Shown here: piece by piece, positions 1-39,391 of the stretch
Layout of the letters: each line of letters opens with the position of its first letter
Numbering within the stretch: position 1 is the stretch's first letter
Virus record (IMG/VR): IMGVR_UViG_3300009593_000044
Span: 1 to 39,391 of that record
DNA length: 39,391 nt
Reading direction: 5' to 3' (one strand)
Source of the DNA: a virus
The notes under the pieces: model-generated
What the model saw: only the letters and a program-made list of their open reading frames with translations
Told to the model about the DNA's origin: nothing
Databases searched by the model: none
Translations under genes and position numbers: made by a program

Positions 1-594
1 AGTGATAACAACACAATTACAAATATTGTTGATGCAGACATTAAAGCTGCTGCTGCAATAGATGCAACAAAAATTGCTGATGGTACAGTAACAAGCACAG
101 AGTTTCAATATATAAATACATTAAGTTCTAATGCACAAACACAATTAGATGCAAAAGCTACAACATCAAATACACTAGATGAGTTTGGTAATCCAGCAGC
201 TGCGTTAGATATAAATGACCAAGAAATTACTAAATTCGTAGCAAAAGATTTTAGAGAAGATATTGCAACTACTTCTGATTCTGGAACTAGCTTCTCATCT
301 AACACACTTACTTTAGATGTACAAGATGGTAATGTATTTTCAATAACACTTGATGATAACGTAACAACATGGGCAATAAGTAACATGGGTGCTGGTACAA
401 CTATTACTGCAATAATAAAACAAGATGGTACAGGTTCAAGACTTATGAACGCCACACAAATAAACTCAACGACTTTTAAAACAGTTGGTGCTGGTGGATT
501 AACATTATCTACCGCAGCAAGTGCAATCGACATAGTATCAGTATTTTACGATGGAACAGATTATTTAGTATTTTCACAATTAAATATGAGTTAG
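1..594 (+). CDS. Tail fibre protein, C-terminal part (5' end outside window)
   Basis: The frame is open from base 1 to the TAG at 592-594 and encodes about 197 residues. The early part (DATKIADGTVTSTEFQYINT, then SSNAQTQLDAK) matches the collagen-like/coiled repeat style common in phage tail fibres. The last ~100 residues look like a small beta-rich tip domain (SITLDDNVTTWAISN, then VFYDGTDYLVF). It should sit at the tail tip and contact the host surface. The glycine-rich adhesin gene follows after 9 bases. It may be the 3' end of the fibre gene that starts at 38587, but joining base 39391 directly to base 1 is out of frame (gag then TGA), so bases would be missing or these are two different genes. 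Confidence 0.8.
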   Translation, partial: SDNNTITNIVDADIKAAAAIDATKIADGTVTSTEFQYINTLSSNAQTQLDAKATTSNTLDEFGNPAAALDINDQEITKFVAKDFREDIATTSDSGTSFSSNTLTLDVQDGNVFSITLDDNVTTWAISNMGAGTTITAIIKQDGTGSRLMNATQINSTTFKTVGAGGLTLSTAASAIDIVSVFYDGTDYLVFSQLNMS

Positions 595-603
595 GAGTGG
601 TTT

Positions 604-1725
604 ATGCCAATAGGATTATCTAAATTAGGATTATTTGGCGGTCTAGCAGAAGCACCTTATGAAGGTGCATCAACAAGTGCTGATTTATTTTGGCATTTAA
701 AAAAATACGATACAAGCGTTGCAGCTGGTAATGACCCAACATTAAATGTTGGTGGTACAGACAGAGATGCTAAATTTACAGTTTGGAGTGGAGACCAAAC
801 ATTTGGTTCTGGTTCTATTCCAGCAGCTAGCAGTAAACTAGCTTGCGCAAGAATTGAAGGTAATTTGACAATAGATGCTGGTTTTGATTTATACCCATCT
901 ACTGATAGTTATGGTTTATATATGTTTATAGATGGAGATTTAACAGTTAATGGTGGCATTCTTACATATCAAATGGGAGAATCAAGAACATCTTCTGCTG
1001 GAGAATTAGTTTTAAGTTCTTCAACTAATGAAGTTGCTGGTACAAACACTATTGCGATGAATGGTAGCGCTGGTTCAGCTGCTAATGGAAGTTCTACTGC
1101 ATCTGCTTTAACTGCTGGTGGCGGTGGTCAAGGCGGATATGGTTCTTATGGTAGTGGCAATGGTAACGAAGGTCATACATTCGCTGGCGGTTCTGGCGGC
1201 GGTGGTGGCGGTGGTATAGCATATCCGAGCCATTACTCAGGCGGTGGCGGTGGCGGTGGTACAGCTACTTCTTACTCACGAAATGGTGGCGGTGGTGGCG
1301 CATCTGGACACACAAAATGGGGATATTGGACTGCTGATGCAGGCGGTACTGGTGGAAATGGTAACCCAGCTGGCGGTGGGGGTTCAAATAATTCATATAA
1401 TGGTAGCGATAGTAGAGGCGGATATGGTGGTCATAGTAGTTCGGTATCTGCTTCGTTGGCAATTTATGCAACAGGAAATATAACAATAGCATCTGGTGGT
1501 TCTCTACAAACAGTAGGTCGTGGTGGACAAACAGGTGGTACATCAAGGTTATCAGCTGGCGGTGGTGGCGGTACAGGCGGTGGTATTTTAGTAGCAGTTT
1601 GTGCAGGTACATTTACTAATAATGGCACAGTTGCATCTACTGGTGGTTCAACAGGTTCTGGTCGTGGTTCTGCTTCTAATGCAGGAAATGGCGGAGTTCT
1701 TACTGGTGGCGGTTATGGTGCATAA
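604..1725 (+). CDS. Glycine-rich tail-tip adhesin-like protein
   Basis: The product is 373 aa, with start ATG after AGGAG at 594-598. Residues 1-165 look like a beta-structured domain. From about residue 170 to the end, long Gly runs (GGGGGGG and similar) alternate with short Ser/Asn/Tyr/His segments. This pattern resembles the polyglycine-type receptor-binding adhesins of the T2/S16 gp38 class and Gly-rich phage tail proteins, where loops between glycine helices bind the receptor. The sequence also becomes locally GC-richer (GGCGGTGGT repeats) than its AT-rich neighbours. The position directly after a fibre gene supports a host-recognition role. The specific family assignment is inference; composition and context are seen. 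Confidence 0.7.
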   Translation: MPIGLSKLGLFGGLAEAPYEGASTSADLFWHLKKYDTSVAAGNDPTLNVGGTDRDAKFTVWSGDQTFGSGSIPAASSKLACARIEGNLTIDAGFDLYPSTDSYGLYMFIDGDLTVNGGILTYQMGESRTSSAGELVLSSSTNEVAGTNTIAMNGSAGSAANGSSTASALTAGGGGQGGYGSYGSGNGNEGHTFAGGSGGGGGGGIAYPSHYSGGGGGGGTATSYSRNGGGGGASGHTKWGYWTADAGGTGGNGNPAGGGGSNNSYNGSDSRGGYGGHSSSVSASLAIYATGNITIASGGSLQTVGRGGQTGGTSRLSAGGGGGTGGGILVAVCAGTFTNNGTVASTGGSTGSGRGSASNAGNGGVLTGGGYGA

Positions 1726-2129
1726 TGAATATTTGGTATAACCCACTTATAGAATCTCATCGTAATTGGTTAGACAACTTTGGCGCTACTGATGAAGATA
1801 CAATAAACGATAACACTATTGATACATTTGTAAGCGTTAAACGATACCCAACAGTCGAAGTACAAATACCAGCTAAATCTTTTGAACAAACCTTACCAGA
1901 ATGGATTAATCCAGTTACTGGAGATGAATTAGGAGAACAGAAAGTAAGTGTTAATGTAGAAGCACATTTAGGAATTTACTATTTTGAAAATAGAGCTGCG
2001 GTTTTAAATTGGATTTCAGATACACTTGACAATATGCCAAATCCAGTTGAAGAACCAGATGGAGAACAAGATAATATACCAGTTAATTTTTTACCAGAAG
2101 TACCAGAAATATATAACGAACCTAGTTAA
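1725..2129 (+). CDS. Hypothetical protein downstream of adhesin
   Basis: The product is 134 aa. Its ATG overlaps the stop of the adhesin gene (TAATG), so it is probably translationally coupled. The N-terminus is MNIWYNPLIESHRNW. The C-terminal third is acidic and Pro-rich (PNPVEEPDGEQDNIPV). I do not recognise the family. The coupling and the locus suggest a fibre accessory or assembly protein, which is inference only. Confidence 0.75.
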   Translation: MNIWYNPLIESHRNWLDNFGATDEDTINDNTIDTFVSVKRYPTVEVQIPAKSFEQTLPEWINPVTGDELGEQKVSVNVEAHLGIYYFENRAAVLNWISDTLDNMPNPVEEPDGEQDNIPVNFLPEVPEIYNEPS

Positions 2130-2138
2130 ACTAACTGC

Positions 2139-2864
2139 ATGAGCAAAACAAAAGTCTATTGGACAATAAGTCCATTAGTTAATGCGCCTAGTGCAATATT
2201 TGATAATCCAGAAAAATATCCAATATTAGCGAAATGTCCAGTTGTTGGTAAGTTTTCTCAACAAGCAAGATATATTACAACACCTTACGATTTAAAAATT
2301 AAACCTAACTGGTTTTATAACCAAGTTACAGAAGAATATGTTTTTGATGGTTTTGAAGCTAGTAGCACAGATTTAATCCATGATAATTTATGGAGTTTAG
2401 ATACCTTATTAGATACACACATAGATACATGGATGAATAAAAATGAACCACAGTTTCAAATAGTAAGTCCTTATGTTTTTATGAGTGAAAAACCCATGAC
2501 AATGAATATTGTAGGATTACAAGCAACAGAAACAAAAAGCAGTATATCAAATCTTAGATACATAGAAGCAGTATTAGATATAAATAAAATGGCAAGACCA
2601 TTAAGCAGCGCATGGTCATTTACAAATAAAGAAGAAGCACACTTTATAAAAGGTCAACCATTATATAAATTAGTATTTAGCGAACCAGTAGAATTATGCT
2701 ATTTTTCAGCTGGAGAAATTTTTACAAATTATTGTCGCATTAATAATGGAATAGTTAATTATCAAAAACGTGGCACAAGTAAAAAGTTTAAAAATATATT
2801 TAACAGACAACCAAAAAAACTATTTAAGGAAATAAAAAACAACGTTGTATATAACGAAGCATAA
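2139..2864 (+). CDS. Conserved-looking hypothetical protein, shares a C-terminal motif with the protein at 10267
   Basis: The product is 241 aa. Residues near 170-190 read HFIKGQPLYKLVFSEPVEL. The protein at 10267-10950 has FIPRGTPISQIVPFKR at a similar relative place, so the two may be distant members of one cupin-like phage family. The C-terminal 40 residues are strongly basic (QKRGTSKKFKNIFNRQPKK). No clear Shine-Dalgarno sequence precedes the ATG. The function is not known. The gene ends just before a promoter-like TATAAT. Confidence 0.75.
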   Translation: MSKTKVYWTISPLVNAPSAIFDNPEKYPILAKCPVVGKFSQQARYITTPYDLKIKPNWFYNQVTEEYVFDGFEASSTDLIHDNLWSLDTLLDTHIDTWMNKNEPQFQIVSPYVFMSEKPMTMNIVGLQATETKSSISNLRYIEAVLDINKMARPLSSAWSFTNKEEAHFIKGQPLYKLVFSEPVELCYFSAGEIFTNYCRINNGIVNYQKRGTSKKFKNIFNRQPKKLFKEIKNNVVYNEA

Positions 2865-2868
2865 ATAA

Positions 2869-2877
2869 TGCTATAAT
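2869..2877 (+). promoter_or_regulatory. Extended -10 promoter for the secreted protein gene
   Basis: TGCTATAAT at 2869-2877 is a consensus -10 box with an extended TGn element. It lies 34 bases before the ATG at 2912. The best -35 (TTGTAT at 2845) is 21 bases away, so the extended element would carry the activity. A T-run follows immediately. Confidence 0.5.
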
Positions 2878-2911
2878 TTTTTTTTAGCGGCATAACTAAT
2901 AGAAAGACAAC

Positions 2912-4885
2912 ATGCTGCACAAATTCAATACACTTGCCAGATTACTTATTGTAATGATGCTTATATATCCAATAGCACCAGCAAACGCAGCTGATGTAAC
3001 AGTCAATGAACCATTTGATAGTAATGGTTTTACACAATCAACAATAAGCGTTACAAATTGGTCTTTGAATAACGATACAAATACAAACTATGAAATAGGT
3101 AATACTTGGGCAGGTCAATATAGTACCACTGGTTATTCAATTAATTACAATATGAATAGTGTTAGTAACCGAATGTTACAAATAACATATTCACAAACAG
3201 ATATTACTGAAATAGGATTTAAAGTAGGTGCGGTTAATAACGAATGGAGTTACAACGTATTTATTAAAGATAGCAGCGGTACATCTTCTAACCCAGACTG
3301 GGTAACTCGTTCTATTAGTGGCGGCTATCAAGATTTTACAGAAACTTATACTGCACCAGATGGTTATACAATCTGGCGCATAGAAATGAATTTTAGTGAT
3401 TATGTTTTAGTAGATGATTTATACTATATATATGATGATGGAAATACTACAACGACATCTAGTTCGACAACAACTTCTAGCACCACATCTTCGACTACGA
3501 CATCGACTACGACAACGACTACTTCTACTACCACTACGTCAACTACTACTACTACAACGACCACATTACCGCCAACAGAAGAAGAACTTAATTTTGAAGA
3601 AACTGGCATCTACGAAACTAATAGTGAGCGTAATGAACGTGAAAAACAAGAAGCAATAGAGGCTGCACTTGACTGGGAAAGAGATAAAAACGAATCCGAA
3701 ACTGGTTATTGGGAGTTAGATTCGGAACGCAGAAACAGAGAAGCTGCCGAAGCTGCTGCTGAAGCTGCACGTATCGAAGCAGAACGTATAGCTGAAGAAG
3801 AAAGATTAGAACAAGAACGTATAGAACAAGAACGTATAGCTGAACAAGAGCGTATCGCTGAAGAAGAACGATTAGAAAAGATACGTGAAGAAGAAGAAGC
3901 TGCACGTATTGAAGCAGAACTAGAAGAAACAGTTTTAAAAGATATAAGTTTAGAAGATTTATCTGATGAAGAAATAGAAGAAGTAAAAGAACTAATTGAA
4001 ACTATACAAGAATTAGAAAACACAATGTTATTAATTGAGATTCCAGAAGAAGAAGAAATAGTTTTTGATATACCAGATGATATTGTTATTATAATTATTG
4101 AAGATGAAGAACTTGAAGAAAACATACCAGAAGATGGACTTGATGTTTTGGACTTACCAGAGGAAGAACTCGTTGAAGAAGCTACTGAAGAACTCCCAGC
4201 AGAAACCACTGGGGAAGAAGAACTCCCAGTAGAAACCGCTGGGGAAGATGAGATACCAGAAGAAGTATTAATTGAAGTTGAAGAGCTGGAAGAAATAGTA
4301 GAAATCCCAGTAGAAATTACTGGCGTTGAAACTGAAGAAGAACAAGAAGAAATAATTGAAGAGTATGTTGAAACACTTGACACAGAAACTAAAATTGAAA
4401 TCGTTGAAGAAATCGCTGATGTCGGAGTGGACAATCTTGACCAAGTTAGCGAAGATGTACTTGAAGTTGTAGAACAAGTTGTATCTTCAGTTGTAGAAGA
4501 TGTAGAAGAACTAACAGAAGAAGAAGTAGAAGTTGTTGCAACAGTCCTTAATGTAAGTTCAGAAGATGTAATTAAAACCGCAGAGATAGCAAAAGAAGAT
4601 GAAAACGTAGCAGCAGCAGTTGATGAGTTTATAACAAGAGCTGCGGAAAATGCCGATGATTCTAGTCAACCTTACACACTGGCGGATTCAGTAGTAGAAA
4701 TCCAGACTGAATTATTCATAGCTGACCCAATAGGTGCTATTATCGACATAGACATAAGCGAAATTAATTTAAGTGAAATTGGTTCGGATATGACTACTGA
4801 CCAAAAGAAAAAGAGCAGCGAAGCGGTAGTACCGATAATTATTGTATCGCAAATCATAGCTGCACCATTCACAAGAAGGTTTTAA
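2912..4885 (+). CDS. Large secreted acidic protein with beta domain, Thr-rich stalk and coiled coil
   Basis: The product is 657 aa. Residues 1-26 form a Sec signal peptide (hydrophobic LLIVMMLIYPIA, cleavage after ANA). Residues ~28-176 look like a beta-sandwich, perhaps sugar-binding. Residues 179-218 are almost pure Thr/Ser (mucin-like stalk). A tandem ~30-residue repeat follows (ETGIYETNSERNERE, then ETGYWELDSERRNRE) and then a charged coiled coil rich in ERIAEQERI. Residues ~350-560 are extremely acidic (Glu/Val/Ile). The C-terminus has a short hydrophobic stretch (VVPIIIVSQIIAAPF) ending RRF, possibly a membrane anchor. Thr-rich stalks of this kind are common in actinobacterial surface proteins. 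Location next to the lysis and fibre genes suggests a protein put on the infected-cell surface, for example for exclusion, adhesion or lysis. The function is unknown. Confidence 0.8.
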   Translation: MLHKFNTLARLLIVMMLIYPIAPANAADVTVNEPFDSNGFTQSTISVTNWSLNNDTNTNYEIGNTWAGQYSTTGYSINYNMNSVSNRMLQITYSQTDITEIGFKVGAVNNEWSYNVFIKDSSGTSSNPDWVTRSISGGYQDFTETYTAPDGYTIWRIEMNFSDYVLVDDLYYIYDDGNTTTTSSSTTTSSTTSSTTTSTTTTTTSTTTTSTTTTTTTTLPPTEEELNFEETGIYETNSERNEREKQEAIEAALDWERDKNESETGYWELDSERRNREAAEAAAEAARIEAERIAEEERLEQERIEQERIAEQERIAEEERLEKIREEEEAARIEAELEETVLKDISLEDLSDEEIEEVKELIETIQELENTMLLIEIPEEEEIVFDIPDDIVIIIIEDEELEENIPEDGLDVLDLPEEELVEEATEELPAETTGEEELPVETAGEDEIPEEVLIEVEELEEIVEIPVEITGVETEEEQEEIIEEYVETLDTETKIEIVEEIADVGVDNLDQVSEDVLEVVEQVVSSVVEDVEELTEEEVEVVATVLNVSSEDVIKTAEIAKEDENVAAAVDEFITRAAENADDSSQPYTLADSVVEIQTELFIADPIGAIIDIDISEINLSEIGSDMTTDQKKKSSEAVVPIIIVSQIIAAPFTRRF

Positions 4886-5074
4886 ATGATAAGTAAAATA
4901 TTTAATTGGTTTAAATCAATAGTAAAAGAGACATTCGCACAAATCTTTACACTTTTGGGATTTAGCATCGGATGGCTTACGATGACAGGTAGTTCACGTG
5001 ATATTGTAGGTGTTATGATTATAGTTTCATTTAGTATTTGGTTATTAACAATAAATTTTAGGAAAGGCGATTAA
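4886..5074 (+). CDS. Small membrane protein, possible holin component
   Basis: The product is 62 aa with start ATG after AGAAGG. Two hydrophobic stretches are visible (IFTLLGFSIGWLTM and IVGVMIIVSFSIWLLTI) with a positive tail (FRKGD). Its stop overlaps the next ATG. Size and membrane topology suit a holin or holin partner, but a better holin candidate lies at 7596. The family is not recognised. Confidence 0.65.
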   Translation: MISKIFNWFKSIVKETFAQIFTLLGFSIGWLTMTGSSRDIVGVMIIVSFSIWLLTINFRKGD

Positions 5075-5286
5075 TGGAAGCTAAAATAAATTTAAGTCAA
5101 ATACTACAAGGTGGTCTAGCTGCATTAGTTGGATGGTTATTTAAAACAGTTAATGATTTACAACAAGAAGTAGCAACACTTAAAGCACAAGTTGAAGCAT
5201 ATCAAAATTCAATATCTGGATTCAATGAAAACTTAGTTATTATAGAAGAAGTAATTAGAGAAATATTATTTAAGGTAGGTGGGTAA
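5074..5286 (+). CDS. Small amphipathic/coiled-coil protein with one membrane segment
   Basis: The product is 70 aa with start after AGGAAAGG. There is one weak hydrophobic segment (LQGGLAALVGWLF, residues ~10-22), followed by a heptad-like coiled coil (LQQEVATLKAQVEAY). Gene overlap with its neighbour (AATGG at 5072-5076) suggests coupled expression. It may be a holin accessory or membrane scaffold; the function is unknown. Confidence 0.65.
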   Translation: MEAKINLSQILQGGLAALVGWLFKTVNDLQQEVATLKAQVEAYQNSISGFNENLVIIEEVIREILFKVGG

Positions 5287-5287
5287 C

Positions 5288-5326
5288 ATGGACTGCTGCG
5301 GTGGTGGATGTTGTGGTAACAGATAA
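5288..5326 (+). CDS. Very small Cys/Gly peptide (12 aa)
   Basis: The reading frame encodes MDCCGGGCCGNR. Four of the 12 residues are Cys in two CC pairs around a Gly spacer. It starts one base after the previous stop, has AGGTGGG just upstream as a Shine-Dalgarno-like sequence, and its stop TAA overlaps the next ATG. Exact packing into the gene string is the main reason to call it. It could be a metal-binding micropeptide or chance. Confidence 0.4.
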   Translation: MDCCGGGCCGNR

Positions 5327-5409
5327 TGTGCATGGTAAAAACAGAAGAAGATAATTCTTTTATACAAATATGTAATTGCAAGTATGGAAGTGAGCGTTGC
5401 AATGGCTGA
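5326..5409 (+). CDS. Cys-containing micropeptide (27 aa)
   Basis: The ATG overlaps the preceding stop, and the stop overlaps the ATG of the next gene at 5402. The product has Cys at positions 2, 16, 18 and 25, including the CNC triplet near the end. No known family. Support comes from the overlap chain and from a lack of any other gene in this stretch. Confidence 0.4.
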   Translation: MCMVKTEEDNSFIQICNCKYGSERCNG

Positions 5410-5581
5410 TAACTACACACAAAAAGAAATGACACAACAAATTATGAAAGACATCGACAAACTATTTGAAAAGCTAGACCAGATACAAAAGGATTTAGCT
5501 ACAAGACCTACAAGAAGTGAAATTTATGGCTGGATTATTGCTGGCATAAGTATTGCTACGCTTGTATCAATTTTAATGTAA
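5402..5581 (+). CDS. Small protein with coiled coil and C-terminal membrane anchor
   Basis: The product is 59 aa from the ATG at 5402; an upstream in-frame ATG at 5384 is possible, but 5402 fits the overlap chain. It has an amphipathic helix (IMKDIDKLFEKLDQIQKDL) and then a C-terminal transmembrane segment (GWIIAGISIATLVSILM). This layout is typical of small phage holin or haemolysin XhlA-like membrane proteins. XhlA-type proteins act with a holin in lysis; the match here is by architecture only. Confidence 0.65.
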   Translation: MADNYTQKEMTQQIMKDIDKLFEKLDQIQKDLATRPTRSEIYGWIIAGISIATLVSILM

Positions 5582-5688
5582 TGGAAGATGACTTCGTACT
5601 TCCAGACAATATGTTTACAGACAACCCAGAATTTGTAGATACATCTAAAGATTTTTCTGATGACTGCGGAGATGCTTGTAAAATATAG
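5581..5688 (+). CDS. Acidic micropeptide (35 aa)
   Basis: The ATG overlaps the TAA of the previous gene (TAATG). The peptide is acidic (MEDDFVLPDNMF at the start) and ends DDCGDACKI with two Cys. Codon use matches its neighbours. The function is unknown. Confidence 0.5.
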   Translation: MEDDFVLPDNMFTDNPEFVDTSKDFSDDCGDACKI

Positions 5689-5748
5689 TGATACACAATA
5701 TATAGTAAAACACAAAAAATAGCACAACATCTGGTATCATATTGATTA
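5688..5748 (+). promoter_or_regulatory. Intergenic regulatory stretch before the endolysin gene
   Basis: The stretch contains GTGATAC at 5688-5694 (one half of the operator repeat seen at 11312, 25240 and 27666) and GTATCAT at 5734-5740. A possible -10 box, TATCAT at 5735-5740, lies 8 nt before the endolysin ATG. There is no Shine-Dalgarno sequence, so the endolysin mRNA may be leaderless. Confidence 0.4.
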
Positions 5749-6327
5749 ATGTATGACATCATAACAAGAGAACGTGCTGGTTTAAGTGAACCTAGAAAAC
5801 GTAGTTACGTTAATGAAACTCATACAAAAGGACTAACAGTCCACTATACAGGCGCTGCGAGAAGTCCATCCATGAATGACATAGATGATGTCTTTAAATA
5901 TTTACAAAATATTCAAAAAGACCACATGCAAAGTAGGGGATGGGATGATATAGGATATTCATTCGCAATATCTAATGTAAGTAACGAAATAATAGACTTA
6001 CGAGGATTCGGTGTTTATTCTGCACATTCTGGTAAATCACAAATCAATAGAACATTTTTAAGTGTTGTATGGTTAGGTGGCGTGCCAGATAAACCAAACG
6101 ATAATGCAAAAGAAGCATTAGAAAACCTTGTTGAGATTATAGAAAAGAAATACAACAAGAAGATTATGGTAACTGGTCATCGAGACCATAAAGCAACACA
6201 GTGCTGCGGAGATGCAATGTACGAGTGGATTACAAGTGCTAGTCCTAAATGGAAAAAACCAAAAAGGAAGGTTAGCAAATGGTCAATTCGGAGAGCGGAA
6301 GATTTGAGGAAATTCAAAAGGATTTAG
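5749..6327 (+). CDS. Endolysin: N-acetylmuramoyl-L-alanine amidase (amidase_2/PGRP family)
   Basis: The product is 192 aa. The T7-lysozyme-type zinc ligands are visible: H32 in VHYTG, H144 in GHRDH and C152, with the 8-residue H-to-C spacing of T7 lysozyme. The DDIGYSF motif (66-72) is also typical. The enzyme cuts the bond between muramic acid and L-alanine in peptidoglycan. A short basic tail follows the catalytic domain (KWKKPKRKVSKWSIRR), perhaps for wall or membrane contact. No signal peptide is seen, so it needs a holin; a candidate is at 7596. It has no Shine-Dalgarno sequence before ATG. Its 3' end overlaps the next gene by 49 bases. Confidence 0.92.
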   Translation: MYDIITRERAGLSEPRKRSYVNETHTKGLTVHYTGAARSPSMNDIDDVFKYLQNIQKDHMQSRGWDDIGYSFAISNVSNEIIDLRGFGVYSAHSGKSQINRTFLSVVWLGGVPDKPNDNAKEALENLVEIIEKKYNKKIMVTGHRDHKATQCCGDAMYEWITSASPKWKKPKRKVSKWSIRRAEDLRKFKRI

Positions 6328-6542
6328 ACAAGTTCGTTGAAGAAAAACAAGAACATGTTATCTGGAAAACCGAAGAAGGCGCAGCGCAATTAGAATCAGT
6401 AGTCAAATATAAAATTGACAACCCAAGCGTAAGTGTAAGAACACTATGCGATTATCTTATAAAAAAATGTAACTGGACTTATTCTCATAGATACATTTTT
6501 GATTTAATAGTACAAAGAGTAGAGGCTGAAAATGACCAATGA
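6279..6542 (+). CDS. Small putative DNA-binding protein
   Basis: The product is 87 aa. The start ATG follows AAGGAAGG and lies inside the endolysin gene. The second half (NPSVSVRTLCDYLIKKCNW) looks like a helix-turn-helix, with conserved spacing of hydrophobic residues. Its 3' end overlaps the metallophosphoesterase gene. The family is not recognised; a regulatory or replication-accessory role is a guess. Confidence 0.65.
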   Translation: MVNSESGRFEEIQKDLDKFVEEKQEHVIWKTEEGAAQLESVVKYKIDNPSVSVRTLCDYLIKKCNWTYSHRYIFDLIVQRVEAENDQ

Positions 6543-7593
6543 ACTAAATGATTTTGTAGAAGAATCCGAAGAACAATATAAAGTAGAAGATTTAAAAAAA
6601 ACTATTACACGTTTACATAAACAAATTGACAAAATGCGTAATAGGCATGATGACTTAGAACTTGCAGTAAAAAATGCAGTTAAAGATGCAATAGCAGATA
6701 TAGAAATACCAAAAATAAAAGCACCAAAAAAAGATGGTAGAAGAAAAGGAGAAGAAGTAGCAGTAGCAGTTTTATCAGACTGGCAATTAGGTAAAATTAC
6801 TGCATCTTATAATTCAGATATTGCAGCTAGTCGTGTAGCAGAGTTCGCAGAAAAAGTTGTTGAACTTACAAATATACAAAGAGCTTCTCATCCAGTAAAA
6901 AAAGTACATATATGGGCGTTAGGAGACATTATTGAAGGTACAGATATATTCGCTGGTCAACAGTGGCTAGTAGATTCTGGACTTTACAGACAAATATTTA
7001 AAAATGGTGCAACTATGATGGCAGATTTTTTAAGAATAATGTTAGCTAATTTTGAAGAAGTACACTTCGCTGGAGTAATTGGTAATCATGGAAGGCTAGG
7101 TAGATTTGGTCAACATCATTATGAAGATAATGGCGATAGATTTTTATATGAAACAGTAAGACTAATCCTTGCAGATGAGAAAAGAATTACATGGGATATT
7201 CCAGAAGGTAGAGATGGAGATAGAGCGTGGTACACAGTAGATAGAATTGGTAATTATAGTTGCATGCTTATACATGGAGACCAAATACGTGGAAGTTTAG
7301 GTATTCCATTCTATGGAGTTCGCAAAAAGGTATTAGGATGGAAAGCAGCGGCAATGGATGGGCAGATGCCAGACTTTAAAGATGTAGCTTTTGGTCATTG
7401 GCATCAGCTTTATCAACAAGAATTTAATGGTATAACAGTACGTTGTAGCGGCAGTACAGAAAGTAGTAACCATTATGCGCTGGAAAATCTAGCTGCACAA
7501 GGCAGACCTACACAAAGGTTAATGTTTGTGCATCCAGAGAAGGGCTGGACAACAGTCGAATATCCAGCGGTACGATTAGGAACGAAGGAGTAA
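6532..7593 (+). CDS. Calcineurin-like metallophosphoesterase
   Basis: The product is 353 aa. Residues 20-55 form a coiled coil. The metal-binding motifs of the family follow in order: D83 (SDWQLG), D132 in GDIIEG, GNH at 184-186, H248 in IHGD, and GHWH at 288-291. The first motif is usually DxH; here it is DWQ, with Gln in place of His. Family members include SbcD/Mre11-like nucleases and many phage phosphodiesterases. A nucleic-acid end-processing role is plausible, but the sequence alone does not fix the substrate. It is set between endolysin and holin. Confidence 0.85.
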   Translation: MTNELNDFVEESEEQYKVEDLKKTITRLHKQIDKMRNRHDDLELAVKNAVKDAIADIEIPKIKAPKKDGRRKGEEVAVAVLSDWQLGKITASYNSDIAASRVAEFAEKVVELTNIQRASHPVKKVHIWALGDIIEGTDIFAGQQWLVDSGLYRQIFKNGATMMADFLRIMLANFEEVHFAGVIGNHGRLGRFGQHHYEDNGDRFLYETVRLILADEKRITWDIPEGRDGDRAWYTVDRIGNYSCMLIHGDQIRGSLGIPFYGVRKKVLGWKAAAMDGQMPDFKDVAFGHWHQLYQQEFNGITVRCSGSTESSNHYALENLAAQGRPTQRLMFVHPEKGWTTVEYPAVRLGTKE

Positions 7594-7595
7594 AG

Positions 7596-7805
7596 TTGGA
7601 ATACTGGAAAAACGCACTAATTCGTGGACTTAGAACTGGCATACAAAGTTCGTTGGGAATCATATTAGCTTCTCAAGCAGGATTTATGGATGTCGAGGTT
7701 CTTGCTGCCGCAGGAATAGCATTCATCACTGCAATGCTTTCTATGCTTCAGAATGCCATCGAAGATGCGCCAATTAAATTCGGTAACAATATACCTAAAG
7801 GCTAA
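7596..7805 (+). CDS. Holin, phage r1t-like
   Basis: The product is 69 aa with a TTG start placed 5 bases after AAGGAG. It has two hydrophobic helices (LRTGIQSSLGIILASQAG and VLAAAGIAFITAMLSMLQN) joined by the MDVE turn. This matches the layout of the r1t-type holins: a short N-terminal WKxAL.R motif, two membrane helices and the DVxxLxxAG turn. The holin would make membrane holes that release the amidase at 5749. It follows the metallophosphoesterase gene by 2 bases, in the same operon. Confidence 0.75.
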   Translation: MEYWKNALIRGLRTGIQSSLGIILASQAGFMDVEVLAAAGIAFITAMLSMLQNAIEDAPIKFGNNIPKG

Positions 7806-7969
7806 TGTCTTTATACGCAAGAAAGCATGGAATCAAGGGTCGTAAACCTAAAAAGAATTATGACACCAGAATATGTGAACATGAAAATTGCGACATAAAA
7901 TTATCGATATACAATAAAAAAAAATTTTGTTATACTCATACTAAGCCAGTAAAGCGCTGGTCTAAGTAA
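7805..7969 (+). CDS. Basic zinc-finger microprotein (54 aa)
   Basis: The ATG overlaps the holin stop (TAATG). The protein is basic and has a likely zinc site: CEHENC (C-x4-C) and, after a 12-residue loop, CYTH (C-x2-H). It ends KPVKRWSK. Such small zinc fingers in phages are often nucleic-acid binding or anti-host factors. The function is unknown. Confidence 0.65.
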   Translation: MSLYARKHGIKGRKPKKNYDTRICEHENCDIKLSIYNKKKFCYTHTKPVKRWSK

Positions 7970-8080
7970 TAAAGAAAGGTAAAACTTTCCATCTTTACTT
8001 TGAATGTCTAACGAAAGCACAATGTGATGGATTAGACATTTGTACGTGAAATCGTATTGTAGGGGTACAATACAAAAAGA
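7970..8080 (+). ncRNA. Hairpin-rich intergenic segment, candidate structured RNA
   Basis: No gene is seen here. Two clean stems occur before the terminator: AATGTCTAA (8003-8011) with TTAGACATT (8032-8040) around a 20-nt loop, and GTATTGTA (8054-8061) with TACAATAC (8066-8073) around a GGGG loop. With the terminator at 8081-8106 this makes three consecutive hairpins. It could be a structured 3' UTR or a small RNA. TATACT at 7931 is a possible -10 box for a separate transcript, but no good -35 is seen. It has no tRNA features. Confidence 0.4.
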
Positions 8081-8106
8081 AAATCCGACTATCGCTAGTC
8101 GGATTT
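8081..8106. terminator. Bidirectional intrinsic terminator
   Basis: The stem AAATCCGACTA (8081-8091) pairs with TAGTCGGATTT (8096-8106) around the loop TCGC. A T-run follows (TTTCTTT) and an A-run precedes (AAAAAG), so it works for transcripts from both sides. It separates the rightward lysis operon from the leftward operon 8169-8937. Confidence 0.9.
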
Positions 8107-8112
8107 TTCTTT

Positions 8113-8136
8113 ATCGTTTAAGGATGGTTAAACGAT
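8113..8136. other. Hairpin presenting the GGATGG/CCATCC leader motif in its loop
   Basis: The 9-bp arms ATCGTTTAA (8113-8121) and TTAAACGAT (8128-8136) are exact inverse complements. The 6-nt loop is GGATGG (CCATCC on the minus strand). The minus-strand transcript of the 8169-8937 operon would carry this hairpin in its 3' UTR before the terminator. Its loop plus inner stem, TTTAACCATCCTT, is perfectly complementary to the AAGGATGGTTAAA leader found before several small genes. A decoy, antisense RNA or protein-binding site is possible. Confidence 0.55.
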
Positions 8137-8168
8137 TCGTACTATATACATTTAAAGGGAAATAAATG

Positions 8169-8774
8169 TTATGCGTTTATTTTAGCATATCTTTCTTTAA
8201 TAGTGTTAGCTAATAATACTGAATCTGCACCACCTAATTTTAGTAATTCTTCTTTAGCACTTGATAATGTGTTTACTTGTTGTAATTCACATTCTGCTAA
8301 TGAATCATTAAGTAGTTGTAATAATTTACCACCAGTAACAGACTGCTGAACTTCTTTTAGCGCATCAACTGCACTATTAGAATGGGCTGCAATAGGATTA
8401 TTGACTTGTCCAACAGTCTTATTAACTGGTTTATCTGCGTTAAGCAAATCTACATCTTCCATTTCTTCTTTAGTAACACCAGCACTTAAAAGTACACGTA
8501 AACATCTTCCACGACTTTTAGTTTCAGCTTTTTCAAACCAATGCGGATTAGCAGGAGTTTTTTCAACTCTAGCGTGTCCAGTGCATTTAAGTGGTGCTTC
8601 ACTATTTATGAAGAAACTTGTTTTAAACACTACATAGCTATCTGATATATCAATTATTTCTGATTTCAAAACACCTTCTGGATATTTATCATTCATTTGT
8701 TCGATTAACTCATCGACACCTACATAGTCATCTAAGAAACTACTCTTCTTCTGATTTTGATTCGTATAACTCAT
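8169..8774 (-). CDS. Putative single-strand annealing/Rad52-like protein
   Basis: The product is 201 aa from the ATG at 8774. An in-frame ATG at 8786 lies inside the GGATGG leader motif and is less likely. Residues ~65-100 read TGHARVEKTPANPHWFEKAE then TKSRGRCLRVL. The E-T-K-S/A-x-G-R-x-L signature recalls phage single-strand annealing proteins and related actinophage proteins, in which a GHA-x-E strand precedes an AET-xx-GRAL helix. If so, it would promote homologous pairing during replication or recombination. This is a motif-level match, not a secure family call. The C-terminal half is helical and less conserved-looking. It is one of only two minus-strand genes and is coupled to the gene starting at 8937. 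Confidence 0.55.
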   Translation of the reverse strand: MSYTNQNQKKSSFLDDYVGVDELIEQMNDKYPEGVLKSEIIDISDSYVVFKTSFFINSEAPLKCTGHARVEKTPANPHWFEKAETKSRGRCLRVLLSAGVTKEEMEDVDLLNADKPVNKTVGQVNNPIAAHSNSAVDALKEVQQSVTGGKLLQLLNDSLAECELQQVNTLSSAKEELLKLGGADSVLLANTIKERYAKINA

Positions 8775-8937
8775 TCTTATAACCATCCTTCTTATCTTTT
8801 TCTAATACATTTTCTAAAAGCAATACTAGAGCATGTGCTATTGACAATAACATAATTGAATTAGTATCAACATTTTTGGCACTTGCAAACGCTTTAGCAG
8901 TTGCAGTTAGATTCTTTTTTATTTCTTCTAATGTCAT
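8740..8937 (-). CDS. Small helical protein, first gene of the leftward operon
   Basis: The product is 65 aa from the ATG at 8937 (MTLEEIKKNLTATAKAFASA). A longer frame to 9027 exists, but the promoter with TATAAT 7 nt upstream of 8937 decides the start and makes it leaderless. The middle helix (IMLLSIAHALVLLLENVLE) is hydrophobic and amphipathic. The C-terminus is charged (KSEEE). Its 3' end overlaps the next gene by 35 bases. It could be a partner of the annealing-like protein. The family is not recognised. Confidence 0.65.
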   Translation of the reverse strand: MTLEEIKKNLTATAKAFASAKNVDTNSIMLLSIAHALVLLLENVLEKDKKDGYKNELYESKSEEE

Positions 8938-8944
8938 GAGTAAT

Positions 8945-8972
8945 ATTATAGAACTTGTAGCATTATATGCAA
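8945..8972 (-). promoter_or_regulatory. Leftward promoter, leaderless
   Basis: Read on the minus strand: TTGCAT (8972-8967), a 16-bp spacer, TATAAT (8950-8945), then 7 nt to the ATG at 8937. The -10 is consensus and the -35 near-consensus. The mRNA would start at or next to the start codon. Confidence 0.75.
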
Positions 8973-8985
8973 CACTTGTTATAAT
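8958..8985 (+). promoter_or_regulatory. Rightward promoter of the 9012 operon, divergent
   Basis: TATAAT at 8980-8985 with TAGCAT at 8958-8963 (16-bp spacer), or TTGTAG at 8955-8960 (19-bp spacer). It overlaps the leftward promoter, so the two directions probably compete. A normal leader follows with the strong Shine-Dalgarno sequence AAGGAAGGAG before GTG 9012. Confidence 0.6.
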
Positions 8986-9011
8986 AAATTTTACAAAAGG
9001 AAGGAGTAGGA

Positions 9012-9194
9012 GTGGACTACTTAACATGTAAAGATATAGCTGCCATGTTTAACGTTAAATTAAGAACAGTTTACGTTTGGATTAGGCGTGGAAAAATTGG
9101 CAATCACTGGCTGCCAAGTCCAGATATGGTAATTGATGGTAAACCATTATGGTTAAAAGAAACTATCGAAGAAGCTAGAAAGGAAAAAGTATAA
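9012..9194 (+). CDS. Small helix-turn-helix protein (excisionase/AlpA/MerR-like)
   Basis: The product is 60 aa with a GTG start after AAGGAAGGAG. Residues 4-30 (LTCKDIAAMFNVKLRTVYVW then IRRGKIG) match the HTH_17/excisionase type: helix, turn, recognition helix, then a wing. Its position at the divergent promoter region 8945-8985 makes it a good candidate to control the switch between the leftward and rightward operons. It might also be a replication or excision accessory factor, but no integrase is seen. The operator it would bind is not proven. Confidence 0.75.
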   Translation: MDYLTCKDIAAMFNVKLRTVYVWIRRGKIGNHWLPSPDMVIDGKPLWLKETIEEARKEKV

Positions 9195-9204
9195 AGGATG
9201 GGAA

Positions 9205-9492
9205 ATGGAATTACTACGAGGACAAGTTATACCGACAAGGCGTAAAGGCAAGAAGGTATCACAAGAAGATAAAGTAGCATGGGCGCTTGAAACTTTTGGA
9301 GAAGTAACTGGAGATGAGTTTACATTCGACATGCGAATCAAAAGATATGGTGCTAGTATATTCACACTTAGAGATGAAGGATGGGATATTGAGACACTTA
9401 GACCAGAACAATCTAAATATAAGAAATGGTCATTTAAGTTAATAAGTAAACCACCTTCTGATGAGAGCGGACAGAGGAGTTTGGCGTTGTGA
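9205..9492 (+). CDS. Small winged-helix-like DNA-binding protein
   Basis: The product is 95 aa. GGATGG at 9196-9201 precedes the ATG with only 3 nt between. Residues 20-65 (KVAWALETFGEVTGDEF, then YGASIFTLRDEGWDIETL) match the small phage HTH domain in which a helix is followed by LR-x-GW-x-I-x-T. The tail is basic, then Ser-rich. It is coupled to the replication-initiator-like gene by a GTGA overlap. Confidence 0.6.
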   Translation: MELLRGQVIPTRRKGKKVSQEDKVAWALETFGEVTGDEFTFDMRIKRYGASIFTLRDEGWDIETLRPEQSKYKKWSFKLISKPPSDESGQRSLAL

Positions 9493-10277
9493 AAAATAAA
9501 ATAGAAGCATCAGAGTATTTCGCAATTCTTCCAGAAGCAGTATTATTCGCACCGATAAGTTCTAATGCGGTAAGACTATATTGCATCTTAAGAAGAAGGG
9601 CAGATGAAAAAAACAATTCGTGTTATCCATCTCAAAGTTATTTAGCAAAGCACATGTATTGCAGCACAAGAACAGTGCAGAGAGCTTTAGATGAATTAAT
9701 TGATATAGGCGCAATAACAGTAGAGCATAGATATTTAGAAGATACAGATGCTTATACATCAAATATGTATTATCTTCATGCCACTATTGCGCAAGGTGGC
9801 GCACAGGTGCGTAAGGGTAGCGCATCTAAGTCGCAAGGGTCTAGCGCTGGTGTCGTACAAAACAAAGCCATTAAACAAAGCAAAGAAACAGATACGAAAA
9901 AGAAATCACGTAAACGAGATTTACTTTTTGAGGAAATGTGTAATGGATTAGAAATTGACTGGAATAATGCTACTAAAGGAGAACTTGGTAAAGTTAATGG
10001 CGCACTGAAGCAGCTGCGAGAAGTTAAAGCTACACCAGAGCAGCTTAAAGAAGTAATTAAATATTACAAGAAGAACTGGAAGGTTACAATATCTGCACCA
10101 GCTATTGCAAACAACTGGTCAAAACTATTAAGTGAAATACAATTAAAAAATCAAGTTAATGAAGTTTATGACTGCAATAAAAGTGGATGTCAATTTAGAG
10201 ACTTAAATTACGAACATGCAGAATACAAATTATTATATTGTTTGAGATGCGGAAAGGAGAAAAAAGTTGCAAGATAA
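9489..10277 (+). CDS. Replication initiator-like protein (winged helix plus C-terminal zinc ribbon)
   Basis: The product is 262 aa with a GTG start overlapping the previous stop. Residues ~25-85 form a HTH_36-type winged helix (CYPSQSYLAKHMYCSTRTVQ then RALDELIDIGAITVE), common in phage replication initiators and DnaD/RepA-like proteins. A basic linker follows (KKKSRKRD), then a helical region, then a probable zinc ribbon at ~225-258 with C-x4-C and C-x2-C. It likely binds the phage origin and recruits the host replisome, since no phage polymerase or helicase was recognised here. The location of the origin was not found. Confidence 0.7.
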   Translation: MKNKIEASEYFAILPEAVLFAPISSNAVRLYCILRRRADEKNNSCYPSQSYLAKHMYCSTRTVQRALDELIDIGAITVEHRYLEDTDAYTSNMYYLHATIAQGGAQVRKGSASKSQGSSAGVVQNKAIKQSKETDTKKKSRKRDLLFEEMCNGLEIDWNNATKGELGKVNGALKQLREVKATPEQLKEVIKYYKKNWKVTISAPAIANNWSKLLSEIQLKNQVNEVYDCNKSGCQFRDLNYEHAEYKLLYCLRCGKEKKVAR

Positions 10278-10950
10278 AATTCAGTTTATATCAATGGTAC
10301 AAGGTATGCCAAAGGATTTATATCCACAACCAAGTCGTTTAGAATATCCGCAATGGTTTAAAGACATGCCACTACTTACTCAAGGTATGAAAAAATATGA
10401 TAGAGGCGGTACAGTAAAACGTTGTCCAAGTTTTATAGAGTGGTTCGGTCAAGGTTTTGTTTTAAAAATGTGGGCAGATGTTATATTACAAAATGATGGT
10501 GTAAAGTGGGGATGGCATACGCCAGATAGTAGATTTAGTTGGGATAGACATCCAGCAAATCAATTTGAAGATTATTTACCACACGACAAAGTAAATATTG
10601 TTTATAAAGCTAAATGTCCAATTAAAGTTGTAACGCCAAAAGGCTGGTCGTGTTATGAGCTGCCTTTATTATTTGATTACAATAACGACTGGCAAGTAAT
10701 GGCTGGTATGAATGCTACTGATAAGTTTCATGAATGGAATACAACAATATGTTTATTTGGAGACAAAGATGAAATATTTATACCACGTGGTACTCCAATA
10801 TCTCAAATCGTACCATTTAAAAGAAGTGGAAAACTAGAACCAGACTATAAAGAATATGAAGATGTAGATACAAACACTTTAAAGAGAATGAAAGAATCAA
10901 CTTATTCTGGGTGGTCTAAATTTACTGGTAGTTATAAGATACAAAAATAA
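10267..10950 (+). CDS. Conserved hypothetical phage protein (DUF6065-like)
   Basis: The product is 227 aa with a TTG start 5 bases after AAAGGAG. Motifs seen: TVKRCPSFIEWFGQGF near residue 55 and FIPRGTPISQIVPFKR near 175. Proteins with the order WFKxMP, KRCPxF, and a late G-x-P-xx-Q-xxP strand occur in many marine phages with unknown function. A cupin-like barrel is likely. It shares the late motif with the protein at 2139. The family name is from memory and tentative. Confidence 0.6.
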   Translation: MQDKIQFISMVQGMPKDLYPQPSRLEYPQWFKDMPLLTQGMKKYDRGGTVKRCPSFIEWFGQGFVLKMWADVILQNDGVKWGWHTPDSRFSWDRHPANQFEDYLPHDKVNIVYKAKCPIKVVTPKGWSCYELPLLFDYNNDWQVMAGMNATDKFHEWNTTICLFGDKDEIFIPRGTPISQIVPFKRSGKLEPDYKEYEDVDTNTLKRMKESTYSGWSKFTGSYKIQK

Positions 10951-11297
10951 TGTGGGATGAAAACGAACTAGATGATTTAGATGATGAGCTTACATATCCT
11001 TATGGTGGACTGCCACCAAAAGATAGAGCTGCAAGAAGGAAGCTGCTACGTGAAGCAGTAATTTTAGAATCTAAAGGCGTATGTGAATGGGCAGAATGTT
11101 CTAGTCGTGGTACAGACATGGCACACATTACCGCAGCTGGTATGGGTGGCGCAATATCAAGAGACACTTTAGACAATGTTGCATTTTTATGTCATCATCA
11201 TCACGATGTACTTGACTTTAGAATGTCGGCAAAGCAAAGACAATATGCAATAACAGAAATAGTAAGAGCATACGTACTATCTAATAGAAAAATATAA
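10950..11297 (+). CDS. HNH endonuclease
   Basis: The product is 115 aa. Zinc/HNH features: CEWAEC near residue 45, DMAHITAAGMGG with the catalytic His (HNH His1), and NVAFLCHHHHDVLD with Asn and the final His cluster. HNH proteins of this size often help the terminase cut DNA in HK97-like phages, but this one is 5.6 kb from the terminase genes and lies with replication genes. It could be a repair, packaging or host-takeover nuclease. The ATG overlaps the previous TAA. Confidence 0.85.
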   Translation: MWDENELDDLDDELTYPYGGLPPKDRAARRKLLREAVILESKGVCEWAECSSRGTDMAHITAAGMGGAISRDTLDNVAFLCHHHHDVLDFRMSAKQRQYAITEIVRAYVLSNRKI

Positions 11298-11302
11298 AAA
11301 AG

Positions 11303-11331
11303 CTGCACATAGTATCACGAAGTGATACACT
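11303..11331 (+). promoter_or_regulatory. Operator-containing promoter, copy A
   Basis: The perfect inverted repeat GTATCAC-gaa-GTGATAC spans 11312-11328. It sits in a promoter made of CTGCAC (11303-11308), a 17-bp spacer and TACACT (11326-11331). The start codon is 9 nt after the -10, with no Shine-Dalgarno sequence, so the message is probably leaderless. A protein bound to the repeat would cover the spacer and the -10. Confidence 0.65.
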
Positions 11332-11340
11332 ATATATGTA

Positions 11341-12294
11341 ATGAAAAAAGATAGAAAGTTCGTTTTAAACGTTGCTGAAGAAGAGGTCAATGTTGAAGAT
11401 TATAGACATAATCAAAAACTTACTGATGAAGCACAAGCTGATGCTATTGCTGACATAGAAGAGTATGGATATGTTCAGTATGAGAATCACAAAAAATTTC
11501 AATGTGATTTGTGTAATAAAAGAATTACATGGGCATTTGTATTTGAGCATGTGAAGTTTAAAGGAGAAGGTCTCCTTGCTGGTATGGAATGTGCGACAAT
11601 ACTTGACCACGATACAAACTTTTCTGCGTTACAGACACAAAGACAAAAACACATTAAGTATTTAAAAGCTAAGTTCAATAGAAAAGCTAAAGAGCTTGAT
11701 TTCAAAAAAGAATATCCAATACTTTATCAAGCAGCTGATTACTTCAAAGATTATGATGGAGTGATTTACGATATATTCAACAAGATACATTATGGTTTAT
11801 CAGAAAAACAAATTGCTTATATGACCAAACTTATATTAGAAGTATGGGAAGCAAGAGTTAAATTTTACAAAGCAGAGTTCGCACCACCTAAACCACCAGC
11901 ACCTAAGTTAGAAGCTGGCGTTCACGAGTTAGAAGTTACATTAAGCAACTATTACTATCAAGAAAAAGGTTATTACGTAATTGAAAAAGCGGTTTTTGAA
12001 ACTGAAGCTGGTCAAACAATTTTTACAGGTAAGACAAAACAATTAATCAAATATTTACAAGTTGATTTAGATTTATTAGAAGATGACTATGGCATCGATG
12101 CGTTCTGGAAACTAGATAAAAAAACTCGTAAGTCATATTTAACACATGAGAAGGTTCACTTCGATAAAAAAACAAAAGGTATTTTAAATATTGAGTTAGG
12201 CGATGAGTTCGCAGAAGATAAGTATGGCGGAAAAATTATTGATTTTACTCCGACATTTATAGAAGAGAAGAAAGATTATTTTAATAAAGTATGA
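11341..12294 (+). CDS. Zinc-ribbon hypothetical protein (317 aa)
   Basis: The N-terminal ~100 residues hold CDLCNKRITW and, about 25 residues later, LAGMECATIL. The C-x2-C plus G-x-C-A pattern is a zinc-binding module seen in many phage proteins of unknown role. A Pro-rich linker (APPKPPAPK, ~180-190) separates it from a C-terminal beta-rich domain. It is the first gene of the first small-gene island and is expressed from copy A of the operator promoter. A nucleic-acid-binding role is inferred from the zinc module only. Confidence 0.6.
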   Translation: MKKDRKFVLNVAEEEVNVEDYRHNQKLTDEAQADAIADIEEYGYVQYENHKKFQCDLCNKRITWAFVFEHVKFKGEGLLAGMECATILDHDTNFSALQTQRQKHIKYLKAKFNRKAKELDFKKEYPILYQAADYFKDYDGVIYDIFNKIHYGLSEKQIAYMTKLILEVWEARVKFYKAEFAPPKPPAPKLEAGVHELEVTLSNYYYQEKGYYVIEKAVFETEAGQTIFTGKTKQLIKYLQVDLDLLEDDYGIDAFWKLDKKTRKSYLTHEKVHFDKKTKGILNIELGDEFAEDKYGGKIIDFTPTFIEEKKDYFNKV

Positions 12295-12551
12295 GCGCAT
12301 ATAGTAATTACGACCCAGATGGATTTCCATTAATACCTAATACAGATATGTATGTATCTCAAGAATGTAAATCAATGGGTCTAGCTGCATTAATTGAAGC
12401 TAACGCTGAACTATCAAACCTTGCATTTAATGACAGTTCGGTAAATACAAACTTAGTTGCACAAGATATAAACATACTTCTTTATGAAAAACAACACGTA
12501 AATTGTTTGGGCAGCTGCACAAAAGACCCATGTTCGTATTTTCATAGATAA
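12291..12551 (+). CDS. Small protein with C-terminal Cys cluster
   Basis: The product is 86 aa and its ATGA overlaps the preceding stop. It has a helical middle (MGLAALIEANAELSNLAF). The C-terminus (NCLGSCTKDPCSYFHR) has three Cys and one His, a possible zinc or metal site. It resembles the small WhiB-unrelated Cys tails common in actinophage early proteins. No family is assigned. Confidence 0.6.
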   Translation: MSAYSNYDPDGFPLIPNTDMYVSQECKSMGLAALIEANAELSNLAFNDSSVNTNLVAQDINILLYEKQHVNCLGSCTKDPCSYFHR

Positions 12552-12566
12552 AATCACACAGTATGC

Positions 12567-12572
12567 TACAAT
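12567..12572 (+). promoter_or_regulatory. Leaderless -10 box before 12579
   Basis: TACAAT lies exactly 6 nt before the ATG, with no Shine-Dalgarno sequence. No convincing -35 box is seen. The upstream GTATGC makes it look like a degenerate relative of copy D at 24595. Confidence 0.5.
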
Positions 12573-12578
12573 AAAAGC

Positions 12579-12749
12579 ATGAAATCTGACAAAGTTTTCA
12601 TCGTAAGAGCAGTTGCACTAACTGGTCGAATAGAGGTGTTTAGTTTCACTTCTAAATCTGCTGCTGGAATCAAAGTCCGAGAATTAAAAGATGAAGGCGG
12701 ATATATCATAACTCAAAACGAACTGGAATTAACAAGTTTATCTATTTAG
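12579..12749 (+). CDS. Small hypothetical protein (56 aa), leaderless
   Basis: The frame encodes a compact alpha/beta-like protein: beta strand KVFIVRAVAL, then FSFTSKSAAGIKVRELKDEG, then GYIITQNELELTSL. The ATG stands 6 nt after a TACAAT box. The pattern, with strand, S-x-S-A-AG-I, helix and final strand, is typical of small phage proteins that bind DNA or other proteins. No family is recognised. Confidence 0.65.
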   Translation: MKSDKVFIVRAVALTGRIEVFSFTSKSAAGIKVRELKDEGGYIITQNELELTSLSI

Positions 12750-12751
12750 TG

Positions 12752-12805
12752 TTGCATAATGTGATACAGTCTATATAATTATATTGTAATGATAAAAAAG
12801 GATGG
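12752..12805 (+). promoter_or_regulatory. Promoter/operator/leader cassette, copy B (half-site variant)
   Basis: TTGCAT (12752-12757), a 16-bp spacer, TATAAT (12774-12779). The right operator half GTGATAC is at 12761-12767; the left half is missing. GGATGG at 12800-12805 lies 7 nt before the ATG at 12813, in AAGGATGGTTAAAA. Against copy E the region between GCATAA and GTGATAC is 9 bp shorter. Confidence 0.65.
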
Positions 12806-12812
12806 TTAAAAA

Positions 12813-13256
12813 ATGATTAAAACATTTAATATGATTAATGTTTTAAAGCAGGTGCTTATAGCAGCTAATCAATTCAAATACGTTCAAGACTTAAAAGTCT
12901 TAAGCGATGACACAATACAATATAAACTTATTGGCTTGGGTCATATTGAGTTTACTGCAAAAGCATATAAAGAAGAAGGTAAAGCAACAAGAGTAGAATT
13001 GAAAACCAAAAAAACAAAAGGTAATCAAAGTTCTATGCAAACAAAAGATATATTGTTAGTTGATTTTTACAACTTAATGTATGCAATTTATTTGAATGTT
13101 TGGGAAAACAAAAAAATTACAGAAGATACAAGAGCATATAAATTATCAGATGTTGTTGCAAAGTATGAAATAATCAATAAAGAGCTAATGAAAAATTTAG
13201 AAAACTTTACTGAGGAAGTATTAGATATATGGTTAGTGGAAGGGGAAATATACTAA
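12813..13256 (+). CDS. Hypothetical protein (147 aa)
   Basis: The gene starts 7 nt after the GGATGG leader motif. It has an alpha/beta N-terminal domain (FKYVQDLKVLSDDTIQYKLI and GHIEFTAKAYKEEGKATRVE), then a helical C-terminus. No known domain is seen. It is the first gene of a run of four (12813-13999) joined by overlaps or short gaps. Confidence 0.65.
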   Translation: MIKTFNMINVLKQVLIAANQFKYVQDLKVLSDDTIQYKLIGLGHIEFTAKAYKEEGKATRVELKTKKTKGNQSSMQTKDILLVDFYNLMYAIYLNVWENKKITEDTRAYKLSDVVAKYEIINKELMKNLENFTEEVLDIWLVEGEIY

Positions 13257-13477
13257 TGAGTGCGTATTGGACAAAAAAAGAGTTAGAAACAACTATTAAA
13301 GAATGTAAGAAAAAACTAAAAGTTATTAAAGACTTTCAAGAACTTGACAAAAGTCAAGATTTCTTAGATAAAGAAAATCTTACAAAAGTATTAGATTACA
13401 AAGGGTTAATGCGATTAACAATTAACGCAAAAGAAAAAGACCTTCGAGAAAAAAATTATGTAAAGGATGGTAAGTAA
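13256..13477 (+). CDS. Small Lys-rich helical protein (73 aa)
   Basis: The start is the ATG at 13256, overlapping the previous stop (TAATG) and preceded by AAGGGGA. An earlier ATG at 13229 is less likely. The sequence is highly charged and helical (ELETTIKECKKKLKVIKDF). The function is unknown. Confidence 0.65.
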   Translation: MSAYWTKKELETTIKECKKKLKVIKDFQELDKSQDFLDKENLTKVLDYKGLMRLTINAKEKDLREKNYVKDGK

Positions 13478-13770
13478 TGGCGTTTGAAAATTGGTTAAAA
13501 ACGTTTGTTGATGAGACAGACAAAATTAATACCAATGATGAGTTCGCAGTTGAATACAATGTCAATGGTCAAGCTGGTGTCTATGAATACAAGATGGCAG
13601 AAATCATGGAGTTCTTATTTACTGCGGATGAAAAAATACAAGAGCGTGTAAAAAGCGATGTTGTGAAGATGGATTTTTACAACAGACCAGCTAAGGATTT
13701 TAAATTCTACTTTACACAAGTAGCAAAAGCAATGGCGAATGTTTACCAAGTAAACTACGCTGCAAGTTAG
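13477..13770 (+). CDS. Hypothetical protein (97 aa)
   Basis: GGATGG at 13465-13470 lies 6 nt before the ATG, which also overlaps the previous stop. The protein is mixed alpha/beta with an acidic N-terminal half (WLKTFVDETDKINTNDEF). No known domain. Confidence 0.65.
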   Translation: MAFENWLKTFVDETDKINTNDEFAVEYNVNGQAGVYEYKMAEIMEFLFTADEKIQERVKSDVVKMDFYNRPAKDFKFYFTQVAKAMANVYQVNYAAS

Positions 13771-13780
13771 GAAGGATGGA

Positions 13781-13999
13781 ATGTATAGAGTAATTTATTG
13801 GTTTAATGGAGAGCAAAGGTTTTCCGCCAAAACAAACAAACAAGATGCAGAAAATACTGCTAAACATTTTGGTGGCACAGTAGTAAAAGAAGTAAAAAAA
13901 TATGATGAACAATATGGTGGTGGTTATGGTTATAGGAAAAAAATCATGAAATCTAAATTAGAACAAAAACTAATAGAAGCGGAGAAGAACAATGGCTAA
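13781..13999 (+). CDS. Small basic hypothetical protein (72 aa)
   Basis: The start follows GGAAGGATGG. The first half resembles a small beta-alpha unit (MYRVIYWFNGEQRFSAKTNK, then DAENTAKHFGG), the second a Lys-rich helix (SKLEQKLIEAEKNNG). A Tyr/Gly-rich linker (YGGGYGY) sits between. No family is recognised. Confidence 0.65.
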   Translation: MYRVIYWFNGEQRFSAKTNKQDAENTAKHFGGTVVKEVKKYDEQYGGGYGYRKKIMKSKLEQKLIEAEKNNG

Positions 14000-14261
14000 G
14001 AACGAATTGTTAAATAAAGTAGATAATATTAATACAATATTTAATAACAAACCTTACAAAGAAGGTGCTTATAAATTAGATATAGCTTATGGCGGATATA
14101 AATTAACACAAATAGTAAATGGTGTTGGTGGCGAAACAGATATATCTCCAAGATTAAAAGCAAGTGAAATGAGAGAATACCTTGATGGATTTACAAAAGG
14201 TGTAAGAGCGATGGGAAGGATGGTGGATATAAAAGATGGCAAATTCACACACATTATTTAA
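13992..14261 (+). CDS. Hypothetical protein (89 aa)
   Basis: The ATG lies inside the end of the previous gene (overlap 8 nt) after GGAGAAG. It is a mixed alpha/beta protein with YKLDIAYGGYKLTQIVNG, resembling small phage proteins with a beta-hairpin then helix (EMREYLDGFTKGVRAMG). The function is unknown. Confidence 0.65.
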   Translation: MAKNELLNKVDNINTIFNNKPYKEGAYKLDIAYGGYKLTQIVNGVGGETDISPRLKASEMREYLDGFTKGVRAMGRMVDIKDGKFTHII

Positions 14262-14406
14262 GTTAAAACCACTAGATGCTGGTCAACTTAATACAATTAA
14301 AAATGCGATAGAGACATTACGAATCTATGGCATCGGTACAGATGCAGTATCTTTAGAGATGGTAAAATCACAAATAGAAATCAAAAGAGAAACTGCTGCT
14401 AAATAA
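14236..14406 (+). CDS. Small hypothetical protein (56 aa) overlapping the previous gene
   Basis: The frame starts at an ATG 26 nt inside the previous gene, with GGAAGGATGG 12 nt before it. The sequence (LDAGQLNTIKNAIETLRIYG then DAVSLEMVKSQIEIKRE) is helical with coding-like codon use. The stop is followed by a promoter region. The function is unknown. Confidence 0.6.
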   Translation: MANSHTLFKLKPLDAGQLNTIKNAIETLRIYGIGTDAVSLEMVKSQIEIKRETAAK

Positions 14407-14417
14407 TTATAGTGCTA

Positions 14418-14467
14418 TTGACTATAAATCACACAATGTGATACACTTATATTGTAAGAAAGGATGG
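14418..14467 (+). promoter_or_regulatory. Promoter/operator/leader cassette, copy C
   Basis: TTGACT (14418-14423), an 18-bp spacer, TACACT (14442-14447). The spacer holds an imperfect inverted repeat, ATCAC-ACAAT-GTGAT (14428-14442). GGATGG (14462-14467) lies exactly 7 nt before ATG 14475. A second GGATGG overlaps the start codon itself. Confidence 0.7.
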
Positions 14468-14474
14468 TAAAAGG

Positions 14475-15059
14475 ATGGATGAAAAAGTAAAAATACTTTT
14501 GAAAAAATCTAAAGCGTTCAAACAGTTCGCTGACTTCCTTACAGAAAATGGATATACCTACGAAGTTGTAGGTTCTATGGAAGCTGAAAAAGATGCTGAG
14601 AGAAGTTCTCAAGGAGATAATCTCTTAGCTGGTGCGTTAAGTTTTGTAATGTACCCAGCAGATGTAGAAGTATTCAAAGATGGTAAGGCAGTTGCGTTTG
14701 TAAAACAAGCGTTCAGAACTGGTTATGACTATAAAAAAGGTAAAGATGAAGGTACGATGGCTTATTACCAGTACAAAGAGTTGCAAGAAGTAGCTTTCGC
14801 TGGTAAACAAAGTATAGAAAATACAAAGTTAGAGCTTGAGTATGTTTACTTTTACGAGGAAGAATACAGTAGCGATACGTATGGGCTTGAGCATTACAAG
14901 AATCAATACTATTACTATTGGAAATATGCAAGAGGTAAAACTAAGAGACTAAAAACAGAAGGTTATGCGTTAACGTTTAATAGCGCAAAGACAATGTTTA
15001 AAGAACTTGAAGTAGGAGAACAATACTACAAGTTTAAGAAGTTCTTAGTTACTACATAG
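14475..15059 (+). CDS. Hypothetical protein (194 aa), Tyr/Lys-rich C-terminus
   Basis: Expressed from copy C. The N-terminal helix (KILLKKSKAFKQFADFLTEN) is followed by a beta-rich part (YPADVEVFKDGKAVAFVKQA) and a Tyr-rich stretch (NQYYYYWKYARGKTKRLK). A TSQGDN-like loop sits near residue 50. The fold may be a nucleic-acid or inhibitor type, but there is no sequence evidence for a family. Confidence 0.65.
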   Translation: MDEKVKILLKKSKAFKQFADFLTENGYTYEVVGSMEAEKDAERSSQGDNLLAGALSFVMYPADVEVFKDGKAVAFVKQAFRTGYDYKKGKDEGTMAYYQYKELQEVAFAGKQSIENTKLELEYVYFYEEEYSSDTYGLEHYKNQYYYYWKYARGKTKRLKTEGYALTFNSAKTMFKELEVGEQYYKFKKFLVTT

Positions 15060-15069
15060 GGGAAAACAT

Positions 15070-15285
15070 ATAAGCAACATAGTTTACACAACAGAAACTA
15101 AAGTAGATGATGGTCGATGTTATTGTTTTCAAAACGATACATTTCAAGAACCAAATTATCCATTTAGAAGCATAAGTTGTTTATGTAATATTTGTGTTAG
15201 TTGTTATTGTATGGAAGATTCTTTTATGAAGTTACAACACGTATTAGATTATTTAGAAATAAGAGAAGGGAGTAGTGTTAGTTGA
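15070..15285 (+). CDS. Cys-rich protein (71 aa) with no canonical start codon
   Basis: The frame from the stop at 15046-15048 to TGA 15283-15285 has coding-like codon use but no ATG, GTG or TTG before residue 48. AGGGG at 15058-15062 stands 7 nt before ATA at 15070, so ATA is the likely start, or a former ATG lost by mutation or sequence error. Seven Cys lie in RCYCF and SCLCNICVSCYC, a probable zinc site. Its stop overlaps the TTG of the next gene, which supports real translation. A short version from ATG 15211 (24 aa) would lack the Cys cluster. Confidence 0.5.
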   Translation: MSNIVYTTETKVDDGRCYCFQNDTFQEPNYPFRSISCLCNICVSCYCMEDSFMKLQHVLDYLEIREGSSVS

Positions 15286-15524
15286 TAGAACTATTTATAA
15301 GTACATGGTTAATTCAAGACTGGAACTGGCGTGGATGGTATCTAGTCGGATTTAGCGGTGTATTTTATTTTATATTTACAATTTTAAAAATGTTCTACTA
15401 CTCATTTAGATTAAGACATGCAGAAAAGAAGTATGCAGATACCCAAATTAGTCGAAACTTAGATGAGATGTATAACAAGATAGAAGCTGGTATAGAAGTA
15501 AAACCAAGTAAATACTTGAAATAA
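15282..15524 (+). CDS. Small membrane protein (80 aa)
   Basis: A TTG start follows GGGAG and overlaps the stop of the Cys-rich gene. It has one clear membrane segment (YLVGFSGVFYFIFTILKMFYY), then a charged helix (RLRHAEKKYADTQI). Last gene of the first small-gene island, just before the terminator. The function is unknown; exclusion or a membrane-targeted host factor is possible. Confidence 0.6.
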   Translation: MIELFISTWLIQDWNWRGWYLVGFSGVFYFIFTILKMFYYSFRLRHAEKKYADTQISRNLDEMYNKIEAGIEVKPSKYLK

Positions 15525-15556
15525 ATATCTACAAAACTTTTATATAAGCTGCTAGC

Positions 15557-15620
15557 AGCGCACTGGATGATGCAGTTTACAAAAACTACATGAGCGGCAC
15601 ATCCAATGCGCTTATTTTAT
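15557..15620 (+). terminator. Long imperfect hairpin with T-rich tail, probable terminator
   Basis: AGCGCACTGGATG region (15557-15569) pairs with CATCCAATGCGCT (15600-15612) with one mismatch. A weaker inner stem, TGCAGTTT with AAACTACA, sits in the loop. TTATTTTAT follows. The palindrome GCTGCTAGCAGC at 15548-15559 overlaps the left arm. It would end the small-gene operon before the late module. Confidence 0.6.
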
Positions 15621-15647
15621 ATTAGGTACTATTTTGTAAACTTAAGG

Positions 15648-15653
15648 TAGAAT
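15648..15653 (+). promoter_or_regulatory. Leaderless -10 box of the packaging operon
   Basis: TAGAAT lies exactly 6 nt before ATG 15660, with no Shine-Dalgarno sequence. The -35 is unclear. It fits the -10/6 nt/ATG class seen also at 12567, 24200 and 30619. Confidence 0.55.
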
Positions 15654-15659
15654 GTACAA

Positions 15660-16256
15660 ATGGATAAAGAATACGTTTGGACTAGATTACATTTCTTTCA
15701 GTTTGATGCGGATAATCCGAAAGAACATAATTACACCGAGATAGAAAACTCAATTAAAAGATTTGGATTTGTAGAATTACCAGTTGTTAATAAAGTTACT
15801 GATACATTAGTTGCTGGTCATGGCAGAATTGCTGCACTTCAAAATATGGCAGCACGTAAAGAACCTATGCCAAAATATTTAAAGCAAGAAGAAGATACAA
15901 AAGAATGGTTAGTACCAACTATCGTAGTTGAGTTTGAAACCGATGCAGAAGCAAAAGCATATATCGTTGCATCAAATCAATTAACAATAGATGGCAGCTG
16001 GAATGAAGCGCTGCTATTAGATTTACTTCAAGACATAAATGCTGCAACACAAAACTTATTAGGTACTGGTTTTGATTTAGAAGATATTATGCAAATGGAA
16101 GAGTTCCAAAACTCGCCATTAAAGTTTGATGAAGATTTAGGTAAAGAAGTACATTACGTAAAAATAGAAGCAGATTCCGCAGAACATGCAGAATCAATTA
16201 AAGGTCAATTAAAAGAGTTAGGGTTTATATGCCAAGTGAAGAGTATCACGAAGTAG
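15660..16256 (+). CDS. ParB/sulfiredoxin-like N-terminal domain protein
   Basis: The product is 198 aa. Residues 19-60 match the ParB N-terminal domain: NPKEHNYTEIENSIKRFGF, then PVVN and LVAGHGRIAAL. In classic ParB the box is GERRxxA; the phage form here is GHGR (53-56). Such proteins in phages are often next to terminase or methylase genes and act as nucleases or CTP-binding DNA-binding proteins. It begins the packaging operon from a leaderless promoter. No methylase gene is seen beside it. The C-terminal third is alpha/beta and unassigned. Confidence 0.8.
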   Translation: MDKEYVWTRLHFFQFDADNPKEHNYTEIENSIKRFGFVELPVVNKVTDTLVAGHGRIAALQNMAARKEPMPKYLKQEEDTKEWLVPTIVVEFETDAEAKAYIVASNQLTIDGSWNEALLLDLLQDINAATQNLLGTGFDLEDIMQMEEFQNSPLKFDEDLGKEVHYVKIEADSAEHAESIKGQLKELGFICQVKSITK

Positions 16257-16561
16257 TAGTACCCACAGAAATAAAAGAAGCGATGCAAATATTTATATCG
16301 TTCTTAACTGCTAATTTTTCGTATGAAGATGGCGTAGATGAAATAGAGTTTAAACAATTTAGGGAATCAATTACCGATGGTATTTTTGGTACTGCTGAAC
16401 TTCCAATGATGCAGCGTAATAATGTAGGTATATCTGGTAATGACTTTTTTAATGCTGCGTGCATACTCATGACAGATATGTTATATAATGCTACAAGCGG
16501 AGACATCCTTGAAGCGCAGAAAGTTCTGAAAGAAATGGGGATGGCGGTAATAGATAGCTAG
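16229..16561 (+). CDS. Hypothetical protein (110 aa) before terminase
   Basis: The ATG is inside the ParB-like gene (overlap 28 nt). Mostly helical, acidic (FSYEDGVDEIEFKQFRESIT). The function is unknown. A 7-bp hairpin and a Shine-Dalgarno sequence follow before the terminase small subunit. Confidence 0.65.
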   Translation: MPSEEYHEVVVPTEIKEAMQIFISFLTANFSYEDGVDEIEFKQFRESITDGIFGTAELPMMQRNNVGISGNDFFNAACILMTDMLYNATSGDILEAQKVLKEMGMAVIDS

Positions 16562-16579
16562 ACTAAACAGGATTTAGTC
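16561..16579 (+). other. Short hairpin before terminase small subunit
   Basis: GACTAAA (16561-16567), loop CAGGA, TTTAGTC (16573-16579). It is followed by ACAGGAGTA, the same Shine-Dalgarno context as at the scaffold gene, which also has an upstream hairpin (28855-28874). It may stabilise the message or mark a processing site. Confidence 0.4.
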
Positions 16580-16603
16580 GTTAACGTAACAGGAGTACGT
16601 AAC

Positions 16604-17047
16604 ATGGCAGGCAGACCAACTAAACTTACAAAAGAATTAACTGAAGAAATAGCACAATATCTTCGTGCTGGTAATTACATAGAGACAACCGCAGCCTTAG
16701 TCGGCATCAATCGTGATTCAATATATGAATGGTTAAAGCGTGGCGCAGCTGAACAAGAGAGATTAATTAAGAATCCTAGAGCTAGATTACGTAAAAGAGA
16801 AGAGATTTACGTTGAATTTTCCGACACAGTAAAAAAGGCACAAGCACAATCTGAAGCAATGTTAGTCGGTTTAATTGGTAAAGCTGCATCTAAGAACTGG
16901 ACTGCTGCTGCTTGGAGATTAGAGCGTAAATTTCCAGATAAGTGGGGTAGAACAGAACGTAATACTGCACAAGCACAAGATGACCCAGTAAAAGAACTGG
17001 CAAAACAAATACAGGATTTAAGAGATGATAAATCTTCAGAAGGGTAA
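16604..17047 (+). CDS. terS: Terminase small subunit
   Basis: The product is 147 aa. The N-terminus MAGRPTKLTKELTEEIAQYL is typical of small terminases, followed by a helix-turn-helix (AALVGINRDSIYEWLKRGAA). KFPDKWGR appears near residue 107. The protein would recognise the packaging site and load the large subunit. It is coupled to the large subunit by a 23-nt overlap. Confidence 0.88.
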   Translation: MAGRPTKLTKELTEEIAQYLRAGNYIETTAALVGINRDSIYEWLKRGAAEQERLIKNPRARLRKREEIYVEFSDTVKKAQAQSEAMLVGLIGKAASKNWTAAAWRLERKFPDKWGRTERNTAQAQDDPVKELAKQIQDLRDDKSSEG

Positions 17048-18239
17048 ACAACTAGATTCAATATTAGATTCGACTGCAAGAATTAATGTTTGGCAAGGTT
17101 CAGTATCATCTGGTAAGACAATATCTTCACTTATTAGATGGATAGAATTTTGTAACAATGGTGCTAAAGGTAACTTGTTAATGGTAGGTAAGACCGAAAG
17201 AACGCTAAAACGAAACGTTATTGATGTTTTATCAGAGATATTAGATGGTTCAAACAGTTTAATTACTCGTACTGGTTCTGGAGAAATACAAATAGGCAAC
17301 AGAACTATCTATATAGTTGGTGCTAATGATGAGAGAGCTGAAGCAAAAATACGTGGTTTAACACTTGCTGGTGCTTATGGAGATGAAGTAACACTATGGA
17401 GTGAATCGTTTTTTAATATGCTGCTATCAAGATTAAGAGTACCTAACGCACAATTATTTTTAACAACTAACCCAGACAGTCCTAATCACTGGCTAAAGAA
17501 AAAGTTTTTAGATAGAGAGACTGAACTTGATATAACTAATTTCGCATTTGAGTTAGATGACAACCATACGTTAGACCAAAAGTATGTCGATTCATTAAAA
17601 GCAGAATACGCACCACCAAGTAGTTTGTGGTATAGAAGATTTATTAATGGCGAGTGGGTTATGGCAGAAGGCGCAGTGTATGACTGCTTCGATAGATTAG
17701 ATAATGTTGTATCAGAGCTGCCAAAAATGAGAGAGTATTATGTTGGTGTTGACTATGGCACAACCAATCCATTAGCTGCATTACTTGTTGGAGAAGGAGT
17801 AGATGACCAGCTTTATGTTATAAAAGAGTATTACTATGATTCAAAAATTGGACAAAAACAATTATCTGATGCCGAATACTCCAGAGAGCTGCTTAATTTT
17901 TTAGATGGATATGATGTTCGCAAGATATTTGTTGACCCAAGCGCAGCTTCGTTTATTACTCAACTATGGAGAGATAATCATTTAGGCGTAACTAAAGCAA
18001 ACAATAATGTACAAGATGGTATTAGAATAGTGTACAACTTAATTGGCAGCAGAAAACTTAAGATACATTCAAGCTGCACTAAGTTAATAGGAGAGCTTGA
18101 GAGCTACGTATGGGATGTCAAATCACAAGAACGAGGAGAAGATAAACCATTAAAACGTAACGACCATGCAGTAGATGCGCTAAGATACGTAATGATAGCA
18201 TTAGGTTCTATATGGAGACATTGGATTACAAGGAGTTAA
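17025..18239 (+). CDS. terL: Terminase large subunit
   Basis: The product is 404 aa. ATPase: Walker A GSVSSGKT (25-32), Walker B with D120/E121 (GDE). Nuclease (RNase H-like): D243 in VGVDYG, D304 in FVDP, and D380/D384 in NDHAVDALRY. Complete and of usual length for the SPP1/XtmB/Terminase_3 type. It cuts and pumps DNA into the prohead. The small subunit precedes it and the portal gene follows after one small ORF. Confidence 0.95.
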   Translation: MINLQKGKQLDSILDSTARINVWQGSVSSGKTISSLIRWIEFCNNGAKGNLLMVGKTERTLKRNVIDVLSEILDGSNSLITRTGSGEIQIGNRTIYIVGANDERAEAKIRGLTLAGAYGDEVTLWSESFFNMLLSRLRVPNAQLFLTTNPDSPNHWLKKKFLDRETELDITNFAFELDDNHTLDQKYVDSLKAEYAPPSSLWYRRFINGEWVMAEGAVYDCFDRLDNVVSELPKMREYYVGVDYGTTNPLAALLVGEGVDDQLYVIKEYYYDSKIGQKQLSDAEYSRELLNFLDGYDVRKIFVDPSAASFITQLWRDNHLGVTKANNNVQDGIRIVYNLIGSRKLKIHSSCTKLIGELESYVWDVKSQERGEDKPLKRNDHAVDALRYVMIALGSIWRHWITRS

Positions 18240-18240
18240 A

Positions 18241-18318
18241 ATGCCTAAAGGTAAAGGCTACCCAAAAGCAATGAAAGCTAAGAATAAGGGTAAAGCTAAA
18301 AAAAAGAAAAAATATTAG
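18241..18318 (+). CDS. Lys-rich peptide (25 aa) between terminase and portal
   Basis: The frame encodes MPKGKGYPKAMKAKNKGKAK followed by KKKKY. About half of its residues are Lys. It begins one base after the terminase stop and ends immediately before the portal ATG. Similar short Lys/Gly peptides lie at head genes of other marine phages (memory, not checked). It could bind packaged DNA or RNA. Confidence 0.6.
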   Translation: MPKGKGYPKAMKAKNKGKAKKKKKY

Positions 18319-19806
18319 ATGTTAAAGTTACCAGAGAATGGTTCGGCATTTCCGCCAGAGAACCATAAAAGTATATTTAGAGTTTATGAAGAACATTCAG
18401 CATGGCATGCTGGAGACCCAGCTATATTAAGAAAGACTTATGCTAACGTTCCACAAGATTATAGACCCAGAAAGTATATGTTCTGGACAAGAAAAGGCGC
18501 AACAGATGCGCAAATAGAACGACATCAGATTCACGTTCCACTTGCAGGAGACATAGCACAAACAAGTGCTGATTTATTATTTTCAGAACCACCAAACTTT
18601 ATGGTTAACAACAATGATTTTTCAGAATCAGACCAACTAAACACACAAGAGAATTTAGATTACCTACTCAGAGAATGCGGATTAAAAAATAAATTACTAG
18701 AAGCTGGCGAAACTTGCGCAGCTTTAGGCGGAGTATTTTTAAGATTAGTTTGGAATGCAGACTTCATGGATAAACCAACTATACAAGTTGTATCTCCAGA
18801 TAAAGCAATAGCAACATTTATGTATGGTCAATTAGTAGCAGTAGGATATGTAACCGAATATGATTCAGCTGATGGTCAAGACTTTTATAGATTAGTAGAA
18901 CATCACGAAGATGGGTTAATACACAACGCATTATATCAAGGCACTAAGACAAATATTGGTACAAGAGTTCCTCTTGAGAGATTACAAGAAACTGCGGATT
19001 TAGAAGAAGAGATAGTGCTGCCATTTAAAACATTAGCATCAGTTTATGTACCTAACCAGAGACCACTTAGAAGATTACGTGGATATGAATATGGTCGTTC
19101 TGATTATGATGGTATCGAAGGTTTACTTGATTCAATAGATGAAGCATATACATCATGGATGCGAGATGTAAGACTTGGTAAAGCAAGAATAATTGTACCT
19201 ACTGAATATCTTGAAAGAAGGGGTCGTGGTCGTGGTGCAGCATTTGATGTAGATGCAGAAGTGTTCACTGCATTAGAGATAGACCCAAATCAAGAAAATA
19301 AAGGTATGCAACCAGTTCAGTTTGATATAAGACATGAGCAACACAGAGTAACAGTTATGGAATTAATTGATAGAGCAGTTACTGCTGCTGGATATTCTCC
19401 ACAGTCATTCGGTATAAGTATTGAAGGTAGAGCAGAATCTGGTACTGCATTAAAGCTGCGTGAACGTAAATCATTTACAACACAAGGTAAGAAACAAAGA
19501 TACTGGACACAACCACTTGAAGAGATATTAGAAAAACTGCAAATATTAGATGTAGAATTATTTAGTAAACAATACAAACCAATTAGACCAAGAGTTGAAT
19601 GGCAAGATGCAGTACAACAAGATGTTAGAGAATCTGCAACAGTAATCGAATCATTACATAGAGCGCAAGCAGCTTCATTAGAAACTAAAGTTAGAATCCT
19701 TAATCCAGATTTAACAGAAGAAGAAATAGAAAATGAGGTTCTTAAGATAGCAACTAACTTTAATTTAGCAGACCAAAGCGTTGAAGATATATTAGAGCTA
19801 CCATAA
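18319..19806 (+). CDS. Portal protein (SPP1 gp6-like)
   Basis: The product is 495 aa, the usual size for the family. Order after terL and before the MuF-type head protein is diagnostic. The central part (RRLRGYEYGRSDYDGIEGLL, then IDEAYTSWMRDVR) and SGTALKLRERK are typical of the SPP1/gp6 portal family. It forms the dodecameric DNA entry ring at one capsid vertex. Confidence 0.9.
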   Translation: MLKLPENGSAFPPENHKSIFRVYEEHSAWHAGDPAILRKTYANVPQDYRPRKYMFWTRKGATDAQIERHQIHVPLAGDIAQTSADLLFSEPPNFMVNNNDFSESDQLNTQENLDYLLRECGLKNKLLEAGETCAALGGVFLRLVWNADFMDKPTIQVVSPDKAIATFMYGQLVAVGYVTEYDSADGQDFYRLVEHHEDGLIHNALYQGTKTNIGTRVPLERLQETADLEEEIVLPFKTLASVYVPNQRPLRRLRGYEYGRSDYDGIEGLLDSIDEAYTSWMRDVRLGKARIIVPTEYLERRGRGRGAAFDVDAEVFTALEIDPNQENKGMQPVQFDIRHEQHRVTVMELIDRAVTAAGYSPQSFGISIEGRAESGTALKLRERKSFTTQGKKQRYWTQPLEEILEKLQILDVELFSKQYKPIRPRVEWQDAVQQDVRESATVIESLHRAQAASLETKVRILNPDLTEEEIENEVLKIATNFNLADQSVEDILELP

Positions 19807-19810
19807 TGTT

Positions 19811-22800
19811 ATGGTTTATGACCCAGCAACAAATGAACAGATAGTTGAGACATACGCTTCAATATTTGAAGAAGTAAACGATTTTTTATTACAACTTACC
19901 GCAGAGACACTATTAGAAGGTAAATCCTACGATGGTTCTATCACTGACTGGCTGCAATTTAAACAATCATCAGTAGCTAAATTATTAGAAGAAGCTGGCA
20001 AGCAAGCTGACAAATCTTTTAATGGAATCAAACCATCAATAACCGCAGCAGTAGAAGCTGCGTATAGTATTGGAGAGAGTACCGCAGCTGCCGAATTATT
20101 AAGTGTAGGTTTACCAGTAGATGTTGGTTCTGGATTTCAAGGACTGGCAGAATATTCAATAGAAGCATTAATAGATGGTGCAGTTAATAGATTTCAAAAC
20201 AGAGCAAATAAACTTAATGTAGTTAGAGCTACACAAGATGTTTATGCAGAAGTTACAGAAGAAGTAGCAGCTTTAGTTACTTCTGGAGTTGCAACATTAG
20301 AAGAAGCAGTCGAAATTGCGGTAGATAGATTCTTAGATAAAGGCATAAAGACAGTACAACTTGGTAACAAAAATATGCAGATAGATGATTATGCAAACAC
20401 TGCAATTAGGACAATAGCTGGTAATGCACAAGTACAAGGTTCATTAGACAGATACGAAGATGCAGAACAATACTTAGTTTTTATTACTGATAGTCCTATG
20501 GAGTGTTCTTTATGCAGACCATTCGAAGGCAAGGTATTAAGAACAACAGAAGATTTATCTAAAGTACCAGAAGAATATCATGGTTCAGAACAATCTTTAG
20601 AGTATGCCAAAGGCAAAGGTTTATTCCATCCTAATTGTACTCATTCTGCACAAATGTATATAGAAGGTTATTCAACACCACCTACTGACACAGATGATGA
20701 AGCTAATACTAAAAGAAGAGCTAAGATTCGTAGATTAGATAAGCTAGAACGCACAAATAGACTAAAAGAAAAAATATATCGTAAAGATGGTCAAACAAAT
20801 AGAGCTAAGGGTGCAAAAGCAAGAGCTACTAAATATAGAGCAGAACGTAGGCAACTAGAAGCTGCAATAGAACGTAAATCTTTAGGATGGTTTACTGGAG
20901 AAGATAGATTACGTAGATTAGCAGAAGCAAATGGAATTAAACCAGAAGTACTTATTGATGCAAAAGGTAATTTACCTAAGTTAAATAAATTAGCTAAAAG
21001 CACTGGTTTTGACCCACGATTAGTTAGTCCAGATGTAAGAAGGGGAGTGGCAGCAGTTAAAGACCCACCAGACATTTCTGATATTTTAGAAGCAACTGGT
21101 GTTAAAGATTATAGAGAGCTGCCAGAATCTATACGTGCAGATTTAAGATTAAAATATAAAGATTTTTTTGAATCGGAGTTTGGCGTTATGAATTTCTTAG
21201 AAGGCGAAGGTAAGTTTCACAATCCACCAGCACTTCCAGACAAAGTTAAAAAAATGAACAAAGTTCAGTTTAATAAATGGATAAAAGAAAATAGAAAAGA
21301 TTATACAAACAGATATGGTAACTGGAGATGGGATAACAAAAAAGGTAAACCAGATTTTAAATGGAGAAAAAAACATATAACAGATAATTGGACAGGAGAT
21401 ATAGAAAATTTATTAGAAGAAGCTGAAGCTGCTGGTGCGTTATCAGAAAAAAAACAAGTTGTAGCTGGTGGACTTCCATCATCTGGTAAAACTTTTACGT
21501 TAGCTAACAAAGCTGGCGACCCAAGTCTTAAAACATATAAACTAGATGAGTATGTAATTCTTAACTCCGATGACTTTAAGACCAAGATTATATTTAGAGA
21601 TTATGCTTCTGCTACTGACAAAAGATTAAACGATTTATTAAGCGATACTTTTATAAATGACCCAGATTTTGGAGTAGGTTCTAAGTTAGGTGCTAACAAT
21701 CCAGTAATGAAAAAATTAAAAACAACTCATCCAGAGATATACAAAGAAATACTTGGTAAAGAATTTGATAAAGGAATGCTTACAGAAATTAGAGAACTTG
21801 TAGCATCTAAAGTACCAATAGGAGACACTGGACTATTTGGTTACGAAGCTGCAAACATATTGCACGAAGAATCATCTGCAATGCTTAAAGCTGCACAAGA
21901 AGCAGCATCAGATAAAGGTTTAAATATAGTTCACGATGTAACTATGGGTAGTGCAAAACCAGTAGAGTTAGTAGAAGATTTAGTAGATGCAAAAGGTTAT
22001 GAACCAGCTGAAGTAATGTTTATTATGTATTCACAAGAGCAAGCATCAGATTCAGTTATAGACAGATATATAAGAAAAAACTTTGATACTGACAACAATC
22101 GTGGCGGTAGGTATGTTATGTCAATAGTATTAGATGATGCTACTAAAAAAATTAAAGACCCAGCATTCGCTAACAAGACAATAGATTTATTAGGCAGACC
22201 AGCTTTAACAGACAATGAAGTGTTTTTATCAGAGTTATTAAAATCAGATGCAGTATCACAAAATGCTGATGACATTCAGTTAGTTAACAGATATTCAGAT
22301 ATTGATTTTGATACAGGACAAGCTAAAGCATATCCAGTAGAAATTGTTAAAGATACTAATGGCAATTACAAAGTAACTACATCAGCAAGTAAAAATAAAA
22401 AAGTTGCTATTGATGGTATGAAAGTTAGAACTAAATCACAAATAGATATTCCTACTAACAAAGCTGGCATAGATGAATTTGATAAAGTTATTGAAGCACA
22501 AGTTTTACAAACTCCAACTGGTAGAAACATTGGAATAAAATCAGAATTTTATGAAAGAATTGTTAAGAGAGATAAATATTTTAAAGATTTAAAACTTAAA
22601 CCAGATGATGCTGGTCTATATATTATTGCAAAAGAAAAGGGATTTACTGGTAAACCAGAAAAAGTAGCTTTACCAACAGATTTGACCGATGTACCACTTA
22701 CTGAATCTAACACTGCAAAAGGAGTAGTCAATCCTATTGGTGGTGGTGTAAATATAGTTAATGAAGCAATCGAAGAAGATTTAATAGTTTATAGGGGTAT

Positions 22801-23752
22801 ATCTGATACTTTAGACCAAGACCAAGATACATGGCAATTACAAGATACAAAAGTACCAGCTGCTGACAGATTAAATTCTATTCAGAAAACTATGAATTTC
22901 TTTGATGATGACAGAATAGCACGAGAAGTTACAGATTTAGGAATACCATTTTATGAGGGAGATACAATTTCTAACAGAATTAAAAGAACGATTAACAATA
23001 TGAACATAAATATAGATTCTAATTATATAGATGCTGAAACATTTAAAGAAGCACAAGAAGAGTTTAGAAAACTAAAACTTAAAGATATAGAAAATGGTAC
23101 AGAAAGTTTTTTTACGAGTTCATATTTTACACAAAGTCAAGAATTAGTCGATAAGGGTTTTATTGATATAAGTCTTTTAGGTAATGAAGAATTTCAAATT
23201 ATTTATGATGAAAAATTATATGGAAAAGGTATAAATGTTAAACAAGTAAAACAAGCACCATTAGTTAAAAGCGGTATGGATATACACAAAGAATTTATAG
23301 ATGGAGATTATTATGCTGGCAATTCAGCAGTATATGGTTATGGAACTTATACAGATACAGAGTTTTCGGTAGCAAAAGATTATTCGCAATGGGAATTTCA
23401 AACTAGGGGTAGAGGTTCTGGTGGTGTAGTCCAAGTAATGAAAATTAAAGCAGGTACAAGAATGCCAAGTGCAGAAGTTTTAAAGCAAGTTGAAGAAGAG
23501 GTACATTTAAGAAACGTAGAAAATTCTAAGTTATCTACTAAAGGGGGGTATAATGAAGATAACGTAAGAGTTTCCAGAGAGTTATCCCAAACAGTCGAAT
23601 ACGATGTTGGGCGTAGGCTTGCAGCTATGGGTTATCAAGCATACGATGTTAATATGTTAGAAAGTACAGTAACTCACGTAGTTATACTTGATAGAACCGC
23701 AGTAGTGGTAGCGGAACAACCGCTAATGATAGATGGTAAGGTACAATATTAG
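19811..23752 (+). CDS. MuF-type minor head protein with zeta-toxin-like kinase and ADP-ribosyltransferase-like domains
   Basis: The product is 1313 aa, several times longer than plain MuF/SPP1 gp7 proteins. Residues ~1-290: minor-capsid/MuF-like domain with C232 and C235 (DSPMECSLC) and H273/C276 (LFHPNC). Residues ~290-350: basic linker. Residues ~545-760: zeta-toxin-like kinase, with P-loop GGLPSSGKT (553-561), ILNSDDF (D587/D588), H685 in HEESSAMLKAAQEAASDKG, then NIVHDVTM. Residues ~985-1313: ADP-ribosyltransferase-like, with YRG (R995), YGYGTY (1175-1180), AKDY (1188-1191) and late VVILDRTAVVV. Phage MuF proteins with C-terminal toxins are known as a polymorphic class. The protein would be packaged in the head and enter the cell with the DNA. 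Domain limits are by eye. No partner antitoxin or immunity gene was identified. Confidence 0.8.
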   Translation: MVYDPATNEQIVETYASIFEEVNDFLLQLTAETLLEGKSYDGSITDWLQFKQSSVAKLLEEAGKQADKSFNGIKPSITAAVEAAYSIGESTAAAELLSVGLPVDVGSGFQGLAEYSIEALIDGAVNRFQNRANKLNVVRATQDVYAEVTEEVAALVTSGVATLEEAVEIAVDRFLDKGIKTVQLGNKNMQIDDYANTAIRTIAGNAQVQGSLDRYEDAEQYLVFITDSPMECSLCRPFEGKVLRTTEDLSKVPEEYHGSEQSLEYAKGKGLFHPNCTHSAQMYIEGYSTPPTDTDDEANTKRRAKIRRLDKLERTNRLKEKIYRKDGQTNRAKGAKARATKYRAERRQLEAAIERKSLGWFTGEDRLRRLAEANGIKPEVLIDAKGNLPKLNKLAKSTGFDPRLVSPDVRRGVAAVKDPPDISDILEATGVKDYRELPESIRADLRLKYKDFFESEFGVMNFLEGEGKFHNPPALPDKVKKMNKVQFNKWIKENRKDYTNRYGNWRWDNKKGKPDFKWRKKHITDNWTGDIENLLEEAEAAGALSEKKQVVAGGLPSSGKTFTLANKAGDPSLKTYKLDEYVILNSDDFKTKIIFRDYASATDKRLNDLLSDTFINDPDFGVGSKLGANNPVMKKLKTTHPEIYKEILGKEFDKGMLTEIRELVASKVPIGDTGLFGYEAANILHEESSAMLKAAQEAASDKGLNIVHDVTMGSAKPVELVEDLVDAKGYEPAEVMFIMYSQEQASDSVIDRYIRKNFDTDNNRGGRYVMSIVLDDATKKIKDPAFANKTIDLLGRPALTDNEVFLSELLKSDAVSQNADDIQLVNRYSDIDFDTGQAKAYPVEIVKDTNGNYKVTTSASKNKKVAIDGMKVRTKSQIDIPTNKAGIDEFDKVIEAQVLQTPTGRNIGIKSEFYERIVKRDKYFKDLKLKPDDAGLYIIAKEKGFTGKPEKVALPTDLTDVPLTESNTAKGVVNPIGGGVNIVNEAIEEDLIVYRGISDTLDQDQDTWQLQDTKVPAADRLNSIQKTMNFFDDDRIAREVTDLGIPFYEGDTISNRIKRTINNMNINIDSNYIDAETFKEAQEEFRKLKLKDIENGTESFFTSSYFTQSQELVDKGFIDISLLGNEEFQIIYDEKLYGKGINVKQVKQAPLVKSGMDIHKEFIDGDYYAGNSAVYGYGTYTDTEFSVAKDYSQWEFQTRGRGSGGVVQVMKIKAGTRMPSAEVLKQVEEEVHLRNVENSKLSTKGGYNEDNVRVSRELSQTVEYDVGRRLAAMGYQAYDVNMLESTVTHVVILDRTAVVVAEQPLMIDGKVQY

Positions 23753-23764
23753 GAAGGAACAATA

Positions 23765-23938
23765 ATGAAAGTATCTGCTGCAACAAGCAGAAGGATGGGC
23801 GAATTAAAATCTAAATTATCCATGCAAGCAAATGCCGAGTTTCATCAACATTTGTTAGAAGGTGGAGATGCCATGATGTGGCTACTTAAATATGAGAAGA
23901 AGCTGCAAGGCAAGAGACTAAAAAAACAAGGAATATAA
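23765..23938 (+). CDS. Small hypothetical protein (57 aa) after MuF gene
   Basis: ATG after AGGAAGGAA. It is basic and helical (SRRMGELKSKLSMQANAEF, then MMWLLKYEKKLQGKRLKK). It directly follows the toxin-bearing MuF gene, so it is the first candidate to test for immunity or antitoxin function; there is no sequence evidence for this. Confidence 0.65.
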   Translation: MKVSAATSRRMGELKSKLSMQANAEFHQHLLEGGDAMMWLLKYEKKLQGKRLKKQGI

Positions 23939-23959
23939 ACTTAATATAAAGGAGATAGT

Positions 23960-24199
23960 ATGGCATCAACTGGGATGCAGTTATTAATGACAGCTAAAAA
24001 GTATGCAAAAGGCGATGCAACTTGGGATGATGTAATGGCAGCTGCTAAAAAACATAAACCAACTTACGATGCAGCGCCAGTATCAGATAATATATATGAA
24101 GATGCTAACGCATTCGCTTTAACTGATTTAAAAGATTTCTTCTTATTACCAGTATCAGAAAAAGAACAAGATATATTAGAGGACTATTTTAATCAGTAG
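23960..24199 (+). CDS. Hypothetical protein (79 aa)
   Basis: ATG after AAAGGAGA. N-terminal half helical and basic (LLMTAKKYAKGDATWDDVM), C-terminal half acidic (LPVSEKEQDILEDYF). The function is unknown. Its stop overlaps the upstream edge of the next promoter. Confidence 0.65.
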   Translation: MASTGMQLLMTAKKYAKGDATWDDVMAAAKKHKPTYDAAPVSDNIYEDANAFALTDLKDFFLLPVSEKEQDILEDYFNQ

Positions 24200-24205
24200 T
24201 ACAAT
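24200..24205 (+). promoter_or_regulatory. Leaderless -10 box before 24212
   Basis: TACAAT exactly 6 nt before ATG 24212; no Shine-Dalgarno sequence. TTAGAG 18 bp upstream is a weak -35. Confidence 0.55.
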
Positions 24206-24211
24206 AGTCAA

Positions 24212-24466
24212 ATGACAATACAAGAAGGCGATGCGAGAGCTGACATCAAAGTCTTAAAAATCTATCAAGAAATAGAAAGGGATGACAAAGAATTTTATGT
24301 ATGCTTAGTTCAAGGAAAGTCAACACACACTGGACTTGTATTAAGGCGTTCTATTCTGACTTTAAACCAACAGAATCAACTGGTGGAATGCGGTAATGTC
24401 AAAAGAATTGATGATGCGGACAACTTCGATAGAATCATAGATTCTTATTTAGAAACTTATGGCTAA
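24212..24466 (+). CDS. Hypothetical protein (84 aa), leaderless
   Basis: Alpha/beta-like with FYVCLVQGKSTHTGLVLRR in the middle. Expression starts from its own -10 box. The next gene overlaps its end (ATGGCTAA). The function is unknown. Confidence 0.65.
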   Translation: MTIQEGDARADIKVLKIYQEIERDDKEFYVCLVQGKSTHTGLVLRRSILTLNQQNQLVECGNVKRIDDADNFDRIIDSYLETYG

Positions 24467-24593
24467 CAAACGATACAAATGTATCGAGTGCGGCAAGGTA
24501 CTTAAACACTTACAACAAAGACAATACATGTGCGACCAGTCTCCAGATGTATGTATAAATTCAATTAAGGTCGTATATCACGAAGAAGAATAA
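24459..24593 (+). CDS. Zinc-finger microprotein (44 aa)
   Basis: Basic N-terminus with CIEC (C-x2-C), then CDQSPDVC (C-x6-C) 16 residues later, an apparent four-Cys zinc site. It overlaps the preceding gene by 8 nt. Ends VVYHEEE. The function is unknown. Confidence 0.65.
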   Translation: MANKRYKCIECGKVLKHLQQRQYMCDQSPDVCINSIKVVYHEEE

Positions 24594-24594
24594 A

Positions 24595-24645
24595 TTGCAT
24601 TAGTATCACATGATGCTACACTATCCATGTAAGAAAAAAGGATGG
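24595..24645 (+). promoter_or_regulatory. Promoter/operator/leader cassette, copy D
   Basis: TTGCAT (24595-24600), a 16-bp spacer, TACACT (24617-24622). Left operator half GTATCAC is at 24603-24609; the right half is degenerate. GGATGG (24640-24645) lies 7 nt before ATG 24653 within AAGGATGGTTAAAA. Confidence 0.7.
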
Positions 24646-24652
24646 TTAAAAA

Positions 24653-25015
24653 ATGGCAAAATACGAAATGAAGCCAAAAGAAAAATATTTGGTATTTCAT
24701 AATGCCGCAATAGTAGCATTAGCTGCGGTTAAAAATAATTACGCTAATGATAAGTATGATACCAAAGACTGGTTTCCATTAGGTGCTAGTTATTTTGGCG
24801 TGAAAGGTGTAAAAGGTAAAGCACTTGAAGCGTTAAAAGATTTTGGATTCTTTAATAATTATGGTGGTGGTGTTAAATTTAGAATGCCTTCTGGTCAAAG
24901 CGCAAATGTTGGCGACCAAATGGCAGAAGATTTTGAAGAAGTCTTTCATTTCAAATTAAAAGAAATGGGCTTCGACCAAGAAGTAGAAACATTTACAGAC
25001 AGTTGGTATAACTAA
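24653..25015 (+). CDS. Hypothetical protein (120 aa)
   Basis: Expressed from copy D. The protein is helical in its N-terminal half (HNAAIVALAAVKNNYANDKY) with a beta part (FFNNYGGGVKFRMPSGQSAN) and an acidic C-terminus. It resembles a compact winged-helix-like layout, but no family is assigned. Confidence 0.6.
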   Translation: MAKYEMKPKEKYLVFHNAAIVALAAVKNNYANDKYDTKDWFPLGASYFGVKGVKGKALEALKDFGFFNNYGGGVKFRMPSGQSANVGDQMAEDFEEVFHFKLKEMGFDQEVETFTDSWYN

Positions 25016-25017
25016 TA

Positions 25018-25239
25018 ATGATTAAGTACGATATTAAATATGGCAGCAAGATGATATGTTCAGAATGTTTTTGTCCAGCATCTGGAGATATTATCCATAA
25101 CCAATTTGTTTATTGCGATGTTGAATGTTTAAACGAAAGACTTAATATGGACAGAACGTATGAATGGGTTTTATTTAAGAATCTAACTGACATTTACAAC
25201 AATGAAGAACCACTAGGGAGTTTAACGTTGTTGGCATAA
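25018..25239 (+). CDS. Small zinc-ribbon protein (73 aa)
   Basis: N-terminal CSECFCPASG, then VYCDVEC about 15 residues later: two Cys pairs, likely zinc. Reminds one of treble-clef or MYND-like knuckles (YCDxxCLNE). The function is unknown. Downstream lies operator copy E. Confidence 0.65.
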   Translation: MIKYDIKYGSKMICSECFCPASGDIIHNQFVYCDVECLNERLNMDRTYEWVLFKNLTDIYNNEEPLGSLTLLA

Positions 25240-25275
25240 GTATCACAATGTGATACAATAGTATTGAAAGGATGG
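25231..25275 (+). promoter_or_regulatory. Promoter/operator/leader cassette, copy E
   Basis: The best example. TTGGCA (25231-25236), an exact 17-bp spacer, TACAAT (25254-25259). The perfect repeat GTATCAC-aat-GTGATAC (25240-25256) fills the spacer and enters the -10. GGATGG is at 25270-25275, 3 nt before ATG 25279. It starts inside the end of the previous gene. Confidence 0.75.
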
Positions 25276-25278
25276 TTA

Positions 25279-25443
25279 ATGGCTGAAAAGAGCGATTACG
25301 AAAAGTTGGTGGAGAGTGGCGAGTGGTATTTAGACACTGAAGCACCAGACTATAAAGAAAAATTACTCAAAGATGTTCTTGAGAAAAATCAGACTCCGCA
25401 AGTCCAAGAAGAAACTCAAGAACAAGAAAGTTGGTATGAATAG
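25279..25443 (+). CDS. Acidic small protein (54 aa)
   Basis: Expressed from copy E. Strongly acidic with DYKEKLLKDVLEKNQTPQVQ and a Gln/Glu-rich end. It looks like a DNA-mimic or flexible inhibitor by charge only. The function is unknown. Confidence 0.6.
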   Translation: MAEKSDYEKLVESGEWYLDTEAPDYKEKLLKDVLEKNQTPQVQEETQEQESWYE

Positions 25444-25446
25444 CTA

Positions 25447-25641
25447 GTGGCAGGTTATGTTGACAAGTACAAAGACCAAGTAGGCGGCAAGTATGGTGCT
25501 GCTGGTCTCGAAGAAATGGTCAATGTTCACTTTAGACAACTTGCAACAAAACTTAAATTATATGGTTTAACTCCAGAGTTCAAAAAAGAACTTGAGATGT
25601 TAACAAGCATTTATCAACCATTTTTAAAGAAGGGAAACTAA
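25447..25641 (+). CDS. Hypothetical protein (64 aa)
   Basis: GTG start 3 nt after the previous stop; no clear Shine-Dalgarno sequence, so it probably depends on coupling. Helical (LEEMVNVHFRQLATKLKLYG). The function is unknown. Confidence 0.55.
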   Translation: MAGYVDKYKDQVGGKYGAAGLEEMVNVHFRQLATKLKLYGLTPEFKKELEMLTSIYQPFLKKGN

Positions 25642-25749
25642 ATGGAATGTTTAGAAAATTGTAAAACTAATGAATTAACACAAGTTACATTTACTAACAA
25701 TGAATATGATTTGTATTTGTGTAATTGTGGTGAAATGTGGTCTTTATGA
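25642..25749 (+). CDS. Cys microprotein (35 aa)
   Basis: ATG follows AAGGGAAAC, directly after the previous TAA. Sequence has CLENC near the start and LCNCGEMW near the end, giving four Cys. It overlaps the next microprotein by ATGA. The function is unknown. Confidence 0.55.
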   Translation: MECLENCKTNELTQVTFTNNEYDLYLCNCGEMWSL

Positions 25750-25832
25750 AATGTAGTTATTGCGGAATATCTTTAGATGATTATAGATATACTGCTTTTG
25801 AGTGTTCACGATATTGTGAGAAGGGAGAATAA
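25746..25832 (+). CDS. Cys microprotein (28 aa)
   Basis: The ATGA overlap couples it to the previous gene. MKCSYCGISL gives C-x2-C, and CSRYC gives C-x3-C: a minimal zinc knuckle. The next ATG follows its stop without gap. The function is unknown. Confidence 0.55.
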   Translation: MKCSYCGISLDDYRYTAFECSRYCEKGE

Positions 25833-26036
25833 ATGAATCTATACGTGGTATTTATAAATCCACAATTCTATTCATCAAATAATAAATTGACACAAGTCGA
25901 GTGTCATTACTTTACAGATATGACTGAAGCATCAGAGTTCGCAGAAGAGAATGGCGGTGTTGAAGTTTATTCCAGAGTGTATTGGAATGATGAAGTATCA
26001 GAAAATCAAATATCAGACATTTACAAGAAGGGATAA
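25833..26036 (+). CDS. Hypothetical protein (67 aa)
   Basis: ATG after AAGGGAGAATAA. Beta-alpha-beta pattern (LYVVFINPQFYSSN, FTDMTEASEFAEENGGVEVY). The function is unknown. Confidence 0.6.
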   Translation: MNLYVVFINPQFYSSNNKLTQVECHYFTDMTEASEFAEENGGVEVYSRVYWNDEVSENQISDIYKKG

Positions 26037-26038
26037 TA

Positions 26039-26416
26039 ATGGCTAAAAAAGAAATAGCAATAGAAGAACTAAAAAAGAATCAGTTATTGCAGAATGCACA
26101 AAATGGAGACTGCTTTATATTTGGAAATAAAGTAGATACTACTTGGTGGAAAGAAATTAATCATGAAGAACTATCTTCTGGAGAAGTTGGTAGTGGTTAT
26201 GAAATTGATTTTCCAGATGGTACTCAACTGAAATTATCTACTATCCAGTTATTCAGTATTTTAAATGATTCAGATTTACATAGTTTAGATAGAAGTAGAT
26301 GGACACTTATGGAACGAAATAAAGATACTTGGAAAGGTACAGTAAGAGAAGAAGCAGTCTATCACGATTTGAATAATCAAAAAGTATATGCTGCTTCTGA
26401 AAAAGAAGGGGAATAA
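26039..26416 (+). CDS. Hypothetical protein (125 aa)
   Basis: ATG after AAGGGATAATA. Contains GDCFIFGNKVDTTWWKEI, then a Leu-rich helix and a polar C-terminus. It is coupled to the next gene by TAATG. The family is not recognised. Confidence 0.6.
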   Translation: MAKKEIAIEELKKNQLLQNAQNGDCFIFGNKVDTTWWKEINHEELSSGEVGSGYEIDFPDGTQLKLSTIQLFSILNDSDLHSLDRSRWTLMERNKDTWKGTVREEAVYHDLNNQKVYAASEKEGE

Positions 26417-26622
26417 TGGCTAAAATAAAATTCGAAGTAATCACAACAAAGGTAGATACATTCATAGTTGATGGATGTTCAGACAATGAAATATTTGATT
26501 TTCAAGAAGATGAACATGTACAATCTTTATGGTTATCAGACTACAATCGTGGCACATATAACAAGAATGAAACTGATTCAGATATTAAACAAGAAATTAA
26601 TTTTATTGAAATTGTGGCATAA
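26416..26622 (+). CDS. Acidic hypothetical protein (68 aa)
   Basis: ATG overlaps the previous stop. Acidic (FDFQEDEHVQSLWLSDYN). The last part of the gene carries the next promoter region. The function is unknown. Confidence 0.6.
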   Translation: MAKIKFEVITTKVDTFIVDGCSDNEIFDFQEDEHVQSLWLSDYNRGTYNKNETDSDIKQEINFIEIVA

Positions 26623-26667
26623 CGTGATACAGATGTTAAAATTAGAAGGTATGTTAAGAAAGGATGG
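26615..26667 (+). promoter_or_regulatory. Promoter/operator/leader cassette, copy F (half-site variant)
   Basis: TGGCAT (26615-26620), a 16-bp spacer, TAAAAT (26637-26642). Right half GTGATAC is at 26624-26630; the left half is absent, as in copy B. GGATGG (26662-26667) lies 9 nt before ATG 26677. Confidence 0.55.
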
Positions 26668-26676
26668 TGTTTAGAG

Positions 26677-27210
26677 ATGGCAGGTGGAGACTGCGTAAAA
26701 GCAACATTCAATGAGTTCTTAAATGTTGCTGGTAAAGACAAAGACCAATATAGATACGTTGTTGTATTGCGTTCTATATTCGGTGCAGAACATTTTGGAT
26801 TTCACTGCTTGTTGAAAAAAACAAATGCTGATGGCAGCGTTACTATGATAGATGCTTCTAATTCAGCTAGAAACTATTTTGAAGATGGCGAGCTTAAGCA
26901 AGGCGACAAGAAAGTTATGACTTGGGATGAGTGGGTAGCAAAAGATAATCCAATTCTCGATGGTAAATATACTTATGTTGAATGGGAGTGGCTAGATGTT
27001 TTAGATATATTCTTGGGAGAATCTGATGATTTTCAAGAAGATATGCCACTTGCAATGGAAGCATGGAACTTAGACAAAAAAGAATGGAAAGCGAGATTTC
27101 CAGAGTTCAAGAATCATGCTGATTACATGAAAAACTATTTCATGCCAAAGTATCAACCAATGTTATTGCAGCTGCATGAAGAAGCTGATAAGAAGAAGGG
27201 GGTAGCATGA
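26677..27210 (+). CDS. Hypothetical protein (177 aa)
   Basis: Expressed from copy F. N-terminal MAGGDCVKATFNEFLNVAG, then a beta-rich core (YRYVVVLRSIFGAEHFGFHC) and a long helical, charged C-terminus (EEADKKK). The MAGGDCVKAT start and ASNSARNYF segment could mark a papain-like or inhibitor fold, but no triad is evident. The function is unknown. Confidence 0.6.
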   Translation: MAGGDCVKATFNEFLNVAGKDKDQYRYVVVLRSIFGAEHFGFHCLLKKTNADGSVTMIDASNSARNYFEDGELKQGDKKVMTWDEWVAKDNPILDGKYTYVEWEWLDVLDIFLGESDDFQEDMPLAMEAWNLDKKEWKARFPEFKNHADYMKNYFMPKYQPMLLQLHEEADKKKGVA

Positions 27211-27317
27211 ATAGGGCGCAACGCAGAAGATTAAAAAGTAAAAAGGGTGGTGGATTTTATTCTAAAAATAAACTTCATCGTAATTCTCATTTAGGAAAGA
27301 AGGTAACTAAAAAATGA
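27207..27317 (+). CDS. Arg/Lys-rich peptide (36 aa)
   Basis: ATGA overlap with the previous gene and with the next. MNRAQRRRLKSKKGGGFYSK at the start, basic throughout. It resembles a disordered RNA- or DNA-binding peptide. The function is unknown. Confidence 0.6.
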   Translation: MNRAQRRRLKSKKGGGFYSKNKLHRNSHLGKKVTKK

Positions 27318-27649
27318 CTTATGGCTATCAAGGATTAGTCCAGCAAGCAAACAAATTAGATATTGATTTAAAAGACTGGATGGCAGAAGAAATAACCACT
27401 GAACGTGGCGGTATTTCTTTTATGACACCAAAAGCAGATGGAGAGATTTACTTAACTTATAGTGATATTTACCAAGCTGACATTAAGTTTATTGGCGGTC
27501 AAGAATATAAACATTTAATTACTATTGGAGAATTAAGTTTTATTCTTAACAAGATAGAGTGGATGCGTACAGAATTTATTAAAGGCGCTTCGGCTGCATT
27601 AATGGATGCGTTCAAAAGCGCTGAAGAATCAGATGGAACTAAATTTTAA
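27314..27649 (+). CDS. Hypothetical protein (111 aa)
   Basis: ATGA overlap with the basic peptide. Mixed alpha/beta with KHLITIGELSFILNKIEWM. The function is unknown. The last gene before operator copy G. Confidence 0.6.
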   Translation: MTYGYQGLVQQANKLDIDLKDWMAEEITTERGGISFMTPKADGEIYLTYSDIYQADIKFIGGQEYKHLITIGELSFILNKIEWMRTEFIKGASAALMDAFKSAEESDGTKF

Positions 27650-27654
27650 ATAAC

Positions 27655-27706
27655 TTGCATATTAATATCACAATGTGATACACTTGAGTATCAAAAAAAA
27701 GGATGG
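27655..27706 (+). promoter_or_regulatory. Promoter/operator/leader cassette, copy G
   Basis: TTGCAT (27655-27660), an 18-bp spacer, TACACT (27679-27684). Perfect repeat TATCAC-aat-GTGATA at 27666-27680. GGATGG at 27701-27706 in AAGGATGGTTAAA, 8 nt before GTG 27715. Confidence 0.7.
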
Positions 27707-27714
27707 TTAAAAAA

Positions 27715-27888
27715 GTGATTAGTAAAGAACTGATTAAAAAAGCAAAAGAGCATTTTTCATTTTCAGATGAAAAGGCTTTTGACAGAATGATAACAAATGG
27801 ACATACGCTAGAAAATGCGTTGCAATATACTGCAAAAGATTTCTATGCTGGATATGACATTACTAAATGGGTAAAGGAGAATGAGTAA
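27715..27888 (+). CDS. Hypothetical protein (57 aa), GTG start
   Basis: The GTG at 27715 is chosen because it lies 8 nt after GGATGG, as in the other cassettes. The in-frame ATG at 27703 is inside the leader motif itself. The product starts ISKELIKKAKEHFSF and is helical. The function is unknown. Confidence 0.6.
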   Translation: MISKELIKKAKEHFSFSDEKAFDRMITNGHTLENALQYTAKDFYAGYDITKWVKENE

Positions 27889-28412
27889 TGAAAGATTACG
27901 AATATATAAGAGCGCCAAGAATAACTAGATTTGAGAGGGGTAAAACTTATTTACTAGATGACATTAAAGAAAAAATGGAAGCATTACAATTTGAATCTTA
28001 TATGAATGCCTTAATTGATATGCTTAAAAAGCTAGAACATAATGCAGCTGCTTATTATAAAGGTATGGAATACGACTTTACTGATGAGCAATTTCGTGGA
28101 GTTACTTTTGGCGATAAATGGGATAAAGTATGGATTATGCGAGATGGTAAAAAAGCAAGAATCGTATGTTGGATAGATGCAAATACAGGTTTAATATATA
28201 AACCTAATGGAGTTAGCGCACCATATCCAAAACCAAGAGCTGATATGTTTGATGCAGAGACTTACGAATATGCTGACCCACATGGCGGATGGCTTTATAA
28301 AAATTTTGATGCAGAAGAAAAAAGCATGAGAAAAGCTATTTTGTGGTCAAAGCAAGAAAGAAATCTTAAAGAAGTATTTGAACATGGAGAGAAAAAATTG
28401 ACTGATAGATGA
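27888..28412 (+). CDS. Hypothetical protein (174 aa)
   Basis: ATG overlaps the previous stop. The N-terminal helical part (MNALIDMLKKLEHNAAAYY) precedes a beta-rich part with KARIVCWIDANTGLIYKPNG. It might be related to phage proteins that interact with nucleotides, but no motif proves this. The function is unknown. Confidence 0.6.
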   Translation: MKDYEYIRAPRITRFERGKTYLLDDIKEKMEALQFESYMNALIDMLKKLEHNAAAYYKGMEYDFTDEQFRGVTFGDKWDKVWIMRDGKKARIVCWIDANTGLIYKPNGVSAPYPKPRADMFDAETYEYADPHGGWLYKNFDAEEKSMRKAILWSKQERNLKEVFEHGEKKLTDR

Positions 28413-28831
28413 TAATAGAATGCTTAATAGGTATTGCGGTTTTAACACCGCAATATTTATCTGAATACAAAACATGTCAATGGTATCAAGAAGCTGCGGA
28501 AATCACACAACCTTATCATCATGCGTTTGAATTATATTTAGAAGAAGAAGATTATGTTTGGGCTATTGCTACAACATTCTGCGAATCAAGCGGCAAACAA
28601 TATGCAGTATCAAGTGCTAACGCTAAAGGTATATGGCAATATTTAGACAAGACCACAAACTGGTTATCAGAAAAACTTAACGAAAACTTTAATCCTTACA
28701 GTCCATACGATTCATCTTATATGACCGCATGGCTGCTGCGTAACGACATAAATCCAAAGAGACACTGGCAACCATCAGAACATTGCTGGAATAAAAATCT
28801 GCCCAAATATCTATATAATTTACATTATTAA
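28409..28831 (+). CDS. Transglycosylase/lysozyme-like protein
   Basis: The product is 140 aa. A hydrophobic N-terminus (CLIGIAVLT, residues 5-13) could be a short signal or anchor. WAIATTFCESSG gives the catalytic Glu E59, and SSANAKGIWQYL (68-79) is the SLT/lysozyme-like G-x-(M/W)-Q box. It would cut glycan strands of peptidoglycan. A place just before scaffold and capsid genes suggests a virion-linked enzyme for DNA entry rather than the main endolysin. ATGA overlap with the previous gene. Confidence 0.7.
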   Translation: MIIECLIGIAVLTPQYLSEYKTCQWYQEAAEITQPYHHAFELYLEEEDYVWAIATTFCESSGKQYAVSSANAKGIWQYLDKTTNWLSEKLNENFNPYSPYDSSYMTAWLLRNDINPKRHWQPSEHCWNKNLPKYLYNLHY

Positions 28832-28854
28832 GTCTAGTATATAGCATTAAGCAC

Positions 28855-28874
28855 TACATCGAATGTTCGATGTA
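28855..28874 (+). other. Hairpin before the scaffold gene
   Basis: TACATCGA (28855-28862), loop ATGT, TCGATGTA (28867-28874). There is no T-tract after it, so it is not a standard terminator. It is followed by ACAGGAGTA, the same Shine-Dalgarno context as before terS. It might protect or mark the 5' end of the capsid message. Confidence 0.5.
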
Positions 28875-28899
28875 ATTAAAACCTAACAGGAGTAGTGAA

Positions 28900-29571
28900 A
28901 TGGCAGAAGAAAAATCTGAACAAGTGCAAGATAGCGATGTATCAAGCGCTGAAGAATCTAAGGTAGAAGAAGCAGCAGTTGCTGAATCTCAAGAAGAAAT
29001 CGTTGATGATACTTCTCAAGATGATGAACTTGATAAGCGAATACACAGAGCAAACAAAGAAGCTGCAAAGTTTCGAGTTGAAAAGAAGGAAGTTGAAACT
29101 AAATACAACGACTTAATTGACAACTTGGGCAAAGCGTTAGGATTCGTAGAAGAATCTGAAGGCAGCAATGCAGAAGCATTAGCAGATGAAGTTGCAAAAC
29201 TTCAGAGTGAGAATAAAAATCTCAAACTAATGCAAGCATTTAACAACGTTGTATCGGCTGAAGGTGCTGATGAAGAACTAACTTGGTCATATTTAATGGC
29301 TAAGGGTGGATTAACTGATTTAGATGTTGATGACCCAGAACTTAGTAATAAGTTAGGAGAATTAATAACTAATGCAATAGAAGTTAAACCGAACCTTAAA
29401 GCAAGTGCTTCTACTTCAGTTGTAAAGAAAAGTGGAATTGATATGTCTAATGATAATCAACCACTTGATACTGAATCAAGGATTAGACAACTTGAAGCAG
29501 ATAAGAATTTAAAAGAAGCAAGAAGGTTAAAGTCTCAAAGACTATATGAGTTAGCAAGAGATAATAACTAA
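28900..29571 (+). CDS. Scaffold protein (capsid assembly)
   Basis: The product is 223 aa. Acidic, disordered N-terminus (VEEAAVAESQEEIVDDTSQD), a long coiled coil (HRANKEAAKFRVEKKEVETK; EVAKLQSENKNLKLMQAF), then a basic C-terminal helix (IRQLEADKNLKEARRLKSQ). This is the standard phage scaffold design, and the gene lies just before the major capsid gene. It shapes the procapsid and leaves before maturation. Confidence 0.85.
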   Translation: MAEEKSEQVQDSDVSSAEESKVEEAAVAESQEEIVDDTSQDDELDKRIHRANKEAAKFRVEKKEVETKYNDLIDNLGKALGFVEESEGSNAEALADEVAKLQSENKNLKLMQAFNNVVSAEGADEELTWSYLMAKGGLTDLDVDDPELSNKLGELITNAIEVKPNLKASASTSVVKKSGIDMSNDNQPLDTESRIRQLEADKNLKEARRLKSQRLYELARDNN

Positions 29572-29611
29572 GTATTAATTTAACAAGTTTATATAAGGAG
29601 TAAAAGCTAAA

Positions 29612-30559
29612 ATGGCTGGAATTACAGGGCAAGGTCAAACATTTAATCTTCCTAATTACGTGGGAGACTTATTTGAATTGACCCCAAGCGATACTCCATT
29701 TTTGAGCTTAATTGGTGGACTTAGTGGTGGAGAATCTACTACAAGTCCTTCATTCCAATGGCAAGCATACGACTTGAGAGCTGCTGCGGCTGACAATGCT
29801 GCACTAGAAGGCGCTAACGCACCTACAAGCGAATCAAGAGTTAGAAGTAACTACTATAACGTATGCCAAATCATGCAAGAGAGTATCGAAGTTTCATACT
29901 CAAAGATGGCTTCCATTGGCGCTTACAGTGGAGAAAATATAGCTGGAGACAATCCAGTAACAAACGAAATGGATTTTCAAGTAGAGCAAATGCTAAAGCA
30001 AATTGCTAGAGATGCTGAAAAATCATTCTTAGAGGGCGCATTTAACGACCCAGCAGATAATACTACTGCGAGAAAAACTCAAGGTATATCTAATGCTGCT
30101 GGTAACAGTGCAGATATGGCTGATGCCGCACTTACTGAAGATAAGGTCTTAGACCTTATGCAAGCAGTATGGGAAAATGGCGGAATCCAAGTTTCTGAAA
30201 CTGCAACACTAATGTGTAATGCAAACGTTAAAAGACAGTTAACAAAGATTTTTGTTACTGACAAAAACTATCGTGAAGAATCACGTAATGTTGCTGGAGT
30301 TAACGTTACAACAATAGAAACTGATTTTGGTAAAGTGAACGTTCTTTTAAACAGACACGTTCATACCCAACAGTTATATGTTGTATCTGCTGAATTGTGC
30401 GTACCAGTATTTATGAACATCCCAGATAAAGGATTCTTATTCGTAGAACCTCTTGCAAAAGAAGGCGCTGCTGAAAAGTTCCAAATCTATGGAGAAGTTG
30501 GACTTAAATATGGTAATCCAAATGCACATGGTAAAATAGTTAATATTGCTGCTATCTAA
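29612..30559 (+). CDS. Major capsid protein (SU10/DUF5309-like)
   Basis: The product is 315 aa. N-terminus with TFNLPNYVGDLFELTPSDTP followed by FLSLIGG is characteristic of the SU10-type HK97-fold capsid proteins (DUF5309). Starts after AAGGAGTAAAAG. It is the most abundant virion protein and builds the icosahedral shell. A strong terminator follows, so it ends the head transcript. Confidence 0.9.
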   Translation: MAGITGQGQTFNLPNYVGDLFELTPSDTPFLSLIGGLSGGESTTSPSFQWQAYDLRAAAADNAALEGANAPTSESRVRSNYYNVCQIMQESIEVSYSKMASIGAYSGENIAGDNPVTNEMDFQVEQMLKQIARDAEKSFLEGAFNDPADNTTARKTQGISNAAGNSADMADAALTEDKVLDLMQAVWENGGIQVSETATLMCNANVKRQLTKIFVTDKNYREESRNVAGVNVTTIETDFGKVNVLLNRHVHTQQLYVVSAELCVPVFMNIPDKGFLFVEPLAKEGAAEKFQIYGEVGLKYGNPNAHGKIVNIAAI

Positions 30560-30580
30560 GTAGTAATAGTTTCATAAGAT

Positions 30581-30614
30581 AAGACCCACTTTATTGTGGG
30601 TCTTTTCTTTTTCT
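30581..30614 (+). terminator. Intrinsic terminator after the capsid gene
   Basis: Stem AAGACCCAC (30581-30589) and GTGGGTCTT (30596-30604), loop TTTATT, then TTCTTTTTCT. Nine perfect base pairs with a U-rich tail. Confidence 0.93.
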
Positions 30615-30618
30615 ATGT

Positions 30619-30624
30619 TAAAAT
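30619..30624 (+). promoter_or_regulatory. Leaderless -10 box of the tail operon
   Basis: TAAAAT exactly 6 nt before ATG 30631, just after the terminator; no Shine-Dalgarno sequence. TTGTGG at 30594 is a weak -35 (19-bp spacer). It restarts transcription for the tail genes. Confidence 0.6.
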
Positions 30625-30630
30625 TCGGTC

Positions 30631-30777
30631 ATGGATTTTATAGATAATGATGGTGTAATTCATATAGGTTATCCACCGCAGCAAGCAGAACGCAGGGGAT
30701 GGAAACCAGTCGATGACAAAGCTAAGGTCAAAGAAAAAGTAAAAGTTACATCTAAGAAAATAGAAGAAGAAGAATAA
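30631..30777 (+). CDS. Small hypothetical protein (48 aa) at the start of the connector operon
   Basis: DGVIHIGYPPQQAERRGWKP, then a Lys/Glu tail (KVKEKVKVTSKKIEEEE). The start is set by the -10 box. The stop overlaps the next ATG. Its place suits a head-decoration or connector accessory; the function is unknown. Confidence 0.7.
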   Translation: MDFIDNDGVIHIGYPPQQAERRGWKPVDDKAKVKEKVKVTSKKIEEEE

Positions 30778-30959
30778 TGTCTTGGTACATGCTAGGCGAT
30801 GAACCTATATTTTTTGAAAACGATTCTTTAATTGATAAAGAAATGCGAAAAAAAATACAAGCAATCGAACCACCAGATAAAGCTGGTGGCGCATGGAAAA
30901 CTAAAACAGGCAAACGTAGGGTAGCGGCAATAAAACCAACAACATTAGAAGAGGAATAA
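30777..30959 (+). CDS. Small hypothetical protein (60 aa)
   Basis: TAATG overlap with the previous gene. Charged, with IEPPDKAGGAWKTKTGKRR. It resembles disordered head-tail linker proteins, but no family is assigned. Confidence 0.7.
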   Translation: MSWYMLGDEPIFFENDSLIDKEMRKKIQAIEPPDKAGGAWKTKTGKRRVAAIKPTTLEEE

Positions 30960-31406
30960 ATGGTTAACAAAGTTTATTTAAGACCAAGTTATTGCACAAC
31001 TTCTGAATATGAAACCGCAACAGGAAGAACTGCGAGTTCTGATTCAGTAACGCTTGCAAAGCTGCAACTTGCATCAGACATTTTGGACTATCACATAAAT
31101 ACTGCATTTAAAGTAGATTCATCTGGTAATCCAACTAACAGTGATGTACACGACATATTAAGAGATGCTACTGCATTTCAAATGGAATATATGGTCGAAT
31201 TAGGATTAGAAGATTTCGATAAATTAGAATTAACTGGCAAAGTTCAGTTAGGTTCTTTAAATCTTGACAAGTACCCAGACATACTTGCACCAAGAGCAAA
31301 ACGTTTAATGGTTAATCATGGATTCTTAGGACATCATGCAGCAGTATTTTATAACTATGATGACAGTTTACCTAAAGCTATTACTGATGATGACATTGGC
31401 GAATAA
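30960..31406 (+). CDS. Head-tail connector protein (HK97 gp6/SPP1 gp15-like adaptor)
   Basis: The product is 148 aa. Early helices after CTTSEYETATGR and then ASDILDYHINTAF match the small helical adaptor family. It would attach under the portal. Order portal... capsid, adaptor, stopper, gp10-like, terminator, tube is the standard siphovirus run. Confidence 0.75.
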   Translation: MVNKVYLRPSYCTTSEYETATGRTASSDSVTLAKLQLASDILDYHINTAFKVDSSGNPTNSDVHDILRDATAFQMEYMVELGLEDFDKLELTGKVQLGSLNLDKYPDILAPRAKRLMVNHGFLGHHAAVFYNYDDSLPKAITDDDIGE

Positions 31407-31729
31407 TGGGAGTAATCAGTCCGCTGCTGCAACATCAAGCAACAAGAAGTTCATTACAAGGTATGTCCGCTTATGGAGAAGTATTTGATACATCTGAAAC
31501 TATCAGATGCAGAATAGAACCTAGCAGCAAAAGAGTAAGTACAGAAGAATCTAACGAGACATTAGCATCAGCAAAGTTATATGCAGAGAAAGACCAAGCA
31601 CTGGAAGTTGGCGATAAAATATCTTTTGATTCGATTACATATTATGTATTACAAATTAACAAGATATATGGTCTAAGTAACATTTCACACATTGAAGCTG
31701 ATTTAGGAGTTGATACAACAAGTGGCTAA
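31406..31729 (+). CDS. Head closure (stopper) protein, SPP1 gp16-like
   Basis: The product is 107 aa, beta-rich: ETIRCRIEPSSKR and GDKISFDSITYYVLQINKIY have the two-sheet pattern of stopper proteins. ATG overlaps the adaptor stop (TAATG). Assigned by order and size. Confidence 0.7.
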   Translation: MGVISPLLQHQATRSSLQGMSAYGEVFDTSETIRCRIEPSSKRVSTEESNETLASAKLYAEKDQALEVGDKISFDSITYYVLQINKIYGLSNISHIEADLGVDTTSG

Positions 31730-32066
31730 ATATTATAATTTTGACTGGTTCGGTAATGATGTACGAAAAAAAATAAACAGTGCTGCACATCGTGGTGTTG
31801 TAAAAGGATTAGAGTTTATAAAACAAGAATCAGTAAAGGTAGTTCCAAAAGATACTGGTCTCTTAGAGAAATCTGCAAACATAGCATTTAATAATGAAAT
31901 GCAAGGTGTTGTATTTTATGACACACCATACGCAATAAGACAACACGAAGAATTAAATTTTAGACATGCTGAAGGTCGAATTGCTAAATATTTAGAGCTG
32001 CCATTTCAACAAAACCAAATGAAAGCATTACAAATAATTCAACGAGAAATAAACAAGGAGACATAA
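31722..32066 (+). CDS. HK97 gp10-like head-tail/tail component
   Basis: The product is 114 aa from GTG 31722; a TTG at 31710 would add four residues but is only one base after AGGAG. SVKVVPKDTGLLEKSANIAF is the signature of the gp10 family (VP-x-DTG-x-L-x-xS). Overlaps the stopper gene by 8 nt. Helps join or complete the tail. Confidence 0.82.
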   Translation: MAKYYNFDWFGNDVRKKINSAAHRGVVKGLEFIKQESVKVVPKDTGLLEKSANIAFNNEMQGVVFYDTPYAIRQHEELNFRHAEGRIAKYLELPFQQNQMKALQIIQREINKET

Positions 32067-32482
32067 TGTTAGCTTCAGAAGTAGCAGAATGGATAGGAAC
32101 TAACGTAACTAATTGCAGCTTCGACACAACTGGCGTTACTGGAAACGTTTTTATTTCTACTATGCCATCAAGTCCAGATACAGTTGTTATGGTAAGCGAG
32201 TATGGCGGTATTGTTGATGACAAAAATCCATTCTCCGATATAAATATTCAAACTAGAATACGTGGTACAAAAGACCCAAGAGTAGGTTATAACATTGCAA
32301 AAGAAATCTTTGATGAATTGCAAGGACTTACCAATACTACGCTAATATCTAGTGGTAGTCGTGTTATAAAAGTCGTTGCGCAAAACACACCGATAGATAT
32401 TGGTCGTGATGACAATGGCAGGCACGAGTGGACAGTCAATTTTAATATTGAAGTCCGCGATATAGGAACTAACAGAAGTTAG
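32066..32482 (+). CDS. Tail terminator (minor capsid-type)
   Basis: The product is 138 aa. Contains VVMVSEYGG and DPRVGYNIAKEIFDELQGL, as in phage tail-terminator/minor capsid proteins, which cap the tail tube. ATG overlaps the previous TAA. Confidence 0.78.
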   Translation: MLASEVAEWIGTNVTNCSFDTTGVTGNVFISTMPSSPDTVVMVSEYGGIVDDKNPFSDINIQTRIRGTKDPRVGYNIAKEIFDELQGLTNTTLISSGSRVIKVVAQNTPIDIGRDDNGRHEWTVNFNIEVRDIGTNRS

Positions 32483-32503
32483 TTAGAAGGAGATAAGAGA
32501 AGA

Positions 32504-32932
32504 ATGGCTAACGCTAAAGTAGCAGCTAAAACTGCAACATGGGAAGTATCAGCAGATAGTGGGTCGACATTTAACACTATTGAAGGTATTACCGACTTTT
32601 CTATGTCTAACAGTCCGACAGATGCTGATGTTACCGATTTTGGTAGTGGTTTAAATACAGAGCATAAAGTAATCAGAAGAGCTATTGAGTTTACACTTAA
32701 TGGATTCTGGCTAGAAGATGATTCAACTGGCGATATAGATGCTGGTCAAGAAAAAGTCTATGATGCTGGAAAAGCTGATACAGAACTTGTTTATAAACTA
32801 ACTACAAATGGTGGTTCAACAATTCAGTTTACAGGTACTGCGGTATTTACACTTGCAGGCGATGTCAACAATGTTATGACATGGAGTGCAACAATAAGAG
32901 CAACAGGCGCAGTTACATATACTGATGCCTAA
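32504..32932 (+). CDS. Major tail tube protein
   Basis: The product is 142 aa. GITDFSMSNSPTDADVTDFG followed by a beta-sheet pattern ending TWSATIRATGAVTYTDA fits the small tube-protein family. Start after AGAAGGAGATAAG, the strongest Shine-Dalgarno context here, which suits high expression. Confidence 0.85.
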   Translation: MANAKVAAKTATWEVSADSGSTFNTIEGITDFSMSNSPTDADVTDFGSGLNTEHKVIRRAIEFTLNGFWLEDDSTGDIDAGQEKVYDAGKADTELVYKLTTNGGSTIQFTGTAVFTLAGDVNNVMTWSATIRATGAVTYTDA

Positions 32933-32958
32933 TCTTATTTAGAAGAAAGGTATAAATT

Positions 32959-33330
32959 ATGAGCGACAATTTTATAGATTTCGATGCTGCGTGGGAAGAA
33001 CAACAAGAAGAACCAATAGTTGTTAAGATACGTGGTAAAAAGTACGAACTACCAGCTTCGGTATCGGCTGCGTTCATGTTAGAAATAACTAAGATTACAT
33101 CACAAAAAGGTGTAAACGAAAATTTGAATGCAGCTGATATAGGCGCACTTATCAATGCACTATTTGGTAAAAGCGTTGTTGATGACTGGCTAGCAGATGG
33201 TATGTCGTTACCACAACTAAATGATGTACTTAACAAAATGTTAAAACATTATGGTCTTGATGGGAGTTCAAGTGATGTCGACCCAAAAGAGAAACCCAAG
33301 CTGAACGAATCACAAGACAAAAAAAAGTAG
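32959..33330 (+). CDS. Tail assembly chaperone, short form (gpG-like)
   Basis: The product is 123 aa, ending LNESQDKKK. Acidic N-terminus, a core with VVKIRGKKYELPASVSAAFM. The position between tube and tape measure, and the A-rich slippery end, identify it as the gpG-like chaperone. Confidence 0.87.
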   Translation: MSDNFIDFDAAWEEQQEEPIVVKIRGKKYELPASVSAAFMLEITKITSQKGVNENLNAADIGALINALFGKSVVDDWLADGMSLPQLNDVLNKMLKHYGLDGSSSDVDPKEKPKLNESQDKKK

Positions 33331-33578
33331 AAACTTTTTTTAATAACTGGAACTTAATAGAAGCAGACTTTCAGCGAGAATACCAGATAGACATAATGCC
33401 AGAAATAAAAGCTGGCATGTCATGGCGTAGGTTCATTTTGTTATATAATTGCTTAAGCAGCGCAAGCGTTACAGTAGAATTGCAACAATATGAAAAACAG
33501 AAATTACAAAGTGGAGTTACAGAAATCGGCACTGACCGACATCTTGACAGATACCTCAAGTCTCAATTCGGAGATTAA
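32959..33578 (+). CDS. Tail assembly chaperone, frameshifted long form (gpGT-like)
   Basis: A -1 shift at 33321-33327 joins codons 1-123 to the frame that runs from 33327 to TAA 33576-33578, giving about 206 aa. The added part begins VETFFNNWNLIEADFQREYQ and includes MSWRRFILLYNCLS, typical of the T part (MSWREF motif). The short form is made most of the time and the long form now and then; both hold the tape measure for tube assembly. The shift is inferred from sequence and from the well-known conservation of this site. Confidence 0.82.
33319..33327 (+). promoter_or_regulatory. -1 ribosomal frameshift slippery site
   Basis: Codons GAC AAA AAA AAG TAG: the heptamer A AAA AAG (33321-33327) lets both tRNAs re-pair after a -1 slip, just before the stop of the short form. 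Confidence 0.8.
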
Positions 33579-33581
33579 ATA

Positions 33582-36428
33582 ATGTCTTTAACAGTAGGCG
33601 AATTATCAGCAATACTTAAAGTTGAAAACAGACAGTTTGAAGAAGCATTAAAATCTGCAAAGAAGGCAATGGAACGTGCCGCAGCTGGTGCAGATGACTT
33701 AGGCGATGAAGCCCAGACCTCATTTAATAAAGGCGCTAAAGCTGCCGACAAAATGGGTAAAGAAATAAAAGACATTACCAAAAATTCTAAAAAAGCAGAA
33801 AATCCTATGGGTAAGTTAGGGAAAACTATTGGTACTGCATTTAAAGTTGGTGTAATTGTAGCATTCGGTAAAAAAATAGCTGATGTAACAATGCAAATGG
33901 CTAATCTAGCGTTAGAAGCGCAAGAATCCGCAGCTGCATTTGAGATTACATTCGGTTCAGCAGCAAAAGAAACTACAAGATTCGTAGAAGATATGGCACA
34001 TGCGTTTGGTATGACAAGAGCAGAGATGCAACAACAGATGGCGGTTACTGGTTCGGTTATTCAAGGTTTAGGTTTTACTTCAGATGCAGCAGCTGGTATG
34101 TCCGAAAACATTTTAAGTTTAGGCGGAGACCTTGCAGCATTTATGAACATTCAAGAAGGTGCAGTAGTTCCAGCACAAGCGATAACTAAGGCACTTACAG
34201 GCGAGAGAGAAATGCTTAAAAGTATGGGAATCGTTCTTCGACAGACTGAAGTTGACCAAAAAGCAATGAACCTAACAGGCAAGGCTTCAGTATCACAATT
34301 AACTGACCAAGAGAAAGCTGCGGCTTCTTTAGTTTTAATTGAAGAGAAGATGGGTCATATTAAAGGACAGTTAGCAAGAGAAGCCGAAGGTGCTGCTAAC
34401 CAGATGAGACAATTACGTGCAGAGTTCAAAGAAGCACAGACAGAGGTTGGCGCTGCGTTAATGCCAGCATTCGCAACATTTATACCAGTTGTAAGAGAAC
34501 TAATACCAACATTTAAAGAAGTAATGGGTACAGTAGCAAAAGTAGTTCAAATATTTATGAACTCATTAATGCCAGCATTAGACCCAATAAAAGAAATATT
34601 TACAAACTTAATGCCAGTAATAGAAGGTGTAGCACTTGTATTAGGTGGTGCGCTAAAAATAGCAATAGAAGCTATTGCTGCAATATTAAATGCAACAGTA
34701 ATACCTATTATGAAAGCGTATGCACTTGTTTACACAGAAATAATGAATGCGTTAGGTCATACAACTACTGCACAAGAAGAGTTTTTAAGAAGCGCAGAAA
34801 GTGCTGAAGGTATCATCTTCCGCTTAACTGAAGCAATAGCATCTGGCATAGACCCACAAGAAGCGTTTAATGCTGCAATGTCCGAAGCAAATGATTTAGG
34901 TATAGACCAAAAAGATATTTTTGATGATGCAACTGGTGTAGCTTATGGATTTGGAGATGCAGTAAATACCGCAACTGAAGAAGAAATAAAACTTAAAAAA
35001 GCACAACTTGAAGCGATGCAAGCAAGTCAACAAAACACTTATGCAACCACTGGACAAACAAAAGCTATACAACAACTTGAAGCTGACATAGAAGCACTTG
35101 AACAAGAACAGTTACAAGCACAGTATGCACAATACAATTATGCAAGAGCGCAAGCATATTCAACTGATGGCACTGGAGAGTTTGAAGATGCAACAGAAGA
35201 AGCAACTGATGCAGTAGCTAAACAATCACTTGAGTTAGATAAGAATACACAAGCTAAATTAAATAACAACAGTGTATCTAACGAAGCAGTTAGTGCAATG
35301 CTTAACTTAGTAAATGCAGTTCAAAGAGTTACAGAGATACAAAGCAGAGAGACAGTTGAGCAAGAAAAACTTAATAAATTATTAGAACAAAGAACTAAGT
35401 TACAAAAAATATTTAATGAAGAACAAGGTAAAGGCGAAGTCCAGACAGAAGCTGAACTTGCACAGATAGAACAGCTAAGAGCAAAAGAAGCTGCGTTAAT
35501 AAAACAACAAAACGAAGGATTAGATTTAGCGTTAGATATTGCTGGTGCTGAATTAGATTTAGCAGATGCTAAACAAGCAAGAGCAGAGAAAGGCGAAAAA
35601 GCAGATGCCAGAGATGATTTATCAGTACGACAAGCAGAACATAGATTAAAGAGTTTAAGAGATGAACAAGCTAATTCTAAAGATGTAACAATAGAATTAG
35701 CACAAGTACAAGAATCTTTACAATCTGCAATAGACAATTCAACTAAAGCAACTCAAGCATTTATAACCGCAGAACGTGGACTGGAAAGATTAGACACACA
35801 AATTGCTGCACAAAAGACAAAAAGAGATGATGCTGCAATCGATACTACTGCTGAACAACTTGAACTAGCAGAAGCAAAACTTGCAATGGAAGCTGCACTT
35901 CTTACTGCACAAGATAAAAACGTATTAAAAGAATCAAGAGCAACATTATCAAGAGTATTAGGATTAGACACTGCTGGTGTTAATAAGTTGTTTAGCGATT
36001 TAGGATTAGATACTTCTGCATTTAGAAGATTAAATGAAACTAAAACAATAAAGTTTGACCCAGAAACAGAACAGGCATTACATAATAATAATAATAATAA
36101 TAATTCTGGTAATAAATCTGATAAAGAAGCACAAACAGAAACTACAACAACTAATACAGAATCAATAATTGATTTTATGAAAAGAGGCGGTGGTGGCGGT
36201 GCAGTCGGCAGCGTTAGTTTAGGTCATAGTAACAGAGCAGTAGTTGATGATTCAATGTTTGATTTAGGTAATTCAAATAGCGTAGCTTCACAATTCTTAC
36301 AACAAAGAAATGAGACAGTAGTAAATATATCAGTTGACCCATCACTAGATGCAGAAGCAAGAGTTGATAAAACAATGGCTGATATAAACGACAGAATACA
36401 AGTAAAGAACAGATTTAGAGCGTTGTAA
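33582..36428 (+). CDS. Tail tape measure protein
   Basis: The product is 948 aa. Helical, Ala/Gln/Glu-rich. The N-terminal third has FGSAAKETTRFVEDMAHAFG and MSENILSLGGDLAAFMN, typical of phage tape measures. A hydrophobic segment lies near residues 345-390 (LVLGGALKIAIEAIAAILNA). The C-terminal part has coiled coils, then a run of Asn (NNNNNNN) and a Gly-rich stretch (GGGGGAVG). At about 1.5 angstrom per residue the tail would be about 140 nm. It is the longest tail gene, as usual. Confidence 0.93.
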   Translation: MSLTVGELSAILKVENRQFEEALKSAKKAMERAAAGADDLGDEAQTSFNKGAKAADKMGKEIKDITKNSKKAENPMGKLGKTIGTAFKVGVIVAFGKKIADVTMQMANLALEAQESAAAFEITFGSAAKETTRFVEDMAHAFGMTRAEMQQQMAVTGSVIQGLGFTSDAAAGMSENILSLGGDLAAFMNIQEGAVVPAQAITKALTGEREMLKSMGIVLRQTEVDQKAMNLTGKASVSQLTDQEKAAASLVLIEEKMGHIKGQLAREAEGAANQMRQLRAEFKEAQTEVGAALMPAFATFIPVVRELIPTFKEVMGTVAKVVQIFMNSLMPALDPIKEIFTNLMPVIEGVALVLGGALKIAIEAIAAILNATVIPIMKAYALVYTEIMNALGHTTTAQEEFLRSAESAEGIIFRLTEAIASGIDPQEAFNAAMSEANDLGIDQKDIFDDATGVAYGFGDAVNTATEEEIKLKKAQLEAMQASQQNTYATTGQTKAIQQLEADIEALEQEQLQAQYAQYNYARAQAYSTDGTGEFEDATEEATDAVAKQSLELDKNTQAKLNNNSVSNEAVSAMLNLVNAVQRVTEIQSRETVEQEKLNKLLEQRTKLQKIFNEEQGKGEVQTEAELAQIEQLRAKEAALIKQQNEGLDLALDIAGAELDLADAKQARAEKGEKADARDDLSVRQAEHRLKSLRDEQANSKDVTIELAQVQESLQSAIDNSTKATQAFITAERGLERLDTQIAAQKTKRDDAAIDTTAEQLELAEAKLAMEAALLTAQDKNVLKESRATLSRVLGLDTAGVNKLFSDLGLDTSAFRRLNETKTIKFDPETEQALHNNNNNNNSGNKSDKEAQTETTTTNTESIIDFMKRGGGGGAVGSVSLGHSNRAVVDDSMFDLGNSNSVASQFLQQRNETVVNISVDPSLDAEARVDKTMADINDRIQVKNRFRAL

Positions 36429-37909
36429 TGAGCTTTCAAGTTTTAATAAATGGTGTTGCATACGATGCACTAGAAAACAAAGTAACTATAAACGATAAAG
36501 CAGAAAGTAGAAGCACTGCAAAAATACAAATTTATGATGACAAATCTGCTTCAACTGGAACTATTGGAACGTTCTATTCTTTTGAACCATTCCAATCAGT
36601 ACAAATTATTGACACAAATGGAGACACTGCATTTAAAGGTGTAATAATGAAACCAGTAGCTAGATTAATTTCTCCAACACAGAGAATATGGGATTTAAAA
36701 TGTACAGACAATCATTACTATGTGGATAAAAGAATTATTGCAAGAGCTTACACAAGTCAAACTGCTGGTGCAATAGTTAGAGATTTAATTTCTAATGTCT
36801 TTAGTGCTGAAGGTATTACACAAGGAACAATACATGATTTAGCACTTGTAGATAAAATGGTGTTTAACTATGTAAATGGCGATAGGGCTTTACGTATGTT
36901 ATCTGAATATACAAATGCAGTATGGTATGTTGATGAAAATAAAGCATTACATTTTTATGAACGTACTTCAAATAATGCACCATTCACAATTAGAGATAAC
37001 GATGTTTTAACAAACCCAATGCCATATTTCGATAAAGCAAACTTTAAATATCGTAATGCACAGTACATAACAAACATTAAAAATATTACAGACACACAAG
37101 AAGAGTTTTTTATTGGAGATGGTACAAGACAAACATTTACAGTTGGTTATCCATTTAATGAATTACCAACAGTAGAACTTAATACTGGTTCTGGTTATGC
37201 TGCACAAACAGTAGGCATTCGTGGTACAGATACAGGCAAAAATTGGTACGTAGCGCTAGGAAGTAACGAGTTAGTGCAAGAATTTACCAGTACCGCTATC
37301 ACAACTGGACATTCCTTGCGAGTTACATACAAAGGTATATACCAATTAGTAGCTTTAGCGAAAGATGATGCAGAAGTAACACGTATTAACGCACTTGAAG
37401 CTGGCACAAGCACTGGTTTAATTGATGCAGCAACTACACAAGCTGGTATATCTGGTTCAGAAGCTGGTATTGATGTAGCTGCTTCTTACTTAGATAGATT
37501 CGCACAAACAAGTACGCTAATGAGTTTTACTACTACTAAAAATACACCTAATAGATTAAGAGCTGGTCAAGTTTTAGATTTTGAAATGGTAGAACAAGAG
37601 ATAGCAGGTTCATTTTTAATTGACACAATAAATATACGTTTTAGAAATGGTATTACTTTTTATGATGTTAAGTGCGTAGCTTCTCCACCAGAATACACAC
37701 TAGAAGGATTCTTTAAAGATTTAGATGACAAGATTAGTGATGCGTTTATTGAAATATCAGAAAATATTGATACTGAAGAAGTGCTTGTTATTAGAGCAGA
37801 TGGTGGAACTGAAACTACAACAGTATCTGAAGTAGATACAGAGACAGTATTAGCATGTCCAGTACCAAGTGATAGTACACTTGTAAGTGGGAGTTTATTA
37901 GTATGTTAA
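36428..37909 (+). CDS. Baseplate hub/tail-tip protein (Tal-like)
   Basis: The product is 493 aa. N-terminal VLINGVAYDALENKVTINDK and then YVDENKALHFYERTSN are typical of hub proteins with the gp27-like folds. A middle beta insert (FFIGDGTRQTFTVGYPFNE) recurs in phage baseplates. The C-terminus ends in a short helix and beta part. It joins tube and fibres. The ATG overlaps the tape-measure stop. Confidence 0.75.
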   Translation: MSFQVLINGVAYDALENKVTINDKAESRSTAKIQIYDDKSASTGTIGTFYSFEPFQSVQIIDTNGDTAFKGVIMKPVARLISPTQRIWDLKCTDNHYYVDKRIIARAYTSQTAGAIVRDLISNVFSAEGITQGTIHDLALVDKMVFNYVNGDRALRMLSEYTNAVWYVDENKALHFYERTSNNAPFTIRDNDVLTNPMPYFDKANFKYRNAQYITNIKNITDTQEEFFIGDGTRQTFTVGYPFNELPTVELNTGSGYAAQTVGIRGTDTGKNWYVALGSNELVQEFTSTAITTGHSLRVTYKGIYQLVALAKDDAEVTRINALEAGTSTGLIDAATTQAGISGSEAGIDVAASYLDRFAQTSTLMSFTTTKNTPNRLRAGQVLDFEMVEQEIAGSFLIDTINIRFRNGITFYDVKCVASPPEYTLEGFFKDLDDKISDAFIEISENIDTEEVLVIRADGGTETTTVSEVDTETVLACPVPSDSTLVSGSLLVC

Positions 37910-38349
37910 ATTGGCAAGGCGACTTAAATATAAAATCTTTTGATAAAGATGGTAATTTAATACAAGAAGATAAATTAAAAAACTTAATTACTACTGCTGG
38001 TAAAAACTTATTAGCACAAGCACTAAGAACAAGTACAGACTGCGAAATAAAATATATTGGTATTGGTTCAGATAATACTGCGGTAACTACTGGAGATACT
38101 GCTTTAGGAAACGAGACATTTAGAAAACAAGTAACCAGTCAAGCAGCTGGTGCAGCTGGTGTAACAATAACAAATCTATATGTAGCGCCAGAAGAAGCAG
38201 TAGGCACAATAGAAGAGATAGGTTTTTTTAGTGGTGCAAGCGCATCGGCTACAACTGATTCTGGAACATTATTCGCAAGAGTTTTGTACAGTCGTACAAA
38301 AACTGCGGTAGAATCAATCCAGATAGAAAGGACAGATACTATTGGCTAA
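37903..38349 (+). CDS. Tail-tip/fibre attachment protein
   Basis: The product is 148 aa. KYIGIGSDNTAVTTGDTALG and EEIGFFSG are the signature of a phage tail protein type found between baseplate hub and fibre (G-I-G-x-G-x-x-A/T...E-x-G-x-F). Overlaps both neighbours. Confidence 0.7.
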   Translation: MLNWQGDLNIKSFDKDGNLIQEDKLKNLITTAGKNLLAQALRTSTDCEIKYIGIGSDNTAVTTGDTALGNETFRKQVTSQAAGAAGVTITNLYVAPEEAVGTIEEIGFFSGASASATTDSGTLFARVLYSRTKTAVESIQIERTDTIG

Positions 38350-38590
38350 CGTTGGCGAATATTATACAGAGACATCATTTACTGCTGGAGTAACTCCATT
38401 ATCACAAGATAATATGAACAATATAAATAATGGAATAAATGGCATACAAACAAAAGGTGTTTTACAAAATGGTACTAATATTGGAGAGAATAAAACGCTG
38501 GCTAGCGGTTATAACTACATTTTAGTAGCACCTATAACCATAGATAGCGGAAGCACACTAACAGTGAATGGAAAGCTAAAACTTTTATGA
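38342..38590 (+). CDS. Small fibre-associated protein (82 aa)
   Basis: TTG start after AAAGGACAG, overlapping the previous stop. SQDNMNNINNGINGIQTKGV, then a beta segment ending SGSTLTVNGKLKLL, similar to phage fibre head domains. The stop overlaps the fibre ATG (ATGA). Confidence 0.65.
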   Translation: MANVGEYYTETSFTAGVTPLSQDNMNNINNGINGIQTKGVLQNGTNIGENKTLASGYNYILVAPITIDSGSTLTVNGKLKLL

Positions 38591-39391
38591 GTGAATTAAA
38601 CGTAGATACAATAGCAGGTAGTGGTGGAACGACAGTAACAATTAAATCTGGTCATACACTAACGCTTGTTGCAAATATGAATGCAGCAACTGCAAAAATA
38701 ACAAACTTGGGAGACCCATCTTCCGCACAAGATGCAGCAACAAAGAATTATGTTGACACACAACTTTTAACATTAGACACAATAGGAGAACTTACAGATG
38801 TAACAATTACATCAGTAGCAGACAATGAAGTACTTGCTTATGATTCATCTTCTGGATTATGGATAAACCAAACTGCCAGCGAAGCAGGACTGGCTACATC
38901 TGGTAACTTAACAACTCATACATCTGCAACAACTAATCCACACACAGTTACAGTTGACCAAGTATTCGCAGGTGGCATACCAACAGGAGATTTAAACATT
39001 AACAGTAACAAACTTACTAATGTTACAAATCCATCAAGCGCACAAGATGCTGCTACTAAAAACTATGTAGATACTCAAGTACAAACAAAAGATGCACTAT
39101 CAGAATTATCTGGTACATCTGATGATGTAGCTGAAGGCACAACAAATCTTTACTTTACAAACGAAAGAGTAGATGACAGGTTTAATAGCTTATTTCAAGA
39201 TGGTACTGCACTTACTGGTACTTATGATGATGCTTCAAACACATATACACTTAATTTAGATTCACTTACAGTATCAGAGTTCGCAGCTTCTGCAATAGTT
39301 TTAGAATCAGAAGGTATTGGTTCTAATGATAACGATACAACATTACCAACATCCGCAGCAGTTAAAGATTATGTTGATACACAATTAACTG
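38587..39391 (+). CDS. Tail fibre protein, N-terminal part (runs past window end)
   Basis: At least 268 codons with no stop. N-terminus MSELNVDTIAGSGGTTVTIK is a typical fibre attachment domain. Repeats SSAQDAATKNYVDTQ occur at about residues 45 and 150, with a related VKDYVDTQL at the window end; these are trimeric coiled fibre repeats. TNLYFTNERVDDRFNSLFQD is another common fibre motif. It may continue as the partial fibre at 1-594. Confidence 0.85.
   Translation, partial: MSELNVDTIAGSGGTTVTIKSGHTLTLVANMNAATAKITNLGDPSSAQDAATKNYVDTQLLTLDTIGELTDVTITSVADNEVLAYDSSSGLWINQTASEAGLATSGNLTTHTSATTNPHTVTVDQVFAGGIPTGDLNINSNKLTNVTNPSSAQDAATKNYVDTQVQTKDALSELSGTSDDVAEGTTNLYFTNERVDDRFNSLFQDGTALTGTYDDASNTYTLNLDSLTVSEFAASAIVLESEGIGSNDNDTTLPTSAAVKDYVDTQLT
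38713..39078 (+). repeat. Repeated segment inside the fibre gene
   Basis: Two 51-base units (38713-38763 and 39028-39078) code for almost the same 17 residues, [D/N]PSSAQDAATKNYVDTQ; bases differ at many third positions, so the protein repeat is under selection. A third partial unit lies at 39358-39390. Repeats of this type can cause assembly breaks, which may explain the window ends. Confidence 0.75.

Follow-up and report, generated by a model that had tools for sequence, protein, structure and literature searches.

A phage MuF head protein that joins a constant zeta-type kinase to an exchangeable, ART-like C-terminal module

The window analysed here is the whole 39,391-nucleotide stretch of IMG/VR virus record IMGVR_UViG_3300009593_000044, a linear record of 39 kb that is possibly a fragment. 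It carries a set of head genes centred on a long muf gene, which is followed by an unannotated small ORF and a further conserved gene (Table 1). The portal gene lies directly upstream of the muf gene, which is the canonical order, and its product shares 37–41% identity with actinophage portals; relatives of the portal and MuF proteins point to Actinomycetota. No integrase or repressor was recognised among the ORFs scanned, and RNA and tRNA searches were empty. Published MuF toxins are associated with temperate phages (PMC5576092), which weighs against the effector reading given below.

Table 1. Features of the muf locus and of related head genes in the window.
Feature	Coordinates	Strand	Description
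Terminase large subunit	17025..18239	+	Pfam Terminase_6N 4.5e-11; PHROG terminase large subunit 6.6e-47
Portal protein	18319..19806	+	Pfam SPP1_portal 6e-18; PHROG portal 6.7e-96
Whole muf gene	19811..23752	+	1313 aa; MuF, middle region, zeta-type kinase and exchangeable ART-like C-terminal module
MuF / Phage_min_cap2 head domain	19826..20866	+	Residues 6–352; Pfam 2e-31; PHROG minor head protein 6e-49
Middle region	20867..21445	+	Residues 353–545; without known domain; carries conserved ERKSLGWFTGEDRLRRLA
Zeta-family kinase	21446..22414	+	Residues 546–868; Pfam Zeta_toxin, Foldseek, alignment to annotated actinobacterial zeta proteins
Exchangeable C-terminal module, ART-like	22415..23749	+	Residues 869–1313; R995 (VYRG), G1178-T-Y1180, Y1191, H1289-VVIL-D1294
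Unannotated 57-aa ORF (MKVSAATSRR...)	23765..23938	+	Putative partner or immunity protein for the tip; both exchanged and lost along with it
Next conserved gene, 79 aa	23960..24199	+	Outside the exchanged block; 90–99% identical in close pairs with differing cassette
Major capsid protein, SU10-like	29612..30559	+	Pfam SU10_MCP 7.8e-92

The muf frame begins with ATG and has full-length, collinear homologues in about 20 environmental IMG/VR phage contigs, which share the same three-part architecture. These homologues rule out both a chance frame and an assembly join, so that the single 1313-residue open frame described by the first-pass annotation is genuine; the motifs quoted there are also where it had placed them. 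Its assignment of a MuF/minor-capsid domain holds as well, with the Phage_min_cap2 match accompanied by four residues (C232, C235, H273 and C276) that are invariant in a 17-sequence alignment. All parts are under purifying selection, and in three of four comparisons the kinase is the most strongly constrained.

Sequence matches, the predicted fold and the conserved catalytic residues all support a zeta-type kinase in this MuF protein. Pfam Zeta_toxin (PF06414) matches residues 679–782 (4.8e-13; 49.4 bits against a cut-off of 22.3), and the family is matched in all 17 aligned members. When the predicted structure was searched against the PDB with Foldseek, as the first-pass annotation had advised, the best eight matches were all zeta or PezT structures (best E 4.6e-5, probability 1.00). 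The kinase motifs comprise Walker A (G553–K560) plus T561, N585–D587, H685-E-E-S-S, D709-V-T711, R752 and R764-G-G-R767. Among these, G553–K560, D587, H685, D709-V710-T711, R752 and R767 are invariant in the 17-sequence alignment, while T561 and the neighbouring H708 vary slightly. The proposed P-loop, zeta-like kinase therefore stands in its fold and catalytic motifs but not in every residue, because D588, quoted together with D587, is replaced in two homologues (NPDRF and NPDYM). Annotated actinobacterial zeta proteins share the motifs H-x-ESS, D/E-G/V-T, R and GGR, and R752, GGR767, H685, ESS and T711 align with them. The zeta catalytic residues are K46, D67, R158 and R171, with K560, D587, R752 and R767 as their counterparts here; K560 and D587 were equated by motif rather than by residue-level superposition. 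Searches of 50,697 phage records and of the genome collection returned no relatives of the kinase. Sequence matches of NmFic to the kinase profile (E 0.0015) were judged spurious given the zeta fold result.

We then consider the C-terminal module, which the first-pass annotation had described as ART-like. Members of the ART superfamily use a triad of H/R on strand 1, Y/S on strand 2 and E/D/Q on strand 5. The motif order R995...GxGTY1180...D1294 is compatible with such an enzyme, and all three residues are invariant, R995 and Y1180 among 14 module sequences. The position of the usual catalytic Glu, before the VVIL strand, appears to be occupied by His1289. R995 and Y1180 of the original proposal are thus conserved, but the K and D of its 'AKDY' motif are not conserved and the family libraries do not recognise the module: Pfam, PHROG and NCBIfam gave no ART family match, and direct searches with two ART families (PF18760 and PF03496) were also negative. 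The suggested fold search did not bear the ART assignment out, as neither fold nor sequence-profile searches against the PDB returned a match. The AlphaFold model of the module has a pLDDT of 80 and a pTM of 0.63, with low confidence at the key motif. A PHROG helix–turn–helix match (residues 325–376 of the C-terminal segment, 3.1e-4) occurs in only two of 14 members and is not believed.

Profile comparison with N4-type ARTs (hhalign) reached a score of 29.6, where unrelated phage windows gave 20.6 or less, with an imperfect column-shuffle control in which five of 200 shuffles reached or exceeded the observed score, at least one of them at an implausible value near 134. The alignment, which is weak (P about 0.002), places GTYTDTEFSVAKDY on the strand-2 motif of the N4 ARTs. 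Comparison of the tip with the R-S-E ART of Microbacterium phage PermaG was negative and has little power, because the N4 ARTs also failed to match PermaG. Viral fold matches of the module are uncharacterised proteins only, including one of Bacillus phage SP-15. A tip-profile search of this phage found no match; inspection by eye of the C-terminus of SP15_271, the gene picked by the protein length of the fold match, revealed GTGFYVAT and KGYDAI...YLI and no strand-1 Arg. No relatives of the tip were found in the 50,697 phage records. We therefore regard an ART identity as plausible but unproven, and the motif evidence as suggestive.

Comparison among relatives demonstrates a constant scaffold, MuF plus the zeta-family kinase, and a swapped cassette to which the small ORF is linked: the C-terminal modules are only 43–47% identical between scaffolds that are 93–97% identical. 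Three independent scaffold pairs carry different tips: (i) L017 and L027 (scaffold 97%, tip 44%, small ORF 74% and next gene 90% identical); (ii) L009 and L011 (93%, 47%, 68% and 99%, respectively); and (iii) the window and L003 (kinase 93%, tip 58%), where dS climbs from 0.36 to 0.96. A first break lies near residue 840–870, where DNA identity falls from mostly 90–99% to about 40–75%. The second lies inside the 57-aa ORF, beyond which identity returns to 94–98%, within about 115 bases after the muf gene in L017/L020 and L017/L027 and slightly later in L009/L011. Conversely, where two loci share a tip (L016/L017, L020/L027 and window/L002), their small ORFs are 91–100% identical as well. Recombination between conserved flanks has thus replaced the tip along with about two thirds of the small ORF, counted from its start; in other cases the tip and the whole ORF have been lost. 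In the tip-less loci L013 and L024, the proteins stop at the module boundary (residues 875 and 859), the small ORF is missing, and in L013 the 79-aa gene directly follows the muf gene. L013 groups with the tip-bearing L003 (support 98/95) and L024 falls in another clade, so that tip-less forms arose in separate lineages. The kinase is retained in every complete relative seen. Neither the cassette behaviour nor the 57-aa ORF featured in the first-pass annotation.

In each of the 13 examined loci that bear the ART-like module, the small ORF comes after it, and it is absent from L048 as well as from the two ART-less loci. No Pfam family was found for it, and its dN of 0.18–0.34 compares with a dS of 0.88–2.05. 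It diverges less than the tip (68–75% versus 43–47% identity), and the exchanged block does not extend over its C-terminal third; immunity is therefore only one reading of its role.

On balance, we consider that the locus probably encodes a virion-associated polymorphic effector, in which a fixed scaffold with a zeta-type kinase carries an exchangeable tip and a linked candidate immunity ORF. At the level of sequence, exchange or loss of the module together with the small ORF is the signature of a putative polymorphic toxin tip and its linked candidate immunity gene. Judging from its family, the MuF domain would dock the protein at the portal inside the head, from where it would enter the cell with the DNA. 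The permanent kinase, with its conserved catalytic residues, probably phosphorylates a nucleotide sugar (e.g. UDP-GlcNAc) and may thereby blunt cell-wall synthesis. Residues from about 869 to 1313 would form the exchangeable toxin tip, most likely an enzyme of the ART fold, and the 57-aa ORF that overlaps or adjoins it may encode its linked immunity or partner protein. The kinase stays constant while the tip and small ORF are traded or lost, so that kinase and tip probably differ in function. A more specific version is a tentative possibility: the kinase would be a permanent warhead and an unrecognised ART clade with an R-Y-D/H active site a swappable second one, each with its own 57-aa immunity protein, and the cassettes would be traded within the lineage against competitor phages or host-specific defences.

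Alternatively, rather than an ART or toxin, the tip could be a structural or ejection module that evolves fast, and the 57-aa ORF could encode a chaperone or assembly partner for it, with host recognition or defence driving the diversity. The lack of an ART family or PDB fold match, the uncharacterised phage proteins that are its best fold relatives and its dispensability in the tip-less phages of the group are consistent with this; however, the ART-like order of the invariant R995, Y1180 and D1294 and the N4-type profile score, with the expected motif aligned, make it doubtful. The first-pass annotation had envisaged two payloads acting at once, on host cell-wall synthesis and on host translation or transcription. 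In this scenario the kinase would attack cell-wall precursors and the ART would modify host proteins or RNA during one infection, and no special toxin–immunity logic would be involved. Purifying selection on both segments would fit co-delivery, MuF-zeta and MuF-ART fusions have each been described on their own, and injected polyvalent proteins with several domains form an established class (PMC5512222). Two equal payloads are nevertheless at odds with retention of the kinase where the tip and the 57-aa ORF have been traded or lost, and the ART chemistry is only putative; we consider this scenario unlikely. It is more improbable still that the kinase acts on NAD or an ADP-ribose product instead of UDP-GlcNAc, sharing a metabolite with the tip: zeta-fold kinases do have more than one substrate (AvrRxo1 is one that produces 3'-NADP; PMC5087710) and, judged by motif register, G713 takes the place of zeta Arg120, a residue in contact with the UDP phosphates, but the equivalents of Thr118 and Glu116 (T711 and D709) are retained, an annotated actinobacterial zeta protein also has the Gly (DGTLGN), and the kinase persists in proteins that have no tip.

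MuF fusions have so far mostly been catalogued by domain name. The effector reading that we favour draws on a natural experiment, in which phage head proteins are almost identical and the differences fall mainly in the tip and the first part of the 57-aa ORF, and these defined pairs make the toxin–immunity idea directly testable for injected head proteins. They also raise the question of why exchange affects one module and leaves the enzyme beside it in place. Should the tip prove to be an ART, the superfamily would extend beyond current profiles.

We finally compared the locus with known systems. It resembles the MuF polymorphic toxins (PMC5576092) in having (i) a MuF2-type head domain right after the portal gene, (ii) a variable C-terminal module and (iii) a small ORF immediately downstream, here a putative immunity gene; ART-type toxins are among their known tips. 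By contrast, the present protein has a zeta-type kinase within its constant part, its tip is unrecognised by any family library, and tip and small ORF are exchanged between near-identical scaffolds. The kinase fold and catalytic motifs are those of the epsilon-zeta and PezAT toxin–antitoxin systems, but here the kinase forms part of a head protein, and no antitoxin resembling epsilon or PezA was recognised. Gene 5 of phage PermaG joins a MuF head domain to a C-terminal ART and lacks a kinase; Pfam assigns its ART, which is of R-S-E type, to ADPrib_exo_Tox (8.4e-24), but does not recognise the R..Y..H/D tip described here. The locus also resembles the MuF-zeta and polyvalent proteins of PMC5512222, which include a phage fusion of MuF with a zeta-type kinase that is predicted to be injected; the accessible part of that paper names this fusion with no ART tip in the same protein, cassette exchange or linked small ORF. 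Polyvalent proteins carry several effector domains and are encoded among virion genes; here the kinase is the one effector domain shown among such genes, and the second enzyme domain is putative. Against these sources, as far as their accessible parts extend, MuF-zeta and MuF-ART fusions have been published separately, and the combination of a fixed kinase, a swappable tip and a linked small gene appears to be new.

The 39,391-base virus record has a GC content of 34.7%, and the first-pass annotation had read one of its open frames as a fusion of a MuF head protein, a zeta-type kinase and an ADP-ribosyltransferase (ART)-like domain. The quoted motifs agree in position with the checked translation, and the MuF domain is borne out by the Phage_min_cap2 match and by C232, C235, H273 and C276, which are invariant in a 17-sequence alignment. 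The last 430 residues have no Pfam match. The interval between MuF and kinase belongs to no known family and contains a strongly conserved ERKSLGWFTGEDRLRRLA.

Coordinates of the features in the window and in contigs with relatives (L numbers)
Feature	Location	Remarks
Portal gene	window 18319-19806	
1313-aa ORF	window 19811-23752	between portal gene and block of small genes
Phage_min_cap2	residues 6-352 of 1313-aa protein	Pfam 2e-31
MuF-kinase interval	residues 353-545 (window 20867-21445)	
Zeta_toxin	residues 679-782 of 1313-aa protein	Pfam 4.8e-13
57-aa ORF	window 23765-23938	
198-aa protein	window 15660-16256	upstream of terminase genes; Pfam, weak 3H match alone
140-aa protein	window 28409-28831	transglycosylase SLT domain (7e-8); shortly before the capsid genes
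Giant MuF-kinase protein	L048 6354-14456	2700 aa
Giant MuF-kinase protein	L049 6354-12500	open at its end
Different C-terminal sequence after kinase	L007 2900-3246	cut off at contig end
SP15_271	L058 (Bacillus phage SP-15) 2328-4619	763 aa, uncharacterised

The kinase claim holds: besides the Zeta_toxin match, the same alignment shows no variation at K560, D587, H685, D709, T711, R752, R764 or R767, and the eight best PDB matches to its AlphaFold model (pLDDT 77, pTM 0.76) are all zeta and PezT structures (E 4.6e-5 to 6e-3). It has no match among 50,697 phage records and shares H-x-ESS, D/E-G-T, R and GGR motifs with actinobacterial plasmid zeta proteins. In zeta, K46, D67, E116, R158 and R171 are essential, and T118 and R120 touch UDP-GlcNAc (PMC6356619, PMC3062530). 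By motif register, K560, D587, D709, R752, R767 and T711 are retained, and the R120 position is a conserved Gly, as in one actinobacterial plasmid zeta protein. UDP-GlcNAc would be a first guess at the substrate; the zeta-fold kinase AvrRxo1 phosphorylates NAD instead (PMC5087710).

IMG/VR scans found ∼20 contigs with a collinear full-length protein (∼50-91% identity), plus fragments. Three lines of evidence define a single boundary near residue 840-890, which separates the MuF-kinase scaffold from a C-terminal tip. The L013 (875 aa) and L024 (859 aa) proteins stop there, and window-type downstream genes follow directly. Scaffolds that are 92-97% identical carry tips only 43-47% identical (L017/L027, L017/L020, L016/L027 and L009/L011). 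Along the DNA of the L017 pairs and L009/L011, identity is mostly 90-99% until about residue 840-870 and 40-75% beyond it. It climbs back to 94-98% ∼115 bases past the stop codon for the L017 pairs; for L009/L011 the recovery comes slightly further on. Between the window and L003, dS rises from 0.36 across the kinase to 0.96 across the tip. In the MuF-kinase tree, tip-less L013 adjoins tip-bearing L003 (98/95) and L024 lies in another clade; the L013 position is less certain than these support values imply, because the L003/L013 profile suggests further recombination within the scaffold. The more distant L048 and L049 keep MuF and the kinase (38% identity in the kinase) with a quite different C-terminus, so the kinase is constant and the C-terminus variable. 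The L007 C-terminus is possibly a third kind of tip.

The 57-aa ORF starts at the big gene's stop codon or a few bases beyond, with start/stop overlap in several homologues. It is present at all 13 tip-bearing loci examined (diverged and 65 aa long in L014), is missing from L013, L024 and L048, and is under purifying selection (dN/dS comparison). Its identity tracks that of the tip, with a partial correlation given scaffold of 0.81 that is descriptive, the pairs being non-independent.

The ART-like claim is plausible. The tip follows the motif order of N4-phage ARTs, with R995 (VYRG), GTY1180-x7-A-x-x-Y, VVQVMKI, GYQAYDV and HVVILD1294 against their LYHG, GLFFTNSLELARDYA, VKEVAVDL, GGYDGAIV and EIMVVKRD. 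In hhalign, the motif around Y1180 aligned with its N4-ART counterpart (score 29.6, probability just 13%; unrelated windows ≤20.6). However, where ARTs are expected to have a catalytic Glu, the tip appears to have H1289 (Tyr in one homologue). The tip is not recognised by Pfam, PHROG or NCBIfam (PF18760 and PF03496 searched directly) and has no match among the 50,697 phage records. The structure prediction proposed for this segment gave a model (pLDDT 80, pTM 0.63, confidence lowest around YGYGTYTDT) without a PDB match; among viral predicted structures it matched uncharacterised proteins (best E 2.9e-7), one from Bacillus phage SP-15. On balance, we lean towards the tip being an ART. The SP-15 protein matching by predicted fold is SP15_271, whose middle is DUF3626-like and related to the TP901-1 minor head protein C-terminus. 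Near the L048 C-terminus, which lacks a Pfam match, GSLVSTSANAS and EGEYEYIVP are reminiscent of the STS and ExE motifs found in R-S-E ARTs; a matching strand-1 Arg was not identified.

The host is likely actinobacterial, judging from the closest relatives of the portal (37-41%, in Streptomyces phages; many others from Microbacterium and Gordonia) and of MuF in bacterial genomes (Nocardioides, Nonomuraea, Salinispora and Intrasporangium, and more weakly Lentisphaeria and Kiritimatiellae). Among neighbouring genes, the 140-aa protein, possibly a virion lysozyme, has counterparts in L013 and L024, and counterparts of the 198-aa protein in L013 and L048 look ParB-like by eye.

MuF polymorphic toxins, whose tips include ARTs, have as their putative immunity gene a small ORF that directly follows the toxin gene; such an ORF is present after 89% of MuF toxin genes versus 26% of short MuF genes (PMC5576092). 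We infer the function and virion packaging of the 1313-aa protein and an immunity role for the 57-aa ORF. MuF-zeta (PMC5512222) and MuF-ART fusions (PMC9503650) are already published; a text search of open-licence papers found none joining MuF, zeta and ART terms. What appears new is the combination: the kinase is fixed in the scaffold, and an unrecognised ART-like tip is exchanged as a cassette together with the small ORF.
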